Assembly (NCBI RefSeq): GCF_008195825.1
Contig: NZ_CP043329.1
Location: forward strand, 124,001 to 188,000
Direction: 5' to 3'
DNA from: Pedobacter aquae
GTDB taxonomy: Bacteria > Bacteroidota > Bacteroidia > Sphingobacteriales > Sphingobacteriaceae
DNA length: 64,000 nt
Shown: in pieces, positions 1-64,000 of the stretch
Layout: each line of letters begins with the position of its first letter
Numbering within the stretch: position 1 is the first letter of the stretch
Notes under the pieces: model-generated
The model's database searches: none
What the model saw: the letters and a program-made list of their open reading frames with translations, nothing else
Told to the model about the DNA's origin: nothing
Translations under genes and position numbers: made by a program

Positions 1-1
1 A

Positions 2-769
2 TACACCTCATTAAATAGTGCTCCTTTTAAATCTAATGAGTCTAATTATAAAAATATTGCAGATAACATTGAAAATTTATTACGTAATGAAGACTTTAAG
101 TTTGTTTTTGGCGATGATGAATATATAAAAGGAGATAAAGGCATAGCAGAATTAATAGAATCTTGGATAGAAAATGACAAACAAATAAGTGTTTTAAATC
201 TAAGCGGAATACCATATAATATACTAGATGTGGTTATAGGGGTACTTTCAAACCTATTATTTGATACAGTATATTATACTTTAAAAATTAATGCCAAAAA
301 ATTTGAAGGTAGACCATTATTAATTTGTTATGAAGAAGCACATCGTTATTTAAACTCTGGCACTCAAAACAGTTTTTCTCAAAATGCTGTGGAGAGAATA
401 ATGAAAGAAGGTAGAAAATTTGGATTAGGTGCAATGATAATATCACAAAGACCTGTTGAAATACCTAATACTGTAATATCTCAGGTTAGTACTTTTATAG
501 CTTTACGTTTAACTAACAGTGACGACCAATCTAGAGTAATAAGCTTTGCCCCAAATAATTTTTCGATGTTTTTAAAATCTTTGCCGTCTTTAGGTAATGG
601 TGATGCATTTGTAATTGGAGAGTCTATGAAAATACCGATGAAAGTTAAAATACCTTTATTAGAAACTGTTAAGAATATAAACTTTGCTGAAAAAATTGGA
701 GCATGGAATCAAGATAGACCTGATAATTTAAGTTATAATGATACAGTTATAAGTTGGATGCAAAAATAA
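2..769 (+). CDS. HerA-like ATPase (DUF87 family), C-terminal part, cut by window edge
   Basis: The frame is open from the first bases of the window, so this is the last 255 residues of a larger protein; the ATG at 230 is internal. A Walker B-like strand (LLICYEEAHRYLN) is followed by GRKFGLGAMIISQRP and then ISQVSTFIALRLTNSDDQSR, the usual order in HerA/FtsK-type ring ATPases. These are hexameric DNA translocases, often paired with a nuclease (NurA, SIR2 or DUF4297) in repair or anti-phage systems. The Walker A motif lies outside the window. The surroundings are AT-rich and hold other defence-type genes, so a defence role is likely, but the partner enzyme is not visible. The family call is firm; the role is inferred. 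Confidence 0.75.
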   Translation, partial: YTSLNSAPFKSNESNYKNIADNIENLLRNEDFKFVFGDDEYIKGDKGIAELIESWIENDKQISVLNLSGIPYNILDVVIGVLSNLLFDTVYYTLKINAKKFEGRPLLICYEEAHRYLNSGTQNSFSQNAVERIMKEGRKFGLGAMIISQRPVEIPNTVISQVSTFIALRLTNSDDQSRVISFAPNNFSMFLKSLPSLGNGDAFVIGESMKIPMKVKIPLLETVKNINFAEKIGAWNQDRPDNLSYNDTVISWMQK

Positions 770-793
770 AAATAAATTAAAAACAAAATAATT

Positions 794-1042
794 ATGGAAT
801 TAGAATGGCAAGAAATTGGGTACGACTCAAAAGATATGGAAAGAATTGCCCATGATGGAGTGAATATGTACGTGGAATTTTTAACAGGCAGATGTTATAA
901 ATATCCTAACTTACCTTATGAAATATTTCAAAGAATTTTGAATAAAGAAGTCATAAGTAAAAGTGAAGGAAAACCATCGTATGGTGCTACGTTACACCAA
1001 TTAGTAATTAAAGGAGGATATAAAGGTGAGCAATATAAATAA
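794..1042 (+). CDS. KTSC domain protein
   Basis: An 82-residue protein that reads as a single KTSC domain: IGYD near the start, a central YVEFLTGRCYKYPNLPYEIF and a C-terminal YGATLHQLVIKGGYKGEQY. KTSC domains are small folds found alone or next to nucleic-acid enzymes (the name comes from lysyl-tRNA synthetase C-terminal-like sequences); their biochemical role is not settled. The gene starts 24 bases after the HerA-like gene on the same strand, so the two are probably co-transcribed. It is followed by an attC-like imperfect inverted repeat at 1061-1138. Confidence 0.7.
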   Translation: MELEWQEIGYDSKDMERIAHDGVNMYVEFLTGRCYKYPNLPYEIFQRILNKEVISKSEGKPSYGATLHQLVIKGGYKGEQYK

Positions 1043-1060
1043 ATACGAAAATAAATCCCA

Positions 1061-1138
1061 GCCACTAACATCGGTTTGTGCTTTGTTGACAGTAAAGCGC
1101 TTCGAAAACGCCACCTCCGCCAAGCACCAAAACGTGGC
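1061..1138 (+). repeat. Imperfect inverted repeat, attC-like (weak)
   Basis: GCCAC at 1061-1065 pairs with GTGGC at 1134-1138. Inside, GTTTGTGCTTTG (from 1073) pairs imperfectly with CCAAGCACCAAAAC (1120-1133), leaving unpaired bases. The fold, and its place directly after a small gene, resemble an integron attC site, but the right-hand core does not match GTTRRRY. Treat it as a large structured intergenic repeat with a possible recombination role. Confidence 0.35.
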
Positions 1139-1172
1139 ATTATAAACAGACAATCTGTAAGAAAACTACATT

Positions 1173-1786
1173 ATGAGAAAAATACTTTTAATAATCACAT
1201 TTATTTTAACGAATGGAAATCTATTCGCTCAAAAACTATACGTTTGGTGTCCCAAAGAGCAAATTGCTACACCAAGACAAGGATTTTTAGAGAAAGACAC
1301 AATAGACTTGGTAGTTTTTGACGGAAGAATTTTAACCCCTAAATTAAAAGTTGAATGTTCGTCAGAAGAAACTATCAACAAATTTACAGACTTCATAAGA
1401 CGAACTTATCCGTCAGCGACAATAAACATTTTAAATTCAAATCAATACTACAAAGACCCGGCTAAAATAGAATTACTGTCAAAATTGGAATTTCAGCATA
1501 CCACGCAGCATTTGGAGCTGACGTGAAAGTTGGGATAGGTAGTGTAGGAGGGAATTTTTCTTATGGTATTTTTCCAGAAGGAAGATGGAATGCCGTAACA
1601 GCGTATGCCGTAAAAATATATGACTATAGGAATAATAGCGAGATAAAGAAAGTAAAAGATATATTAAAAACGGCTTCTCGACCAAATACGGGAGGTTATA
1701 TAACAGCAAAAAACATACTGAACTCTTCATATATTGAAGCTAATCAAGAAATGCTATTCTTTATTGATGAAACATTAATGAAATAA
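1173..1786 (+). pseudogene. Secreted protein of unknown function, frameshifted
   Basis: The first part (1173-1526) starts with a signal peptide (MRKILLIITFILTNGNLFAQ) and the second part continues in another frame to 1786. The coding sense changes at the AAAA run at 1464-1467: with one more A the reading becomes ...AKNRITVKIGISAYHAAFGADVKVGIG..., a smooth protein of 204 residues (615 bases with the extra A). No family is recognised. A Gly-rich stretch after the break (GIGSVGGNFSYGIFPEGRW) is the most distinctive part. The gene is flanked by two attC-like hairpins (1061-1138 and 1791-1827), so it has the layout of a gene cassette. The break may be a sequencing error or real decay. Confidence 0.6.
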
Positions 1787-1790
1787 CGCG

Positions 1791-1827
1791 ACATAACAGC
1801 GTATTGGCAATACGCTGCCCGTTAAAT
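1791..1827 (+). repeat. attC-like hairpin
   Basis: CAGCGTATT (1797-1805) and AATACGCTG (1809-1817) form a perfect 9-bp stem. On the left sits ACATAAC (1791-1797), one mismatch from RYYYAAC; on the right GTTAAAT (1821-1827), an exact GTTRRRY core. It begins 4 bases after the stop of the preceding gene, as attC sites do. At 37 bases it is shorter than typical attC sites and no integrase is in the window, so the assignment is tentative. Confidence 0.4.
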
Positions 1828-2002
1828 AGAGATAGATAAATAAATAGAAGAAATAATATATTAAATTTAAGTTAGAACCTCCACTTTTGGCACTGGAACT
1901 AAGACTTAAACTAGTTGGGGAATGATTTGGGAAAGTGAGAGTTAATTAGGCTAAAGTTTTGAGGATTATTAAAGAAATAAATATTTGTGAATTTAGAAGC
2001 CA

Positions 2003-2716
2003 ATGGATAAGAAAGAGTACTTAAATTTCAGTATTAAAAATCAACTTACGCCTCGTTGTCCAATAATAAATATATGTCAAAGAAAAGCATATACAGTTTA
2101 TTTCTTTTCATATTTAAATGAAGGATATTCAAATATTGGTGGCTGGGAAGAATTACTTGATAGAAACGGTGAATTCTCTGATGAATATTTTAAAAATAAA
2201 ATTGAAATTCAAGGGGAATTTCCTACGATTATGAAAGGGTACAAGAATTGGTTTTTTACTAATACTTGTCCTGAGGTTTGTTTATTTAAAGGGGAACATA
2301 CACCTGTTGGATTTGATAATAGAGCTTGCACAAGTGGAAGCTGGGATAACGATAATGGAATTAATGAAAATCGAATCTTTGAGGAGAAACATTATTTCGA
2401 ATGTGCTGAATTCTCCAAATTTTTAGATAACAATAAATTTTCAAAGAATATCAACCAGTCTAAAAAAATTAGAAAGAAGATTCCTCAAGAGGTAAAAGTC
2501 AGGGCACAACTTCAGAAAGAGATTGATTCTAAATGCCCCTTTTGTAAGAATGATGATGTTGGACATTTTCAAATTCATCATATAGACGGAGATCCTGCTA
2601 ACAATATAATGGATAATCTTTTACTATTGTGCCCCATATGTCATTCTAAAATAACTAAAGGAGATATTAGTTTCTCAAATGTCAAGGAAATAAAGGATTT
2701 ATTGTTGATAAAGTAA
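2003..2716 (+). CDS. HNH endonuclease family protein
   Basis: A 237-residue protein. The C-terminal 65 residues hold a zinc-stabilised HNH motif: C178-x2-C181, HH at 192-193, the ANN...DNLLLLC segment and C210-x2-C213. These residues cut nucleic acid with a ββα-metal fold. The N-terminal 150 residues match no domain I know and carry seven cysteines (C19, C25, C89, C93, C109, C134 among them), which could form another metal site. The gene stands alone on the plus strand in the defence-like island; restriction or mobile-element defence is likely but unproven. The start at ATG 2003 keeps the longest frame and follows an AT-rich leader. Confidence 0.75.
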   Translation: MDKKEYLNFSIKNQLTPRCPIINICQRKAYTVYFFSYLNEGYSNIGGWEELLDRNGEFSDEYFKNKIEIQGEFPTIMKGYKNWFFTNTCPEVCLFKGEHTPVGFDNRACTSGSWDNDNGINENRIFEEKHYFECAEFSKFLDNNKFSKNINQSKKIRKKIPQEVKVRAQLQKEIDSKCPFCKNDDVGHFQIHHIDGDPANNIMDNLLLLCPICHSKITKGDISFSNVKEIKDLLLIK

Positions 2717-2839
2717 CCTTAGTGTAAAATTATCTCAATGGACATGTTAGTAAAAAGAATGATGATGCATAAGAAGACCATTTAAATGGGCAAAATTTAT
2801 CAATTTGCATTCCAATTATCTTGGAAGAAAAAAATCAAC

Positions 2840-2869
2840 GGCAACTATTATTGTTACAGTATAGTTGCC
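2840..2869. repeat. Inverted repeat (9-bp stem)
   Basis: GGCAACTAT at 2840-2848 pairs with ATAGTTGCC at 2861-2869 around a 12-base loop. No T-run follows on either side, so it is not an obvious terminator. It abuts the 28-base direct repeat. Confidence 0.5.
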
Positions 2870-2894
2870 TATAACTCCATCCAAAAAATTAAAG
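2867..2894 (+). repeat. Direct repeat, left copy (28 bases)
   Basis: Begins GCCTATAACTCCATCC and is nearly the same as 6323-6351, with one substitution, one extra A in the A-run and one further difference. The two copies bracket the AlbA_2 and Shedu-like genes and could be the scar of an insertion. Confidence 0.45.
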
Positions 2895-3239
2895 ACATAA
2901 ATGAAAAGTATAAGATAATTAGAAGAGAAAAATCACTTAAATCCCTTTAATTTATTTTTTTGAATAAACATTTGTATTACCCTTACTTTCATGTGGTTTA
3001 ACGTCAATTAGTTCAGGCAAGTTTTTTAGAGCATTTGAAATTAAAGTGCCCTTATAATGCTAGCCAAACTCTTTAAAGAATAGTCTTATTTGAATTATTT
3101 CTTAAGATTCGTCTGAAAACATAAAAATAATCTAACCATTTTCTTCACCCCATTCCTTATATCCAATTCTCTTTCTTTCTTATTTAGGCTCCCCCATTGT
3201 TTCCTCAATTTACAGATGAATGTTTGAGTGAGCCGAACC

Positions 3240-3256
3240 GGTCACAATTTGTGACC
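3240..3256. repeat. 17-base palindrome downstream of AlbA_2 gene
   Basis: GGTCACA-ATT-TGTGACC, a 7-bp perfect stem with a 3-base centre, 31 bases past the stop of the minus-strand AlbA_2 gene. No T-run follows. It could be a protein-binding site or a weak terminator. Confidence 0.4.
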
Positions 3257-3287
3257 ACCTTATTCTTTTCTATTCGAAATCCATTAA

Positions 3288-4886
3288 TCATCCCGTTCTA
3301 CTCTCCTCAATTATTCTTTTAGCCTTTTCTGTTAAATAGTAACCTCCTGTTTGGGTTGCACCCTCACTAAAGTCTATTAACCCACCATCCTTAAGTATTT
3401 TTATATATCTCTCGATGCTTTTTAATGAAAATCCGGTTATATCAGCATAGTAGGGAACTCGTTTATGTTCATTCTCAAAAATGGTTTTTAGTAATATTAC
3501 CAGTTTGTTCTTTACCCTGCTATTTGCCGCTCCCTCAATTGCTCCCTCAATTGCTCCCTCAATTGCTCCCTCAATTGTCCTTTTAGCCATACCATTATCT
3601 CCATCCGTAATATCTTTCTCAAAAAGATTTATTGAAAAATCCGGGTGTATATGTAGCGCTACCATAAAATAGCTTCTGTCCTCATCTGTATCAAACAAGG
3701 GTGCTGATGAACCGTTATTTATCATAGCCCTCTTAATAGTGGGTATGCCTGTTGCTTTACCTTCTGTTAATTCCAATTCCTTTAGGAAGTCTCCCAACCT
3801 ACGGTTTCGGTATCTTCTTGGCAATATCAGGCCAGTGTTAAAAGCCGACATTTTAATGCTTCTGTCTGGTCCTCCGTAGTTTAAAATAATAATCTGGTTT
3901 GGATATATCCTAATTTCAACAGGCTCTCTTGTTTGGTAATCCCTGTGGTATAAGGCATTAGCGATGACCTCTTCAAGTGCTTCGTATGGATAATTCCAGG
4001 TTCTTACCGCTTCTGCCTGCCCGGGAATTTTTGTTATCTTCTCACGCAACACATTTATTTTTAGGTACAAAAGCGTTTGGCGTATAAGCTGTGGTACCGG
4101 TCCGGTAATTGATGGAGCCTCAAAAAATTCCGGATGATCCGCTCCTTTTGGAAAATGTACAATTTCTACCCTTGTTTCAGGAAAGTATTCGTCGGGTCTT
4201 TCTGTAAACAACATCAGGGCTACATTTTTTGGGTGCAAGAATTCTGGTGGACCGGAAAGTAATGCCATCTGTGATAATATATCCTCTTTGCTATGTGTAT
4301 CTACCCAATCAAATAATTTGCTGTTTGTTAACCGTAAGTGTTCCTTTAAAAGTGTAAAGGATATATCTTTAACATCTGCAGTGGTATTTGCTCTATCGTC
4401 AAAAGGGATTTTATTTGCCATAGCAATAAGTTCCTCACGTTGCTGTTTGTTGGCTTTAACAGTACTCGAGCCTGAGCGGATATAATAAGCATACTTTTTT
4501 TCTTTGGCCTTTATTTCCTCTGGCACTTCATAAGGCCTGCTGGTACCGCTGAGCGCCCATATTACGATAATCTTTTTGCCATCAATCTCTTCAATACTAA
4601 TCTTAGGATAATACGTCGGGTTAATAAGATTATTGAACCCAATCATATCTTTCTGTATGGTATCAATCTGGTTATCTTCAATCCCATGAACCGGACGTAA
4701 GGGTCTGCCATTTTTTTCCTCTATACCTATAATAATATAACCGCCACCAATGTCATCAACGTCATTAGCAAAGGCACAGATACTCCTATAGATAGCACCG
4801 GGATTCCAGCCTTTCTTGTATTCTATACGGTCTCCTTCTACTGTATTGCCTGCAATTAACTCTTTAATATTGATATGTAATGGCAT
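3288..4886 (-). CDS. AlbA_2 (Schlafen-type) ATP-binding/DNA-binding regulator-like protein
   Basis: 532 residues. Residues 1-155 form an AlbA_2 domain (IEYKKGW, then GGGYIIIGIEEKNGRP, then YYIRSGSST), the divergent AAA-4/Schlafen group also known as COG2865. The middle (about 280-420) carries the EVIANALYHRDYQ and VEIRIYPNQIIILNYGG signatures of the histidine-kinase-like ATP-binding part of this family. A linker has the repeated unit EGAI four times, encoded by a 12-base tandem repeat at about 3530-3580. The last 75 residues look like a winged helix (KRVPYYADITGFSLKSIERYIK). Such proteins are common in defence islands and as stand-alone regulators; substrates are unknown. Confidence 0.8.
   Translation of the reverse strand: MPLHINIKELIAGNTVEGDRIEYKKGWNPGAIYRSICAFANDVDDIGGGYIIIGIEEKNGRPLRPVHGIEDNQIDTIQKDMIGFNNLINPTYYPKISIEEIDGKKIIVIWALSGTSRPYEVPEEIKAKEKKYAYYIRSGSSTVKANKQQREELIAMANKIPFDDRANTTADVKDISFTLLKEHLRLTNSKLFDWVDTHSKEDILSQMALLSGPPEFLHPKNVALMLFTERPDEYFPETRVEIVHFPKGADHPEFFEAPSITGPVPQLIRQTLLYLKINVLREKITKIPGQAEAVRTWNYPYEALEEVIANALYHRDYQTREPVEIRIYPNQIIILNYGGPDRSIKMSAFNTGLILPRRYRNRRLGDFLKELELTEGKATGIPTIKRAMINNGSSAPLFDTDEDRSYFMVALHIHPDFSINLFEKDITDGDNGMAKRTIEGAIEGAIEGAIEGAANSRVKNKLVILLKTIFENEHKRVPYYADITGFSLKSIERYIKILKDGGLIDFSEGATQTGGYYLTEKAKRIIEESRTG
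3530..3580 (-). repeat. In-frame 12-base tandem repeat inside AlbA_2 gene
   Basis: On the plus strand GCTCCCTCAATT is repeated about four times in a row. Each unit codes for Glu-Gly-Ala-Ile, so gain or loss of a unit changes linker length without breaking the frame. Confidence 0.8.
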
Positions 4887-4915
4887 AATAAAATTCTGGA
4901 TTTTATAAAGTCAAT

Positions 4916-6127
4916 TTACGCTAAGCTAAATCTCTTCAATCTCTGATATAAGTATTCATGTTTTCTTATAACATCGTCGTAAGTAATTAAATCTATTTTA
5001 TAGTTATTAAAAGTTATTTCTTGTTCAATCAAATATAAATTTTCTTCTCTAAAAGTATCTCTTCCAATTAATAGAGCAAAATCGAAATCCTGATTCGTAA
5101 TGTCAATATTTTCATTTTGGAACCTTTTAACCATATGCTTTAGGTTTTGCTCATTGGTAAAATATTCATAGTATTTTCCTAATTGATTTCGAAGATATTT
5201 CCTGAATCTTGATAGAACAAAATCTTTATTGTTTCTTCTTACAAATCTTTCAGAAGGAAGCTTTACTTCATAGATTTGATTTTTATTCCAGCTATACTTA
5301 TGCCTCGCATTGATAAAGTCACTTTCTATATATTTTCGACTATTTGAGTAATAGAGTTGTTTTTCATAAATTGGAGTAAGGTAATCTTCCCCTTTCAATA
5401 CATGAGAATGCTTCTTTAAAACGTCGTGTATTTCTTTTTCGTTTCTTTTTGAAGGGGATTTTTCATATTGTTTTACCAATTTTGAAATGTCATCTCCGGC
5501 ACTAGCTAATTGAGTGGTATTTTCCGAACTCCAAATGTAATTTAAACGTGTTGCGTTTTTGTGAAATTCTTCAGAAAGAACTCTTAGGTTTGCTGATTTA
5601 GCACTTAAGATTTTAGCATCTAATTTATAACGCCCTAGATGGTCGATGTTTAAATCGTCTAAATCTGATTTAAGTTCATCCAACCAAATATCTAGGCTTG
5701 AAGAAAGTGCATTATTATAGAGTGAAATAGGATTTTTTTCACGATTGACTAACACTCCGCTATATAAATTGTTATGATAATCATGATAATGACCAAAGAA
5801 GCTAAATTCATGAAAAAGCTCACTATTTATTAATATAAATGGAATCTTTGATACCTGAAAATTATGGGACGAATAACTTTCTACTCTAATTCGTAGCCAT
5901 TGAATTAGTTCATCAATTGATATTTTAAACTTTGAAGTATTGAATTCAGCTATAATAAAGTCTAAATGATGCTGCTGGGTAATAATATTATTGGTAATAA
6001 ATTCTTTTGCGTTAATAGTGTCATAGGAAACATGAATATCTTTATCATTAAAAGCATAGTTAGGTTTAAATTTTTCCAAATATTTATCTGGTAATTTGAT
6101 TCCTTCGTATATGAACAGAATTTTCAT
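4916..6127 (-). CDS. Shedu-type anti-phage nuclease (DUF4263 domain)
   Basis: 403 residues. The C-terminal half shows a PD-(D/E)xK nuclease core of the DUF4263 kind: E232 in NEKEIHDVLKKH, D270 in YIESDFINA, then E287-V-K289 in IYEVKLPSER. The end (IDLITYDDVIRKHEYLYQR) matches the usual tail of Shedu SduA proteins. The N-terminal 200 residues are a separate domain that I do not recognise; it may be the sensor. Shedu is a single-gene anti-phage system in which the nuclease acts on invading DNA. It sits 29 bases upstream of, and reads toward, the AlbA_2 gene on the same strand. Family membership is fairly clear from the motifs; anti-phage activity is inferred. Confidence 0.65.
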   Translation of the reverse strand: MKILFIYEGIKLPDKYLEKFKPNYAFNDKDIHVSYDTINAKEFITNNIITQQHHLDFIIAEFNTSKFKISIDELIQWLRIRVESYSSHNFQVSKIPFILINSELFHEFSFFGHYHDYHNNLYSGVLVNREKNPISLYNNALSSSLDIWLDELKSDLDDLNIDHLGRYKLDAKILSAKSANLRVLSEEFHKNATRLNYIWSSENTTQLASAGDDISKLVKQYEKSPSKRNEKEIHDVLKKHSHVLKGEDYLTPIYEKQLYYSNSRKYIESDFINARHKYSWNKNQIYEVKLPSERFVRRNNKDFVLSRFRKYLRNQLGKYYEYFTNEQNLKHMVKRFQNENIDITNQDFDFALLIGRDTFREENLYLIEQEITFNNYKIDLITYDDVIRKHEYLYQRLKRFSLA

Positions 6128-6322
6128 TTGTAATTAGTTTTTCCAAAACACAGCAACCATCCTCTTACCAAAATTGCAATCTTTTTTTGATACGACGCTT
6201 TTCGCTTTTTAACACGCCTTTTATCACTAAATAATAGTTTAGAATTTGAGATAATGATTTACTAGCGTAATTTTTTATTGATTTCTATGAAAAGTAAATA
6301 CACAACCATACCTATTATATTA

Positions 6323-6351
6323 GCCTATAATTCCATCCAAAAAAATCAAAG
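6323..6351 (+). repeat. Direct repeat, right copy (29 bases)
   Basis: Begins GCCTATAATTCCATCC; partner of 2867-2894. It lies between the Shedu-like gene and the HTH gene. Confidence 0.45.
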
Positions 6352-6411
6352 CGTATTTCAATAGAATTTTAAATTACCCCATTATCACCCACAACACAAT
6401 TATCATAGATA

Positions 6412-6807
6412 CTATTTGCCTTTCAATCCTAATTTCTCCTCTAGCAGTTCGTGATATTTTTCAGAAAGCAATTGATACTTCTCATTCAACTGATGATATT
6501 TATTTAACCATCGTTCTTTTTCAGCCTCCAACTCTTCATAAGTCAACTTTTTAACCCCGTAAGCAACATGGCTATCCTTAAAAATATAATCCATCATATC
6601 CGGAAATTCATCAGAAAAATCATGACCTAGAACTTGGCCATATCTCGCTAATGTCTCATAAGGTAAATCAGCTTTCTTAATGTGTAAGTAAAAAGTCGGG
6701 TACTTATAACCTGCTTTTTCAGCAATTTCTTTAATAGACAAACGACTAGTTTTAGCTACTTTATGAAGTACTTCTCCTCTAGATATGTGAAATTTCTTCT
6801 TACCCAA
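6412..6807 (-). CDS. Helix-turn-helix protein with C-terminal coiled coil
   Basis: 131 residues. Residues 10-65 fit a helix-turn-helix (VLHKVAKTSRLSIKEIAEKAGY, then TFYLHIKKADLPYETLARYG), close to phage-repressor or transposon-associated regulators. Residues 88-127 form a heptad-rich helix (YEELEAEKERWLNKYHQL and on), probably for dimerisation. The only start that keeps the HTH whole is a TTG at 6807. Upstream lies about 100 bases of almost pure A/T. No neighbour is on the same transcript. It may control the island or itself. Confidence 0.6.
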   Translation of the reverse strand: MGKKKFHISRGEVLHKVAKTSRLSIKEIAEKAGYKYPTFYLHIKKADLPYETLARYGQVLGHDFSDEFPDMMDYIFKDSHVAYGVKKLTYEELEAEKERWLNKYHQLNEKYQLLSEKYHELLEEKLGLKGK

Positions 6808-7410
6808 TATTATAATATAAAAGAATACAATATAATGGATAAAAAAATCTAGTATATGTAAAATAAAAATTGTTTATATATATAATTTTATATATTATTG
6901 TATATTAATTTATATAAAGAAGGATTATTTTTGATAAAACATTTAAAAAATAGTCGACAAGATTAATAAGTTTTTTAATTTAGCGAGTACTCTTAAAATA
7001 TTTGAAGCACTCGCACTTAGAGTCTAGTTCTGGGAATCTGCTAAAATTCTAGGGAAACGAGACGATAAGTGAAAATGCTCATGCTAAAGGCGTGGGCTCA
7101 CTTATTCGTTTCCACAGGTATAGCAGAACCTCCAGAACAGTAAGTTGAGTTCCACGCCTTTAGTGTTTCCTGACTTATCAAAAGGCTCCTTAATATATTT
7201 ACCATGGAGCAACAAAATCAAATTTACGCCCTCATCATTTGCGCACCGGAATAGTGTTTAGGACACCAACCGGTCTGGCCCATTGCATCCCATGAAATAA
7301 GTTAATAGTTGTTAATAGCCCGGCCGGTTTTTTCAGACTGAGAAGAGTGGTAAATGATAACATTTCGACTCCGCTCAATGTGACATATCCTTAAACCCAA
7401 ACACAATAAA
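6808..7410. other. Gene-free stretch with structured RNA candidate
   Basis: 6808-6980 is extremely A/T-rich. 6983-7210 holds the structured element described separately. 7264-7335 has AACCGG and CCGGTTTTTT that could pair as a loose terminator with a long loop. About 7363-7385 is a short repeat (TTTCGACTCCGCTCAATGTG) of a type spread through Bacteroidota intergenic DNA. Confidence 0.5.
6983..7210. ncRNA. Structured non-coding RNA candidate, possibly 6S-like
   Basis: A long interrupted hairpin spans 7027-7138: GTTCTGG (7027-7033) with CCAGAAC (7132-7138), TCTGCT (7037-7042) with AGCAGA (7122-7127), GGAAACGA (7053-7060) with TCGTTTCC (7106-7113), ATAAGTGA (7065-7072) with TCACTTAT (7098-7105). 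The apical part carries CTAAAGGCGTGG (7084-7095), which is fully complementary to CCACGCCTTTAG (7152-7163), and GATAAGT (7064-7070) can instead pair with ACTTATC (7173-7179). So a pseudoknot or a second, exclusive fold is possible. Short hairpins flank it: GCGAGT/ACTCGC (6983-7014) and GCTCC/GGAGC (about 7184-7210). A rod with a central bubble recalls 6S RNA, but the strand and identity cannot be settled here. Confidence 0.5.
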
Positions 7411-8721
7411 ATGAACGATAAACATCGTATAGGATACATACTGCCTTTTTTTAGGAGGCATAATACCATCAAACTGCTTGTATTACTGCTAGTTGTGGTG
7501 GTATTTAGTAAAAAAGCCAAAGCACAACAAGCTTTACAGGTAGGAGACAGCATCCCTAAAACCTTATGGGATTTAAAGCTGCAAACCTTTAATCACCCGC
7601 AAGGGAAAAGCAACATCAGCCTGCAAGACTATAAAAGCAAACTCATCATCTTAGATTTTTGGAGTACCTGGTGTGGGGCCTGTGTGCAGGCTATACCAGA
7701 GCTTAAGCAGCTGCAAAAACAATTTTCAGATCGTTTACTCATCCTTCCCATAACAGCAGATAGTCCAGAACAGCTCAATAAGGCTAAGGCAAAAAATGCC
7801 AAATTAGCTGCTTTAGATTTATTTACCGTATTAGATAAACAGCAGCTAAAAGCTTATTTTCCTCACCAGTTAGTGCCTCATTTGGTATGGATAAGTCCAG
7901 AAGGTAGATATTTAGGTGCTACCTTGTTAGAATATGCCAATGCCCATACCATTCATCAAATCCTTTCAGGTAGGTCAGTTCAATGGTATCAGAAAAAAGA
8001 TGAAGATGCCTTTAATCCCAAACAACTATCGCTACATCAATACTTAAAAATAGATAGTAGCCAATATGTTTTACCATTTATAGATGGGCAAAGTGCCAGT
8101 AGCGGGATGGTTTTGGAGGCAGATTCTACGCTACGTTACTATATCATCAATGCCTCTATGGCTCAACTTTATGCCATAGCTACCCAAATGCAGGGTATAC
8201 CTTATGAGGAGAAAAGAAGAAAAATAAAACTTCAAGACACCCTTCGTTACCAGTATCATCAGGCAGCAGGCTATCAGCAAGAGTGGTTGCGTAAGTATGG
8301 CATATCTTACGAGCGTAGGCTTCCCAAAGGAACAAGTATAGCCACCAGAAATGCTTTACTACTGGCAGATTTAAATAGGCATTTCAGACTTAAAGGAGAG
8401 ATAGTAGCGCAAGAAACACCAGTTTGGCTATTAAAACAAAGCAGTACTACAACAGCTGCAACACTTAAAGAAGGCTTGTCTTTAGCCTCATGGATAGCAG
8501 CGTTAAATAAAAACCCTGCATTCCCTTGGGTGCTTAATGAAACCACTTTGTCAGCTAAGACTTTTTTACCTAGGCCAGAGGGGCAACAAAGTTTAGCAGC
8601 TTTACAAGTCCTCTTACAGCCTCTAGGTCTTTATCTGGAGCCAGCCACTAGAACGCTACCTACTTTCATCTTAGAAGAAAATCATCATCAAAACCACCTA
8701 AACACACTATCCAAACCATGA
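7411..8721 (+). CDS. TlpA-like thioredoxin-fold protein with C-terminal extension
   Basis: 436 residues. A membrane or signal segment lies at 20-38 (LLVLLLVVVVF, then KKAKAQ). The thioredoxin fold follows at about 41-195 with W87-C88-G-A-C91 and a likely cis-proline in VPHLVWI. The last 230 residues are not thioredoxin; the end (SLAALQVLLQPLGLYLE) resembles the C-terminus of DUF3738 proteins, a tentative match. Such TlpA-type proteins reduce disulfides in the periplasm. The stop overlaps the start of the SusC gene (ATGA at 8718-8721), so the two are translationally coupled, which suggests the redoxin serves the SusC/SusD uptake system, for instance by handling a thiol or metal ligand. Confidence 0.75.
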   Translation: MNDKHRIGYILPFFRRHNTIKLLVLLLVVVVFSKKAKAQQALQVGDSIPKTLWDLKLQTFNHPQGKSNISLQDYKSKLIILDFWSTWCGACVQAIPELKQLQKQFSDRLLILPITADSPEQLNKAKAKNAKLAALDLFTVLDKQQLKAYFPHQLVPHLVWISPEGRYLGATLLEYANAHTIHQILSGRSVQWYQKKDEDAFNPKQLSLHQYLKIDSSQYVLPFIDGQSASSGMVLEADSTLRYYIINASMAQLYAIATQMQGIPYEEKRRKIKLQDTLRYQYHQAAGYQQEWLRKYGISYERRLPKGTSIATRNALLLADLNRHFRLKGEIVAQETPVWLLKQSSTTTAATLKEGLSLASWIAALNKNPAFPWVLNETTLSAKTFLPRPEGQQSLAALQVLLQPLGLYLEPATRTLPTFILEENHHQNHLNTLSKP

Positions 8722-11700
8722 GAAAAATTCTATTAACGCTATTCCTCATCAGTATCATCGCTATAGCCTATGCACAAGAAACCTTAATAGGTACAGTGCT
8801 AGCAGGTAAAGAGCCTTTAGCAGGGGCAAACCTCAGACTACTAAAGTCAAAGCGAACAGCTACGGCTAATGAAGAAGGTAAATTTACATTTCAACAGGTT
8901 GCCCTGCCAGATACTTTACTGATTACTTTTATGGGCTTTAAAGCACAAGTAAAGCCTTTATACACCTTACAAAATCCTTTAACTATCAATTTAGAACCTC
9001 TAGCAGGTGAGCTTAAAGAAGTCATCGTAAACACAGGTTACCAGAAATTAGCAGCAGGTAGGGCAACAGGCTCTTACAGCCTGATAGATAGCAGCTTGTT
9101 TAACCGTCAGATAGGTACCGATATCTTCCGTCGTTTAGAAGGCATCACACCTTCCTTGCTTTACGACAAGCGTGGTGGAGAAGGAGCAGTAACCCGTTTT
9201 AGCATCAGAGGTTTAAGTACCCTCACGGCAGGAGTAAGTACACAACCCTTAATCATCTTAGATAATTTCCCTTATGAAGGCGATGTAGCACAAATCAATC
9301 CCAATGATGTAGAAAGCATCACCATCCTAAAAGATGCGGCAGCAGCAGCCATTTGGGGTACAAGGGCAGGTAATGGCGTGGTTGTCATCACCACACGTAA
9401 CGCAAAAAGCAAACAGCCCTTAAGTTTTAGTATGGTGGCTAATACCAGTGTGGTAGAAAAGCCAGATCTGTTTAGGTATCCTGCAATGTCATCCACAGAT
9501 TTCCTAAGTGTAGAGAAATACCTGTATGATAGAGGCTTTTACAATACGGCTATTACCAATGTACGTAACCGCCCGGTGCTATCGCCTTATGTAGAATTAC
9601 TGGAAGACCAAAGACTAGGACGAGTTAACCAGAACCAAGTAGCCACACAATTAAGTATTTGGGAGCAAACAGATATCAGAAATGATTTTAACAAGTATTT
9701 CCAACAGCAAGGCATCAGACAGCAGTATAGCCTGAATTATGCAGCAGGTGCTGGGCAATTGTCTTATGCGGGTAGCGTAGGCTTTGATAAAAACCGCTCT
9801 AATTTAGTTGGGGATGATGACCAGCGTTTAAGCATCAGAAACCGTGTAAGCTTAAAACCACACCCCAAACTACAGCTACAAGCAGGTATTTTATACACCC
9901 GTACACAGGCTCAGAACAATGCACTAGGAAGCTTAAATAGCTTAAGACCAAATGGTGGTAAAAGTAATTACTACCCTTATGCCCGTTTGGCAGATGAAGA
10001 AGGGAATGCGTTAGCCTTAGAACAAAATTACCGTAAAAGGTATACAGACACTACCGGAAGAGGACTCTTACAAGATTGGGCTTATCGGCCGCTGGATGAA
10101 ATAGCTTTGGCTAATAATCGCAACCGAAGCTATGATATGCTATTGGATGTTCAGGCAGATTATCAATTGTTTCCTACTTTGAAGGCAAGTATACAATACC
10201 GCTTTCAGAACAATAGCAGCCAGCAAAATAACAACTACAGCCCCGAGACCTATTTTACCCGTAACCTCATCAACAGATATAGCAGCATCAGTGGTAATAC
10301 CATAACAAGGCGTATACCATTAGGAAGCATCATAGACGAAACAAACGGACAATTACTCGCACATGGTTTAAGAGGTCAGCTCAATTTTAGCAAAGATTGG
10401 AATGTGCATCAATTAGAGCTACTTGCAGGAGCAGAACTCAGAGAGCGGGAAAACACAGCTACTACAAACCGGTTATATGGTTTTGATGATTTAATATTTC
10501 AAAGTAGCCCGGTAGATTTGGTAACAGCTTTTCCGATATACGGTTTACTTGCAGCCAATAGCAGTATACCAAATAATAATTTTCAAAGTTCCTTATTAAA
10601 CAGAAATGTATCCTACTTTTTTAATGCCAGTTACCATTATACCAAAAGATATAGCTTCTCTTTAAGTGCCAGAAGAGATGCATCAAACATATTTGGTGTT
10701 AATGCAAATCAGAAAGGCGTTCCATTGGGTTCTGTTGGCGCAGCATGGCATATAGACCAAGAGAATTTTTATAACTGGAGCTTTATGCCACGTTTAAATC
10801 TGAGGGCAAGCTATGGTTATACAGGAAATGTAAACAATTCAAGTTCTGCTTTAACCACCATCAGGTACGAACAATTATTTCTCAATATCAACACCTTTAC
10901 AGGTTTACCGCAAGCCACCATTGTCAATCCTCCCAATCCAGATTTAAGATGGGAAACTGTTGGGATATTTAATATCGCAGCAGATTTTGAAACAAAAGAC
11001 AGCAGATTAAGAGGTAACATCAGCTATTTTCATAAACAAGCAACAGACCTTATTGGGCTTGTAGCGGTAGATGCTACTACAGGCGGTACAGGTACAAGAA
11101 GCTTAAATAGCGCAGCTTTAAGAAACCAAGGATTTGAGCTAGAGCTACAAGCGCAAATTATGAAGCAAAATGATTTTCAATGGCAAAGTAATTTCCTTTT
11201 TTCTTCATCCAAGAATAAGGTAACCAAATATTTGTTCGAGCCTACTTCTCCCTCTTTTTATGTAGGAAATGGCAGCGGGATAACGCCGATTGTTGGGAAG
11301 CCAGCTTATGGTATTGTTAGCTATCGCTGGGCAGGCTTAGACCCCAGTAATGGCGACCCACAGCTACAGGTAAATGGAGCTATTTCTAAAGATTATACCG
11401 CTATACCCAATCAGGTAAAATTTGAGGATTTAATATTTCATGGTCCTTCTTTACCCGTATATTTTGGAGCTTTCCGTCAGGATTTTACCTATAAGCAAAT
11501 GAGCTTAAGTTTCAACATGAGTTATAAATTAGGTTATTTCTACCGCAGAACAGGTTTAAGCTATAGCAGTTTATATAATCAATGGGCTGCATCACCAGAA
11601 TATGCAATGCGCTGGCAGCAAACAGGTGATGAAGCCTTTACACAAGTTCCATCCATCATTTATCCTGCTAATGCCAATAGAGATAATGCTTACACACAAG

Positions 11701-11933
11701 CGGATATCATGGTAGAACCCGGAGACCATATTAGGTTACAGGATATTCGCTTAGCTTATCAATTTAAGGCATCTAAATTAAGAGCCCTTCATCTTAAACA
11801 CCTCAGTGTATTTATGTATGCTAATAATATTGGCCTTTTATGGAAAGCCAGTAAATTCCCATTTGACCCCGAGTATGGAGATAGCTTTATTCCGGTACGC
11901 ACCATCTCCTTCGGCTTAAAAACAGATTTCTAA
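8718..11933 (+). CDS. SusC/RagA-family TonB-linked outer membrane receptor
   Basis: 1071 residues. Signal peptide 1-19, then a carboxypeptidase-regulatory-like domain (about 20-98, TLIGTVLAGKEPLAGANLRL), a plug with RFSIRGLSTLTAGVSTQPL and the SusC signature ITILKDAAAAAIWGTRAGNG near 195-215, and a long β-barrel ending in FGLKTDF with an aromatic last residue. These receptors import ligands across the outer membrane together with a SusD lipoprotein, powered by TonB. It overlaps the TlpA-like gene by 4 bases and is followed 17 bases later by SusD. No sigma/anti-sigma pair and no glycoside hydrolase is nearby, so the substrate may not be a glycan. Confidence 0.93.
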   Translation: MRKILLTLFLISIIAIAYAQETLIGTVLAGKEPLAGANLRLLKSKRTATANEEGKFTFQQVALPDTLLITFMGFKAQVKPLYTLQNPLTINLEPLAGELKEVIVNTGYQKLAAGRATGSYSLIDSSLFNRQIGTDIFRRLEGITPSLLYDKRGGEGAVTRFSIRGLSTLTAGVSTQPLIILDNFPYEGDVAQINPNDVESITILKDAAAAAIWGTRAGNGVVVITTRNAKSKQPLSFSMVANTSVVEKPDLFRYPAMSSTDFLSVEKYLYDRGFYNTAITNVRNRPVLSPYVELLEDQRLGRVNQNQVATQLSIWEQTDIRNDFNKYFQQQGIRQQYSLNYAAGAGQLSYAGSVGFDKNRSNLVGDDDQRLSIRNRVSLKPHPKLQLQAGILYTRTQAQNNALGSLNSLRPNGGKSNYYPYARLADEEGNALALEQNYRKRYTDTTGRGLLQDWAYRPLDEIALANNRNRSYDMLLDVQADYQLFPTLKASIQYRFQNNSSQQNNNYSPETYFTRNLINRYSSISGNTITRRIPLGSIIDETNGQLLAHGLRGQLNFSKDWNVHQLELLAGAELRERENTATTNRLYGFDDLIFQSSPVDLVTAFPIYGLLAANSSIPNNNFQSSLLNRNVSYFFNASYHYTKRYSFSLSARRDASNIFGVNANQKGVPLGSVGAAWHIDQENFYNWSFMPRLNLRASYGYTGNVNNSSSALTTIRYEQLFLNINTFTGLPQATIVNPPNPDLRWETVGIFNIAADFETKDSRLRGNISYFHKQATDLIGLVAVDATTGGTGTRSLNSAALRNQGFELELQAQIMKQNDFQWQSNFLFSSSKNKVTKYLFEPTSPSFYVGNGSGITPIVGKPAYGIVSYRWAGLDPSNGDPQLQVNGAISKDYTAIPNQVKFEDLIFHGPSLPVYFGAFRQDFTYKQMSLSFNMSYKLGYFYRRTGLSYSSLYNQWAASPEYAMRWQQTGDEAFTQVPSIIYPANANRDNAYTQADIMVEPGDHIRLQDIRLAYQFKASKLRALHLKHLSVFMYANNIGLLWKASKFPFDPEYGDSFIPVRTISFGLKTDF

Positions 11934-11950
11934 ACTCATAAACTCAGAAC

Positions 11951-13303
11951 ATGAAAAAAATATATATGCCTTACCTGCTCATCCTCATAAGTATTTCCTT
12001 TTGCGCTTGTCAGGAATTTTTGGAAGCCAAGCCAGACCGGGCTTTAGCCACACCTAGTACTTTAAAAGATATAGAAGCCATCCTCAATAACAATCAAATG
12101 AATACGCTTTATCCCATAGCAGGGGATATTATGGCAGATGATTATTATTTGGAAGATAATATCTGGAATGCATTAACAGATGTAGTGGCAAGAGATAGCT
12201 ATGTATGGGCTACTACAACCTACCATGATTTTGATTGGCAAAATGCTTATAACTTAATCTTTAGAGCCAATGTAGCTTTAGACCAGCTAGAGCAAGTAAC
12301 AGCCGATGATGCAAGTAAACAGACCTTAAGAGGTACAGCTTTGTTCTTGAGAAGCTATAATTTTTATCAACTATTACAAATCTTCACTTTACCGTACAGA
12401 CAAGAAACGGCAGCACAAGAGCTGGGTATTCCGCTAAAGCTATCAAGTGATATCAATGAAACTATCAGACGTTCTACCTTAGAAGAATCATATCAAAGAG
12501 TAATTACAGACTTAAAAGTAGCAGCCAGTTTATTACCTGCAACCAGAGCTTTTAAAACGCAACCTTCAAAGGCAGCCGCTTATGCACAGCTTGCAAGAAC
12601 CTATTTGGTGATGGCAGATGATGAAAATGCAGTACGCTATGCAGATTCTGCTTTGGCGCTTCAATCGCAATTGATAGACTATAATAGCTTAAATGCTACA
12701 GCAGCAAATCCTTTCCCTTTGTTTAATGCAGAAGTGATTTTCCAAGCCTTTAATACCGGTAGAGGTGGTGTTTTTCAGCAAACAAGGGCAAGAGTAGATT
12801 CTACCTTATACCGTTCGTATAGCACCAATGATTTAAGAAGAAGCTTGTTTTTTACACGTAATAGCAATGGTAGCTTTGCTTTTAAGGGAGATTATTCTGG
12901 AAGGAATACAGGTAATTTATTTGCCGGAATCGCCACAGATGAGCTTTATCTGATTAAGGCAGAATGCCAGATAAGAGCAAATAGGGTAGCTGAAGGTTTG
13001 GCAACCCTTAATAGTTTAATGTTGCGAAGATTTAGGACTAACACCTTTGTGCCCTTTACGGCAAGCAATAGACTAGAAGCGTTGAAATTAGTTTTACTAG
13101 AAAGAAGAAAGCAACTGCTGTTTAGGTCAAACAGTCGTTGGGCTGATATAAGAAGATTGGGTGGCGAACCAGATTTGGCCATAACCTTAAGACGTAGGAT
13201 AGCAGGTTCTATCATTGAACTGACCACAGGAGACTTGCGCTTTGCCAATTTAATCCCTCAAAATACCATAGTGTTGAGTGGGATTGAACAAAACAGGCGT
13301 TAG
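11951..13303 (+). CDS. SusD/RagB-family ligand-binding lipoprotein
   Basis: 450 residues. The N-terminus is a lipoprotein signal with a likely acylated C20 (SISFCACQEF). The body is helical and TPR-like as in SusD (NLIFRANVALDQL, SKAAAYAQLARTYLVMADDENA), and the C-terminal half has ELYLIKAECQIRANRVAEGL and RRKQLLFRSNSRWADIRRLG, typical of the RagB/SusD fold. It acts as the lid of the SusC barrel on the cell surface. Third gene of the TlpA-SusC-SusD operon; a strong hairpin at 13320-13345 ends the unit. Confidence 0.9.
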   Translation: MKKIYMPYLLILISISFCACQEFLEAKPDRALATPSTLKDIEAILNNNQMNTLYPIAGDIMADDYYLEDNIWNALTDVVARDSYVWATTTYHDFDWQNAYNLIFRANVALDQLEQVTADDASKQTLRGTALFLRSYNFYQLLQIFTLPYRQETAAQELGIPLKLSSDINETIRRSTLEESYQRVITDLKVAASLLPATRAFKTQPSKAAAYAQLARTYLVMADDENAVRYADSALALQSQLIDYNSLNATAANPFPLFNAEVIFQAFNTGRGGVFQQTRARVDSTLYRSYSTNDLRRSLFFTRNSNGSFAFKGDYSGRNTGNLFAGIATDELYLIKAECQIRANRVAEGLATLNSLMLRRFRTNTFVPFTASNRLEALKLVLLERRKQLLFRSNSRWADIRRLGGEPDLAITLRRRIAGSIIELTTGDLRFANLIPQNTIVLSGIEQNRR

Positions 13304-13319
13304 GTGAATAGATAGCAAT

Positions 13320-13345
13320 AAGCTGCCTCCCTGTAGAGGCAGCTT
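13320..13345. terminator. Bidirectional terminator between SusD and the convergent small gene
   Basis: AAGCTGCCTC (13320-13329) and GAGGCAGCTT (13336-13345) form a 10-bp GC-rich stem with a 6-base loop. It sits 16 bases past the SusD stop and just past the stop of the opposing gene. No clean T-run follows. Confidence 0.65.
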
Positions 13346-13352
13346 AGCTTAG

Positions 13353-13670
13353 TTAGTTGCGCACAAAAACATCAGAATTAGATTCGTCTTTGTTTTGTAT
13401 TCTACTTTCTAAAGCAGTGCCGGCAATCAAAGGAAATCCAGGGTTGTTAGGATCTTCTTCGGCTAAAATAGTACATACAACTTGGCTACCAGCCGCACAA
13501 GAAGGAGCAGATGCGGGTTGATACTCCATTTGGTCTGTAGCTACGTTATTACCACTATACTCCCAATACTGTAGGGAGGAAGCATTTCCCTCTGCTTTAA
13601 AAGCAGAGAATAAAACAGCGCCTGAGATTGCTGCTACAGCAATCATGGGCATGATGAATTTTTTCTTCAT
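13353..13670 (-). CDS. Small secreted protein, DUF6520-like
   Basis: 105 residues from the chosen start (ATG at 13670); an in-frame ATG at 13703 would add 11 residues before the signal peptide and looks less likely. The N-terminus is a clear export signal (MKKKFIMPMIAVAAISGAVL). The mature part is short, with two cysteines (C in APSCAAG and QVVCTIL) and a Pro/Asn-rich end. This pattern matches the DUF6520 group of small exported Bacteroidota proteins that often sit near outer-membrane transport genes; their role is unknown. It points toward SusD and shares its terminator. Confidence 0.55.
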   Translation of the reverse strand: MKKKFIMPMIAVAAISGAVLFSAFKAEGNASSLQYWEYSGNNVATDQMEYQPASAPSCAAGSQVVCTILAEEDPNNPGFPLIAGTALESRIQNKDESNSDVFVRN

Positions 13671-13841
13671 CGTAGATTTGGCTTTGCTACATCTCGAAGC
13701 CATAGAGTTTTACATGATGATGCCTACTCTTTTTAAGGGTTTTCGGCATCCCCCTTTCATAGGTAGAAATGTGAGAACAGCGGTGGTGTTTACTGCCACC
13801 ACCAGCTGTTAACAGGGGATATCTTGCAGCTATCCCACTGA

Positions 13842-14237
13842 TTAATTAAAATAAGTGATGTTAAAAGTTAAAGATTCAAGGTTGCTATAAGCCAGCTCAG
13901 GTGTGAAATTGCTATTGCTACTTTCATTCAAATTGAGCAGTTTTCCACGGTCTTTGCCATCGCTCCTTAAAGCCGGAGCTTCCATTTTATTAAGACCAAT
14001 AGGTAAACGATGAGCCATAAAATAGCTTCCTCTGGCAGCAGCCTGACTAACAAAGCGTTCATCAAGATTATGGAGGTAAGCGAGTTGAGCTTCATCTAAG
14101 TCGAAATGCTCGGCAACCCAAAGTTTGAAATTTTGGTGTAAGGCATCAGCTACTAAATTTAATTCTTGGTCGCTCAAAGCATAAAGAGTAGTTAATAATT
14201 GCTGTAAACCAGCTGGAGTAAAAGGAACTTTTTCCAT
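13842..14237 (-). CDS. Hypothetical protein, 131 residues
   Basis: No family recognised. The first 75 residues are predicted helical with regular Leu/Ala spacing (LQQLLTTLYALSDQELNLVA, then ALHQNFKLWVAEHFDLDEAQ); the remainder is polar and ends in FNITYFN. No signal peptide. It lies upstream of the DUF6520-like gene on the same strand with 171 bases between them, so they may share a transcript. It could be a cytosolic partner of the SusCD-associated locus. Confidence 0.5.
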   Translation of the reverse strand: MEKVPFTPAGLQQLLTTLYALSDQELNLVADALHQNFKLWVAEHFDLDEAQLAYLHNLDERFVSQAAARGSYFMAHRLPIGLNKMEAPALRSDGKDRGKLLNLNESSNSNFTPELAYSNLESLTFNITYFN

Positions 14238-14896
14238 AGTATATTTTTTTAAATGATGAATAGATAGGCCGGCCGGCTAAACAAAATTATAGGCTAAAAG
14301 CTTAAAAAAACTAACAGAAAACGTATGAAAGTGATGAATGGTAGAAATTAGAGGATGAAATGCAATAATTTTTTTGGCTCTTGGAAATTAGTGCTGATAT
14401 ATTTGAGAAAATACTGAAAATATGAAGCTAGAATAGGTGTTATATTATTTTTCAGGCCTGTTTTCTTAAGATTTTTGTTATGTTTTTTATATTTAGAAGG
14501 AACAATCGATCATAAAATACCGTATTGGCCGAAGTGAGTAAGCAATCTCCAGTGTCGGAAAAAATTCAAAAGCAGAAGCAGAAGCAAAAATGTTGGTAGA
14601 ATCAAGCCTATAGCGCATGCGATTTTGCGTCCGAGGTTGCAAAAGCTATCATAAACCATAACCAAGCAAAAATAAGCGCCCCTTGTTTTTGAATTGCGGG
14701 TAAGCCTTTGCGGGAGAAGACACCAGCGAGATTGCTTAGGACTTTTGGTTCCTTTTGGTCCCGCAAAAGGAACGAGCCCGCCGGCGATAGAGGCGAGGTA
14801 ATTTTAAGAAAAAAAATGATAAGAAGAAACTGAAAATAAAGTGCAGAGGACATTTTTTAATAAAACATAGATATTAATCTCGAAAAACATCAACAA
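14238..14896. other. Gene-free stretch with dispersed repeat fragment
   Basis: GGCCGGCC palindrome at about 14268. At about 14737-14800 there is a diverged piece of the dispersed repeat found six times at 17-23 kb (TTTTGGTTCCTTTTGG, then AAAGGAACGAGCCCG and CGGCGATAGAGGCG). No gene is convincing. Confidence 0.5.
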
Positions 14897-15730
14897 ATGA
14901 AATCATTAATTAATCTTTGGGATCAGAAAGACGGAAAATACTTGTCTTTAGGTGTACGCTTACTATTAGCCTTGTTGGTATCTCATTATTTGGTGGTAGT
15001 ACCACAGACTAAATCTTTTTGGCAAATTATGCAACAAGACAATTACTATTGGGCAATGCTGTTTAGTACCTTTATAGCAGCTGCACTTTTACAATGGGTA
15101 CATGTCACTACTAAATATCTGGATAGTCGCTTAAGCTGGGAAGATAATTTATGGAAAAGAGGTGGCTATCAAATACTTTTCGGAGTGTTGTTTGTGCTAT
15201 TGCTTGATTATCTATTTATCAGATTTTACTTCTGGTATTTTGATAGTGATTTTGATGCCAGTGGTTATATGCTGGTAGAATTTCAAATTGTTACCATTCA
15301 GGTCTTACTGTTAAATTTGATATATATATGCAGACATTATTATTTGGCCTATCATGTTAAAAAAGCACAAAGTAGTGAAGAAATAGATGTGAGGGTAAGT
15401 TTAGGAGACCGCGTATTGTATATCAAAGCCATTGAAATACTAGCGATTATTAAAAGAGGAAATGTAGGTACTATCTACACAACCAACAAAACCGTCTATA
15501 ACACAACAGAATCTTTAGAGCAGCATTTAAAAAAACTACCTGCTCAAGACTTTATGCGAGTAAACCGTTCAGAAATCTATTCAAGATGGGCTTTAAAAGG
15601 CTACCACCGTAAGCAAGATTATAGCTATCATCTTCAAATAAAATTCATGCCTTATGAGCCTGTCAAGTGCAAGGTAAGTCGCACTAAAGTAAGCAGTTTT
15701 CTGAATTGGTTTCATCAAGAAGAGAAATAA
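14897..15730 (+). CDS. Membrane-anchored LytTR-family transcriptional regulator
   Basis: 277 residues. Four hydrophobic helices at about 19-36, 51-70, 92-113 and 128-150 are followed by a LytTR DNA-binding domain at about 165-275 (VSLGDRVLYIKAIEILAIIK, then LPAQDFMRVNRSEIYSR). Membrane-bound LytTR regulators in Bacteroidota sense an envelope signal without a separate kinase. It is separated from the SusCD cluster by a repeat stretch; control of that cluster is possible but not shown. It is transcribed alone. Confidence 0.8.
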   Translation: MKSLINLWDQKDGKYLSLGVRLLLALLVSHYLVVVPQTKSFWQIMQQDNYYWAMLFSTFIAAALLQWVHVTTKYLDSRLSWEDNLWKRGGYQILFGVLFVLLLDYLFIRFYFWYFDSDFDASGYMLVEFQIVTIQVLLLNLIYICRHYYLAYHVKKAQSSEEIDVRVSLGDRVLYIKAIEILAIIKRGNVGTIYTTNKTVYNTTESLEQHLKKLPAQDFMRVNRSEIYSRWALKGYHRKQDYSYHLQIKFMPYEPVKCKVSRTKVSSFLNWFHQEEK

Positions 15731-16327
15731 ACTATTTTACAAGCCGCAATTAATCTTTCTACTTTTAAAGCCCACATGCAAGGTATCCTCCTCTTAGAGG
15801 AGGTGCAGGAGGAGGCTCTTTCCATTTTTTACTTTCCACTTTCCAACCTATCACAACATTTAGGCAATCTTTCCAATCTTTCCAACCTTCCAAGCTATCA
15901 GGATATTTAGGCATCTTCCTACTCAAAACTATCCTCCCTCTTTCATTCTCCCTCCAGAGGGAGACACTGGCGGCATAATTACAAACGTTTGAAATAGAAA
16001 GTCCTCTTTTTTTAAAGATGCAGATCTAAGCCATTTACAAAGTGTCCTCCTCTTAGAGGAGGTGCAGGAGGAGGCCCTTTCTACTCAATCTTTCCACTTT
16101 ACAACCAACCAACCTATCTCAGCATTTAGGCATCTTTCTACTCTGTACTTTATACTTTTGACTCTGTACTTCTCCACCTATTTCCTTTTTAATAAATATT
16201 TTTTATTTTAGATTTATATAGCTTGCAGCAATCCCTTTCCTATTATCCTGCTATTACTGTAGCAATCTACCTGATATAAGTTCACAGCATCAGAAAACAA
16301 ATCTTTTGCTTAAGACTAACTATCTTA
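15731..16327. repeat. Intergenic repeat cluster
   Basis: Contains two copies of TCCTCCTCTTAGAGGAGG followed by TGCAGGAGGAGGC (about 15786-15818 and 16043-16075) and one of the CCCTCCAGAGGGAGACACTG type (about 15950-15975), each able to fold on itself. The rest is pyrimidine-rich (TTTCCAACC-like words). No gene seen. Confidence 0.65.
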
Positions 16328-16612
16328 ATGACTGAGAACATGACAAAATTTTTTAAACTCATTAACATACTGTTAAATGTAGAAACGTTACTCCAACAAA
16401 TACTTACTACTTTAAATAAACAACAGGAATTAGAACAAGAAGAAGAATGGATGGATGCTTATGAAGTAAGAGACTTTTTTAAAATTCATCGGAGTACTCT
16501 TTACCGTTGGCAGTGTGAAAAAATTATAGAGCCTAGCAGGATGGGCAGAAAAAATATGTACAGAAAATCCCATATCCAAAGAATTTTAGAACAAAGCCAC
16601 AGAGATACCTGA
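16328..16612 (+). CDS. Small helix-turn-helix DNA-binding protein (HTH_17/MerR-like)
   Basis: 94 residues. The N-terminal half is a hydrophobic helix with leucine spacing, then residues 40-90 form a winged-helix excisionase-type domain (MDAYEVRDFFKIHRSTLYRW, then GRKNMYRKSHIQRILEQ). Proteins like this act as excisionase, relaxase helpers or small regulators on mobile elements in Bacteroidota. Translation may start at the second Met (16340). It stands alone among repeats and is followed by an imperfect hairpin at 16649-16693. Confidence 0.65.
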   Translation: MTENMTKFFKLINILLNVETLLQQILTTLNKQQELEQEEEWMDAYEVRDFFKIHRSTLYRWQCEKIIEPSRMGRKNMYRKSHIQRILEQSHRDT

Positions 16613-16648
16613 GCATTATAGACAAAGTCTTCTTTATAATTTTTAATC

Positions 16649-16693
16649 AAATCATGGGGAGAGAGCCATTAAGGACTCTCCTCTTCATGATTT
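16649..16693 (+). terminator. Imperfect hairpin after the HTH gene
   Basis: AAATCATG (16649-16656) pairs with CATGATTT (16686-16693), with an inner GAGAG/CTCTC stem. It lies 36 bases after the stop at 16612. There is only a short T stretch, so termination is plausible but not certain. Confidence 0.4.
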
Positions 16694-17040
16694 CATTGCT
16701 CATGAAAGTAAGAATTACTGCTGATGTACTTTATACTTTACAACCAACCTATCTCAACATTTAGGTATCTTTTTACACCGTAATTTGACTTTCTACTCAA
16801 AAAAATCCTCCCTCTTTCATTCTCCCTCCAGAGGGAGACACTGGCGGTATACCTTTCAAGCGTATGAAATAGAAAGTCTTCTTTCTTTTAAAGATGCAGC
16901 TCTAAGCCATTTGCAAAGTGTCCTCCTCTTAGAGGAGGTGCAGGAGGAGGCACTTTCTACTCCAATCTTTCCACTTTCCAAGCTTCCAACCAACCTATCT
17001 CAACATTTAGGCATCTTTCTACTCTGTACTTAATACTTTT

Positions 17041-17337
17041 AAAACTCTCTTTAGGCTCCACCATATCAAGCCCTATCATTACATCTCCGTTTACGCAGAA
17101 CTCCGGCATGGCAAGATTTTCGGGTAGCATTATCCCAGCCTCAGCAGAAACATTCAAAGAAAATCTTCGAGCCGGCGCATTTTGGTTCCTTTTGGGCGAC
17201 AAAAGGAACGAGCCCCGCCGGCGATAGAGGCGGATAACAATTGTTTAAAGATGTTTAAAATAAAATATGATGACATCAATCGATAAAATCGAAAAGCCAT
17301 AATAAGCACTCGTTGCAAACGAGCGCAAGAAGAATAA
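17041..17337 (-). repeat. 295-base dispersed repeat, copy 1
   Basis: Runs from the CTCTTTAGGC word to GCGCAAGAAGAAT. On the minus strand it keeps an open frame beginning MSPKRNQNAPARRFSLNVSA. It differs from copies 2-6 by scattered substitutions and lies about 3.4 kb from the others. Confidence 0.75.
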
Positions 17338-17838
17338 TCTTTCCACTTTCAAGCAACCTTCCAATCATCCAACCTATCTCAACATTTAGGCATCTTTTTA
17401 CCTCGTAATTTGACTTTCTACTTTCAAAAACCAGCATGTGTTTCACTACCATAGCCACCCAACTCCCGATGGTTATCAGGACTAACCACCTAACAAACCA
17501 CCCAACTAACCACCTAGCAAACTAACCACCTAACCACCCAACCAACCACCAAACACATACATCACACATACATCACACAGAGCAATCCGAAGGAACACCG
17601 AAGGAAGAAAACACCAAAAAATGAATTTTCTAAGATTTTTAGTTCAGAAGCAGCAAAAGCTGAAAGAAGCAATAGGTTCTATTTTGTTCTATAAAGGTTG
17701 CATAAGGTTCTATGATGTTCTTTTGAAGGTTAGCCTATAGGATATTAATAATCAGCGCTTTAGGTTTGTGGTGTCCAAAGCGTTATACCGGTATCAGCAC
17801 AAAGACAGGTTTATTTTTTCACATAAAATTTTAACAAC

Positions 17839-18405
17839 ATGGCAAAGTCAAGAAACAACGTCATCACACATGGTTTATCAGGTTTAATAGGCGATTTACT
17901 GGTCTTTAGACAAAGAGCAGGAAAAACAATCGTATCAGACCGACCAAAAGTCAGGGTTGATAATCCAAATCCCGACCAACTAGAAGTAAGGGAACGCTTT
18001 ATCAAAGCAGCAAGGTATGCAAAAGCAGCCATCAGTGATTTAACTATAAAAGCCTTATATCAGGCCGCTGCAAAGGCAGGTCAAAGCGCCTATAATGTAG
18101 CTTTTGCAGATTATAAGAAAGCCCCTGAAATTGAGGCCAATCCTAATTATAATGGATACTCGGGCCAAATAGGTTATCAAGTAGAAGCAACTGTTTATGA
18201 TAATTTTATGGTTACAGCTGTCAAAGTAGAAATCAGAGACGCCTCTAATGCTTTGATAGAACAAGGAGACGCCATCCAACAAGATGATGTATCGAAATGG
18301 ATTTATGCAACAACAGTAGCAAATCCTGATTATGCAACATCAAGTATCATCATAAAGGCATATGATATGCCCGAAAATGAAACCATCCAAGTAACCCAAC
18401 TTTAA
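17839..18405 (+). CDS. Unknown protein, SGLxGDL-type N-terminus (paralogue of next gene)
   Basis: 188 residues with no signal peptide. The N-terminus HGLSGLIGDLLVFRQRAGKT is matched by AGLSGKVGDLIFCKGTKGTI in the next gene, so the two are diverged paralogues. This layout recalls the DUF6266 group, a tentative match. The second half (VEATVYDNFMVTAVKVEIRD) reads like a β-sandwich. First gene of a five-gene set with a membrane protein, a CHAP hydrolase and a lipoprotein. A hairpin directly after the stop separates it from its paralogue. Function unknown. Confidence 0.6.
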   Translation: MAKSRNNVITHGLSGLIGDLLVFRQRAGKTIVSDRPKVRVDNPNPDQLEVRERFIKAARYAKAAISDLTIKALYQAAAKAGQSAYNVAFADYKKAPEIEANPNYNGYSGQIGYQVEATVYDNFMVTAVKVEIRDASNALIEQGDAIQQDDVSKWIYATTVANPDYATSSIIIKAYDMPENETIQVTQL

Positions 18406-18413
18406 TCATCTAT

Positions 18414-18445
18414 TTGTCTGACATCGCAAGGTGTCAGACAATTTT
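18414..18445 (+). terminator. Intrinsic terminator/attenuator between the paralogues
   Basis: TTGTCTGACA (18414-18423) and TGTCAGACAA (18432-18441) form a perfect 10-bp stem with an 8-base loop, followed by TTTT. It ends the first paralogue gene and may lower expression of the four genes downstream. It also shows that an ATG-less start at 18431 would lie inside the hairpin, which supports 18458 for the next gene. Confidence 0.7.
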
Positions 18446-18457
18446 AAAACCAATATC

Positions 18458-19087
18458 ATGGCATTCATAAAATCAGACAGCTTCTATGCAGGTCTTTCAG
18501 GGAAAGTAGGCGACCTTATATTCTGTAAGGGTACAAAAGGCACCATCGTAAGAAGAGCTTCACAAAATAAATCTAATCATCATCCAACACCAGGGCAAGA
18601 AGAATGTAGAAGCCGTTTTGTAATGGCCAATAAATTTCTACTCACAGCAGCTCATGTCCTTAAAATGGGAGCTATAGAAAATGAAGAAATTGAAGTCCAA
18701 AAAAGGAATCGTTCTGCAATTAGAAAAAGTATTGTAGGTGGGGTTTATCCTCATTTATTTATTGATTTTTCTAAACTCATTCTCACTAAAGGTAAGATGA
18801 GTTTACCTGATAAGCTCAACATAAAACTGAAAGAGCATAAGCTCGAAATCAGTTGGAATAGCAGAAAAGTTAACACGCAAAGTGAGCTCATTATTGCTTG
18901 CTACAGCGCCATTCAAAACTGCTGGATAACACAGCTTATAAAATTCAGAAAAGATGAACAAAGTCATCATTTTACAATTCCAAATAGCCTCCATGAAGGT
19001 TTCGAATGTTACGCCTTTGTAAGAGCTATAAACAGACAAGCGGTATCCAACAGTAAGTACTTCGGAGGTTTCCAATGCATAGTATAA
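18458..19087 (+). CDS. Unknown protein, second SGLxGDL-type paralogue
   Basis: 209 residues from ATG 18458, chosen because it matches the start of the paralogue (MAFIKSDSFYAGLSGKVGDL). Residues 30-60 share RRAS...TPGQEECRSRFVMA with the VRVDNPNPDQLEVRERFIKA stretch of the first gene. A C-terminal region (LKEHKLEISWNSRKVNTQSE) looks like β-structure. No known domain. The next gene begins 21 bases later, so the set 18458-20462 is probably one transcript. Confidence 0.55.
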   Translation: MAFIKSDSFYAGLSGKVGDLIFCKGTKGTIVRRASQNKSNHHPTPGQEECRSRFVMANKFLLTAAHVLKMGAIENEEIEVQKRNRSAIRKSIVGGVYPHLFIDFSKLILTKGKMSLPDKLNIKLKEHKLEISWNSRKVNTQSELIIACYSAIQNCWITQLIKFRKDEQSHHFTIPNSLHEGFECYAFVRAINRQAVSNSKYFGGFQCIV

Positions 19088-19108
19088 AACTCTAAAGCAA
19101 TATTTAAA

Positions 19109-19486
19109 ATGAAAAGTATATACATAACTCCAAGATGGGTGTACAGTATTCCCATCCGTATCCATAAAGAACAACTTAGTATTATATTTTTATTAGTTCT
19201 TTTTTTGTACAGTTCAACAATTTTAAGACTAATAGATAGCAATGCCGCCCCGCTAGATGCAGGCATCCTAGGTGCTATCCTATTAGCCATTCTAGCTTTC
19301 CTGCTTTTTAAAGCACTTACCTGGTGGCTGATTGAAAATATATGGCCAGTATTGGGCAATTTCTCCAAAGAACAATTTTATACACACTTTAACCATCTAT
19401 CCTCATGGCAAAAAATCATCATCTATTTAAGTTTCTATTTGTTTTTACTCTATGGCTTTATCTTCACACTCATAGCCATTCTGTAA
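19109..19486 (+). CDS. Small membrane protein, holin-like
   Basis: 125 residues with three hydrophobic helices at about 23-43 (LSIIFLLVLFLYSSTIL), 51-73 (AGILGAILLAILAFLLF) and 100-125 (KIIIYLSFYLFLLYGFIFTL). No family is recognised. It overlaps the CHAP hydrolase gene by 82 bases. Size, topology and place directly before a peptidoglycan hydrolase fit a holin, but sequence alone cannot prove that. Confidence 0.5.
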   Translation: MKSIYITPRWVYSIPIRIHKEQLSIIFLLVLFLYSSTILRLIDSNAAPLDAGILGAILLAILAFLLFKALTWWLIENIWPVLGNFSKEQFYTHFNHLSSWQKIIIYLSFYLFLLYGFIFTLIAIL

Positions 19487-19983
19487 AAGCAGGAACATTA
19501 TCAGCAAACAGAACAAAGTTAAAACACATCTACAGCCAAGAAATAGGCACAAGAGAAAAAAGCAACCGTAACGACGGTAGTCAAGTAGAAAGCTATCTCA
19601 AATATACGGGTCATAACAAAGGCGCTCCTTGGTGTTCCGCCTTTGTGAGCTGGTGCTTAGGCCAAGCAGCTATCAACAATCCACGTACCGCATGGAGTCC
19701 GGCTTTATTACCAGCAAAGCGTATCATTTGGAAAAATACTTGGCAGAAAGAAAAGACACAGCCACAGGCAGGAGATGTCTTTGGCATCTGGTATGCCTCT
19801 AAAAAACGTATTGCCCATTGTGGTTTTATAGATGCATGGGGCGAAAGCATCGTCATCACCGTTGAAGGCAATACCAATGAAGCCGGAAGTAGAGAAGGGG
19901 ATGGAGTTTACCGCAAGCGAAGGCTTAAACGTACTTTATATGCTGTGGCAGATTGGATTACAGAAAGGAAGGAAGGCATATGA
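19405..19983 (+). CDS. CHAP-domain peptidoglycan hydrolase (TIGR02594-like)
   Basis: 192 residues. The N-terminus is a hydrophobic export or anchor segment (LFKFLFVFTLWLYLHTHS). The CHAP domain follows: catalytic C77 in GAPWCSAFVSWCL and H138 in RIAHCGFIDAWG, then VITVEGNTNEAGSREGDGVY. CHAP enzymes cleave peptide bonds or amides in the cell wall. The start at 19405 lies inside the previous gene; a later start would cut the export segment. The stop overlaps the next start (ATGA), so the lipoprotein is translationally coupled. Confidence 0.75.
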   Translation: MAKNHHLFKFLFVFTLWLYLHTHSHSVKAGTLSANRTKLKHIYSQEIGTREKSNRNDGSQVESYLKYTGHNKGAPWCSAFVSWCLGQAAINNPRTAWSPALLPAKRIIWKNTWQKEKTQPQAGDVFGIWYASKKRIAHCGFIDAWGESIVITVEGNTNEAGSREGDGVYRKRRLKRTLYAVADWITERKEGI

Positions 19984-20462
19984 AAAATTTTTATACACTA
20001 TTGGTGATGCTTGTACTAACGGCCTGTTCAAGCCAGAAATCTAGATATAAGCAGCTCATCACAGAACTAGAAAAGACCAAACAGACAAGTAGTTTGAAAG
20101 ATAGTCTGCAAAGTAAAAGCAGTACGATAAGCGCTACACAGCAGCAAGTAAAAGAAGGTATCGTTTTAGAAATGGATGAGCTGTTTTATTGGCATCCAGA
20201 TAGCGGCCTAAAGCAGCGACCGGGCTTTATCAAAGTGAAAGTTTATAAAAGTAGGAGTAAAGACAGTTTAGCACAAGCTATCCATCAACAGCAAAGCAGT
20301 AGTATTAAAGCCCATCAGCAAGAACAAGAGTTGCTAAAGAAAACGACTCATAAAGCATTAGAAAAGGAAGTGGAAAGGAAAGGGAGTTTTATTGGAATCA
20401 TATTCGGTATGATTTTCTTAGGCTTGGTGGTTTTAGGGCTTTGGTGGAGATTAAAATCTTGA
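19980..20462 (+). CDS. Lipoprotein with C-terminal membrane helix, u-spanin-like
   Basis: 160 residues from ATG 19980, which overlaps the CHAP stop by 4 bases. The lipobox VLTAC gives a likely acylated C16. The middle is Gln/Lys-rich and helical (SLKDSLQSKSSTISATQQQ; IHQQQSSSIKAHQQEQELLK). The last 25 residues hold a membrane helix (GIIFGMIFLGLVVLGLWW) and a basic tail. An outer-membrane lipid anchor plus an inner-membrane helix in one small protein is the design of unimolecular spanins that fuse the two membranes in phage lysis. This is architectural likeness, not homology. Confidence 0.55.
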   Translation: MKNFYTLLVMLVLTACSSQKSRYKQLITELEKTKQTSSLKDSLQSKSSTISATQQQVKEGIVLEMDELFYWHPDSGLKQRPGFIKVKVYKSRSKDSLAQAIHQQQSSSIKAHQQEQELLKKTTHKALEKEVERKGSFIGIIFGMIFLGLVVLGLWWRLKS

Positions 20463-20753
20463 ATATTTAAGGTAAGTAGGTAAAAAACGATGTAATCATT
20501 CACTCATGTTAAGTACTGTTTGAAGGCAACGCAAGCCAGAGAGACTGCTTCATTCTTCGCTTGACAAAATCATCGAATAGAGTGAGGCAATTTCTACATC
20601 CAGCTTCGAGTCCTTGGCGCTCTCCGTGGTTAAAAAAAGCGATACAATCGCCATACCAAGTTAAGCCCTCGTTATTAACGAGCTAGCTCAAGAGGATGAA
20701 TCTTCGGCGCATTTTGGTAATCTTTTGACTTTCTACTTTTGACTTAATACTTT

Positions 20754-21048
20754 TAAAAACTCTTTAGGCCCCACCATATCAAGCCGCAGCATTACATCTC
20801 CGTTTACGCAGAACTCCGGCATGGCAAGATTTTCGGTTAGCATTATCCCAGCCTCAGCAGAAACATTCAAAGAAAATCTTCGAGCCGGCGCATTTTGGTT
20901 CCTTTTGGGCGACAAAAGGAACGAGCCTCGCCGGCGATAGAGGCGGATAATTATTGTTTACAGCTATTTAAAATAAAATATGATGACATCAATCGATAAA
21001 ATCGAAAAGCCATCATAAGCACTCGTTGCAAACGAGCGCAAGAAGAAT
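20754..21048 (-). repeat. Dispersed repeat, copy 2
   Basis: Same unit as copy 1, with the minus-strand frame intact. The frame reads MLTEN where other copies read MLPEN or MLNEN. Confidence 0.75.
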
Positions 21049-21365
21049 ACCAAGTTAAGCCCTCATTGCAAATGAGCTAGCTAAAGAGGAATTTGTCATA
21101 GCTAAGGTATCACCCTTGTTTGTCATAGCGAACGCAGTGAAGCTATCTCTTCAAAAGGTTAAAAAAAGAATGCCACGTTCCTCGCTTGACAAACTAGGCG
21201 AAAGCAGTGAAGCAATTTCTACACCCAGCTTCGAGTCCTTTGCGCTCTCCGTGTTTAAAAAAAGCGATACAATCGCCATACCAAGTTAAGCCCTCGTTAT
21301 TAACGAGCTAGCTCAAGAGGATGAATTTTCGGTGCATTTTGGTAATCTTTTGACTTTCTACTTTT

Positions 21366-21660
21366 AAAACTCTCTTTAGGCTCCACCATATCAAGCCCTA
21401 GCATTACATCTCCGTTTACGCAGAACTCCGGCATGGCAAGATTTTCGGGAAGCATTATCCCAGCCTCAGCAGAAACATTCAAAGAAAATCTTCGAGCCGG
21501 CGCATTTTGGTTCCTTTTGGGCGTCAAAAGGAACGAGCCTCGCCGGCGATAGAGGCGGATAATTATTGTTTACAGCTATTTAAAATAAAATATGATGACA
21601 TCAATCGATAAAATCGAAAAGCCATAATAAGCCCTCGTTCCAAACGAGCGCAAGAAGAAT
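21366..21660 (-). repeat. Dispersed repeat, copy 3
   Basis: Begins 612 bases after copy 2. The frame starts MTPKRNQ instead of MSPKRNQ and is open. Confidence 0.75.
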
Positions 21661-21992
21661 ACCAAGTTAAGCCCTCATTGCAAATGAGCTAGCTAAAGAG
21701 GAATTTGTCATAGCTAAGGTATCACCCTTGTTTGTCATAGCGAACGCAGTGAAGCTATCTCTTCAAAAGGTTAAAAAGAGACTGCCACGTTCCTCGCTTG
21801 ACAAACTAGGCGAAAGCAGTGAAGCAATTTCTACATCCAGCTTTGAGTCCTTTGCGCTCTCCGTGTTTAAAAAAAGCGATACAATCGCCATACCAAGTTA
21901 AGCCCTCGTTATTAACGAGCTAGCTCAAGAGGATGAATCTTCGGCGCATTTTGGTAATCTTTTGACTTTCTACTTTTGACTTAATACTTTTA

Positions 21993-22287
21993 AAAACTCT
22001 TTAGGCCCCACCATATCAAGCCGCAGCATTACATCTCCGTTTACGCAGAACTCCGGCATGGCAAGATTTTCGGGTAGCATTATCCCAGCCTCAGCAGAAA
22101 CATTCAAAGAAAATCTTCGAGCCGGCGCATTTTGGTTCCTTTTGGGCGACAAAAGGAACGAGCCTCGCCGGCGATAGAGGCGGATAATTATTGTTTAAAG
22201 ATATTTATAATAAAAAATGATAACATCAATCGATAAAATCGAAAAGCCATAATAAGCCCTCGTTCCAAACGAGCGCAAGAAGAATAA
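21993..22287 (-). repeat. Dispersed repeat, copy 4
   Basis: Same unit; the flank towards copy 5 loses the longer linker. The frame is open. The last 65 bases already belong to the exact 492-base tandem repeat. Confidence 0.75.
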
Positions 22288-22484
22288 TCTTTCCACTTTC
22301 AACCAACCTTCCAATCATTCAACCTATCTCAGCATTTAGGAATCCTTCTAGCTCGTAATTTGACTTTTTACTCAAAAAAATCCTCCCTCTTTCATTCTCC
22401 TTCCAGAGAGAGACACTGGCGGCATAATTACAAACCTGATGAATTTTCGGCGCATTTTGGTAATCTTTTGACTTAATGCTTTTA

Positions 22485-22778
22485 AAAACTCTTTAGGCCC
22501 CACCATATCAAGCCGCAGCATTACATCTCCGTTTACGCAGAACTCCGGCATGGCAAGATTTTCGTTTAGCATTATCCCAGCCTCAGCAGAAACATTCAAA
22601 GAAAATCTTCGAGCCGGCGCATTATGGTTCCTTTTGGGCGACAAAAGGAACGAGCCTCGCCGGCGATAGAGGCGGATAATTATTGTTTACAGCTATTTAA
22701 AATAAAATATGATGACATCAATCGATAAAATCGAAAAGCCATAATAAGCCCTCGTTCCAAACGAGCGCAAGAAGAATA
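22485..22778 (-). repeat. Dispersed repeat, copy 5
   Basis: Identical to copy 6 as far as can be read, as part of the tandem duplication. The frame begins MSPKRNHNAPARR. Confidence 0.75.
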
Positions 22779-22976
22779 ATCTTTCCACTTTCAACCAACC
22801 TTCCAATCATTCAACCTATCTCAGCATTTAGGAATCCTTCTAGCTCGTAATTTGACTTTTTACTCAAAAAAATCCTCCCTCTTTCATTCTCCTTCCAGAG
22901 AGAGACACTGGCGGCATAATTACAAACCTGATGAATTTTCGGCGCATTTTGGTAATCTTTTGACTTAATGCTTTTA

Positions 22977-23270
22977 AAAACTCTTTAGGCCCCACCATAT
23001 CAAGCCGCAGCATTACATCTCCGTTTACGCAGAACTCCGGCATGGCAAGATTTTCGTTTAGCATTATCCCAGCCTCAGCAGAAACATTCAAAGAAAATCT
23101 TCGAGCCGGCGCATTATGGTTCCTTTTGGGCGACAAAAGGAACGAGCCTCGCCGGCGATAGAGGCGGATAATTATTGTTTACAGCTATTTAAAATAAAAT
23201 ATGATGACATCAATCGATAAAATCGAAAAGCCATAATAAGCCCTCGTTCCAAACGAGCGCAAGAAGAATA
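22977..23270 (-). repeat. Dispersed repeat, copy 6
   Basis: Exact match of copy 5 shifted by 492 bases. After it the sequence diverges into TTCCAACC-type words. Confidence 0.75.
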
Positions 23271-23435
23271 ATCTTTCCACATTCAACCTTCCAAGCTATC
23301 ACAACATTTAGGCATCTTTCCACATTCAAACTTCCAACCTTCCAACCTTCCAAGCTATCACAACCTTTAGGCATCTTTCCACATTCCACCTTCCAAGCTA
23401 TCACAACATTTAGGCATCTTTCCACACTATACTTA

Positions 23436-25835
23436 CTATCCTTTCCATTTTAAAACCTTCTTCCACCATGGCTGTGGTCTATCATCTGTATAATAACCAG
23501 CACCATGATGATTATTATCTGCATAATAATAACCATAATAGTTGTCAGAATAGCGGGTACTGTAATAACTTCCATATAAACCCTCCATTCGATAGTCGTT
23601 TAGGATAATGAATGTATTATGAAGTTGATACTCATTAGCAATACGTTGGGGAATATAGGCTGCTGATATTTTTGATTTACCCGTTCTGATTACAAATAAA
23701 TTGATGTCACTAATTCTGATTAAGGGTAAAGCATCTGAAACCAGTCCGATAGGAGCGGTATCAAATAAAATATAATCGTATCGTTGCTTAAGTTCATGGA
23801 TAAGCTCTGGCAAGCGTGGACTATACATCAATTCAGCTGGATTAGGAGGGACTTGACCCGAAATAATTAAATCCAAGTTTTCCTGTCCGCTGGACTGTAT
23901 GATAGCTGATAATTCACTTTGATGTGAAAGATAACTGCTCAAGCCAAGTTTACTTTTAATATTGAAAGTACGGTGTACCTTCGAGCGTCTTAAATCAGCT
24001 GCAATAAAAATTACTTTTTTATCAATAAGCGCCAGCGAGCTTGCCAGATTGATGGATACAAAAGATTTACCTTCGCCGGCAATTTCAGAAGTAACACAAA
24101 TGACCTTACTACTTTTTTCACTGGCAACAAAGCTCAGGTTGGTTCTGACAGAACGTACCGATTCTGCAAAAAGAGATTTAGGTTTGGCAATAGATAAAAT
24201 CTGACTATTTTCTGCATCAATTTTTTCTGGAAAATGTCTGATCATACCTAATATAGGGGTTTTAGTTAGGCTTTCTATAGTATCTTTATCATAAATGTAA
24301 GGGTTGAGTAAACGGGCAATAAAAATGAGCCCAATACCACTGGCTAGGCCGATGATAATTGCCATACGCCATACCGAAGCAGGTTGAGGAGAAATAGGAA
24401 ACGTATTCGGACGAGCTGGGTCAATAACCTTTGCACTTGCTAAAACAGCAGCTTTACCAATCTGAGCTTCAAGTTTTTTTTCAGAAAGGTAGCTAAATAT
24501 TTTTTCATTAATATTATAATCACGCTGTAAACCAAATAGTTGTCTTTCCTGAGTAGGTAAATTGTTTAATCCCGTAGAAGCTTTTTTCAGTTCTCTTTGG
24601 TTAAACTCTTTTTGTTTAATGATGCGTAGGATATTGGCTTGCATATTCTGGTTAGCAGATTCCCGTAGAATACTCAGCTTCTCGTTTACTTCCTGTACCA
24701 GTTTGCTTTGCTCTTTATAGGTGCTTAGTAAAGTCAATCTTTCTTGAATGAGCTCATTCCACTGTACAATTAAATTTTCTAATAAAGGATCTACTGCACC
24801 ATCCAGATTAAAATTCAGACTAATGGTTTGATCGTTTTTTCTTAATTGTTGCTGTAATTGTCGTAATAATAAAAGTTGCAAATCGTATGTACGATTCATG
24901 GTTTCCATTTGTGTTACCTTACTCAAGGTACTTTGTGCAGAAGAACTGAGGTCCAGAAAATTATTAGCCTGTTTAAAGTCTTTCAGTTTCTCGCCAGAAC
25001 TTTTAACTGTTAAAGAAAGATTATCCAGTTGTTTATCAATAAAATCTATGATTTGCTTGGCAGATTCTGTTTTGTCTTCCAAATCTTTCTCACGATACAC
25101 CCTAATGATTGCATTAAGTGCATCGGCAGCAAAATATGGATTAGGATCTGTTTTGCTCACCTGTGCCACCGAAGAAAATTTAGCGGCTTCAGCGATAGAA
25201 AATCCACAACCCATTCTTTCGAAAAACTCCTGTTTATAATTAAATTTGAAAGCATATTGCGCACTCGTTTGAAATACAGGGTTGGCAGTAATAAAAAAAA
25301 TCACACCAGGAATACTGATAGGTTTCCCAAACGCTGCATTTATGCTAATATTCTTTTCATGGAGCTGATATTCGATTTTAAAGCCTTTAGCATGTCCACT
25401 GATGAGTACAGGTTTATTATAAAATTCTTGATCTTGTTTTAAAATCTTAATCTCAAAAGGTTTTTTAGGATATAAATCGGTAGACCTTACCCTACCTTCT
25501 AGATAATAGCTCACTTGCCAGTCAATATAATCTACCGCTTTATGTAAAATTTGCTGGCTTCTAAAAGTCCAACTTTCTGTAGCAATTTTATTGGTATAGC
25601 TACGGCTATAATTGTTAAGGCTTACGGCAGCAGTTAAGTCGGGTTGTTTATCCTCAAATTTGATATAAGCGGTAGTGCTGTATAATCTAGGAGTATACCA
25701 AAGGTAAATATAGGCGATTAATAGAGCCAATAGGGTGGTAGCTGCCAGCCAGTACCATCTACTGAGTAGGATACGGGCAAACTTTGTATAATCTATTTCT
25801 TGCTTGAGATTAGTAATGGAGCTTGGCGTAGACAT
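23436..25835 (-). CDS. Wzc/ExoP-like polysaccharide copolymerase and bacterial tyrosine kinase
   Basis: 799 residues. Membrane helix 1 at 28-47, a long periplasmic part with coiled coils (about 250-450), helix 2 at 491-509, then a cytosolic BY-kinase: Walker A at 583-591 (SEIAGEGKS), Walker A' at 611-617 (IAADLRR), Walker B at 686-693 (YDYILFDT). The tail has eleven tyrosines between 754 and 782, the autophosphorylation cluster. Such proteins control chain length and export of capsule or exopolysaccharide together with an outer-membrane Wza-type channel, which is encoded one base upstream on the same strand. Full length for the family. Confidence 0.9.
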   Translation of the reverse strand: MSTPSSITNLKQEIDYTKFARILLSRWYWLAATTLLALLIAYIYLWYTPRLYSTTAYIKFEDKQPDLTAAVSLNNYSRSYTNKIATESWTFRSQQILHKAVDYIDWQVSYYLEGRVRSTDLYPKKPFEIKILKQDQEFYNKPVLISGHAKGFKIEYQLHEKNISINAAFGKPISIPGVIFFITANPVFQTSAQYAFKFNYKQEFFERMGCGFSIAEAAKFSSVAQVSKTDPNPYFAADALNAIIRVYREKDLEDKTESAKQIIDFIDKQLDNLSLTVKSSGEKLKDFKQANNFLDLSSSAQSTLSKVTQMETMNRTYDLQLLLLRQLQQQLRKNDQTISLNFNLDGAVDPLLENLIVQWNELIQERLTLLSTYKEQSKLVQEVNEKLSILRESANQNMQANILRIIKQKEFNQRELKKASTGLNNLPTQERQLFGLQRDYNINEKIFSYLSEKKLEAQIGKAAVLASAKVIDPARPNTFPISPQPASVWRMAIIIGLASGIGLIFIARLLNPYIYDKDTIESLTKTPILGMIRHFPEKIDAENSQILSIAKPKSLFAESVRSVRTNLSFVASEKSSKVICVTSEIAGEGKSFVSINLASSLALIDKKVIFIAADLRRSKVHRTFNIKSKLGLSSYLSHQSELSAIIQSSGQENLDLIISGQVPPNPAELMYSPRLPELIHELKQRYDYILFDTAPIGLVSDALPLIRISDINLFVIRTGKSKISAAYIPQRIANEYQLHNTFIILNDYRMEGLYGSYYSTRYSDNYYGYYYADNNHHGAGYYTDDRPQPWWKKVLKWKG

Positions 25836-25836
25836 A

Positions 25837-26633
25837 TCAGCGACTTAAATTAGATATTAAAAGGTAAACATTAAGTACACTCAGACCTAAGCCTAAAAAT
25901 GAGGTAGACGGATTTATTCGATCCAGAAACTGAAAAGCTGGTCGGGGTTCTGCATAAACAATATCATTATTTCTTAACATCAGTCTGCGGTCTGAAAGGC
26001 TATTGATATCTTCTAGGTTCACAATGAAGACCTCAGGCTGATTCAGGTTTCCTCTAATAATTTTCAGTCTTCTTTTATTGGCTCTGTTATTCAAACCACC
26101 GGCTTCACCCAGCATTTGGGCCAAATGAATCTGGTCCTTATTGAGGAAATAGTTTCCTTGCCTGCCAAATTCTCCCAAAAAAGTTACCTGTAAATTGCTG
26201 ATAATTAAAGTTATAATAGGGTTTTGCAATAGCTGTGTACGATAAAGTTGATTGAGATGTTCCTGAGCGGTTAGTCGGCTCATACCAGCTAATTTCACTT
26301 TACCTATCACGGGTAATAATACCATACCATCAGTCTCAACTCTGTAGCCAGTATTACTTTGTGCGTTCATTTGTTGTAGATTGTTTTGGCCGCCTATACC
26401 TGAAATAAGGGCTTCATTCTGTAGGTTTCTGATCAATAATTGATCGCCTGGCTGTATCACTTGTTCGCGGCTATAGAGGCTATCACTACCTTCCTGCATT
26501 ACATATATGGGAAGATTAGGGATTTTTTTTCCTGTTGGGTATTAAACAATAGGTTACGTCTGCTGCTACAAGATGTAATTACTAAAGTGATTAAAAATAT
26601 AAAATATATAAAATTCTGCTTATTCAAACGCAT
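25837..26633 (-). CDS. Wza-like polysaccharide export lipoprotein, frameshifted near the N-terminus
   Basis: The main frame (25837-26499) has the export-protein signatures QVIQPGDQLLIRNL, TDGMVLLPVIGKVKLAGMS and a SLBB-like VTFLGEFGRQGNYFL, and ends with a membrane-type helix (FLGLGLSVLNVYLLI). The lipoprotein signal (MRLNKQNFIYFIFLITLVIT, then SCSS) starts at ATG 26633 in another frame. Both join if the A8 run (T8 on the plus strand, 26523-26530) had nine bases; the product would be 265 residues. Secretion of sugar polymer through the outer membrane with the Wzc-like partner is the expected role. The shift may be an error or A-tract slippage. Confidence 0.8.
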
Positions 26634-26803
26634 TAAGTTTCCTGATTATAAATAATTTCAATATTAATAAATATCTTTTAAATTTAAGTCTATTTTATAT
26701 TTAGAGGGGCGTACTTAAATAAATGATTTGATGTGTATGTATTGATTTTTCAAATATAAAAGATAATTAAAAATCTATATGTTAAATATTTACGTTTATT
26801 TAG

Positions 26804-26811
26804 TAGTTTTG
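26804..26811 (+). promoter_or_regulatory. Bacteroidota -7 element, TAGTTTTG
   Basis: Exact TAnnTTTG match 21 bases before the ATG of the T9SS protein. No clear -33 TTG is seen. Confidence 0.45.
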
Positions 26812-26832
26812 TGTTAATCTAAGTAGTTTCTC

Positions 26833-29800
26833 ATGATATTAAAAAAAATCATTGTTTTATTGATTTTTATAATTTGTTTATTTGCTAATGAGTATACCTA
26901 TTCATCGGTGGCTAGTGATTTTTTAGGTCTAAACAAACTGGTGCATGGACTGATGTAAACACATGGGAAAGCTCTTTAGATAATATCAATTGGGTCAGTG
27001 CTGATTTAGTTCCTGGCATTGGAGCCTCAAGAATAACCATTAGAAATGGAAATATTGTTACTTTAATTGCTAATGTTTCTGCGGATGATGTTATTGTTTC
27101 ATCTGGTGGTGTGGTGGTTATAAACTCTGGTATTAATCTTACTGTAGCCAATAATACTGCTATTAATGACTTTTTAGTTTCTGGTACTTTGGTGAATGCT
27201 GGAAACATTATAACCAATGGACGTCTAACATTTGCTAACGGAGGTGTTTATGAACATGCTTACACGACTAGCTCCGGTTCTGTTCCTACAGCCACATGGG
27301 AAAATGGTTCGGATTGTAGAATTACTGGAATTACAACATCAACCTCAGCGGTTTTATTTCCAGACAATAATCCTAGCTTTTATAATTTTATTTGGAATTG
27401 TTCTAATCAAGATATAAATTCTTTACCTGCTTTGCCATTTAATTTCAGCGTAAGAAATAATTTTGAAATTGTAAGTACTGGAGCTAGTATTCTCCGTACA
27501 ACAGCAACCACAACTTCTAGAACATTCTTTGTGAAGAATTATATTCAAACCGGAGGGGTAGTTGACATGAGCTTTAATGGCTCTTTAAGTAATGTTGGTA
27601 CTGTTTTTAATATTTCTGGTAATTTTATTTTTACTGGCGGTATTATTAGAAAATCTAGTACTAATATCAATAATAGAGGGAGGTTTGTATTTAATGGTAA
27701 TGCTACTCAGATTTTTCAAAAAGAAGTTTCAGCACAACTTAATAACGAGATAGATTTTGTTATTAATGTAAATACTATAATAGATTTTGGAACTTCTGTT
27801 TTAAATGGCACAAGTGGTAATTTTAACCTTAATAATGGTGCTACTTTAATTACGGCACATCCAGATGGTATAACCTCAAGCGGAGCTACTGGTATTATAC
27901 AAAATACTGGTTCAAGAAGTTTCAGTACAGGAGCAAACTATACCTATAATGGTAATGTGCCTCAACAAGCCGGTACGGGTTTGCCCGCAACGGTTAACAA
28001 TTTAACCATTAATAATGCTGCTGGTGTTACCATGCGTTCTGGCGCTTTAGCTGTAAACGGTAATTTAGCTATACAAAATGGTTTTCTAGATATGCGAACC
28101 AATGCTTTAACTGTAGCTGCTATCAATGGTTTTATAGGTACAGGTACTTTAAGAACACAAAATACTTCTGCAAATCCTATATCGGCAGGGAAAACATGGT
28201 CAGGTACGGTCGAGTTTAATGCTGGTACAAGCCAAACCATTGTATCTGGTACTTTTAATAACCTAACCGCTAGTACTGGTGGTACAAAAACAATTTCTGG
28301 TGCAGCAAATGTAAGCAACACCTTAACAGTAAATTCTCCTGCTGTGCTTAATGCGAATGGTAATTTAACTTTATTGGCTACAGCAACGAACAATGCAAAT
28401 CTGGCAGCATTAAGCGGAAGTGCTGATATTATTGGAAATGTGAATGTTCAGTCTTTTATAAGTGGAGCGGCTAATGCCGGTTTCAGAGGTACGAGATCTA
28501 TGTCTTCTCCAGTAAATGATGCAGCCATAATCGGAGCAAGAACCTTTGAGCAGCTGAAAAATTATATGATTGTAACAGGAAGTGGCGGAGTAGCTAATGG
28601 CTTCGATGCCGTACCTAATGGAGTAAGCAACTCAACCATTCTTTTTACCTACAATAATATTCTGAGTAGCCCTTTTGTGCCTATAACTAATATTACTACA
28701 CCTTTAGCAAGCGGTAGTGGTTTTATGTATTTTTTTATGGGTAACAGGAATAATAAAGATAGTAATCCGGGGAAATTAATTCCTCCATTTGTTAGCCCTG
28801 AAAACGTTACCTTAACTTATACTGGTCCTGTTAATAAAGGTAATATTGATATTCCTATCAATTATAATGCTTCTAAAACAAGTATGCAAGGTGCATTTAT
28901 TGCGGGTAATCCATATCCGGCTACCATAGATTGGAACGCGGTACAAGCATCATCAGCGAATATTGGTTCTACCATCACAGTAGTGGTGGGAGGCAAGCCT
29001 AATGCTACATATAATGCTGCGCTAGGACTAGGTACTAATGGTGGATCAAGATATATCCAACCAGGACAAGGTTTTTATGTTTATGCTGGAGTTGGTGGTG
29101 GGATACTTCGTTTTCGCGAGACACACAAAAATATAAGTGAAGCTCCAGCCAGATTACTAGCTACCAAAGAAAGATACTTTCTACAAAGTGCTACAGGTGG
29201 AGGTACAGGTTCTTTTAGCCGCACCAGTTCGGATAATACAAATACTAGAGCCCTCAGAATGGCTTTGGAAAGTGGGCAGATGGTTGAAGAAACCTTAGTA
29301 GCTTTCGGAGAAGGCTTTAATGCAATTGCAGACGAGCAGGATTCAAGATATATAACAGGTTATGATGTTAATTTAGCTACCTTATCTGCTGACAAAAAGC
29401 CATTAGCTATCAATCTCTTACCAGAAGGACAAACTGAATTGGCGCTATCTGTAAACAGTAGAGCAAGTGGAAATATGAAATTGAGATTTACTGATTTACC
29501 AAATATAAGCGGTATGCAAATGATGTTGAAGGATCATTATCTTAACGTGACAGTTCCGATATCGGATGTTAATAGCGCTTATGAGTTTGCGATACAAAAA
29601 AATATAGCAGCTAGTTTTGGAGACCAGCGTTTTACATTAGCCTTTGCTCCTATAACTACTTTACCTTTAACCTTTGTTGATTTTAAAGTTAACAAGGTGC
29701 AACAAACGGCAGAGCTGAGCTGGTCTACAGCAGATGAAGTATATAACGATTTTTTTGAGGTAGAACGTTCTACAGATGGTAAAACATTTTTAGTGGTGAA

Positions 29801-30224
29801 AAGGGTGGAACCGCAGCCATCTACCGGAGCCTTCAATAATTATAAATCAGTAGATGATAAGCCTTTCAGGGGAGTTAATTATTACAGAATTAAGCAAACG
29901 GATAAAGATGGCACTCATAGCTTCTCTAAATTACAAAGCATTGATTTTTCTGATTTGAGAGCTACTACAACAGATGCTGCAATACAAATTTATCCTAACC
30001 CTACTGAAAATTATCTTTTTTTATCAACAATCAAGAAAGATAGTCAAGCGGTTAACCTCCGAATCATAGACATGAATGGAGTGGTGAAAAAATCTTTTGT
30101 TTTCAAAACAGAGGATGAAATAAAATTAAATGTAGAAGATTTAGATAGTGGATTGTATATGGTTGAGATGCTTAACACCTCATCTGAGGAGAGGATAGGC
30201 ACAGCTAAATTTATCAAAAAGTAA
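26833..30224 (+). CDS. Large secreted protein with T9SS C-terminal sorting domain, frameshifted after signal peptide
   Basis: The signal peptide (MILKKIIVLLIFIICLFANE) starts at 26833. The frame changes at the T6 run 26919-26924; one more T gives ...SDFFRSKQTGAWTDVNTWES..., and the protein would be 1130 residues. The long intact part (from 27111) is rich in Asn/Gly/Thr β-repeats (NNLTINNAAGVTMRSGALAV), then a fibronectin-like segment (FEVERSTDGKTFLVVKRV) and a type A sorting domain at the end (IYPNPTENYLFLST). T9SS carries such proteins to the surface. It is followed 9 bases later by the PID-CTERM gene. It may be a surface adhesin linked to exopolysaccharide. Confidence 0.8.
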
Positions 30225-30233
30225 GGTAACAAT

Positions 30234-30491
30234 ATGATTTTAAAGTATCCATTTATTATAAAGCTGATATTTTTTATATTTTTCTTCTGTTCTATACAAT
30301 GGGTACAAGCTCAAATTCCTTGTGATCCCGAAACAGATCCCTTTTGTAATCCAGAGGGTAATCCTGAAGATCCTTTTGAACCTGTCCCTATAGACGGAGG
30401 GGTTTCAGCCCTGCTTGTTGGAGGTATTCTTTTAGGAGCAAGAGCATATCGCAACAGAAAAACCAAAGAAGAAGAGTCTTCAGTTGTTTAA
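30234..30491 (+). CDS. PID-CTERM sorting-domain protein
   Basis: 85 residues: signal peptide (about 1-27, LIFFIFFFCSIQWVQAQ), a short Pro/Glu/Asp-rich middle with two cysteines (CDPETDPFCNPEG), then PIDGGVSALLVGGILLGARA and a basic tail. PIDGG plus a membrane helix plus basic residues is the PID-CTERM tag, thought to be handled by an exosortase-like enzyme. Such tags track with exopolysaccharide genes, which is the case here. The sorting enzyme is not in the window. Probably co-transcribed with the T9SS protein. Confidence 0.8.
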   Translation: MILKYPFIIKLIFFIFFFCSIQWVQAQIPCDPETDPFCNPEGNPEDPFEPVPIDGGVSALLVGGILLGARAYRNRKTKEEESSVV

Positions 30492-30861
30492 GATTTATTT
30501 CTGAATCTGCGATGTCATCTCAAACGCAGCGAAGCTATCACGATTGTTTTGTCATAGCGAATGTAATGAAGCTATCTCTCTTACAGGTTAAACGAGAGAA
30601 GCCACGTTCCTAGTAACGCTTTGTCATAGCGAGCAAAGCGAAGCTATCTCTTCATCCAAGGCAATCCTATAAGCATTACAAAAGAAGCCACGTTCCTCGC
30701 AGTGACAAGCGCTTTGTCATAGCGAATGCAGTGAAGCTATCTCACATACATGGCAAAGTCCAGCAAATGGCGGCAAAACTCGGCAAAACTCAGCAAAATC
30801 TAAGTCAGATATTGATTATTGCAATTAAAATCCTTTGCTTTGAGCTAAATTGTTAAAACAC
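30492..30861. repeat. Intergenic repeats of the GTCATAGCGAA type
   Basis: Several copies of TTTGTCATAGCGAATG followed by GAAGCTATCTC (about 30549-30580, 30620-30650 and 30714-30745), also seen at 21.1 and 21.7 kb. They look like short palindromic repeats. No gene. Confidence 0.6.
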
Positions 30862-31614
30862 ATGCTCATCAGTATCATCACATCTACTTATAATTCGGCC
30901 GCTCTTATTGAAGACGCATTGGATTCTTTTCTGATGCAATCCTATCAGGAAAAAGAGTTGTTGGTGATAGATGGCGCCTCTCAGGATGATACATGTATCA
31001 AAGTAGAGGCAAGAATGAAACATCAAGTCTTTCAAATGATTTCTGAGCCCGACAAAGGAATTTATGATGCCCTCAATAAAGGGATTCAATTAGCAAAAGG
31101 TGATATCATAGGAGTTTTGCATTCTGATGATGTTTTTGCAAGTCCGGATGTATTAAGTAAGGTAGCCAGAATTTTTGAGCAAGAACCAGAAGTAATGGCC
31201 GTTTATGGCGATTTACAATATGTAAAAAGGGGAAATAAGGATGAAGTTATTAGGAATTGGGTGTCTGGAGCTTCCAGTTCAAAGAAGTTAAACTGGGGTT
31301 GGATGCCGCCTCATCCTACTTTGTTTATCCGTAAAGCATGTTTCCAAAAATATGGAGCTTATGATTTGCAATACCGCTCGGCAGCGGATTATGATTTAAT
31401 TTTAAGATTCTTATATCGGTACCAAATCAAAACAGCTTATATCCCTGAGGTTTTGGTAAAAATGCGGGTAGGAGGTGTTAGTAATGTTTCTTGGAGGAAT
31501 AGATGGCGGGCAAATCAAGAAGATAGACAGGCTATGAAAGTTAATGGAATTTCATATCCTTTATTTGCATCTTTATGGAAGCCTTTACGTAAACTCAAGC
31601 AGTTTTTAAAATAA
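30862..31614 (+). CDS. Family 2 glycosyltransferase
   Basis: 250 residues from ATG 30862; a TTG 12 bases upstream is less likely. GT-A fold motifs: ISIITSTYNSAALIEDALDS at the start, the ELLVIDGASQDDT strand, ALNKGIQLAKGDIIGVLHSD with the metal-binding HSDD, and MPPHPTLFIRK in the acceptor region. It adds a sugar from a nucleotide donor to a lipid-linked chain. It lies 27 bases before the WecA-like gene, so both probably build the same polymer unit exported by the Wza/Wzc pair. Confidence 0.85.
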   Translation: MLISIITSTYNSAALIEDALDSFLMQSYQEKELLVIDGASQDDTCIKVEARMKHQVFQMISEPDKGIYDALNKGIQLAKGDIIGVLHSDDVFASPDVLSKVARIFEQEPEVMAVYGDLQYVKRGNKDEVIRNWVSGASSSKKLNWGWMPPHPTLFIRKACFQKYGAYDLQYRSAADYDLILRFLYRYQIKTAYIPEVLVKMRVGGVSNVSWRNRWRANQEDRQAMKVNGISYPLFASLWKPLRKLKQFLK

Positions 31615-31641
31615 TTACTATCTTTAGATGCTGATTAAAAT

Positions 31642-32745
31642 ATGCTGTTAGACTTCGCCATTACTGATTTTTATTACTTAATGATTATCCTTTTTTCGGG
31701 ATTAGTCAGTTTTGTAGCCATTCCTTCAATCATGTTTGTTGCTAGGGAACGTAAACTCTATGATGATTTTCATCAGGAAAGGAAGACACATGATGCTAGT
31801 ATATCCAGATTGGGTGGGGTAGGTATATTTTGTAGTTTCACCATTGTGTCTTTATTATTTGCTAAATACGATGCCTTTTTACCTACTAATATTCTCTTAA
31901 CTGCCTGTATCATGCTTTTTGCCATAGGTTTGAAAGATGATTTAGCAGGATCGGCACCAGGCACTAAATTTTTTATACAATTCTTGGTTGCTGCCATGAT
32001 GGTGTTTCTAGGGAATGTGCGTTTAACCAGTATGTATGGGGTTTTGGGGCTTCAGGAGATTGACTTTTTCACGAGTACCGTATTGTCGATTACCACCATC
32101 ATGTTTATGGTGAATGCTTTTAATCTGATAGATGGGATAGACGGCTTGGCGGGTACTCTTGGGCTGATTGTTAATTTGACCTTTGGTATCATGTTTTTAC
32201 ACATGGGGCAAGACGAGTTGGCAACTTTAGCATTCAGTATGGTTGGGGCTTTAGCTGGTTTCCTTTATTATAATTATACGCCTTCACGTATTTTTATGGG
32301 AGATACAGGCAGTTTATTAATCGGCTTAATTTCTGTAGTCTTAGGGATTAAATTTATTGAATTGAATAAATTTTCAGAAGAAAACTACGACCCTATTTTT
32401 GCTTCTGCCCCTGCTACTGTAGTTGCGGTTTTAATTATTCCTTTGTTTGATACTTTTAGGGTTTTTACTTTGCGGGTATTGCAAAGAAAATCTCCATTTC
32501 AGGCAGATAGGAATCATATTCACCACCGTATCCTTTCTTTAGGATTCACACATTTACAAGCTACCTTCATTATTGTATTAACCAATCTTATTTTTATCTA
32601 TCTGGTTTTGATGTTTAAAGAGTGGGGGAACTTTGTTTTGATTTTTGTTTTCCTAGGTATTTGCATTTTAATCAACTGGTTAACCACAGTTCTCATCCGC
32701 ATTAAATATAGAAAAGATTTTAAAGTGAATTATTTCTGGAAGTAA
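31642..32745 (+). CDS. WecA/MraY-type undecaprenyl-phosphate sugar-1-phosphate transferase
   Basis: 367 residues with about ten membrane helices. Family motifs are present: GLKDDLAGS, NAFNLIDGIDGLAG, FMGDTGSLLIGL and the DRNHIHHRILSLGFTH loop. The enzyme starts an O-antigen or capsule unit by moving a sugar-1-phosphate from UDP-sugar to undecaprenyl phosphate in the inner membrane. Together with the GT2 gene just before it this is the assembly end of the polysaccharide region. Confidence 0.88.
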   Translation: MLLDFAITDFYYLMIILFSGLVSFVAIPSIMFVARERKLYDDFHQERKTHDASISRLGGVGIFCSFTIVSLLFAKYDAFLPTNILLTACIMLFAIGLKDDLAGSAPGTKFFIQFLVAAMMVFLGNVRLTSMYGVLGLQEIDFFTSTVLSITTIMFMVNAFNLIDGIDGLAGTLGLIVNLTFGIMFLHMGQDELATLAFSMVGALAGFLYYNYTPSRIFMGDTGSLLIGLISVVLGIKFIELNKFSEENYDPIFASAPATVVAVLIIPLFDTFRVFTLRVLQRKSPFQADRNHIHHRILSLGFTHLQATFIIVLTNLIFIYLVLMFKEWGNFVLIFVFLGICILINWLTTVLIRIKYRKDFKVNYFWK

Positions 32746-33194
32746 GGGGAACAGTTGATCGTTGTTTTTACCTGTTCTGCCAATTACCTGATGCATACTA
32801 AGTATTGGTTACAAACGAGCGTAATAGGATATGGTCCATATAGCCCAAGGTTTAAACCTTGGGCTATAAACGAACGAGATCAATTTAAAGGTTATTCAAT
32901 CTTTTTACTTGGTACTTTTTACTTTCTACTTTTAAAAACCCATTTGCAAGGTATCCCTTTAAAGGGGGTTTAGGGGGAGGAAAACAAAATAACCGATACA
33001 ATCGCTACCCCATATAAAGCCCTCGTTACAAACGAGCGCAAGAGGATGTGGCCCATATAGCCCAAGGTTTAAACCTTGGGCTATAAACGAGATTAAATCT
33101 AGCTAGAACCTGAAATTTATAACCTACAACTTGAAAAAAACTAACAATCCATTCTTTTCTGTTATCTTTAACATATATTATTCCGTAGCTCAGT
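32746..33194. repeat. Intergenic region with two perfect palindromes
   Basis: TATAGCCCAAGGTTT followed at once by its own reverse complement is found at about 32838-32868 and 33056-33086 (30 bases, no loop). Between them lie a TTTACTTTCTAC tract and GGGTTTAGGGGGAGG. A shorter relative, ATTTAAACCTTGGACT, lies at about 34506. No gene is supported. Confidence 0.65.
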
Positions 33195-33710
33195 ATGTCT
33201 AAATTAGATGAACTTTATCGTTGGTATCCAGTGTATACTCATCCAAGAAGTGAGAAGAAAACAGCAGAAAGTCTTGTCAAAAGAGGAATTCAGGTATACC
33301 TACCTTTACAAAAAACTTTAAAGCAGTGGAGTGATAGGAAAAAGTGGGTAGAAGAACCCTTGTTTAAATCTTATTTATTTGTTTGTATTTCGAATAAAGA
33401 GTACGACCAGGTTATTCAAACCTATGGCGTGGTTAGGTTTATTTATTTCTCGAGGCAAATTGCCAGTATACCTGAGAAGCAAATCCAAATGCTACAAAAT
33501 TATTTAAGCGGACAAGCAGATCCTGAAATTACATTCGATCTATTAGAAAAAGGACAAAAAGTTAAAATCATCTCAGGAAAATTAAAAGGCTATGAAGCAG
33601 AACTCATATCATGGAAACAACAACAAAGAGTTGTCCTAAGATTGGATGCTTTAGGTCAGTCTTTGATTCTGAATATAAGTGCCGCCGATGTTATTCCTGT
33701 TTTTGATTGA
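33195..33710 (+). CDS. UpxY-like specialised transcription antiterminator (NusG family)
   Basis: 171 residues. The N-terminal NGN domain is clear (LYRWYPVYTHPRSEKKTAES, then FKSYLFVCIS) and a KOW-like segment follows (EKGQKVKIISGKLKGYEAEL). UpxY/LoaP-type proteins ride on RNA polymerase to let it read through long polysaccharide operons. In this window it is the last gene of the exopolysaccharide region on its strand, not the first, which is unusual. A weak -7-like TATCTTTA lies upstream. Confidence 0.8.
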   Translation: MSKLDELYRWYPVYTHPRSEKKTAESLVKRGIQVYLPLQKTLKQWSDRKKWVEEPLFKSYLFVCISNKEYDQVIQTYGVVRFIYFSRQIASIPEKQIQMLQNYLSGQADPEITFDLLEKGQKVKIISGKLKGYEAELISWKQQQRVVLRLDALGQSLILNISAADVIPVFD

Positions 33711-33716
33711 GGTTAG

Positions 33717-33908
33717 TTATCCTCTAGATTTATAGCCAGGGATATGTAAAGGAGGTACTATTTCTAAATCTTCTGACATCCCTTTAAATCTACTTGTAGA
33801 AATTTCTTTTTTTGCCCAAGAAGAACTTTTTGGATGTGAGAACTGTTTATTTCTAGGAGAAACATTACTAGGCTTACAGTTAGTTGGTTTCTGCGAAAAT
33901 CCTTTCAT
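33717..33908 (-). CDS. Small hypothetical protein, 63 residues
   Basis: Overlaps the end of the next gene upstream by 29 bases in another frame, starting inside its last codons. Rich in Ser, Lys and Pro (KQFSHPKSSSWAKKEISTSR), with no signal or helix. No family is known. It may be a real small partner of the 183-residue protein or a chance frame. Confidence 0.35.
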   Translation of the reverse strand: MKGFSQKPTNCKPSNVSPRNKQFSHPKSSSWAKKEISTSRFKGMSEDLEIVPPLHIPGYKSRG

Positions 33909-34431
33909 AATGCTTTACAATTTTAATATGCTCTTTTTCTCTTTCTATGGGTACTACGAAGATAGCGCTATTTTTTTTATTCCCAAAAACTGTATATTTA
34001 TCTTTAAATGACCTTCTTAATATTTCTTTATACGTTTTATAACGCTTGTTGTTTTCATTACTTGTTTCATAAATTAGATTAGCAGCGATAAAGCCCCATG
34101 TATGGATATCAAAACGTTGACGTAAATCGACCATAATATCTAATATTGTGCCTCCTATATTACCAAAAGAGTTTTGTTTAGTAAGCATTCTATATCGTAA
34201 ATCTTGTATGCTGTCTCTTGAGTTAATTTTAGGTGTTAATTTCACTTTAGGGTAGTAATCTAAAGTCAGTAGTTTTTGGGGATATTCTTTTATGGAGACA
34301 ATATATTTTATACAACAACGGCTGTTATGAGAGTAAAACTTATAAATAAATTCTTTTAAATAGGATTCATGAGTATGATATTTATTATTACGGATTTGAA
34401 CTAATTGATAGCCAAGATTGCTGTCGAACAT
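33880..34431 (-). CDS. Hypothetical protein, 183 residues
   Basis: No family recognised. Rich in basic and aromatic residues (YKTYKEILRRSFKDKYTVFG) with an RQRFDIHTWGFIAANLIY middle; AT-rich coding unlike its neighbours. It starts at ATG 34431, on the strand opposite to the antiterminator. It may be a recent acquisition. Confidence 0.5.
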   Translation of the reverse strand: MFDSNLGYQLVQIRNNKYHTHESYLKEFIYKFYSHNSRCCIKYIVSIKEYPQKLLTLDYYPKVKLTPKINSRDSIQDLRYRMLTKQNSFGNIGGTILDIMVDLRQRFDIHTWGFIAANLIYETSNENNKRYKTYKEILRRSFKDKYTVFGNKKNSAIFVVPIEREKEHIKIVKHYERIFAETN

Positions 34432-34559
34432 ATACCTAAACTACATAAATTTAAATTTATTCAAAATATTGAACAAGCATCAATAAAATTTATCCTATAA
34501 TCCAGATTTAAACCTTGGACTAAGATGATAATTTGTCTAAGAAAAAGCCTTCAGCTTCT

Positions 34560-36146
34560 CTAAATCCTGTCCCATTCTGAAGTATCGTGGAAACTGATTT
34601 CTGGGAACTGTTTGGCGGTATATTCTAAATCCCATTGTGAAGAAGAGAAGAAAACGGGTCTGTTTTCTTTATCATAGCCAATACGCGAAGCTTGAGCTTT
34701 TAAGAATTGTTGCATCGCAGCAGGTGTAGTGGCAGAAACCCAGCTAGATTTAGAGAAGTTCAAGGGTCTGAAAATACAAGAAGCGCCATATTCTTGTTTC
34801 AATCTGAATTGAATGACCTCAAATTGTAACTCACCAACAGTACCTATAATTTTTCTGTTTCCCGGATTTACGGTAAAGAGTTGCGCCACCCCTTCATCAC
34901 TCAATTGGTTGATACCTTTTTCAAGTTGTTTAGTCTTCATCGGGTCGGTATTTTCCAACTCTCTAAAGATTTCTGGCGAGAAACTAGGGATGCCTAAGAA
35001 TTGTAGCTTTTCTCCTTCAGTAAGGGTATCTCCAATTTTAAAATTTCCCGCATCGTATAAACCAATTACATCACCAGGATAGGCTTCTTCAACCAAACTC
35101 TTATTATCAGCCATGAAGCTGGTAGGAGAGGCGAATTTCAGCTTTTTATCTAAACGGGTATGGTAATAAAAAGTGTTTCTTAAAAAAGTACCCGAGGTAA
35201 TTCTACAAAAGGCAATCCTGTCACGGTGGTTAGGGTCTAGGTTGGCATGTATTTTAAATACAAAGCCGGTAAACTTAGCTTCTTGAGGTTCAATAGGTCT
35301 GAGATTGGCCTCCCTTCCTTGCGGCGTAGGGGCAATTTCAATAAAAGTATCTAAGAGTTCTTGCACCCCAAAATTATTGATGGCACTACCAAAGAAAACT
35401 GGAGCCAGATAACCAGAGCGGTATAGACCTAAATCAAAAGGTTCTGCTACTTCTTCAATTAGCTCTGCTTCTTCTCTTAGCTTATTGGCGGCATGCTCGC
35501 CCAGCATTTGATCTAATTCTGGCTGATTTAAATCGCTAATAGCGATAACATCATCAGCAATTTCTTTTTTATTAGGACTATAAAGATTTAAAGATTTTTT
35601 GTGGAGTTGATAAACACCTTTAAAAGTATGTCCTATACCGATAGGCCAACTTAATGGACGGGTAGAAATATTAAGTTCTTTTTCTAATTCTTCCAGTAAA
35701 TCAAAAGGGTCTTTACCTTCTCTATCCATTTTATTGATGAAGATGATAACCGGGGTATGTCTCATCCTACATACCTGCATCAATTTACGTGTTTGCTCCT
35801 CAACACCTTTTACGCAATCTACTACGAGGATTACCGAGTCTACCGCTGTTAAAGTACGGTAAGTGTCTTCAGCGAAATCTTTGTGACCTGGCGTGTCTAG
35901 GATATTGATTTTGATGTCTTTATATTCAAAACCCATTACCGAAGTAGCAACAGAAATACCACGTTGCTTTTCTATCTCCATAAAATCGGAAGTAGCGGTT
36001 TTTTCGGCTTTGTTACGTTTTACAGTTCCTGCTTTTTGTATAGCACCTCCAAATAAAAGGAGTTTTTCTGTTAGTGTAGTTTTACCGGCATCGGGGTGAC
36101 TGATGATTCCGAAGGTTCTTCTTTTATTGATTTCTTTTTCTAACAT
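34560..36146 (-). CDS. prfC: Peptide chain release factor 3
   Basis: 528 residues, full length. GTPase motifs: G1 at about 17-26 ([10 protein letters not shown]), ILDTPGH (G3) and INKMDREG (G4). The sequence [20 protein letters not shown] is typical of RF3 and not of EF-G. It recycles RF1/RF2 after stop-codon release. It stands alone; a TAnnTTTG promoter element lies 26 bases upstream. Confidence 0.95.
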
Positions 36147-36521
36147 TTTTTGAGGTGCTTTTAACAGGGCGCAAAAATAAGGAATTTATTGGATGCTGAG
36201 GTAGATTGTCTTAAAACATAATTTTGGATTAAGTTAAGATCCAATGCCTGCCTACCTTAGGTAAGCATTTCAATAAATTAATATGAAATGATGTGTTTAG
36301 ATGGTTTTTAGCATCTCTATAGCCGGCAAGGATCGTTCCTTTTGTGAGACCAAAAGAAATCAAAGGAAGCCTCAGCGAATTTATGAATATCTTAAAATCA
36401 ATAAAAACTAATGAATAAACTTTTAAAGTGTTACTCATTTGCTTCGGCAAGTTTGTTTTTGATGAATAAAAAAAAGCAAAATTTATGTTTCACTTTAGAG
36501 CAACTTTAGTAGCTTTGTAAG
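36147..36521. other. Intergenic stretch with repeat fragment, no gene seen
   Basis: Contains GCCGGCAAGGATCGTTCCTT and AAAGAAATCAAAGGAAGC, a distant relative of the 17-23 kb dispersed repeat. Nothing else is recognised besides the prfC promoter. Confidence 0.4.
36172..36179 (-). promoter_or_regulatory. Bacteroidota -7 element, TATTTTTG, for prfC
   Basis: Exact TAnnTTTG match on the minus strand 26 bases before the prfC start codon. No clear -33 box. Confidence 0.4.
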
Positions 36522-36869
36522 GTGAGCAAAAATCAGAAGCACAGAAGTATAACGTTTTATAAGAACTACTTTCAAGACTTCTTTATTAAACAGAACAAAA
36601 AAGTAAAAGCAAAAATTGTTTGGACTTTTGAATTGCTTGAAGACTTACAAAGAGTTCCAGAAACTTATCTTAAACATATTGAAAATACTGATGGACTTTA
36701 TGAAATACGGGTTCAAATAGGTAGCGATATTTTTAGAATTTTTTGCTTTTTTGATGAAGGGAAACTGGTTGTTTTAGCTAACGGTTTCCAAAAGAAAACA
36801 CAAAAGACTCCAAAGAAAGAAATAGAAATAGCACTTAAAATTAAAGCAGAATATGAAAGCGAAAAATAA
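36522..36869 (+). CDS. higB: HigB-like toxin (RelE/ParE superfamily)
   Basis: 115 residues from a GTG start. The Gp49/HigB pattern is present: KVKAKIVWTFELLEDLQRVP, GLYEIRVQIGSDIFRIFCFF and LVVLANGFQKKTQKTPKKEI. HigB toxins cut mRNA on the ribosome. The antitoxin gene overlaps by 17 bases downstream, toxin first as in higBA modules. Confidence 0.85.
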   Translation: MSKNQKHRSITFYKNYFQDFFIKQNKKVKAKIVWTFELLEDLQRVPETYLKHIENTDGLYEIRVQIGSDIFRIFCFFDEGKLVVLANGFQKKTQKTPKKEIEIALKIKAEYESEK

Positions 36870-37158
36870 AAGCTTAACAACTCTTGAAGAGTTCAAAGAA
36901 ACAAACTACGGAAAACGTGGAACAAAAGAGCGTGATGAACTTGAAGCAGGTTATGAAGTATTTAAAATTGGTGCTTTGATTCACGATACAAGAATTGAAT
37001 TAGGAATGACACAAAAGCAACTTGCCGAAAAAGTGGGGACAACCAAATCTTATATTTCAAAAATTGAGAACAACATCAAAGAAGCTCGTATTTCTACACT
37101 TCAAAAAATTATTGAACTTGGTTTTGGTGGCCGACTTGAACTGAATGTAAAAATTTAG
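36853..37158 (+). CDS. higA: HigA-like antitoxin (XRE family)
   Basis: 101 residues. The C-terminal half is an XRE helix-turn-helix (ALIHDTRIELGMTQKQLAEK, VGTTKSYISKIENNIKEA). It neutralises the HigB toxin and represses the operon. The start lies inside the toxin gene, which ties their translation. Confidence 0.85.
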   Translation: MKAKNKSLTTLEEFKETNYGKRGTKERDELEAGYEVFKIGALIHDTRIELGMTQKQLAEKVGTTKSYISKIENNIKEARISTLQKIIELGFGGRLELNVKI

Positions 37159-37209
37159 TAGAAAGGATTAGCTTCTAAATCAATCTTAACCAATACGATG
37201 AATATCCTA

Positions 37210-38748
37210 CTAAGCCTTATCCGTCATCACCGGATAATCCGGATCTTCCAGAATATTTACATCAATAATCCCTTGGGCATTGGCTAATAAACGTCTACAA
37301 TCTTCACTCAAATGTTTCAAGTGCAAGGTTTTACCCGCTTGTTGATACCTTTCTGTTAGTTTATGAAGGGCATCTATCCCAGACATATCTGCAACTCTGC
37401 TTTCTTTAAAATCAATGATGACTTCTTGAGGGTCGTTTTGGATATCGAACTTTTCTGTAAATTGGCTTACCGAAGCAAAGAACAAAGGCCCATATATTTC
37501 ATAATGTTTGATACCTTGTTCATCTATATATTTCTTAGCTCTGATTCTCTTTGCACTTTCCCAGGCAAATACCAAAGCAGATATCACCACCCCTATAAGT
37601 ACTGCTAAAGCTAGATTATGCAACCAAATGGTGATGAGTGCAACCAAAATACCTGTAAAAATATCTTGTTTAGGCATTTTATTGATGATGCGAAAACTTA
37701 TCCATTCAAAAGTGCCTATGGCTACCATAAACATGACGCCCACTAAAGCAGCAATAGGAACTTTTTCTATCACAGGAGCACCTACCAAAACAATCAATAA
37801 AATGGTAAAGGCAGCAATAATACTTGATAAACGGGCTCTTGCACCAGCAGAAAGGTTAATAAGGGTTTGGGCTATCATGGCGCAACCACCCATGCCATAA
37901 AAGAAACCATTCAGGAGGTTGGCACTACCTAAAGCCAAGCATTCTTTATTCCCTTTTCCTTTGGTATGGGTAATTTCATCAACCAGATTGAGGGTTAACA
38001 AACTTTCTGTTAAGCCAACGCCAGCCATAATTAAGGCATAAGGGAAAATTAGCTCTAATGTTTCCAGGTTAAAAGGTATCTGAGGTATATGAAAAGGAGG
38101 GAAGCCGCCACTTACTGAAGCAATATCCTGTACCGTTTTGGTATCTATACCCAAGGTTAAAACCAAGATAAAGACAACAATAATAGCTACCAAGGAAGCG
38201 GGAATAGCTTTCGTAATTTTAGGAAAACCTATAACTATTACAATGGTGAGCGCTATTAAACCTAACATGGTATACAGGGCTTGTCCGCTTAACCATACTT
38301 CTTGCCCGTTGACTAAGGTTTTGAGTTGTTGAAATTGAGAGGTAAAAATAATCACCGCCAAACCATTCACAAAACCATACATAACAGGTTGTGGTACTAA
38401 CCTAATAAATTTACCTAATTTAAATAAGCCCACTAGAATTTGGATTAATCCGGCCAGAGCTACTGCGGCAAGGACATAATCTAAGCCATGATCCTGCATT
38501 AATGCAATAAGCACAACAGCTGTAGCACCCGCCCCGCCAGAAACCATACCGGGTCTGCCGCCAAAAACAGCAGTTACCAAACCCATCATAAAAGCAGCAT
38601 ATAAACCTACCAAAGGAGGGAAACCTGCTAATATGGCAAAGGATAAAGATTCTGGAACCATGGTCATGGCTACTGTTAAACCTGCTAGTATTTCTATCTT
38701 ATAATCTATTTTTTGTTTAAAATCAAAGAGTTGCAATGGGGCTTTCAA
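37210..38748 (-). CDS. SulP-family inorganic anion transporter with STAS domain
   Basis: 512 residues with 10-12 membrane helices (PESLSFAILAGFPPLVGLYA and GGRPGMVSGGAGATAVVLIA are family signatures) and a C-terminal STAS domain at about 430-500 (EVIIDFKESRVADMSGIDAL). SulP proteins move sulfate, bicarbonate or related anions; the substrate cannot be read from sequence. Transcribed alone. Confidence 0.9.
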   Translation of the reverse strand: MKAPLQLFDFKQKIDYKIEILAGLTVAMTMVPESLSFAILAGFPPLVGLYAAFMMGLVTAVFGGRPGMVSGGAGATAVVLIALMQDHGLDYVLAAVALAGLIQILVGLFKLGKFIRLVPQPVMYGFVNGLAVIIFTSQFQQLKTLVNGQEVWLSGQALYTMLGLIALTIVIVIGFPKITKAIPASLVAIIVVFILVLTLGIDTKTVQDIASVSGGFPPFHIPQIPFNLETLELIFPYALIMAGVGLTESLLTLNLVDEITHTKGKGNKECLALGSANLLNGFFYGMGGCAMIAQTLINLSAGARARLSSIIAAFTILLIVLVGAPVIEKVPIAALVGVMFMVAIGTFEWISFRIINKMPKQDIFTGILVALITIWLHNLALAVLIGVVISALVFAWESAKRIRAKKYIDEQGIKHYEIYGPLFFASVSQFTEKFDIQNDPQEVIIDFKESRVADMSGIDALHKLTERYQQAGKTLHLKHLSEDCRRLLANAQGIIDVNILEDPDYPVMTDKA

Positions 38749-38857
38749 GTGGTGGGGTATTAGTTAGTTGGTAGTCAATTGTCTATGGTTCATTGTCCAT
38801 AGTTTATTGTTAATTTAAATAGCTATTATAGTGGATTTTATCAGGCTTTCCGCTTTT

Positions 38858-38986
38858 TTAAGCCTTCATCCAATAATACAAGGCTATAAAAATAAGACTT
38901 ACCAAAATGGAAAGTATCCAGAATAAGCGTTTCTCATTGCCGCTATTTTCGCTTCTAAAGTGATATTTTCTTTTGTTTCCTAGCAT
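38858..38986 (-). CDS. 42-residue single-helix membrane protein downstream of rlmH
   Basis: Starts MLGNKRKYHFRSENS, then a hydrophobic helix (LFWILSILVSLIFIALYYW) and ends MKA. It follows rlmH on the same strand with a 12-base gap, so it is probably in the same transcript. Basic N-terminus inside, one helix. No family is known to me; small size makes it easy to miss. Confidence 0.55.
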   Translation of the reverse strand: MLGNKRKYHFRSENSGNEKRLFWILSILVSLIFIALYYWMKA

Positions 38987-38998
38987 AATATTTATTTT

Positions 38999-39472
38999 TT
39001 ATTCGTGATGATAAGGCTCTCCTTTAAGGATGGTGAAAGCCCTATAAACTTGTTCAACAAAGAAAAGCCTTACCATTTGATGCGAAAAAGTCATCTTAGA
39101 GAGTGATAATTTATCTTGCGCTCTTTGATGTAAACTGGCATCAAAACCATAAGGGCCGCCTACAATAAAAACCAATTGTTGTACACTGCCAATCATTTTC
39201 TTATTCATAAAATCGGCAAAATGCATAGAGCTTAATTCTTTTCCTCTTTCGTCTAATAACACCACATGGTCTGTATGGTTCAATTGCTTAAAAATAATTT
39301 CGGCCTCTTTGTTCTTTTGTTGGTCTTCACTTAAACTCTTTGTTTTTTTTAATTCGGGGATTTCAATGATTTCAAATTTGATATAATGCTTTAATCTCTT
39401 GAGGTATTTTTCTATCCCTTCTAAGATGTATTTATCTTCGGTTTTACCAACGGTTAAGAGTGTAATTTTCAT
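38999..39472 (-). CDS. rlmH: 23S rRNA (pseudouridine-1915-N3)-methyltransferase
   Basis: 157 residues, the normal length. SPOUT family motifs: VVLLDERGKELSS, FIVGGPYGF and the C-terminal LSLSKMTFSHQMVRLFFVEQ with YRAFTILKGEPYHHE. It methylates Ψ1915 in helix 69 of the ribosome. Confidence 0.95.
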   Translation of the reverse strand: MKITLLTVGKTEDKYILEGIEKYLKRLKHYIKFEIIEIPELKKTKSLSEDQQKNKEAEIIFKQLNHTDHVVLLDERGKELSSMHFADFMNKKMIGSVQQLVFIVGGPYGFDASLHQRAQDKLSLSKMTFSHQMVRLFFVEQVYRAFTILKGEPYHHE

Positions 39473-39567
39473 CGTTTAATCATTCATTTAAGACAATGAT
39501 TGCCTTTCTGTATTTGAAGGGTTTAATATGGTAAAATGTTTTAATATCTTGCTTCAAATTTTTTATC

Positions 39568-41391
39568 ATGTCTTCAACTGATATTCTACAAGATTATCAA
39601 TCGCAAATTTCGGACTTTAAAGCGCAAAATAAAGCACTTAAAAAGTTAATCAATAAGTATTCCTTTGCTCGTTTAGGCTTGTTTCTATTGGCTATATTGC
39701 TTATTAAACTCTTTTTTAATGTTGGCCTCACTGCTGTAGCTTTTATTGCTGTATTTCTTTTATTAGGCTTCTTGATATTGGTTAAAATACAACAAAAGAA
39801 GGTGGATTTGCTCCGCTTTCAAGAAACTAAATTAAGACTTTTAGAAAATGAGCTAGCGGTATTGGCAGGGGGTATAAATTGCTATGATGATGGTACTGAT
39901 TTTATAGATGCTCAACATCCTTATACCGATGATTTAGATATTTTTGGTCCTCAATCTTTATATCATTACCTCAATAGGTGTGCTTCTCATGAGGCTACCA
40001 AAACCTTGGCCGCCTGGCTAAAAGCGCCAGCAACATTAGCAGCTATTAAAGAGCGCCATGCGGCTGTACAAGAGTTAAAGTCTGTGCAAAAAGAAGGACT
40101 AGCGTTTAGGACACGTTTGTTTTTATTAGAACCAAATCTTTTAACCACTTTAGGCCTTTTTATAGCAAAAGATTTAGGCGCTCTGTTGCAGTTCTTAAAT
40201 CAGCAAAGACTAAAAAATGTGGTTCGGGTTTTACCTTTTATCAATCTATCAGCTTTAGCTGTCGCGATATTTTTAGGGGGTGCTTGGTGGAGTGTTTTAG
40301 GTTTGCTTTTATTAGGAAACGGACTTTTCTACTCTTTCTTTAAAAATAAGATAGATGTAGTACATCTTCAGGTAGAGAAAGCCGCAAATGCTTTAGATGC
40401 CTATGCCCAAAATGTGAAATGGATAGAAGATAAGTATTGGGAAAACAACTTGATCAATAATTTACTTCAAGATATAAAGCCAGAAATACCGCTAAGCGAA
40501 AAAATAAATAGTCTTAGAAAATTGGTAGTAAGGTTAAACTATCGTTTAAATATGCTGGTGGGTTCTTTCCTTAATCTTTTTTTTCAATGGGATTTACGTA
40601 CGCTTTTGATGCTTAAAGATTGGCATCAGCAACACCAACATAGTATTGTAGCAGGCTTTGAGCTGATGGCACAAGTAGAAGCTTTATTAAGCTTATCAAA
40701 TTTAGATTATAACCATCCAGAATGGGTTTATCCGCAATTAGAACAGGATTTTACTTTTAATGCCAGAGCTTTGGGGCATCCGCTCATTCCTGCAAAAGAG
40801 CGAGTAAATAACCACTTTTCTTTAGCTACACAAGCTACCACAGATGTGATTACAGGCTCTAATATGGCAGGGAAATCAACATTTTTAAGAACAGTAGGGG
40901 TAAATATGGTTTTAGCTTTTGCAGGTTCAAAAGTTTGTGCTTCAAGTTTCAAAACTTCCATTTTTAAATTGGTAAGCTATATGCGGATAAAAGATTCCTT
41001 GCAAAATCAAACTTCAACTTTTAAGGCCGAAATAGATAGGTTAAAAATGATTTTAGATTATACACAGCAAGAAAAACAGGCTTTTGTATTGATAGATGAA
41101 ATGCTGCGTGGAACCAATAGCAAAGATAAATACCTGGGTACCAAAGTATTTATCAAGAAACTGATAGCGCAAGCTACACCAGGCTTTATTGCTACGCATG
41201 ATTTACAAATTGCTGATTTAGAACAAGAATATCCACAGCAATTGCGAAACTTTCATTTCGATATACAATTACAAGGGAGTGAAATGTATTTTGATTATCA
41301 GATAAAACTTGGAAAGTGCGAAACTTTTAATGCTTCTTTACTTTTAAAAGCCATTGGTCTGAATATTGGTGATGAACATAAGTTATCTTAA
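39568..41391 (+). CDS. Membrane-anchored MutS-family ATPase
   Basis: 607 residues. Two pairs of membrane helices (about 52-82 and 220-260) precede a MutS core: ITGSNMAGKSTFLRTVGVNM (Walker A), AFVLIDEMLRGTNSKDKYLG (Walker B and signature) and FIATHDLQIADL. The DNA mismatch-binding domain is missing. This is the Bacteroidota membrane form of MutS-related proteins; its role is unknown and it is not a replacement for MutS. Two genes downstream of rlmH but on the other strand. Confidence 0.85.
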   Translation: MSSTDILQDYQSQISDFKAQNKALKKLINKYSFARLGLFLLAILLIKLFFNVGLTAVAFIAVFLLLGFLILVKIQQKKVDLLRFQETKLRLLENELAVLAGGINCYDDGTDFIDAQHPYTDDLDIFGPQSLYHYLNRCASHEATKTLAAWLKAPATLAAIKERHAAVQELKSVQKEGLAFRTRLFLLEPNLLTTLGLFIAKDLGALLQFLNQQRLKNVVRVLPFINLSALAVAIFLGGAWWSVLGLLLLGNGLFYSFFKNKIDVVHLQVEKAANALDAYAQNVKWIEDKYWENNLINNLLQDIKPEIPLSEKINSLRKLVVRLNYRLNMLVGSFLNLFFQWDLRTLLMLKDWHQQHQHSIVAGFELMAQVEALLSLSNLDYNHPEWVYPQLEQDFTFNARALGHPLIPAKERVNNHFSLATQATTDVITGSNMAGKSTFLRTVGVNMVLAFAGSKVCASSFKTSIFKLVSYMRIKDSLQNQTSTFKAEIDRLKMILDYTQQEKQAFVLIDEMLRGTNSKDKYLGTKVFIKKLIAQATPGFIATHDLQIADLEQEYPQQLRNFHFDIQLQGSEMYFDYQIKLGKCETFNASLLLKAIGLNIGDEHKLS

Positions 41392-41449
41392 AAAGCTTTA
41401 TATCTTGGGGTTTATTTATTAATTTCGAAACCATTAACGCTAAAAAACA

Positions 41450-42025
41450 ATGAATATAAGAATGACTATGATGGCATTATTAGCCATTACAATTTTTTAC
41501 AGCTCTTGTAAATCTAAAAAAGTGGTAGCACCACCAGCGCCAGAACCTGTAGCTGCAGCACCTGCACCAGCTCCGGCACCAGCGCCTGTAGTAAAAGACA
41601 CAGATAATGATGGTATTCCTGATGATAAAGACGAATGTCCTGAAGAGAAAGGAACAGCAGCATCTAAAGGTTGCCCTGAAGCAGTAGCGCAAGTGTTTAA
41701 TTACAAAAATATTCAGTTTGAGTTTAACTCATCAGTTCTAAAAACTTCTTCTTATGTAGCTTTAGATGAGATTGCAAGAATGATGAAAACTAAGCCAGAA
41801 GCTAAATTTCAATTAAACGGGCATTCTTCTGCGGAAGGTACAGAACAAAGAAATATGATGCTTTCTGTTGACAGAGCTAATGCTGTTAAAGCTTATTTAG
41901 TAAACAACGGAATTAAATCAAGCAATTTAATTACCAAAGGTTTTGGCGAGTCTTCTCCTTTAGTATCAAATGATACAGAAGATGGAAGAGCGAAAAATAG
42001 AAGGGTAGAAGTTAAGCCGATGTAA
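41450..42025 (+). CDS. OmpA-family lipoprotein with TSP3-type calcium repeat
   Basis: 191 residues. Lipobox FYSSC gives a likely acylated C20. An Ala/Pro linker follows (PAPEPVAAAPAPAPAPAP), then a thrombospondin type 3 repeat (DTDNDGIPDDKDECPEEKG) and a C-terminal OmpA domain (FNSSVLKTSSYVALDEIARM, then GHSSAEGT and RAKNRRVEV). It links the outer membrane to peptidoglycan. A perfect hairpin terminator follows at 42148-42187. Confidence 0.9.
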   Translation: MNIRMTMMALLAITIFYSSCKSKKVVAPPAPEPVAAAPAPAPAPAPVVKDTDNDGIPDDKDECPEEKGTAASKGCPEAVAQVFNYKNIQFEFNSSVLKTSSYVALDEIARMMKTKPEAKFQLNGHSSAEGTEQRNMMLSVDRANAVKAYLVNNGIKSSNLITKGFGESSPLVSNDTEDGRAKNRRVEVKPM

Positions 42026-42326
42026 GGATCGGTTGTCAGTTGTCAGTTGCCGGTTGCCAGTTATGAGTTGACAGTTGTCGGTTATCAGTTGCCGGTTTCG
42101 GGTTGCCAGAAAATCATTTATGCTTGCCAGTTATCAGGCTTTCTAACAAAAGAAGCGAACTTTTTTTCTGTAAAGTTCGCTTCTTTTATATTAGCGGTGT
42201 TTCTACTCATCGCTTTCCACCTCCAACCCTCTACTTTCCACCTTCCACTTTAAACTCTCCAATTTCCACGTTCAACTTAAAACTTTCCACTTAAAACCTT
42301 CCACCTCCAACTTAAAACCTTCCACT
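42026..42326. repeat. Low-complexity intergenic tract with terminator
   Basis: Starts with TTGTCAGTTGCCGGTTGCC-like words (42030-42115), holds the terminator, then TTCCACC/TTCCACTTT words to the end. These word families recur elsewhere in this genome's gaps. Confidence 0.6.
42148..42187. terminator. Bidirectional intrinsic terminator
   Basis: AAAAGAAGCGAACTTT (42148-42163) pairs perfectly with AAAGTTCGCTTCTTTT (42172-42187) around 8 bases. T-rich on both sides, so it can end the OmpA transcript and the opposing sugar-locus transcript. Confidence 0.85.
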
Positions 42327-43343
42327 TTAATCCAAATCCACCACAGCTTTAATAACGCCATTTTCTGGATTTAGCCAAGTATGAAACTGATCTTTAACCT
42401 CGTCAAACTTTACACGATGTGTGATATAAGTGGTAGGGTCTACTTCTTTATTTTCCATAGCTTTTATCACATGCTCAAAATCCTCACGGGTAGCATTTCT
42501 ACTGCTCATTAAGGTAGCTTCTCTTTTATGAAACTCTGGGTGACTAAAGCTGATATCGCCTTTTTGTAAACCTATCAAAACAAATCTTGCTCCATGTGCC
42601 ATGTATTGGAAAGCGTTGTTGATGGCTTTTAAATTTCCGGTAGCGTCAATCACTACAGTTGGCATATCGCCATTGGTAATTCTTTTGAGTTCTTCAGTAA
42701 CATCTGCCTGCAAAGCATTAATGGTATAATCAACTTTTAAACGCTCTTTACAGAAAGAAAGTCGGTTTTCATTAATATCTAAAGCAATTACTTTTGCTCC
42801 GGCAATACGGGCAAATTCCATAGTGCCTAAGCCAATGGGGCCTGCGCCAATAACCAAAACAAATTCGCCGGGTGTAACTTGTGCTCTTCTTACGCCATGG
42901 GCGCCAATAGCTAAGGGTTCTACCAAAGCCAAAGCATCAAAACCTAATTGATGGCCATGTAATAAAGCATAAGATGGAACCGATACATATTCTGCCATGC
43001 CACCATCAATATGAACACCAAAAACTTGTATTGCGGCACAGCAGTTAGGCTTCTGATTTCTACAAGCCACACATTTGCCACAGTTAAAATAAGGGATAAA
43101 ACTTACCGATTCTCCAACTTTAAAATCAGGGGCACCGTCTACAGCTATAAGTTCGCCAGCTAATTCATGACCTAATATTCTTGGGTAGCTAAAAAAAGGT
43201 TGTGTGCCTTCAAAAGCATGAAGATCTGTACCACAAATGCCTATTCTTTTTATTTTAATGATGGCTTGTCCTTTTTCTAAAACAGGTTCTGCGGCTGTTC
43301 TGTATGCAAATTTCCCCGGCTCCTGGCATTCTAATACTTTCAT
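42327..43343 (-). CDS. Zinc-dependent alcohol dehydrogenase in the fucose-type locus
   Basis: 338 residues. MDR family: catalytic zinc residues in GICGTDLHAFEG and GHELAGEL, structural zinc cysteines CGKCVACRNQKPNCC, and the NAD-binding VLVIGAGPIGLGTMEFARIA. The family includes sorbitol and L-gulonate dehydrogenases. Last gene of the four-gene minus-strand operon; the likely substrate is an acid or alcohol made from the imported sugar. In the known L-fucose oxidation route a short-chain dehydrogenase does a similar step, so this may be a variant. Confidence 0.8.
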   Translation of the reverse strand: MKVLECQEPGKFAYRTAAEPVLEKGQAIIKIKRIGICGTDLHAFEGTQPFFSYPRILGHELAGELIAVDGAPDFKVGESVSFIPYFNCGKCVACRNQKPNCCAAIQVFGVHIDGGMAEYVSVPSYALLHGHQLGFDALALVEPLAIGAHGVRRAQVTPGEFVLVIGAGPIGLGTMEFARIAGAKVIALDINENRLSFCKERLKVDYTINALQADVTEELKRITNGDMPTVVIDATGNLKAINNAFQYMAHGARFVLIGLQKGDISFSHPEFHKREATLMSSRNATREDFEHVIKAMENKEVDPTTYITHRVKFDEVKDQFHTWLNPENGVIKAVVDLD

Positions 43344-43355
43344 GAATAATCTTTG

Positions 43356-44183
43356 TTATATATTATAAAATTTAGCAGCGTTTTCGCCCATCACCTTGTC
43401 TTGTTCTGTGCTGGATAAAGATTGGATATAAGTTTTAAAAATCTCTAAAACCTGTTTATAATCTGCGGCAACTCTGCAAACCGGCCAATCGCTACCATAC
43501 ATCAACCTATCTGTACCAAAAGCATTAAAAACAACATCCAGATAAGGTTCAAAATCCGCTTGTTTCCAATTTTTCCAATCGGCTTCTGTAACCATACCCG
43601 AAACTTTACAGGATACATTTTCATGCTGAGCAAGTTTTTTAATGGCTTTTTCCCAATCTGTAATTTTTTGATGTTTAATATCCGGTTTAGCGATATGGTC
43701 TAGTACGAAAGCTTGGTTAGGGAAAGTTTCAACCAAAGTGCTGGAGAAATCAATTTGGTCTTCAAAAATGAGGATATCATAAGTAAAGCCAAATTGCTGA
43801 AGTTTAGAAATACCATTCATAAACTCCTTTTTCAACATCAGCGCTCTATCTTGCTCGCCTTGTAAAACATGGCGGAAGCCCTTCATGATAGGAAACTGCT
43901 GGTAATAAGCCAAGCGTTCTTCTATATTGTCAGCTTGTAAATCAACCCAACCTACTACGCCTTTAATGAAATCATTTTTGGAAGCGTTAGCAAGCTGAAA
44001 ATCATTTTCTTCTTCTGATTGATGAGATTGTACCGTAATACAAGCATCTAAACCATTTTCTTTTAAGATGGGATGTAAATCTTCAGGTAAATGGTTTTGC
44101 CTGATGACCGACATGTCATCCGAAATCCAATCGTATTTTATAGGGTCGTACACCCAGAAATGTTGATGTGCATCTATTTTCAT
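43356..44183 (-). CDS. Amidohydrolase, L-fuconolactonase-like
   Basis: 275 residues. The N-terminal IDAHQHFWVYDPIKYDWISD and the C-terminal RLMYGSDWPVCRVAADY are typical of the amidohydrolase_2 group that opens sugar lactones. The gene sits between an aldo/keto reductase (12 bases on the other side is the zinc dehydrogenase) and thus takes the lactone made by the dehydrogenase. Full length. Confidence 0.85.
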   Translation of the reverse strand: MKIDAHQHFWVYDPIKYDWISDDMSVIRQNHLPEDLHPILKENGLDACITVQSHQSEEENDFQLANASKNDFIKGVVGWVDLQADNIEERLAYYQQFPIMKGFRHVLQGEQDRALMLKKEFMNGISKLQQFGFTYDILIFEDQIDFSSTLVETFPNQAFVLDHIAKPDIKHQKITDWEKAIKKLAQHENVSCKVSGMVTEADWKNWKQADFEPYLDVVFNAFGTDRLMYGSDWPVCRVAADYKQVLEIFKTYIQSLSSTEQDKVMGENAAKFYNI

Positions 44184-44187
44184 ATCC

Positions 44188-45228
44188 TTAAGAAATGCTT
44201 AAACTAGGTTTTAAAGTAATTAAATTTTCTTCTTCAAGTTTTTGCCAAAAAGCGTCGCAAATGTAATCATTTGCCATGGCTATATTACCTTCAACACGCT
44301 TAGGATTGCTGGTATTAAGCGCTATACTTTTTACACCAGGGGCCGATAAACCAAACTGCACACAAGCACTTGCAGGTTTAACATCAAAGTCGGCACATAT
44401 TTTATAAAACTGGTCTCTCCACTTGAATAACTCTTGATGCTGGGGGTTATCTCTGCTTACAGGAACGTAGTTGTAAAAATCTCCACCAGTTAAAAAACCA
44501 GCATTAAACACGGCAGAATTGATGATGATTACTCCTTTTTGGCTTAAAACAGTCATGAAATCTAGTAATTCTTTGGGGTGACTGTAAACCGTCATGCTGT
44601 TGGCTATCATCACCCAATCAAAATCTAAATCAGCGCTAAGCTCTTTAATAATTTTCCAATCTTTAGCACCTATACCTATGGCCTTAACTTTACCTTGTTT
44701 TTTTAAGTCAAACAAAGCTTTATAAGCATCCAAAATGTTTTGATATCTTTTTGAACGATCTTCTGCCGAGCTTGCTGCTATTAAATACTCGTCTGGGTCA
44801 TGTACAGAAAGCATTTGCGGGATATAACTGCCCAATAGCTGGTTACCTTGTTCAAAGCATTCTAAAATACCATGGTAGCTTATTTTTTGTACCGCATCGT
44901 TTTTAAGATTTTTCCAAACATAAGGCTCAAAAGTAGGTTCGTCGGTTTTAAGCTCGGTACGTAACCAACCTAATTTATTACTGATGATTACTTCTTCTGG
45001 TTTAACATTTAGTTTCTTCAGGCAATCGCCTAAAGCTTCTAAAGCCAAGCCAGCACCATATTTACCTGCACTATCAAATACCACAGGCTTATCAGCATGT
45101 AGAAAGCATTGTTTAACAATTTCTAGTTTGGTGTCATCATCTAAGGCCGTAAATAAATTGCCCAAGCTGCTGGTGCCAAAAATTACTTTTGGTATTTGAA
45201 ATCCTTCGCTACTGTTTGTACTATTCAT
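44188..45228 (-). CDS. Aldo/keto reductase, L-fucose/D-threo-aldose 1-dehydrogenase-like
   Basis: 346 residues. AKR fold with PKVIFGTSSLGNLFTALDDD, VVFDSAGKYGAGLALEALGD (catalytic D and Y) and VKAIGIGAKDWKIIKE. It is expected to oxidise the sugar at C1 to the lactone with NAD(P). Spacing of 4 bases to the lactonase and 6 to the transporter marks one operon. Confidence 0.85.
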   Translation of the reverse strand: MNSTNSSEGFQIPKVIFGTSSLGNLFTALDDDTKLEIVKQCFLHADKPVVFDSAGKYGAGLALEALGDCLKKLNVKPEEVIISNKLGWLRTELKTDEPTFEPYVWKNLKNDAVQKISYHGILECFEQGNQLLGSYIPQMLSVHDPDEYLIAASSAEDRSKRYQNILDAYKALFDLKKQGKVKAIGIGAKDWKIIKELSADLDFDWVMIANSMTVYSHPKELLDFMTVLSQKGVIIINSAVFNAGFLTGGDFYNYVPVSRDNPQHQELFKWRDQFYKICADFDVKPASACVQFGLSAPGVKSIALNTSNPKRVEGNIAMANDYICDAFWQKLEEENLITLKPSLSIS

Positions 45229-45234
45229 AAAAAA

Positions 45235-46485
45235 TTAATGAGCTGCTGTAAGTTTTAAGTTTTCTATTTTGATGTTTTTAATAGCGAAATATAAGACCAT
45301 CAATAGGCAAACTGCTGGTATGGTATAAGCTATTTGTATATTGCTGATGTCTGATACGGCACCCATAATCACCGGGAAAACTGCACCACCTACGATAGAC
45401 ATAATCACCAACGATGAGCCGTCTTTTGTTTTGCTTCCTAAACCTCTTACGCTTAAAGCAAAAATGGTAGGGAACATAATAGAAAGGAAGAATTGTACGG
45501 CTGTAAGTGCGTAAATGGTAAACATACCCGATGTAAATACAGCTACCAATAAAAGTAAAATAACAATGATGGTATAAGCAGCAAGTAATTTTGGCGGAGT
45601 GATAAACCTCATCAAGAAAGTACCTGCAAACCTGCCAATCATAAAGCCTAATAAAGCACCAGATAAATAATAAGCTGCTGAAACTTCATTAATACCTACT
45701 ACATAACCACAAAAACGTATAAAGAAACTACTGATACAAACTTGTGCTCCAACATAGAAGAATTGGGCCATAACGCCTTGGATCAAGTTTTTTTCTTTGA
45801 AAATAGAACCCTTAGTTTCTAAAGAGTCATCTTCTTTTATTTCTGGAAGATGCGTTCTCCATAAAAATATAGCGACCAGCAATACCACTATCCCAATCAC
45901 CATAAATGGTAATTGTACAGATGCTGCTTCCTGCTGTAAAAAGCTATCTATTTCGGCAGGAGATAAGCTACTTTGCGTATCGGCACTAAATTCTTTTCCT
46001 GATAGGATGAAACGCCCGCCTATGGCCGGAGCTAAGAAAGCTGCTAAACCATTAAAAGATTGCGCAAAATTAAGACGTTGTGTGCCTGTGGCAGGGTCGC
46101 CCAAAACCGTCATATAAGGGTTTGCTGCAGTCTCTAGAAAAGTTAAGCCGCTAGCAATGATAAATAATGCCGCTAAAAAGAATACAAAAGAACGTGTTTC
46201 TGCTGCCGGATAAAATAAGAATGCACCAATGGCAAACATCATTAAACCGAAAATAATACCGCCTTTATAGCCAAAGCGCTTCATAAATTTACCTGCCGGG
46301 ATAGCAAATAGGAAATAAGCGATATAAGAGGCAGAGTCTATAAAAGCAGATTGTGTGTCTGTTAACTGACAAGCTTTTTTTAAGTGAGGGATAAGAATAG
46401 GATTGAGGTTTAAAGCAAAACCCCATAAAAAGAATAGCGAGGTAATTAAAATTACCGCAAATAAAGGTTTGTTGTTTGATTTCAT
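45235..46485 (-). CDS. fucP: FucP-type sugar:proton symporter (MFS)
   Basis: 416 residues, 12 membrane helices. FucP signatures: LFFLWGFALNLNPILIPHLK, SASYIAYFLFAIPAGKFMKR, GLTFLETAANPYMTVLG and LNFAQSFNGL. It imports L-fucose or a related 6-deoxy or aldose sugar. First gene of the operon fucP, reductase, lactonase, dehydrogenase; its -7 element is at 46515-46522 with an operator next to it. Confidence 0.85.
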   Translation of the reverse strand: MKSNNKPLFAVILITSLFFLWGFALNLNPILIPHLKKACQLTDTQSAFIDSASYIAYFLFAIPAGKFMKRFGYKGGIIFGLMMFAIGAFLFYPAAETRSFVFFLAALFIIASGLTFLETAANPYMTVLGDPATGTQRLNFAQSFNGLAAFLAPAIGGRFILSGKEFSADTQSSLSPAEIDSFLQQEAASVQLPFMVIGIVVLLVAIFLWRTHLPEIKEDDSLETKGSIFKEKNLIQGVMAQFFYVGAQVCISSFFIRFCGYVVGINEVSAAYYLSGALLGFMIGRFAGTFLMRFITPPKLLAAYTIIVILLLLVAVFTSGMFTIYALTAVQFFLSIMFPTIFALSVRGLGSKTKDGSSLVIMSIVGGAVFPVIMGAVSDISNIQIAYTIPAVCLLMVLYFAIKNIKIENLKLTAAH

Positions 46486-46514
46486 TTTTTTTGAAGGTTA
46501 TAATAGGTTATGAA

Positions 46515-46522
46515 CAAATATA
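46515..46522 (-). promoter_or_regulatory. Bacteroidota -7 element, TATATTTG, for fucP
   Basis: Exact TAnnTTTG on the minus strand, 29 bases before the fucP start. The LacI-type palindrome begins 8 bases upstream of it, in the promoter spacer. Confidence 0.5.
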
Positions 46523-46530
46523 GCCTATTG

Positions 46531-46542
46531 GAAATCGATTTC
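46531..46542. promoter_or_regulatory. LacI-family operator candidate
   Basis: GAAATCGATTTC is a perfect 12-base palindrome with a central CG, as LacI-family operators have. It lies between the divergent fucP and lacI-type genes and inside the spacer of the fucP promoter, so binding should block transcription. Confidence 0.65.
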
Positions 46543-46585
46543 TAAAATATTCTTTCATTTTTTTTAAACTGTTTTATGTAGTTTT

Positions 46586-47626
46586 ATGGCTATCGTTCCC
46601 ATGGCCAAAAGAGAAAAGAGAATTACCATTTATGATTTAGCAAAATCATTAAACATTGCACCATCGTCTGTATCTAAGGCGTTAAATAATTCGCATGCCA
46701 TTAGCAGTAAGATTAAGAAAATGGTGGAAGATAAAGCCAAAGAGCTTAATTATGTCCATAACACCAATGCTGCTAATTTAAGACGGGGTTTTACCCGTAT
46801 TATTGGGGTTATTGTGCCTAAAATAAATGAGTCTTTTTTTGCCAATATTATTGCCGGGATAGAAAAAGGTTGTGTGCAGCATGAGCATAGTTTAATTATT
46901 TGCCAAACCGAAGAGTCTTTAGAAAAAGAAGTAAATGCAGTACAAACCTTAATTAGGCAAAATGTAGATTGTATTTTAATCTCTTTATCTCTAGAGACAC
47001 AATCTACAGCGCATCTGGAAGAAATCAAGAATAATCACATTCATTTTATACAATTTGATAGGGTATCACCAGCTATAGAGAGCTATACTGTTGTGAATGA
47101 TAATGCAGCAGCAGCTTATCAAGCGGTAGCGCATTTAGCTAAACAAGGTTATCAGAAGATAGCGTATTTTGGTGGTCCTGCCCATTTAAATCTTTATCAG
47201 GAAAGAAAACTGGGGTATAAAAATGCACTTAAAGATTTAGGCTTAACCTTTAACCAGGCTTTTGTTAAAGATGAAATTATTTCTAAAGAAAATGGTTTAC
47301 AAGAAGCTTTACGTTTGCTTCAGGCTGATGTTAAACCCGATGCTTTTTTATGTACTTCTGATTATGTTTCTTTAGGCGTTTTAGAAGCCTTAAAAACGCT
47401 AAACTTAACATCTCCAAAAGATATTGGCATTATAGGTTTTGCCAATGAGATGTTTACCCAATTGATAGCACCTTCCTTATCATCAGTAAATCAATTCAGT
47501 TATGAAATGGGCCAACAAATTGCCGAGCTTTATTTTAACGAAGTGATGAAGAATAAGGAAAATGAGGAGCTAAAATCTGTTAAAGTAAAAACAGAAATTG
47601 TTCAGCGAGCGTCATCAAGTAGGTGA
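46586..47626 (+). CDS. LacI-family transcriptional regulator of the sugar locus
   Basis: 346 residues. HTH at about 12-40 (RITIYDLAKSLNIAPSSVSK, ALNNSHAIS) with the hinge helix NAANLRRGF, then a periplasmic-binding-like sensor domain (VIVPKINESFFANIIAGIEK, DIGIIGFANEM). ATG 46601 is an alternative start. Divergent from fucP with a shared operator, so it very likely represses the operon until the sugar or an intermediate binds. Confidence 0.88.
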   Translation: MAIVPMAKREKRITIYDLAKSLNIAPSSVSKALNNSHAISSKIKKMVEDKAKELNYVHNTNAANLRRGFTRIIGVIVPKINESFFANIIAGIEKGCVQHEHSLIICQTEESLEKEVNAVQTLIRQNVDCILISLSLETQSTAHLEEIKNNHIHFIQFDRVSPAIESYTVVNDNAAAAYQAVAHLAKQGYQKIAYFGGPAHLNLYQERKLGYKNALKDLGLTFNQAFVKDEIISKENGLQEALRLLQADVKPDAFLCTSDYVSLGVLEALKTLNLTSPKDIGIIGFANEMFTQLIAPSLSSVNQFSYEMGQQIAELYFNEVMKNKENEELKSVKVKTEIVQRASSSR

Positions 47627-47915
47627 TTCATAAAAGCCTATAAAAACGTTAAGCCCCAAACCGGGGAGGAGTGGAGCTTAAACTAACCAATTATAAACCT
47701 AATTTTTATGATAGGAAAACCTAAAAATGTAATAAATACTTTGTTTATTACGATGGTGTAAAATTAACACTAACGCTTGAAGTAATTGTCATGATATTGT
47801 CATGAGCATATAATGCTTTTGTTACATAAATATGTTTTTACGGTTAAAAAAGCGTTTTTTGCACTTAAACATTACTTGAAAAAGCTTAAATTAGCGTTCA
47901 TTTTTACACCATTTT

Positions 47916-50774
47916 ATGAAAGGAAGTTCTTCATTACTAGTTCTTTTTCTGCTTATGAGCGTTTTAACGTCTCTAGCAGATGACAAGTTGAAGAATAGGA
48001 AGTTTAAACTTCCTGCAGGTGTAAGCTCCAAAGATTATATTCCCAATAGTTTAATCATTAAATATAAAAATATCAGTACCGCTACCAGCCGTTCTGTAGA
48101 AAACAAACTGATGGTAGGCAAGCAAAGGGTACAATTTGTAAAGCACCAGCCTGTTTTAAAAGTAAATTATCTTTATGAGCTTCCTTTACAGAAGCAACTT
48201 GCTTTAGATAAAGCTGGTGTAAATAAAATTTATGAGCTTGAATATCGTTCATCTGCACCTATAGAAGATGTTATCAATGTTTTATTAGAACAAGAAGAGG
48301 TAGAATATGCCGAGCCAAGGTATATTTACCATACCACTAATGCACCTAACGATCCTATTTTTATACAAGGATTTCAAAATAACCTTTTACAAGTAAAAGC
48401 CCTTGAGGGATGGGGTTTACAAAGTTCTGCTAATGGGCAAATTATTGCCATTATAGATTCTGGGGCAGATTTAGAGCATGAGGATTTAGCTGCAAACCTT
48501 TACCTTAACACCAACGACCCTATCAATGGGATTGATGATGATGGAGATGGCTATATAGATAATTACAGAGGATGGGATTTTGTTGGTGCTTCTTTTACTG
48601 GCGGTAGAGCGGATAATAATCCTGATATTCCAGCGGATAGCTTAGACCACGGGATGCATGTGGCAGGGATAGCAGCAGCGGTAACCAATAATGCTAAAGG
48701 TGTTGCTAGTATTTCCAGAGATGCAAAGCTGATGATTTTAAAAGCCGGCTCTGATGATAATGCTACCGCAATTTATAGAGGGTACGAAGCTATTTTATAT
48801 GCTGTAAATAAAGGCGTTAAAATTATCAATTGCTCTTGGGGAGGCCCTGGCTTTAGCTCTTTTGGGCAAGATATTATAAACTTTGCAGTAAGCAATGGCT
48901 CTTTGGTGATAGCTGCTGCGGGTAATAGTGGAAGAGAAGGTTTAGACTATCCGGCAGCTTACAAAGGTGTTTTGGCCGTTGCAAATGTAAATGCTAATGA
49001 TGTTAAGGCAGCTAGCTCTAGCTATGGCTTTGATGTGGATATTGCTGCGCCGGGGCAAAATTCTTTTAGTACCATTAACGGGAATGCTTATAGTGCAAAA
49101 TCAGGGACATCTATGGCTACACCTTTGGTATCAAGTGCAGCCGCTTTGGTTGCTGCAAAATACCCTACTTTATCTGGGGTAGCCATTGGCGAGATATTAA
49201 GATTAAGTGCTGATGATATCAATTTGGTAAGTGGCAATGCTAGTTATCAGAATAAATTGGGTAAAGGAAGACTTAATGTGTTGAAAGCCTTACAAAATGC
49301 CTCATACGTAGCAATAAGGAAGCAAAATATTGTTATACAAGATAATTCTAATGGGATTTTAGCTGCCGGAGATACGGTAAATATGGCTATAGATTTAAAG
49401 AGCATTCTAGGAAATGTAAATAACTTAAGCGTGACATTGCATTCTGATAATTCGGATGTTGAGGTTATTACGCCTACCTTAATATTAAATAGTTTAAATG
49501 AGTTAGAAGTAAAACGTTTAGGTTTTTTTAAAATATTCTTATCGCCACAAACCCAAGAAAATAGAGAAATTACTTTCACTTTAAAGTATCAGGCTGTGGG
49601 TTATCAGGATGAGGAGTATTTCTCTTTAAGGGTAAACTTAGATTATCTTAATATCAATCATAATCAAATTGCTACCACACTAACCAGTAATGGAAGGGTA
49701 GGTTTTAGTTCAGACGATGCAGAGAATGGCGTGGGCTTTGTTTATCAGAATAAAAACTTGTTATACGAAGCCTCTTTAATGATAGGTAATAGCGCTACCA
49801 GAATTTCAAACAATGCCCGTTCACCACAAGTAGGCAGGGCAGAGGAAGATTTTCTAAAAATATCAAGACCTATAAAAGATAATACCAATACAGAAGCTTT
49901 AGAAGCTTTCGCTACTTTTAATGATTATGGCTCTAACAGTCCTTTAGATGTAGAGGTGGTAAACAGGCAGATAGCTTATCCTAACTCTCCTGATGATAAA
50001 TATGTTTTGGTAGATTATATCATTAAGAATAAAAGTATTGTGCCCTTAAATGGGATATATGTTGGCTTATTTTGCGATTGGGATATAGAAGCTAGCGATA
50101 AAAACGTAGTTAAATATCGTCAGGATGAAGCTTTAGCTTATACCTATTCCCTTAATCCGGGTAATCCTTATGCGGCTGTGAAAGTGTTAAACACAGATGC
50201 AGGTATTCAGTTTTATCCTATGTCTTACCAATTGTCTGGAGATATTTTAGAAGATGATTCTTTTACAAAAGAAGAAAAATTCACCACCCTTAGCAGCGGA
50301 ATTTTTAAAACCGAGTTGGGCGAAAGTTTGGATGGCTTAGATGTGATGTATACCATTGGGGCAGGACCTTATAATATTGCCTCTGGCGATTCTGTGCAAG
50401 TAGCCTTTGCATTTATAGCTGGAGATAACGTCAACGATATTCTTGCTTCTGCTGATGCGGCATCCCAAAAGTTTAGAAACATACAATTGGTAGTGCCCGA
50501 ACCTATTGTTAGGTTTAAAGTTTCTCAGAATTATCCTAATCCTACAAGAAGTAATACAAATTTTGATGTTTTTTTACCCGAGGCTGGTGCTGTAAGTGCA
50601 GATTTATTTGATATTGGCGGCAGAAGGTTAAAGAATATTTACAATAACCCAAGTTTAAATGCGGGTAAGCATCGTATAGCTACCCAGGTTGATGATTTAA
50701 GTACCGGTATCTACTATGTTGAATTCCGTTATCGGGAAAGTAGGGAAATCGTTAAAATTATTGTGACTCGATAA
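47916..50774 (+). CDS. Secreted subtilisin-like S8 protease with T9SS sorting domain
   Basis: 952 residues. Signal peptide 1-20, a propeptide-like region, then the S8 domain with D181 (IAIIDSGADLEHED), H245 (DSLDHGMHVAGIA) and S399 (KSGTSMATPLVSSAA). A β-rich middle follows, and the end is a type A sorting domain (SQNYPNPTRSNTNFDVFLPE). Exported to the surface or medium through T9SS. Long A/T-rich leader upstream; it ends one base before the convergent tdk stop. Confidence 0.93.
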   Translation: MKGSSSLLVLFLLMSVLTSLADDKLKNRKFKLPAGVSSKDYIPNSLIIKYKNISTATSRSVENKLMVGKQRVQFVKHQPVLKVNYLYELPLQKQLALDKAGVNKIYELEYRSSAPIEDVINVLLEQEEVEYAEPRYIYHTTNAPNDPIFIQGFQNNLLQVKALEGWGLQSSANGQIIAIIDSGADLEHEDLAANLYLNTNDPINGIDDDGDGYIDNYRGWDFVGASFTGGRADNNPDIPADSLDHGMHVAGIAAAVTNNAKGVASISRDAKLMILKAGSDDNATAIYRGYEAILYAVNKGVKIINCSWGGPGFSSFGQDIINFAVSNGSLVIAAAGNSGREGLDYPAAYKGVLAVANVNANDVKAASSSYGFDVDIAAPGQNSFSTINGNAYSAKSGTSMATPLVSSAAALVAAKYPTLSGVAIGEILRLSADDINLVSGNASYQNKLGKGRLNVLKALQNASYVAIRKQNIVIQDNSNGILAAGDTVNMAIDLKSILGNVNNLSVTLHSDNSDVEVITPTLILNSLNELEVKRLGFFKIFLSPQTQENREITFTLKYQAVGYQDEEYFSLRVNLDYLNINHNQIATTLTSNGRVGFSSDDAENGVGFVYQNKNLLYEASLMIGNSATRISNNARSPQVGRAEEDFLKISRPIKDNTNTEALEAFATFNDYGSNSPLDVEVVNRQIAYPNSPDDKYVLVDYIIKNKSIVPLNGIYVGLFCDWDIEASDKNVVKYRQDEALAYTYSLNPGNPYAAVKVLNTDAGIQFYPMSYQLSGDILEDDSFTKEEKFTTLSSGIFKTELGESLDGLDVMYTIGAGPYNIASGDSVQVAFAFIAGDNVNDILASADAASQKFRNIQLVVPEPIVRFKVSQNYPNPTRSNTNFDVFLPEAGAVSADLFDIGGRRLKNIYNNPSLNAGKHRIATQVDDLSTGIYYVEFRYRESREIVKIIVTR

Positions 50775-51332
50775 TTATTCAGAAGTATGGTAGCAAACGC
50801 GGCAACGTGGTTCGTAGCTTTCTTTTTCGCCTAAAAGTACTTTATTGGTGTTTTCTATCAATCTATAGCTGTAAAGTGCTGGTCCGCCACACCTAACACA
50901 AACCGCTTGTACTTTGGTAACTTCTTCGGCTATAGCCATTAAAGCGGGCATAGGGCCAAAAGGTTTGCCGGTAAAATCCATATCTAAACCGGCTACAATC
51001 ACCCTAACACCTTTATTAGCAAGTTTTACGCAAACATCTGGCAATTCATCGTCAAAAAATTGAGCTTCATCAATACCCACAACTTGTGTATTGCTGCCAT
51101 ACAATAAAATAGCCGAAGAATGATCAACCGGAGTTGAGGGGATAGAATTTAAATCGTGAGATACAACAGCAACTTCATCATATCGGGTATCTGTTTTAGG
51201 CTTAAAAATTTCTACTTGTAGTTTTGCAATTTCTGCCCTTCTTAATCTTCTAATTAACTCTTCTGTTTTACCAGAAAACATAGAACCACAAATAACTTCT
51301 ATGCTTCCTCCCAATTCGCTTTTTCTTTTCAA
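50775..51332 (-). CDS. tdk: Thymidine kinase
   Basis: 185 residues. P-loop [28 protein letters not shown], the lasso region and zinc cysteines CVRCGG and PRCRVC. Type II thymidine kinase of the salvage pathway. It shares its upstream region with the acidic protein gene on the other strand. Confidence 0.95.
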
Positions 51333-51404
51333 GATACCGTTTTTAATGATATAATTATTTGCTTCTGAAAACGTTCAGAAAAACGAATATCAGAATTTTA
51401 ATGT

Positions 51405-51412
51405 TATTTTTG
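51405..51412 (+). promoter_or_regulatory. Bacteroidota -7 element, TATTTTTG, with upstream inverted repeat
   Basis: Exact TAnnTTTG 45 bases before the 51458 start. A 7-bp inverted repeat TTCTGAA/TTCAGAA lies at 51363-51380 between tdk and this element and could bind a regulator of either gene. Confidence 0.4.
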
Positions 51413-51457
51413 AACGAGTATTTACCAACATCGTTCAGCCGAGAAATATAAATCAAT

Positions 51458-52447
51458 ATGATGAATAAGCAGGAGATTTTAAAGAAAATAGGAAATATTA
51501 TTCAAGAGTTAAATGAACAACATCAATACCTTAGTCAGGTTCAAAAGATAAATATTCTTGAGTTAGAGTTATTTACCGCTAATGCTGATTTCCTGATAGA
51601 CCATATAGAAATATTAAAAAAACTGAACGATACTAAACTTTGGCAAGAAGATACGGCTAATGCGGCTAAACCAGTTTCAGTAGAGCCAGCTCCTGTAATA
51701 GAAAATTCCAAACCTGTTGAACTTGTATTTGAGCCCGAAGCTCAAGAGGAAGAAGTTCCCGAAGAAGCCTATACACCCGAAGAGCCTGCTATGCCGGTAT
51801 TCAAATTTTCTTTTGATGAACCAGAGCCTACCGAAATGGTTTTTGATTTTGAAAAGAAATTGGCTGTAGATGAGGTTTTTGATAGAGTACTAACCGAAGA
51901 AGAGCAACGTGTTTTAGCAGAGAAGCAACAAGCTTTAGCACCTATTGCAGCGCCAGAAGCGCAAACATTTGATGTAGTAGAGGAGGAGGATACCCTAATG
52001 GAAGAGGAAGAGGTTGAGCCTTTTATCATTCAGCATGATACACCAGAAGAAATTGTAGAAGAGCCTGTTCAAACAGCACCGATAGAAATTTTCCAAGCTT
52101 CAACTCCTATAGACAAAATAACGCCGACAGAAACAGAAAAACCAAAATCTTTAAATGAGGTTTTGTCTGCCAGTAGAGAGAGTTCTAGTTCTAATTTATA
52201 TAGTAAGCCTGTTGCAGATTTAAAAGCATCAATATCTCTGAATGATAAAATGATGTTTATAAAAGAGCTTTTTAATGGCTATAATTTAGCTTATAGCGAG
52301 GCTATAGAGATTTTAAACAGGTTTGATAATTTTGAAGCTGCTGATAATTTCCTAATGAAAAACTATGCAGATAAAAATAACTGGGCGCAAAAACAGGAAG
52401 TTGTAGACCGTTTATATGAAATTTTAAACAGGAAGTTTAAGAGTTAA
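51458..52447 (+). CDS. Acidic hypothetical protein, 329 residues
   Basis: Residues 1-65 are helical (ILELELFTANADFLIDHIEI), 66-240 are a disordered, very acidic Glu/Pro-rich stretch (EEVPEEAYTPEEPAMPVFKF), and 245-329 form a helical C-terminal domain (LNDKMMFIKELFNGYNLAYS, EAIEILNRFDNFEAADNFLM). Likely cytosolic. Its 3' end overlaps the convergent rodA gene by 11 bases. I know of no assigned function; the layout suggests an adaptor with two folded ends. Confidence 0.65.
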   Translation: MMNKQEILKKIGNIIQELNEQHQYLSQVQKINILELELFTANADFLIDHIEILKKLNDTKLWQEDTANAAKPVSVEPAPVIENSKPVELVFEPEAQEEEVPEEAYTPEEPAMPVFKFSFDEPEPTEMVFDFEKKLAVDEVFDRVLTEEEQRVLAEKQQALAPIAAPEAQTFDVVEEEDTLMEEEEVEPFIIQHDTPEEIVEEPVQTAPIEIFQASTPIDKITPTETEKPKSLNEVLSASRESSSSNLYSKPVADLKASISLNDKMMFIKELFNGYNLAYSEAIEILNRFDNFEAADNFLMKNYADKNNWAQKQEVVDRLYEILNRKFKS

Positions 52448-53704
52448 TTCCCATTCGGTTAGCATCAAGTTTAAGTAGGATAAATAGAAGTATCGTAAAA
52501 CTGATTAAAGAAGAGCCTCCGTAACTTAAAAATGGTAGGGGTATACCTATAACAGGCATCAAACCAATAGTCATGGCGATGTTGATAAAGAAGTGGCAAA
52601 ATAAAATACAAGCTACAGAATAGCCGTATATCCTGTTAAAAGAAGAACGCTGTCTTTCTGCCAATACCACTATCCTGAGTAATAAAACCAGATAGATAAG
52701 AATAACCGTAAAGCTGCCTATAAAGCCCCATTCTTCGCCCACCGTACAAAAAATAAAATCGGTACTTTGCTCTGGCACAAAGTTGAATTTGGTTTGAGTG
52801 CCTTGTAAATAACCTTTCCCTAGCAAGCCACCGGAGCCAATAGCAATTTTAGATTGGTTTACGTTATAACCTGCACCTCTTAAATCTGTTGAGATACCTA
52901 ATAAAATATCTATCCTGCCCTTTTGGTGAGATTTCAAAACGTTATTGTAAACGAAATCTACGCTAAACATAAAGATGATGGAGAGCACAAAGCCAGCTAT
53001 AAAGGTGGTAATCAGTTTTCTGTTTTTTGATACTTAAAGATAAGCAATCCCGTGAGGGCAATTAAAGCTAAACTTACCATCAACTTTCCAAAGAGTAGCG
53101 TGGTAACGAATAGAATAATCATTAAGACTCCGGAAATAAGGTAATAGGGAGAAAGTCCTTCTCTATAGAGCACCAAAATTAAAGAGCCAAATACCATAGC
53201 AGATCCTGTATCTGGCTGTAGCATAATCAAGAACATGGGAAGCCCTAAAATAGCAGCACAGGCTACTTGAGTTCTAAAATCAGTAAGTTTAAAATTTCCT
53301 GAGCTTAAATATTTGGCTAAGAGCAAACAAGACGACCATTTGGCGAATTCAGAAGGTTGAAGCCTAAAACTTCCAATAGGTATCCATGCTTGGTTACCAC
53401 CTACATTTCTTCCTATCACTAAAACGATGATTAAAAGAATAATGGTGATACCATAAAAAACAGGAGAAAAGGTACTGAAGAATTTAGCATCCATCAAAAG
53501 GATAGCCGTACCGGTCACAATTGCCACGATGATAAATATCAACTGCTTACCAAAATTGGTATTCATATCAAAGATGGATACGGCTTCATCAGTGAAAACA
53601 GCGGCATAAATATTAAACCAGCCAATAGCCATTAATAGCAAGAAAAGTAAGATGGTAAAACCATCTACATTAAAGAAAAAGCTACGGTTATGGTTATTGT
53701 TCAT
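52437..53704 (-). pseudogene. rodA: Rod shape-determining glycosyltransferase RodA, frameshifted
   Basis: The N-terminal frame (53704 to a stop at 53012) has FNVDGFTILLFLLLMAIGWF and RNVGGNQAWIPIGSFRLQPS; the C-terminal frame (52988-52437) has FVPEQSTDFIFCTVGEEWGF and GIPLPFLSYGGSSLISF, both SEDS signatures. They join if the A6 run (T6 on plus, 53023-53028) had one more base, giving 422 residues as expected. RodA polymerises lateral-wall peptidoglycan with PBP2. The ATG at 53704 overlaps the mrdA stop by 11 bases. A broken rodA next to a broken mrdA would be hard to tolerate, so an error in the sequence is likely. Confidence 0.85.
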
Positions 53705-55627
53705 CTTTCTTACTGGTAATATTGGCACTTACAGGTATTGTATTGCTTGTAGCTGGTTTGCTGTTGGTGCTGTCTTTTTTAACACCTGGTCTGATAATTT
53801 TCTTTTGACCGGGTAATAAATTGGCTTTAAGAATTCTTTCTGTATAATATTTTGGTCTGCTGATAGAATCCCTAAGGTATTTTTCTATCATTAAACTGGC
53901 AATTGGTGCCGACCATGTAGAGCCAAAACCAGCATTTTCTACCACTACGGCAATAGCAATTTTAGGGTTATGGCGTGGCGCAAAAGCCACAAATACAGAG
54001 TGGTCTGCTCCGTGAGGATTTTGTACAGTACCTGTTTTACCACAAATTTCTATATCAACAATCTTAGAAAAATAACCTGTTCCTCCGGGGCGTTTACAAC
54101 CCTACTCATACCTTCAATGACAGGGTCAAAATATTTGGGGTCTATACCTGCGCTATTTTTTATGGTATATTCTTCTTTAATAATTTTTTTATCGCCAATG
54201 GCTTTAATCAGGTGTGGTTTATAATAAAAACCTCTGTTAGCAACAATAGCCATCACATTTGCCATTTGCAGTGGTGTAATTCCTAGCTCGCCTTGTCCAA
54301 TAGATAAAGAAATGTTAAAGCCAGAGCCCCATTTAGTACTACCCCATCTTTTGGTGAAATAATCTGCCGTTGGGATTAAGCCATCTCTTTCGGCAGGTAA
54401 ATCAATACCTAATTCTGTACCTATACCAAATTTCATGACAGCTTCACGCCATCTGGTATAGGCTTTAAATGGTTTTAGGCCAGTTTTATCTATCATACGG
54501 TTATAAGCATATCCGTAATAAGTATTACAAGAACCTTCTATAGATTTTTCTAAGGCAATGGTGCCATGTACGTGTGTACAGCCCATGAAACCTCTAGCGC
54601 CATAACGGTAGCCACCTGGGCAATGGAAAGTAGTTTGAGCAGTAATAGCACCCATTTGCTGGGCTACTAAAGCATTTATAACTTTAAAGATAGAACCCGG
54701 CGGATACTCGGCTTGCGTTGGCCTGATAAACATCGGCTTGAAAGGGTCCTTTAAGAGCTTCATGTAATTGTTCCCTCTTTGGCGCCCTACCATTAAGTTA
54801 GGGTCGTATTTAGGGCTACTTACAAAAGCTAGAATTTCACCAGTAGCAGGTTCAATAGCTACTACGCTACCAATTTTATTGTTCATCAATTGTTCTCCGT
54901 ACAATTGTAACTCCTTGTCTAAAGATGAAATAAGCTTATCTCCGGCTACAGCCAAAGTATCATATTTTCCTTCGAAGAAGCTGCCCTGCTCTCTGTTATG
55001 CACATCAACCATGATGTTTCTAACACCTCTTTGTCCTCGTAGTAAATCTTCATAAGATTTCTCTATACCAGATTTTCCTATATAATCTCCTTGGGTATAA
55101 AAGCCATCATATTTTTCTATTTCTTTATCGTTAACCTCGCCAATATAGCCTAAGAATTGTGCCGCGGTAGAGTCTGGATAATAACGTACAGAACGAGCTA
55201 AAACATAAAAGCCACGAAATTGGAATTGCTTTTCTTGAAAAGCAGCATAAGTTTTGGCAGAAAGCTGTTTTTCAAATAAAGACGCTCGGTAGGGCGAGTA
55301 ATTGTTGGCTTTCTTATATTTCTTATCGAATTCTTTTTTAGTGATATCAATTAAGCGACAGAATTCTACCGTATCAAATGGTTTTACCTGTTTAGGGATA
55401 ATCATTAAATCGTAAACAGGCTCATTTTGTACCAATACTTTTTCATTTCTGTCTAAGATAATCCCTCGGGCAGGGTATATAATAAGTTTTCTAAGTACGT
55501 TATTATCTGCAGATAATTTATAACGGTCATCCATAACCTGGATGTAAAACAGACGAGCCAGTAAAACCAAAGCTGTTATAATAAATAAGCCTTGGATAAT
55601 GTATCTACGAGTGAAAAAACTGTTCAT
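53694..55627 (-). pseudogene. mrdA: Penicillin-binding protein 2, frameshifted near the KTG motif
   Basis: The main frame (55627-54050) has the N-terminal membrane helix (YIIQGLFIITALVLLARLFY), the PBP dimer region, and the active-site YPPGSIFKV. The second frame carries KTG (EICGKTGTVQNPHGADHS) and ends at 53694 with a Pro/Ser/Lys tail. One missing G in the CCCCGG stretch (54085-54090) explains the change; the repaired protein has 644 residues and reads VVNAPGGTGYFSKIVDIEIC. PBP2 cross-links lateral-wall peptidoglycan with RodA. Fourth gene of mreBCD-mrdA-rodA. Confidence 0.88.
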
Positions 55628-56142
55628 TTACGCTGTTTTTTTCTATAAAACAGAGCTTCTGCAATTAATATTAACGTTACAGTAAACGTTGAACTTACCA
55701 GAACCCTGCTGAAGGTATTAAGTATTTCTGCAAATTTAAAAACCTCCAAATTAAACAGAAAAAAGTGGTGAGTTATTGTAAGGATAAGCGTATAAAAGAA
55801 AAACCATCTGAAACCCATAATGCCTAAGGTGGGCTCGGGGTCGCTATCATAATTGTCTTTTTGTACGGTAATACTGATGAAAAATACCCTCATTAAAGCT
55901 AACACCGTACAAGCGGCAGCATGCAAGCCTAAAGTATCGCTAAACAAATCAATACTAAAACCCATTAAAAAAGATAGTGCAAATAGCAGGATGTTAGGCG
56001 TTTCAAAAGGTAGTAACAAGATGAAAAGAATGTATAAAAAAGGTACATTAAGGTTATAAAACACCATATTCTTTAACAGGAAAACCTGCACAAAAAGCAA
56101 GATGATAAACCTTAAAATATTAAATAGCAGAATTCTACTCAT
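55624..56142 (-). CDS. mreD: Rod shape-determining protein MreD
   Basis: 172 residues, five or six membrane helices (FILLFVQVFLLKNMVFYNLN, LLLPFETPNILLFALSFLMG). Sequence is poorly conserved in this family; its place between mreC and mrdA (4-base overlap with mrdA) fixes the call. Inner-membrane part of the elongasome. Confidence 0.85.
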   Translation of the reverse strand: MSRILLFNILRFIILLFVQVFLLKNMVFYNLNVPFLYILFILLLPFETPNILLFALSFLMGFSIDLFSDTLGLHAAACTVLALMRVFFISITVQKDNYDSDPEPTLGIMGFRWFFFYTLILTITHHFFLFNLEVFKFAEILNTFSRVLVSSTFTVTLILIAEALFYRKKQRK

Positions 56143-56973
56143 TTATAATTCTTTATTTTGTGCCTCTAGCTGTAATTGCTCTGCGGCAAAATTATTTTTA
56201 ATAATGTACACATGCTGTAAAGCATAAAAATTAGTTGATAGCTTTACGCTGATATCTAAAAAGCTACCTCCGCCTTTAATACCCGATTTTAATACCGTAC
56301 CAACCATAATCCCTTTAGGAAATATCACCCCTAAACCAGATGTTACTACCTTGGCTTTTGGCCTGATGTTTAATTGATTGGGTATATCTGTTAAAGTTAC
56401 AATTTGCGAGTTCTCACCATCCCATACCAAGGGACCGAAATAGGGTGTCCCTTCTATAGATGAGGTGATACGTGTATCTTCATGAAGGATAGATTGTATA
56501 GAGGAGAAGTTTTCTGAAACATTCCAAATAATACCTACAACTCCAGATGGCCCTATAACACCCATTCCTTTTTTAAGGCCATGCTTACTGCCACGGTTCA
56601 CGGTTAAATAGTTGTTTCTGGAAGTGATAGATTTATTGATGACTTCTGCCTCGATATACTCATATTGTACTTTATTGATGCTGTCAATAATGTTTTTACT
56701 TACTAAACTATCATTAAAATAAGCTGAGGGTAATTTACTTCTTAACAATGCATTTTCACGGGCCAAACTATCATTTACAACTTCTAGATTTAGGTATTTG
56801 CTGATGTTGTTATAGCGTTGGTAGAAATTTCCTACAATTTGGCTAGAAGAATTTAAGGTGCTAGAGCGTTGGAAGTCATTATTTCTTACCAGCAGTATGA
56901 TAGAAATAATGAAGAATATGACGAATAAGAAGAGGGCATTATAATTACTAATAAACCTCCAAAGATTGCGCAT
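56143..56973 (-). CDS. mreC: Rod shape-determining protein MreC
   Basis: 276 residues. One helix at about 14-31 (LFLFVIFFIISIILLV), a coiled coil (SLARENALLRSKL) and the double β-barrel with VNRGSKHGLKKGMGVIGPSG, VVGIIWNVSENFSSIQSILH. Periplasmic scaffold linking MreB to the wall enzymes. One base separates it from mreD. Confidence 0.93.
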   Translation of the reverse strand: MRNLWRFISNYNALFLFVIFFIISIILLVRNNDFQRSSTLNSSSQIVGNFYQRYNNISKYLNLEVVNDSLARENALLRSKLPSAYFNDSLVSKNIIDSINKVQYEYIEAEVINKSITSRNNYLTVNRGSKHGLKKGMGVIGPSGVVGIIWNVSENFSSIQSILHEDTRITSSIEGTPYFGPLVWDGENSQIVTLTDIPNQLNIRPKAKVVTSGLGVIFPKGIMVGTVLKSGIKGGGSFLDISVKLSTNFYALQHVYIIKNNFAAEQLQLEAQNKEL

Positions 56974-57008
56974 ATTTTATTTGATTTACGATTGTTAATT
57001 TTAGATTC

Positions 57009-57044
57009 ACGATTTTAGCTACTGTATATCTTATCTAAAATCGT
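57009..57044. repeat. Inverted repeat between mreB and mreC
   Basis: ACGATTTTAG (57009-57018) and CTAAAATCGT (57035-57044) form a 10-bp stem; the words TTTACGATT and GATTCACGATT around it are near-copies of each other. It may dampen expression past mreB. Confidence 0.45.
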
Positions 57045-57067
57045 AAATCTGAAATCGTTTGTTTTGA

Positions 57068-58090
57068 TTATTGCATTAAGAACTTAAAGTTCTGGATATT
57101 TTTTAATGATATACCGGTTCCTCTAACAACCGCTCTCAATGGATCATCGGCTACGTGAACAGGTAATTTAGTTTTAGAGCTGATACGTTTGTCTAAACCC
57201 CTTAGTAAAGCACCACCTCCTGTTAAATAAATGCCTGTTTGGTAAATATCAGCAGAAAGTTCTGGTGGTGTAATCTCTAAAGCTTTTAAAATAGCTTCTT
57301 CTATTTTAGAGATAGATTTATCTAAGCAATGTGCAATTTCTGTATAAGAAACGGTAATTTGTTTAGGCACACCAGTCATTAAATCTCTACCTTGTACAGC
57401 AAAATCTGCAGGTGGATCTTGTAATTCAGGTAGGGCAGAACCTACTTCAATTTTAATTCTTTCTGCAGTACGCTCACCAATCATGATGTTGTGTTGACGA
57501 CGGATATAATTTACAATATCAGAGTCGAAGTTGTCTCCAGCAGTACGGATAGATTGATCGCAAACAATACCTGAAAGCGCAATTACTGCAATTTCTGTGG
57601 TACCACCGCCAATATCAATAATCATATTACCCATTGGTTCTTCTACATCTATACCGATACCAACAGCAGCAGCCATAGGTTCGTGTATAAGATAAACCTC
57701 TTTAGCACCTGCAATTTCTGCAGAGTCTCTAACGGCTCTTTTTTCCACCTCGGTAATACCAGAAGGGATACAGATAACCATTCTTAAAGATGGAAAGAAC
57801 CAGCCTTTGCCACCGTTAATCATTTTTATCATTCCTCTAATCATGTGTTCTGCTGCGTTAAAATCAGCAATTACACCATCTTTTAGCGGACGAACAGTTT
57901 TGATGTTTTCGTGAGTTTTACCCTCCATTTGCATGGCTTGTCGGCCAATGGCGATAACTTTATTGGTAGTTCTATCGAAAGCAACTATAGATGGCTCATC
58001 TACAACTACTTTGTCATTATGTATAATTAGCGTATTAGCAGTACCTAAATCGATTGCTATTTCCTGTGTAAACCAGTTGAATAAACCCAT
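57068..58090 (-). CDS. mreB: Rod shape-determining actin homologue MreB
   Basis: 340 residues. Actin-fold phosphate and adenosine motifs: IAIDLGTANTLIIHNDKVVV, NMIIDIGGGTTEIAVIALSG, GIYLTGGGALLRGLDKRISS. Forms membrane filaments that steer wall synthesis. First gene of the elongasome operon; purH lies upstream across an 881-base repeat-filled gap. Confidence 0.97.
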   Translation of the reverse strand: MGLFNWFTQEIAIDLGTANTLIIHNDKVVVDEPSIVAFDRTTNKVIAIGRQAMQMEGKTHENIKTVRPLKDGVIADFNAAEHMIRGMIKMINGGKGWFFPSLRMVICIPSGITEVEKRAVRDSAEIAGAKEVYLIHEPMAAAVGIGIDVEEPMGNMIIDIGGGTTEIAVIALSGIVCDQSIRTAGDNFDSDIVNYIRRQHNIMIGERTAERIKIEVGSALPELQDPPADFAVQGRDLMTGVPKQITVSYTEIAHCLDKSISKIEEAILKALEITPPELSADIYQTGIYLTGGGALLRGLDKRISSKTKLPVHVADDPLRAVVRGTGISLKNIQNFKFLMQ

Positions 58091-58971
58091 TTATTTTCTT
58101 GATATAAAGATGCAAAGGTGCAAAAAAAATAGTATTAATAATAAGTCTAATTTTACTATTTTATTGTGAACAGCCTAAATTTTTTTTAGGGTTAGTTTTT
58201 AATAAGTGTGTTTTTGTTGAGGGGACGGTTTTTAAATACAGTATAAGTTTGTTTTGGTAATAGATGAGTGTTTTTTAGATTATTGGGTATTGCGCTCAAG
58301 GCTTTCCTGCCTCATAGGCGGCCAGCCCTAGGCACTTTTTCTTGAAAAAAAAGTCCCCAAAAATTCAAGGCTGATGAATATTTGTCGTTTCGTCTAAATA
58401 AATCTTTATCCACAATCCTGAGTGGTGTGAAGGTTTTTGCTTGATGGAAGTATCTACAACACCCGTTGGATTGTTTTCCGATAGTGTTTTATTAAAGTTT
58501 TTGCAAAAGATTTATTTGACTATACTTCCAAATCTTCATGGGCCGACCTCGTTCTTCGGAAAGATGAGTTTTAATGTTTAAAGGCAGTTCCTAAATATCC
58601 AACTTTCAGTTTCTTTGTACTTTATACTTTATACCCAAAATAACGCCCTCCCTCTTTAATTCTCCCTCCCGAGGGAGATACTGGCGGCAGAGCTATCAAG
58701 TGTATTATAAATAGAAATTTTTAAAAGATAATTCCTAGCCCATTTGCAAAGTATCACCCTCTCGAGGAGCTTTAGGGGGAGGCTTTTACAGTTATTTAGG
58801 CTCTTTTTACTTTTGATTTTTTACTTTTTACTTTTGAATTTTTTACTTTTGAATTTTGAATTTTTACTTTTGAATTTTTACTTTCAACTCTCTTTCAAAT
58901 CAAAAAAAATCTTTTAAAACAAAAAAAGCTATCCTTTAACAGATAGCTTTATCTTAAAATATTATCAAATA
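58091..58971. repeat. Intergenic repeats between purH and mreB
   Basis: No gene. It contains an A/T-rich leader for mreB (58091-58200), a fold-back (ACTTTTTCTTGAAAAAAAAGT at about 58337), a CCTCCCGAGGGAGATACTGGC element of the type seen at 15.9 and 22.4 kb (about 58660-58686) and a run of TTTTTACTTTTGAATTT words (58800-58900), closing with the purH terminator. Confidence 0.6.
58920..58950 (-). terminator. Intrinsic terminator of purH
   Basis: On the minus strand AAAGCTATC, an 8-base loop and GATAGCTTT followed by TTTT, 22 bases after the purH stop. Clean stem and T-run. Confidence 0.85.
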
Positions 58972-60501
58972 TTAATGTTTGAAATGGCGAACTCCGGTAG
59001 TTACCATCGCAATACCTTTTTCATTAGCTTTATCTATAGAGTCCTGATCTTTGATAGAACCTCCAGGTTGTAAAATTGCTGTAATACCAGCTTCGGCAGC
59101 TAATTCAACACAATCAGGGAAAGGGAAGAAGGCATCAGAAGCCATAACAGCGCCTTGTAAAGAAAACCCAAAGCTTTCTGCTTTAATGACAGCTTGCTTT
59201 AAAGAATCTACTCTTGAAGTTTGGCCCACACCACTAGCAATTAAGGTATTGTTTTTAGCGAAAACAATAGTGTTAGATTTGGTGTGTTTTACCACTTTAT
59301 TAGCAAAGAAAAGGTCTTTCAATTCTTGCGCTGTAGGTTTTTGTGTAGTAACGGCAGTCATTAACTCAGGACCTTCTACTGTATTGTCTTTATCTTGTTC
59401 TATCACCCCGTTTAATAAGGTTTTAAAAAGTTTACCAGGTAAAGCAACGTCTTTTCTGCGTAAGATGATTCTATTTTTCTTACTTGTTAAAACCTGTTCT
59501 GCAGCAGCAGAATAAGCTGGTGCTATTAAAACCTCGAAAAATAATTTATTGATTTCTAAAGCGGTAGCCTCATCAACCTCTCCATTGCAAATCAATACAC
59601 CGCCAAAAGCAGAAACTGGGTCGCAAGCCAAAGCATCGTTCCATGCGTTTAATAAATTTGGTCTGCTAGCAATACCACAAGCATTGGTATGTTTTAAGAT
59701 GGCAAAAGTAGGTTCTGTAAATTCATCAATTAAAGCTACAGCAGCATCAACATCTACCAAGTTATTATAAGAAAGCTCTTTGCCGTTTAATTTATCAAAC
59801 ATAGCGTCTAAATCGCCATAGAAGTAGCCTTTCTGGTGAGGATTTTCGCCGTAACGTAAAACAGCTGCTTTCTGCTCACTTTGTTTAAATACAGTTAAGG
59901 CATCATCACCTTGGTTAAACCAATTGAAAATAGCACTATCATAATGAGAAGAAATATTAAAAGCATTTCTCGCGAAAGCTTTACGTTGTGCTAAGCTGGT
60001 TTCGCCATTTTGTGCTTCTAATATATGATTTAGCGTGGTATAATCATCTTTAGATGCGATAATCACAACATCTTGATGGTTTTTTGCAGCAGCTCTGATT
60101 AAGGAAATACCACCAATATCTATTTTTTCAATAATATCTTGTTCTGGAGCACCAGATTTTACAGTTTCCTCGAAAGGATATAAATCAACAATAACTAAAT
60201 CTATTTCCGGAATTTCATACTGAGCAATTTGTTCTTGGTCGCCGTTATGCCCTCTTCTAGTTAAAATACCTCCAAATACTTTTGGATGCAAAGTTTTAAC
60301 TCTACCACCCAATATAGAAGGGTATGAAGTAAGGTCTTCTACCGGGATAACATCTACGCCTAAGTTCTTAATAAAGGTTTCTGTACCTCCGGTAGAGTAA
60401 ATGTTTACTCCTAATTTTTGCAATTGTAAAATTACCGGTTCTAAATTGTCTTTATAAAAAACTGAAATTAAGGCGTTTTTGATTTTTACTGGGTGGTTCA
60501 T
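58972..60501 (-). CDS. purH: Bifunctional AICAR transformylase/IMP cyclohydrolase
   Basis: 509 residues from ATG 60501; a longer frame to 60540 would start upstream of the promoter -7 element, so the shorter start is chosen. The N-terminal MGS-like part has YSTGGTETFIKNLGVDVIPV and GGRVKTLHPKVFGGIL (IMP cyclohydrolase); the C-terminal part has AILKHTNACGIA and DAFFPFPDCVELAAEAGITA (AICAR transformylase). Last two steps of purine synthesis. Confidence 0.95.
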   Translation of the reverse strand: MNHPVKIKNALISVFYKDNLEPVILQLQKLGVNIYSTGGTETFIKNLGVDVIPVEDLTSYPSILGGRVKTLHPKVFGGILTRRGHNGDQEQIAQYEIPEIDLVIVDLYPFEETVKSGAPEQDIIEKIDIGGISLIRAAAKNHQDVVIIASKDDYTTLNHILEAQNGETSLAQRKAFARNAFNISSHYDSAIFNWFNQGDDALTVFKQSEQKAAVLRYGENPHQKGYFYGDLDAMFDKLNGKELSYNNLVDVDAAVALIDEFTEPTFAILKHTNACGIASRPNLLNAWNDALACDPVSAFGGVLICNGEVDEATALEINKLFFEVLIAPAYSAAAEQVLTSKKNRIILRRKDVALPGKLFKTLLNGVIEQDKDNTVEGPELMTAVTTQKPTAQELKDLFFANKVVKHTKSNTIVFAKNNTLIASGVGQTSRVDSLKQAVIKAESFGFSLQGAVMASDAFFPFPDCVELAAEAGITAILQPGGSIKDQDSIDKANEKGIAMVTTGVRHFKH

Positions 60502-60522
60502 GAATATAAATTTTTGAAGGCG

Positions 60523-60530
60523 CAAAGATA
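60523..60530 (-). promoter_or_regulatory. Bacteroidota -7 element, TATCTTTG, for purH
   Basis: Exact TAnnTTTG on the minus strand 22 bases before ATG 60501, followed by GCG as is common in this phylum. It decides the start of purH. Confidence 0.6.
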
Positions 60531-60592
60531 GAAAAATCAATAAGTTTTAGGAAGTAAAATTCAATATTGATGAAGGATAGAATAAAGCTTTT

Positions 60593-60961
60593 TTATTTAC
60601 CCATTTCTGCTCTACGCATAGGCATTACATCAATGATTTTATAAAGTGTATTTAAACTGCTTATTTGGTGAGAGCGGTATTTTTCTCCCCCATCTTTACC
60701 AAGGAGGATTATGGTGAAAGTATGGGGTTTTGTGATGAGTTTAAGTTGCTCTTTTGGTAAACCTTCATCAAAAAAATAAGTACTCAATTTTATGTCTCTT
60801 TCTGCTAAACCTTTTTCATCTGCTTTTAACACTTGTAATTGACGGATGTAGGTTGCGTCTTCTTTATGGGGTGCTAATAAAATTACCTCTCTATAATCTC
60901 TAAATTGAGGAGGATAGCAACCAAAGCTAAAAACGAAAATAAGTAAGCTTAAAATAGGCAT
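60593..60961 (-). CDS. DUF4174-like lipoprotein
   Basis: 122 residues. Signal with a likely acylated C15 (LLIFVFSFGCYPP). The body fits DUF4174: REVILLAPHKEDATYIRQLQ, then ITKPHTFTIILLGKDGGEKY and a final MPMRRAEMG. A thioredoxin-like small fold in the periplasm or outer membrane; role unknown. Transcribed alone, upstream of purH on the same strand. Confidence 0.75.
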   Translation of the reverse strand: MPILSLLIFVFSFGCYPPQFRDYREVILLAPHKEDATYIRQLQVLKADEKGLAERDIKLSTYFFDEGLPKEQLKLITKPHTFTIILLGKDGGEKYRSHQISSLNTLYKIIDVMPMRRAEMGK

Positions 60962-61094
60962 CTTTTTGTTTATGAGTGTGTTGTAAAATTAACATCCACC
61001 AAGAAGAATTGTTTAAGCTTCAGCCGTAAATAAAACAATCTTAAAAATTACAATTCTATTTCATTAGGTAACTAGGTGTATACCTTTATTTAGT

Positions 61095-61102
61095 TATTTT
61101 TG
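61095..61102 (+). promoter_or_regulatory. Bacteroidota -7 element, TATTTTTG, for the DedA gene
   Basis: Exact TAnnTTTG 23 bases before the GTG start at 61126. Confidence 0.5.
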
Positions 61103-61125
61103 CCACTTATTTTAGAAAGAGCGCT

Positions 61126-61779
61126 GTGGAATTCATCTTATACGTATTCGATTTTATCATCCATATAGACAAGCATTTAAGTGAGATTATAGCTAATTAT
61201 CAGTTCTGGACCTACCTTATTTTGTTTATCATCATTTTTGCTGAAACTGGTTTTGTAGTGACGCCTTTTTTACCGGGCGACCCCTTATTGTTTGCCGCAG
61301 GGGCTTTAATTGCTGGTGGTGGAACCGGATTGAATATTTACCTTTTAGCATTATTACTCATTATAGCAGCAATATCGGGTAATCAGGTGAATTATTTTTT
61401 AGGTAATTATTTTGGTCCGAAAGTATTTAAGCCAGAAAACAGAATTTTAAAATATAGCTATTATGAGAAAACACAGGTGTTTTTTCTAAAGCATGGTGGT
61501 AAATCTGTGGTATTTAGTAGGTTTTTTCCGGTATTAAGAACATTTGTACCTTTTGTAGCCGGCGTTATTAAAATGCCTATTAGCAAATTCTCTTATTATA
61601 ATGTTACAGGGGCTTTAGTCTGGATTATTGGGTTTTTGTTTCTAGGCTATCTTTTCGGGAATTTAGATTTTGTGAAAAATAACTTCAGCTGGGTAATTTT
61701 AATCATCAGTTTATTTACCACTTTACCTCCAATTATAGGGGCTATATACGCTAAAAAATCTGATAATAAGGCGGCATAA
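61126..61779 (+). CDS. DedA-family membrane protein
   Basis: 217 residues from a GTG start. DedA/VTT signatures: IFAETGFVVTPFLPGDPLLF, ISGNQVNYFLGNYFGPKVFK and RFFPVLRTFVPFVAGVIKMP. Members act as lipid flippases or in membrane potential upkeep. Five to six helices. It is followed 34 bases later by the antiporter, probably on the same transcript. Confidence 0.88.
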   Translation: MEFILYVFDFIIHIDKHLSEIIANYQFWTYLILFIIIFAETGFVVTPFLPGDPLLFAAGALIAGGGTGLNIYLLALLLIIAAISGNQVNYFLGNYFGPKVFKPENRILKYSYYEKTQVFFLKHGGKSVVFSRFFPVLRTFVPFVAGVIKMPISKFSYYNVTGALVWIIGFLFLGYLFGNLDFVKNNFSWVILIISLFTTLPPIIGAIYAKKSDNKAA

Positions 61780-61813
61780 TTAGGCTGGTACTAATTTTGA
61801 CTATCCCTCAGGT

Positions 61814-63061
61814 ATGGATAAATACCTGATGATGTTAATGGTGATAGGGGCTGCGGCTTTTATCATGACTTTTATGCCAGCCGTCACAAAAAAAACTAAA
61901 ATTTCATATTCCCTTTATTTTTTAGTTTTTGGAGTTATTATCTATTATTTCTGGCCAGAATATTTACCCTCTACCAATCCCAAAGTTCATCCTGATATAA
62001 GTTTACACCTTTCAGAAATGGTGGTTATCATTTCTTTAATGGGTACAGGTATAAAAATTGATAGGCCCTTCAACCTCAAAAACTGGGCTTCTCCTTTGCG
62101 CTTAGTTACCATAGCTATGATACTTTGTATGCTTGGAGTAACTTTTCTAGCATATTATGTTTTAAATTTCGATTTAGCTTCCGCGATTTTACTAGCCGCT
62201 GTTTTAGCACCAACAGATCCTGTATTGGCATCAGACGTACAGGTTGGTCCGCCTAATGAGGAATATAAATCTGAAACTAAATTTGCTTTAACAGCAGAAG
62301 CAGGTTTAAATGATGGCTTGGCTTTTCCTTTTACCTGGTTAGCCATTACGGTTGCTTTCATGCAAATAGGAAAGGAGGATAATTTAATAGAATGGTTTTC
62401 TTTTATGCTCTTGTACAAAATTTTAGCTGGTATTGCCATAGGGTATTTAGCAGGTAAACTTACCGGATATTTAATTTTCAACTTAAGTAAGCGATTTAAA
62501 TTTTTAAAAACGCAAGATGGTTTTTTAGCCTTGGCGCTCACGCTTTTAGTTTATGGTATAACTGAGGCCATGCATGCTTACGGCTTTATTGCTGTTTTTA
62601 TTTGTGCTATAACCTTAAGGCATTCAGAAAAAAGAGATCATTATCATGACCATTTACACAGTTTTATAGACCAAACAGAACGGGTTTTAATTGCCATTGT
62701 ACTGTTGTTATTAGGCGGTTCCTTGGTTCAGCAAGGTTTACAATATCTTAGTTGGGAAATTGCCCTTTGTATCCTAGCTTTTTTGTTTCTCATTAGGCCG
62801 GCTTCTGCTTATGTAAGTCTATATAAATTGAAATTACATCTAAAAGAGAAAATGGCCATTAGTTTTTTAGGCATCAGAGGAATAGGGTCTATATTTTATT
62901 TGTCTTTTGCCATAAAAGAAGCAGATTTTAGGTTTGAAAATCAGATATGGTCTGCTGTGTTTTTTACCATCTTACTATCTATTGTGATACATGGTTTTAC
63001 TGCACCACGCATTATCAATCATCTTGGAGAAAATATCAAAAAAGAAAAAGTACCCGAATAA
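61814..63061 (+). CDS. Cation:proton antiporter (CPA1/NhaP-like)
   Basis: 415 residues with 11-12 helices. Family motifs: AAVLAPTDPVLASDVQVGPP and ALTAEAGLNDGLAFPFTWLA with the ion-binding DG pair, and GIRGIGSIFYLSFAI near the end. It swaps Na+ or K+ for protons across the inner membrane. Lacks the long cytosolic tail of larger CPA1 proteins. Confidence 0.85.
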   Translation: MDKYLMMLMVIGAAAFIMTFMPAVTKKTKISYSLYFLVFGVIIYYFWPEYLPSTNPKVHPDISLHLSEMVVIISLMGTGIKIDRPFNLKNWASPLRLVTIAMILCMLGVTFLAYYVLNFDLASAILLAAVLAPTDPVLASDVQVGPPNEEYKSETKFALTAEAGLNDGLAFPFTWLAITVAFMQIGKEDNLIEWFSFMLLYKILAGIAIGYLAGKLTGYLIFNLSKRFKFLKTQDGFLALALTLLVYGITEAMHAYGFIAVFICAITLRHSEKRDHYHDHLHSFIDQTERVLIAIVLLLLGGSLVQQGLQYLSWEIALCILAFLFLIRPASAYVSLYKLKLHLKEKMAISFLGIRGIGSIFYLSFAIKEADFRFENQIWSAVFFTILLSIVIHGFTAPRIINHLGENIKKEKVPE

Positions 63062-63115
63062 TTTAAACCCTTTGTTTTAATTTCTGATATTTGAAATCAA
63101 AATTCAAAACGGGAT

Positions 63116-63538
63116 ATGGCTAACAGCTTCATAAAGCTTCTGGAACAGAACGATTTAAAGAAAACCCAACCTCGCTTAAGCGTATTAAAAGTTTTAACTT
63201 CTCGTGAGATGGCAACCTCACAACCAGATTTGGAAGCTATTTTAGGAAAGGAAATAGACCGTGTTACCTTGTACAGAACTCTTAAAACTTTTGAAGATAA
63301 AGGCATCATCCATAAGGTGATAGATAATAAAGGTACAGCTAATTATGCCATGTGTTCACACCAGTGCAATGCAAAAGAACACCACCATGACCATTTGCAT
63401 TTTAACTGTACCCAATGTAATAATTTATACTGTTTAGATGAATGTATATTACCTCATTTTAAAGTTCCTAGTGGTTATCAAGTAGAAAATGTACAATTAA
63501 TAGCAACAGGTATTTGTGCTAAATGTAAGCAAGCTTAA
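63116..63538 (+). CDS. Fur-family metal-responsive regulator
   Basis: 140 residues. Winged helix (TQPRLSVLKVLTSREMATSQ, DRVTLYRTLKTFEDKGIIHK), then the metal region: HQCNAKEHHHDHLHF, CTQCNNLYCLDEC and CAKCKQA with two CxxC zinc sites. Most like Zur/Fur-type repressors of Bacteroidota. Its 3' end overlaps the convergent copper-storage-like gene by 4 bases. Confidence 0.88.
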   Translation: MANSFIKLLEQNDLKKTQPRLSVLKVLTSREMATSQPDLEAILGKEIDRVTLYRTLKTFEDKGIIHKVIDNKGTANYAMCSHQCNAKEHHHDHLHFNCTQCNNLYCLDECILPHFKVPSGYQVENVQLIATGICAKCKQA

Positions 63539-63873
63539 GCAGCCATTTTCTCACATTCATCAGCACAAATTCTACAAGCTTCGGCACAAATACGGCAATG
63601 TTCCATCCCCATTTCTGCATGTTTTTCACACTCTTGAGCACAGTTATAACAAGCATCGGCGCAAATATTACAAATAATGGTACTGTAAGAACTGTTTAAG
63701 CTCATCAGCTCTGCTGCCGACCGGCAAATGGCAGCGCATTCTAAATCTGTTTGTATGCATTTTACCATCATATCTACATCTTCTTCTTGTAAACATGATG
63801 TAGCACATTGGTTGCAAGCAACTGCACAAGCTAAACAAGCTTCTATGCATTTTCTGTATTTTTCTGGTATCAT
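63535..63873 (-). CDS. Four-helix-bundle copper-binding protein (Csp/DUF326-like)
   Basis: 112 residues with many cysteines in CxxxC and CxxC spacing on helices (CIEACLACAVACNQCATSC; CNICADACYNCAQECEKHA). Csp proteins store Cu(I) inside a Cys-lined bundle. No signal peptide, so the cytosolic Csp3 type is likelier. Convergent with the Fur-type gene. Confidence 0.85.
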   Translation of the reverse strand: MIPEKYRKCIEACLACAVACNQCATSCLQEEDVDMMVKCIQTDLECAAICRSAAELMSLNSSYSTIICNICADACYNCAQECEKHAEMGMEHCRICAEACRICADECEKMAA

Positions 63874-63965
63874 AGCTAAATGGTTTTAAGAACTTTGAAC
63901 AGCAACTGTGCCAAATGTGATATGCCTATGATAAAGCCATTTTGTTTTTTTGAAAAATATTAACG

Positions 63966-63973
63966 TAACTTTG
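63966..63973 (+). promoter_or_regulatory. Bacteroidota -7 element, TAACTTTG, at the window end
   Basis: Exact TAnnTTTG only 4 bases before a GTG start at 63978; with the usual distance the transcript would begin at or near the start codon. Confidence 0.45.
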
Positions 63974-63977
63974 AGTC

Positions 63978-64000
63978 GTGAAAAAACTATTTACGCTTAC
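63978..64000 (+). CDS. Start of an exported protein, cut by window edge
   Basis: GTG followed by codons for KKLFTLT, which look like the first residues of a signal peptide. Only seven codons and part of the next are in the window. Placement just after a promoter-like element supports a true gene start. Confidence 0.4.

Follow-up and report, generated by a model that had tools for sequence, protein, structure and literature searches.

Genomic context of the element

SusCD systems are main nutrient importers of Bacteroidota. One operon of this kind lies on the plus strand of the window, that is, the whole 64,000-nucleotide stretch of the Pedobacter aquae genome analyzed here, and the region between its first gene and a small divergent gene contains the element described below. 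Segments of the element are numbered 1 to 4, and 1:2, 2:3 and 3:4 denote pairings between them.

6412–6807, minus strand: divergent small gene (131 aa) in the slot held by an XRE-type gene in many relatives; product weakly HTH-like
6976–6983, plus strand: degenerate Bacteroidota -7 promoter motif, TAATTTAG against TAnnTTTG, one base off
6990–7169, plus strand: structured RNA, putative leader, with both ends predicted
7006–7027, plus strand: segment 1, partner of 7058–7079 in state 2 (helix scan)
7006–7011/7074–7079, 7012–7018/7067–7071 and 7023–7027/7058–7062, plus strand: helices of 1:2 (helix scan)
7027–7138, plus strand: rod of state 1 (covariation and helix scans)
7027–7034/7131–7138, 7037–7043/7121–7127 and 7053–7058/7108–7113, plus strand: lower rod helices (helix scans)
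7064–7071/7099–7106 and 7077–7085/7089–7097, plus strand: upper rod helices (helix scans)
7058–7085, plus strand: segment 2, pairing with segment 1 in state 2 and with segment 3 in the rod
7089–7106, plus strand: segment 3, which forms either the 3' side of the rod top or the 5' side of a terminator-like hairpin
7139–7163, plus strand: segment 4, with 7139–7144 facing 7101–7106 and 7151–7158 facing 7089–7096
7159–7168, plus strand: U-rich stretch 3' of segment 4, interrupted in this copy (TTTAGTGTTT)
7411–8721, plus strand: TlpA-like thioredoxin-fold protein, first gene of the operon (Pfam AhpC-TSA, E 3.7e-11)
8718–11933, plus strand: SusC/RagA TonB-linked outer-membrane transporter (NCBIfam TIGR04056, 466.8 bits, cut-off 368.25)
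11951–13303, plus strand: SusD-like lipoprotein (Pfam SusD-like_3, E 1.7e-35)

The sole Rfam match at gathering score in the 64 kb is a DUF805b RNA (RF02914) on the minus strand at 13721–13756 (53.5 bits, cut-off 35.6), some 18 nt upstream of the first ATG in a small minus-strand ORF (13353–13703) with a sub-threshold match to DUF6520.

A structured RNA family in Bacteroidota

The minimum-energy fold of the plus strand across 6983–7210 (228 nt, -77.4 kcal/mol) includes the rod at 7027–7138 that an earlier note, made from the sequence alone, had proposed, and it is more stable than expected (z -5.86 against 200 dinucleotide shuffles, none of which was as low). The strand is not given by folding alone because the reverse strand of the same region likewise folds well (z -5.31). 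The complementarity reported between CTAAAGGCGTGG (7084–7095) and 7152–7163 is exact, and the two stretches are the sole exact copies in the 3.85 Mb genome; the two alternative folds of the window copy that are considered below are near-equal in energy (-63.6 and -62.7).

At the gathering score, neither the window copy nor any of 12 related loci is matched by a family of Rfam 15, Bacteroidales-1 and Flavo-1 included, so that the search for 6S, Bacteroidales-1 and Flavo-1 that had been proposed came back empty for this element. Even at E values up to 10 no family matches the plus strand of the region, where the three weak matches, all far below cut-off, lie on the reverse strand. This comparison covers families with an Rfam number, which some Bacteroidota motifs in the table of Weinberg 2010 (PMC2864571), such as Bacteroides-2 and GUCCY-hairpin, do not have there. 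A literature search by title and abstract start, with most subscription papers outside its scope, found no description of this RNA.

A DNA search of 301 Sphingobacteriaceae genomes placed the element in 34 genomes from 7 of 25 genera, at 41 places (the family set), and the 30 of these given as loci were used to build a covariance model, R1. At an E value of 0.001 the model matched 262 of 399 Sphingobacteriaceae genomes (18 of 25 genera), with up to six matches per genome, and 51 of the 395 genomes (24 of 171 genera) in a draw across the phylum that includes some Sphingobacteriaceae; copy numbers are lower bounds, with eight candidates per genome scored in the family and phylum runs. A search of GTDB genomes with a core pattern yielded 78 stretches (the named set) from Flavobacterium, Salegentibacter, Mucilaginibacter, Pedobacter, Algoriphagus, Niastella, Paludibacteraceae and others, all of which are matched by the covariance model, including two that the end of the stretch truncates. 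The model also scores the window at 148 bits (7020–7160) and a second, divergent copy in the Pedobacter aquae genome at 57 bits (G000:C1:3396297-3396445; L123 1501–1649). A phage or plasmid element was rejected: the core pattern had no match in viral contigs, and blastn with the window copy returned nothing from phage or plasmid collections. Positions 6990–7169 of the plus strand are one copy of a genuine structured RNA family present in hundreds of Bacteroidota genomes, and the original observation was right and bigger than stated.

Covariation in two incompatible folds

A scan of all column pairs in 30 sequences, with no prior structure, produced 12 helix runs. Five of these are the rod helices and three are incompatible with the rod; the remaining four have 0–2 double-changed pairs each. 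The same scan of an alignment of 126 distinct sequences (A7) gave a longer list, from which the rod and a second nested set were chosen by the analyst; unused runs with counts like the chosen ones were 65-199 (28 cells), 50-66 (21), 19-48 (18), 49-125 (15) and 193-261 (14). Helix 7053–7058/7108–7113, whose columns are misaligned in A7, was omitted from the A7 structures and is included in a separate count of compensatory changes.

Across the 126 sequences the rod is paired in 95.0% of cells, with both-side changes in 19 of 32 pairs (14.9 in shuffles; 3 of 500 as high) and a covariation of 0.354 (0.153 shuffled; 0 of 500 as high). The second fold, which consists of two hairpins, is paired in 94.4% of cells, with both-side changes in 27 of 36 pairs (11.7 in shuffles) and a covariation of 0.246 (0.175 shuffled), no shuffle being as high on any measure; since the shuffles ignore relatedness, none of these figures is a probability. 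The two folds have columns in common, so that their counts are not fully independent, which weighs against the interpretation advanced below. When partners are slid by 1–3 columns, pairing falls to 27–58% in both folds. Furthermore, G-U pairs far exceed A-C pairs (405:70 and 657:56 in the two folds), which identifies the plus-strand RNA as the conserved entity.

Both the rod and the 7089–7096/7151–7158 pairing are kept with compensatory changes across relatives, which supports the earlier proposals of a structured RNA that has two mutually exclusive folds and of a switch. A lack of covariation in either set of pairs, named in the earlier note as a ground for refutation, is not what the alignments show. 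Further alternative partners are conserved as well, namely 7101–7106 with 7139–7144 and, upstream, 7006–7027 with 7058–7079; the latter pairing, that of segment 1, was absent from the earlier note, and 14 of 15 pairs in helices 2–4 of the second fold show both-side changes. A pseudoknot of the rod with segment 4, previously considered, is not needed because two nested hairpins explain the same covariation. The other proposed downstream pairing, GATAAGT (7064–7070) with ACTTATC (7173–7179), is present in the window, yet conserved at most within the genus: ACTTATC or CTTATC occurs 3' of the RNA in only two of the 78 named-set loci (the window and L147), with a similar stretch in L002–L004 of the same genus, and it was rejected as a conserved second pairing. 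Collectively, the covariation indicates an RNA family that is predicted to adopt two mutually exclusive shapes.

The bases around the second rod helix (GAAA, AUUU, GG and CCUC) are strongly conserved, also in the divergent copies described next; they may serve as a ligand- or protein-binding site or take part in two short local hairpins of the second fold (runs 76-97 and 193-218).

Pairing in divergent copies

Twenty low-scoring places of the phylum draw (39.6–75.9 bits), which played no part in finding the pairings, were picked by hand; four are divergent copies in Sphingobacteriaceae genomes and the rest come from elsewhere in the phylum. Their segments vary in sequence, with GGACGC/GCGTCC replacing GGCGTGGG/CCCACGCC in six. 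Own partners exceeded swapped ones for 2:3 (z 6.7) and 3:4 (z 5.3); the rod result is partly built in because the finding model encodes the rod, whereas 3:4 and 1:2 lie outside the model. Two values tell against an attenuator, namely the weak result for 1:2 (z 2.7) and that for the control pairing 1:4 (z 2.0), the other controls being 1:3 (z -1.7) and 2:4 (z 0.3). In 71 pattern-selected loci, swapping segment 4 made a small difference (own 22.45, swapped 21.77, sd 0.18) because the search pattern had fixed segment 3, and the test in divergent copies is less biased.

Promoter motif, U-run and predicted order of folding

The Bacteroidota -7 promoter element has the form TAnnTTTG, which the standard promoter scan does not cover. 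In 56 of 73 loci this motif is found 75–35 nt upstream of the point where the model begins, and it occurs only four times in the 18.7 kb between the RNA and the first gene of 72 loci. Many loci have a second TAnnTTTG some 20 nt further upstream. At the other end, TTTTT follows segment 4 in 61 of 71 loci, compared with 7 of 71 for a stretch 25–44 nt further on. Separate intrinsic terminators between RNA and gene were rejected, given that they were predicted in 7 of 68 loci against 1–6 in five shuffles, with no clear excess, and that a terminator scan of 6800–7450 in the window found none.

In simulated growing transcripts, 1:2 is predicted to pair first (mean 0.79) and to give way to the rod base (0.89), with which a completed 3:4 then competes (mean 0.17, and 0.73 for the window copy). 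Several results of this analysis count against attenuation: at full length the rod base exceeds 0.5 in 100 of 126 sequences and 3:4 in 22, the minimum-energy fold contains 3:4 in 18 of 69, and the strands of 3:4 are separated by 54 nt (7097–7150 in the window), a wide interval for an intrinsic terminator even if some of it pairs.

Neighboring genes

The nearest downstream ORF runs in the same direction as the RNA at 72 of 75 named loci, 36 of 41 family-set loci and all 20 divergent loci (minimum lengths of 70, 90 and 60 aa, respectively); the opposite orientation in 5 of the 41 family-set loci speaks against an attenuator. The distance to the first ORF has a median of 302 nt (range 5–588, 72 loci). 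In named loci the next gene is mostly SusC-like, and the first same-strand proteins of at least 100 aa in the 72 loci include matches to the TonB-receptor plug (42), CarbopepD_reg_2 (43), sigma-70 region 4 (nine) and redoxin (six). Protein clusters of the window recur in the family set (SusC in 30, SusD in 29 and the TlpA-like protein in 27 of 41 loci). Behind divergent copies, the first ORF begins 30–66 nt past the model end in nine of 20 loci, and many products appear by eye to be secreted or lipoprotein-like; a lipoprotein-like gene starts about 60 nt behind the second Pedobacter aquae copy.

On the upstream side, 62 of 68 named, 24 of 41 family-set and 1 of 20 divergent loci have an XRE-type gene in divergent orientation at a distance of up to 900 nt, as judged with an HMM built from 56 of the 68 upstream proteins; of these 68, 46 match Pfam HTH_26 and 45 match HTH_3. 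Under the 90-aa limit a divergent upstream gene was counted in only 16 of the 41 family-set loci because many XRE genes encode about 75 aa. The 131-aa protein in the window showed two Pfam matches below cut-off (TetR_N, E 0.0032; HTH_26, E 0.072), no NCBIfam match and no match to the HMM from the XRE proteins of relatives; with the window counted, 5 of 41 family-set loci have a member of its cluster at the corresponding position. In 27 of 67 loci the stretch separating the XRE-type gene from the RNA contains a palindrome scoring at least 10, compared with 1.4 expected from single-base shuffles and 1 of 64 downstream of the RNA. In loci L142–L219 such palindromes lie at about -150 to -60 and differ in sequence from locus to locus, which makes private operators a possible interpretation; the palindrome of the window is AT-rich only, with a score of 8.

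A candidate transcription attenuator

The RNA probably sets the transcription of the outer-membrane transporter (or other) genes downstream, and it is likely, by prediction, to be a cis-acting attenuator or an orphan riboswitch. What computation established, that is, the family, its strand, both folds, the U-run in most relatives, the promoter position and the gene order, is best accounted for by a cis-acting attenuator; a free sRNA, a processive antitermination element, a DNA site and 6S RNA suit it less well. The attenuator is argued for by the compensatory changes in two incompatible folds, the G-U:A-C asymmetry, the U-run and the ordered refolding, by the promoter motif before the RNA with few motifs behind it and no clear terminator excess, by same-strand ORFs with TonB-receptor-like first proteins, and by 2:3 and 3:4 beating swapped partners in divergent loci. 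We hold it less firmly because of the analyst's choice of helices and the two mismatches in 1:2 of the window copy (7010–7075 and 7026–7059, 2 of 16 pairs); together with the broken U-run and the promoter motif one base off, these make the window copy imperfect, which also counts against it. The second helix of 3:4 reaches 12 bp in this copy, extending to 7163.

In the proposed mechanism the RNA would be the 5' leader of the downstream operon. State 2 would combine the 1:2 and 3:4 hairpins, with 3:4 and the following U-run serving as terminator, and in state 1 pairing 2:3, held by the rod base, would act as antiterminator. As the transcript grows, the 1:2 hairpin would form, next the rod, and the contest would begin when segment 4 emerges; a signal would tip the balance and so set read-through into the SusCD-type operon. 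Its most likely reader is the group of conserved bases flanking the second rod helix, to which the 5' strand contributes GAAA and AUUU and the 3' strand GG and CCUC. Termination should thus take place at 3:4, and the rod should be the ON state; we infer that RNA and operon share one transcript and that a ligand or protein partner exists. In loci of the SusCD kind, the upstream XRE-type gene and the locus-specific palindrome would provide a second, promoter-level control.

A stand-alone trans-acting sRNA would have its own promoter, the rod as its working form and 3:4 as an ordinary terminator, the operon being served by leakage or an unseen promoter. The promoter motif and U-run that flank the RNA on both sides, the up to six copies per genome and the full-length rod favored in most sequences would suit it, but we consider it unlikely, given the near-fixed orientation to the next gene (72 of 75), the scarcity of promoter motifs between RNA and gene and the closeness of the first ORF in nine of 20 divergent loci; in its simple form, it would need neither segment 1 nor a conserved contest over segment 3. 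Still less probable is a processive antitermination RNA comparable to phage put and EAR, which act on RNA polymerase in cis; it would aid passage through a long operon. The terminator-like 3:4 hairpin and U-run within the element, the short genes behind many divergent copies and the lack of a clear excess of separate terminators downstream all oppose such a role, which the leader position before long operons (median 302 nt to the first ORF) and the large rod with strongly conserved internal-loop bases would otherwise favor.

That the conserved entity is DNA, a recombination or integration site acting as folded single-stranded DNA, seems highly improbable: the element is rich in inverted repeats, has several copies per genome and in some loci lies near recombinase-like genes (L112, L057, L058, L063), but G-U pairs (405 and 657) outnumber A-C pairs (70 and 56) as strand-specific RNA selection would produce, the promoter motif is aligned to the RNA, and phage, plasmid and viral collections gave no match by blastn or core pattern. 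The earlier note had named 6S RNA as the nearest shape, and the long rod with internal loops is indeed 6S-like. We nevertheless give a 6S RNA or 6S paralogue hardly any credence, and 6S and the other Rfam families were rejected as the identity of the element for want of matches to it in the window, in the 12 related loci and, for RF00013, in the genome. Neither 6S nor 6S-Flavo matches the region at E up to 10, RF00013 is without a match in a genome search that succeeded in 5 of 14 control genomes (the RF01685 search, also empty, is uninformative because it was silent in every control genome), and the element has multiple operon-linked copies and a second conserved fold.

Comparison with known regulatory RNAs

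In trp-type attenuators, four leader segments before an operon form either 1:2 and a 3:4 terminator or a 2:3 antiterminator, and the cis-acting attenuator proposed here has the same arrangement. It departs from them in that additional covarying rod helices secure the antiterminator, its terminator strands lie 54 nt apart and one family precedes many unrelated genes; no conserved leader peptide over segment 1 was seen by eye in alignments, in which indels break the frames. Orphan riboswitch candidates typically combine a conserved core, multiple copies, a position before transporter or envelope genes and a terminator-type expression platform, all of which this family shares, the platform by prediction, differing in that it has no Rfam match.

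Two published descriptions set other Bacteroidota RNAs apart. The FopS sRNAs of Bacteroides are presented there as trans-acting RNAs of ~65–70 nt that bind the susC start region, with which their R1' seed pairs (PMC11697453). Both they and our family are paralogous multi-copy RNAs tied to SusC-type transporters; by that description, they differ from our RNA, which is ~180 nt long, adjoins its operon and has two covarying folds. Rfp18 of Flavobacterium psychrophilum, likewise a conserved structured flavobacterial RNA, is reported to target protease mRNAs by way of its third stem-loop (PMC9723704). Both were rejected as the same RNA on these descriptions only.

If this is a shared leader RNA at up to six sites per genome, it would offer one handle on many SusCD systems, and its ligand or protein partner could be sought directly. 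Two complete, covarying and incompatible folds in one natural RNA also provide a clean model of conformational switching. A wider proposal, which strikes us as possible rather than probable, is that the family is a phylum-wide, unrecognised riboswitch-like sensor of Bacteroidota that reads one common cellular signal through its conserved core and imposes bistable attenuation on nutrient-import, sigma-factor and secreted-protein gene sets, often stacked on a private XRE repressor.

Additional observations at related loci

In addition to the common gene order, several loci show particular arrangements. A conserved ORF of ~90–130 aa (core LFWKxFQCWVTxDC-like) lies between the RNA and the TlpA/SusC operon in L040, L041, L044, L046, L054, L065, L070 and L089. 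Flavobacterium SusC-SusD operons of this type can include a peptidase-like third gene (876 aa; L144 48–2675, minus strand), whose product matches the NCBIfam lasso isopeptidase and Dpp5 models below cut-off. A gene labeled by eye as serine-recombinase-like lies behind the RNA in L112 and, as cluster c34, in L057, L058 and L063. Finally, L103–L108 and L112 carry very similar RNA copies before a gene that by eye resembles a response regulator, at least two of them in genome G306, and these copies are perhaps a mobile sub-family.
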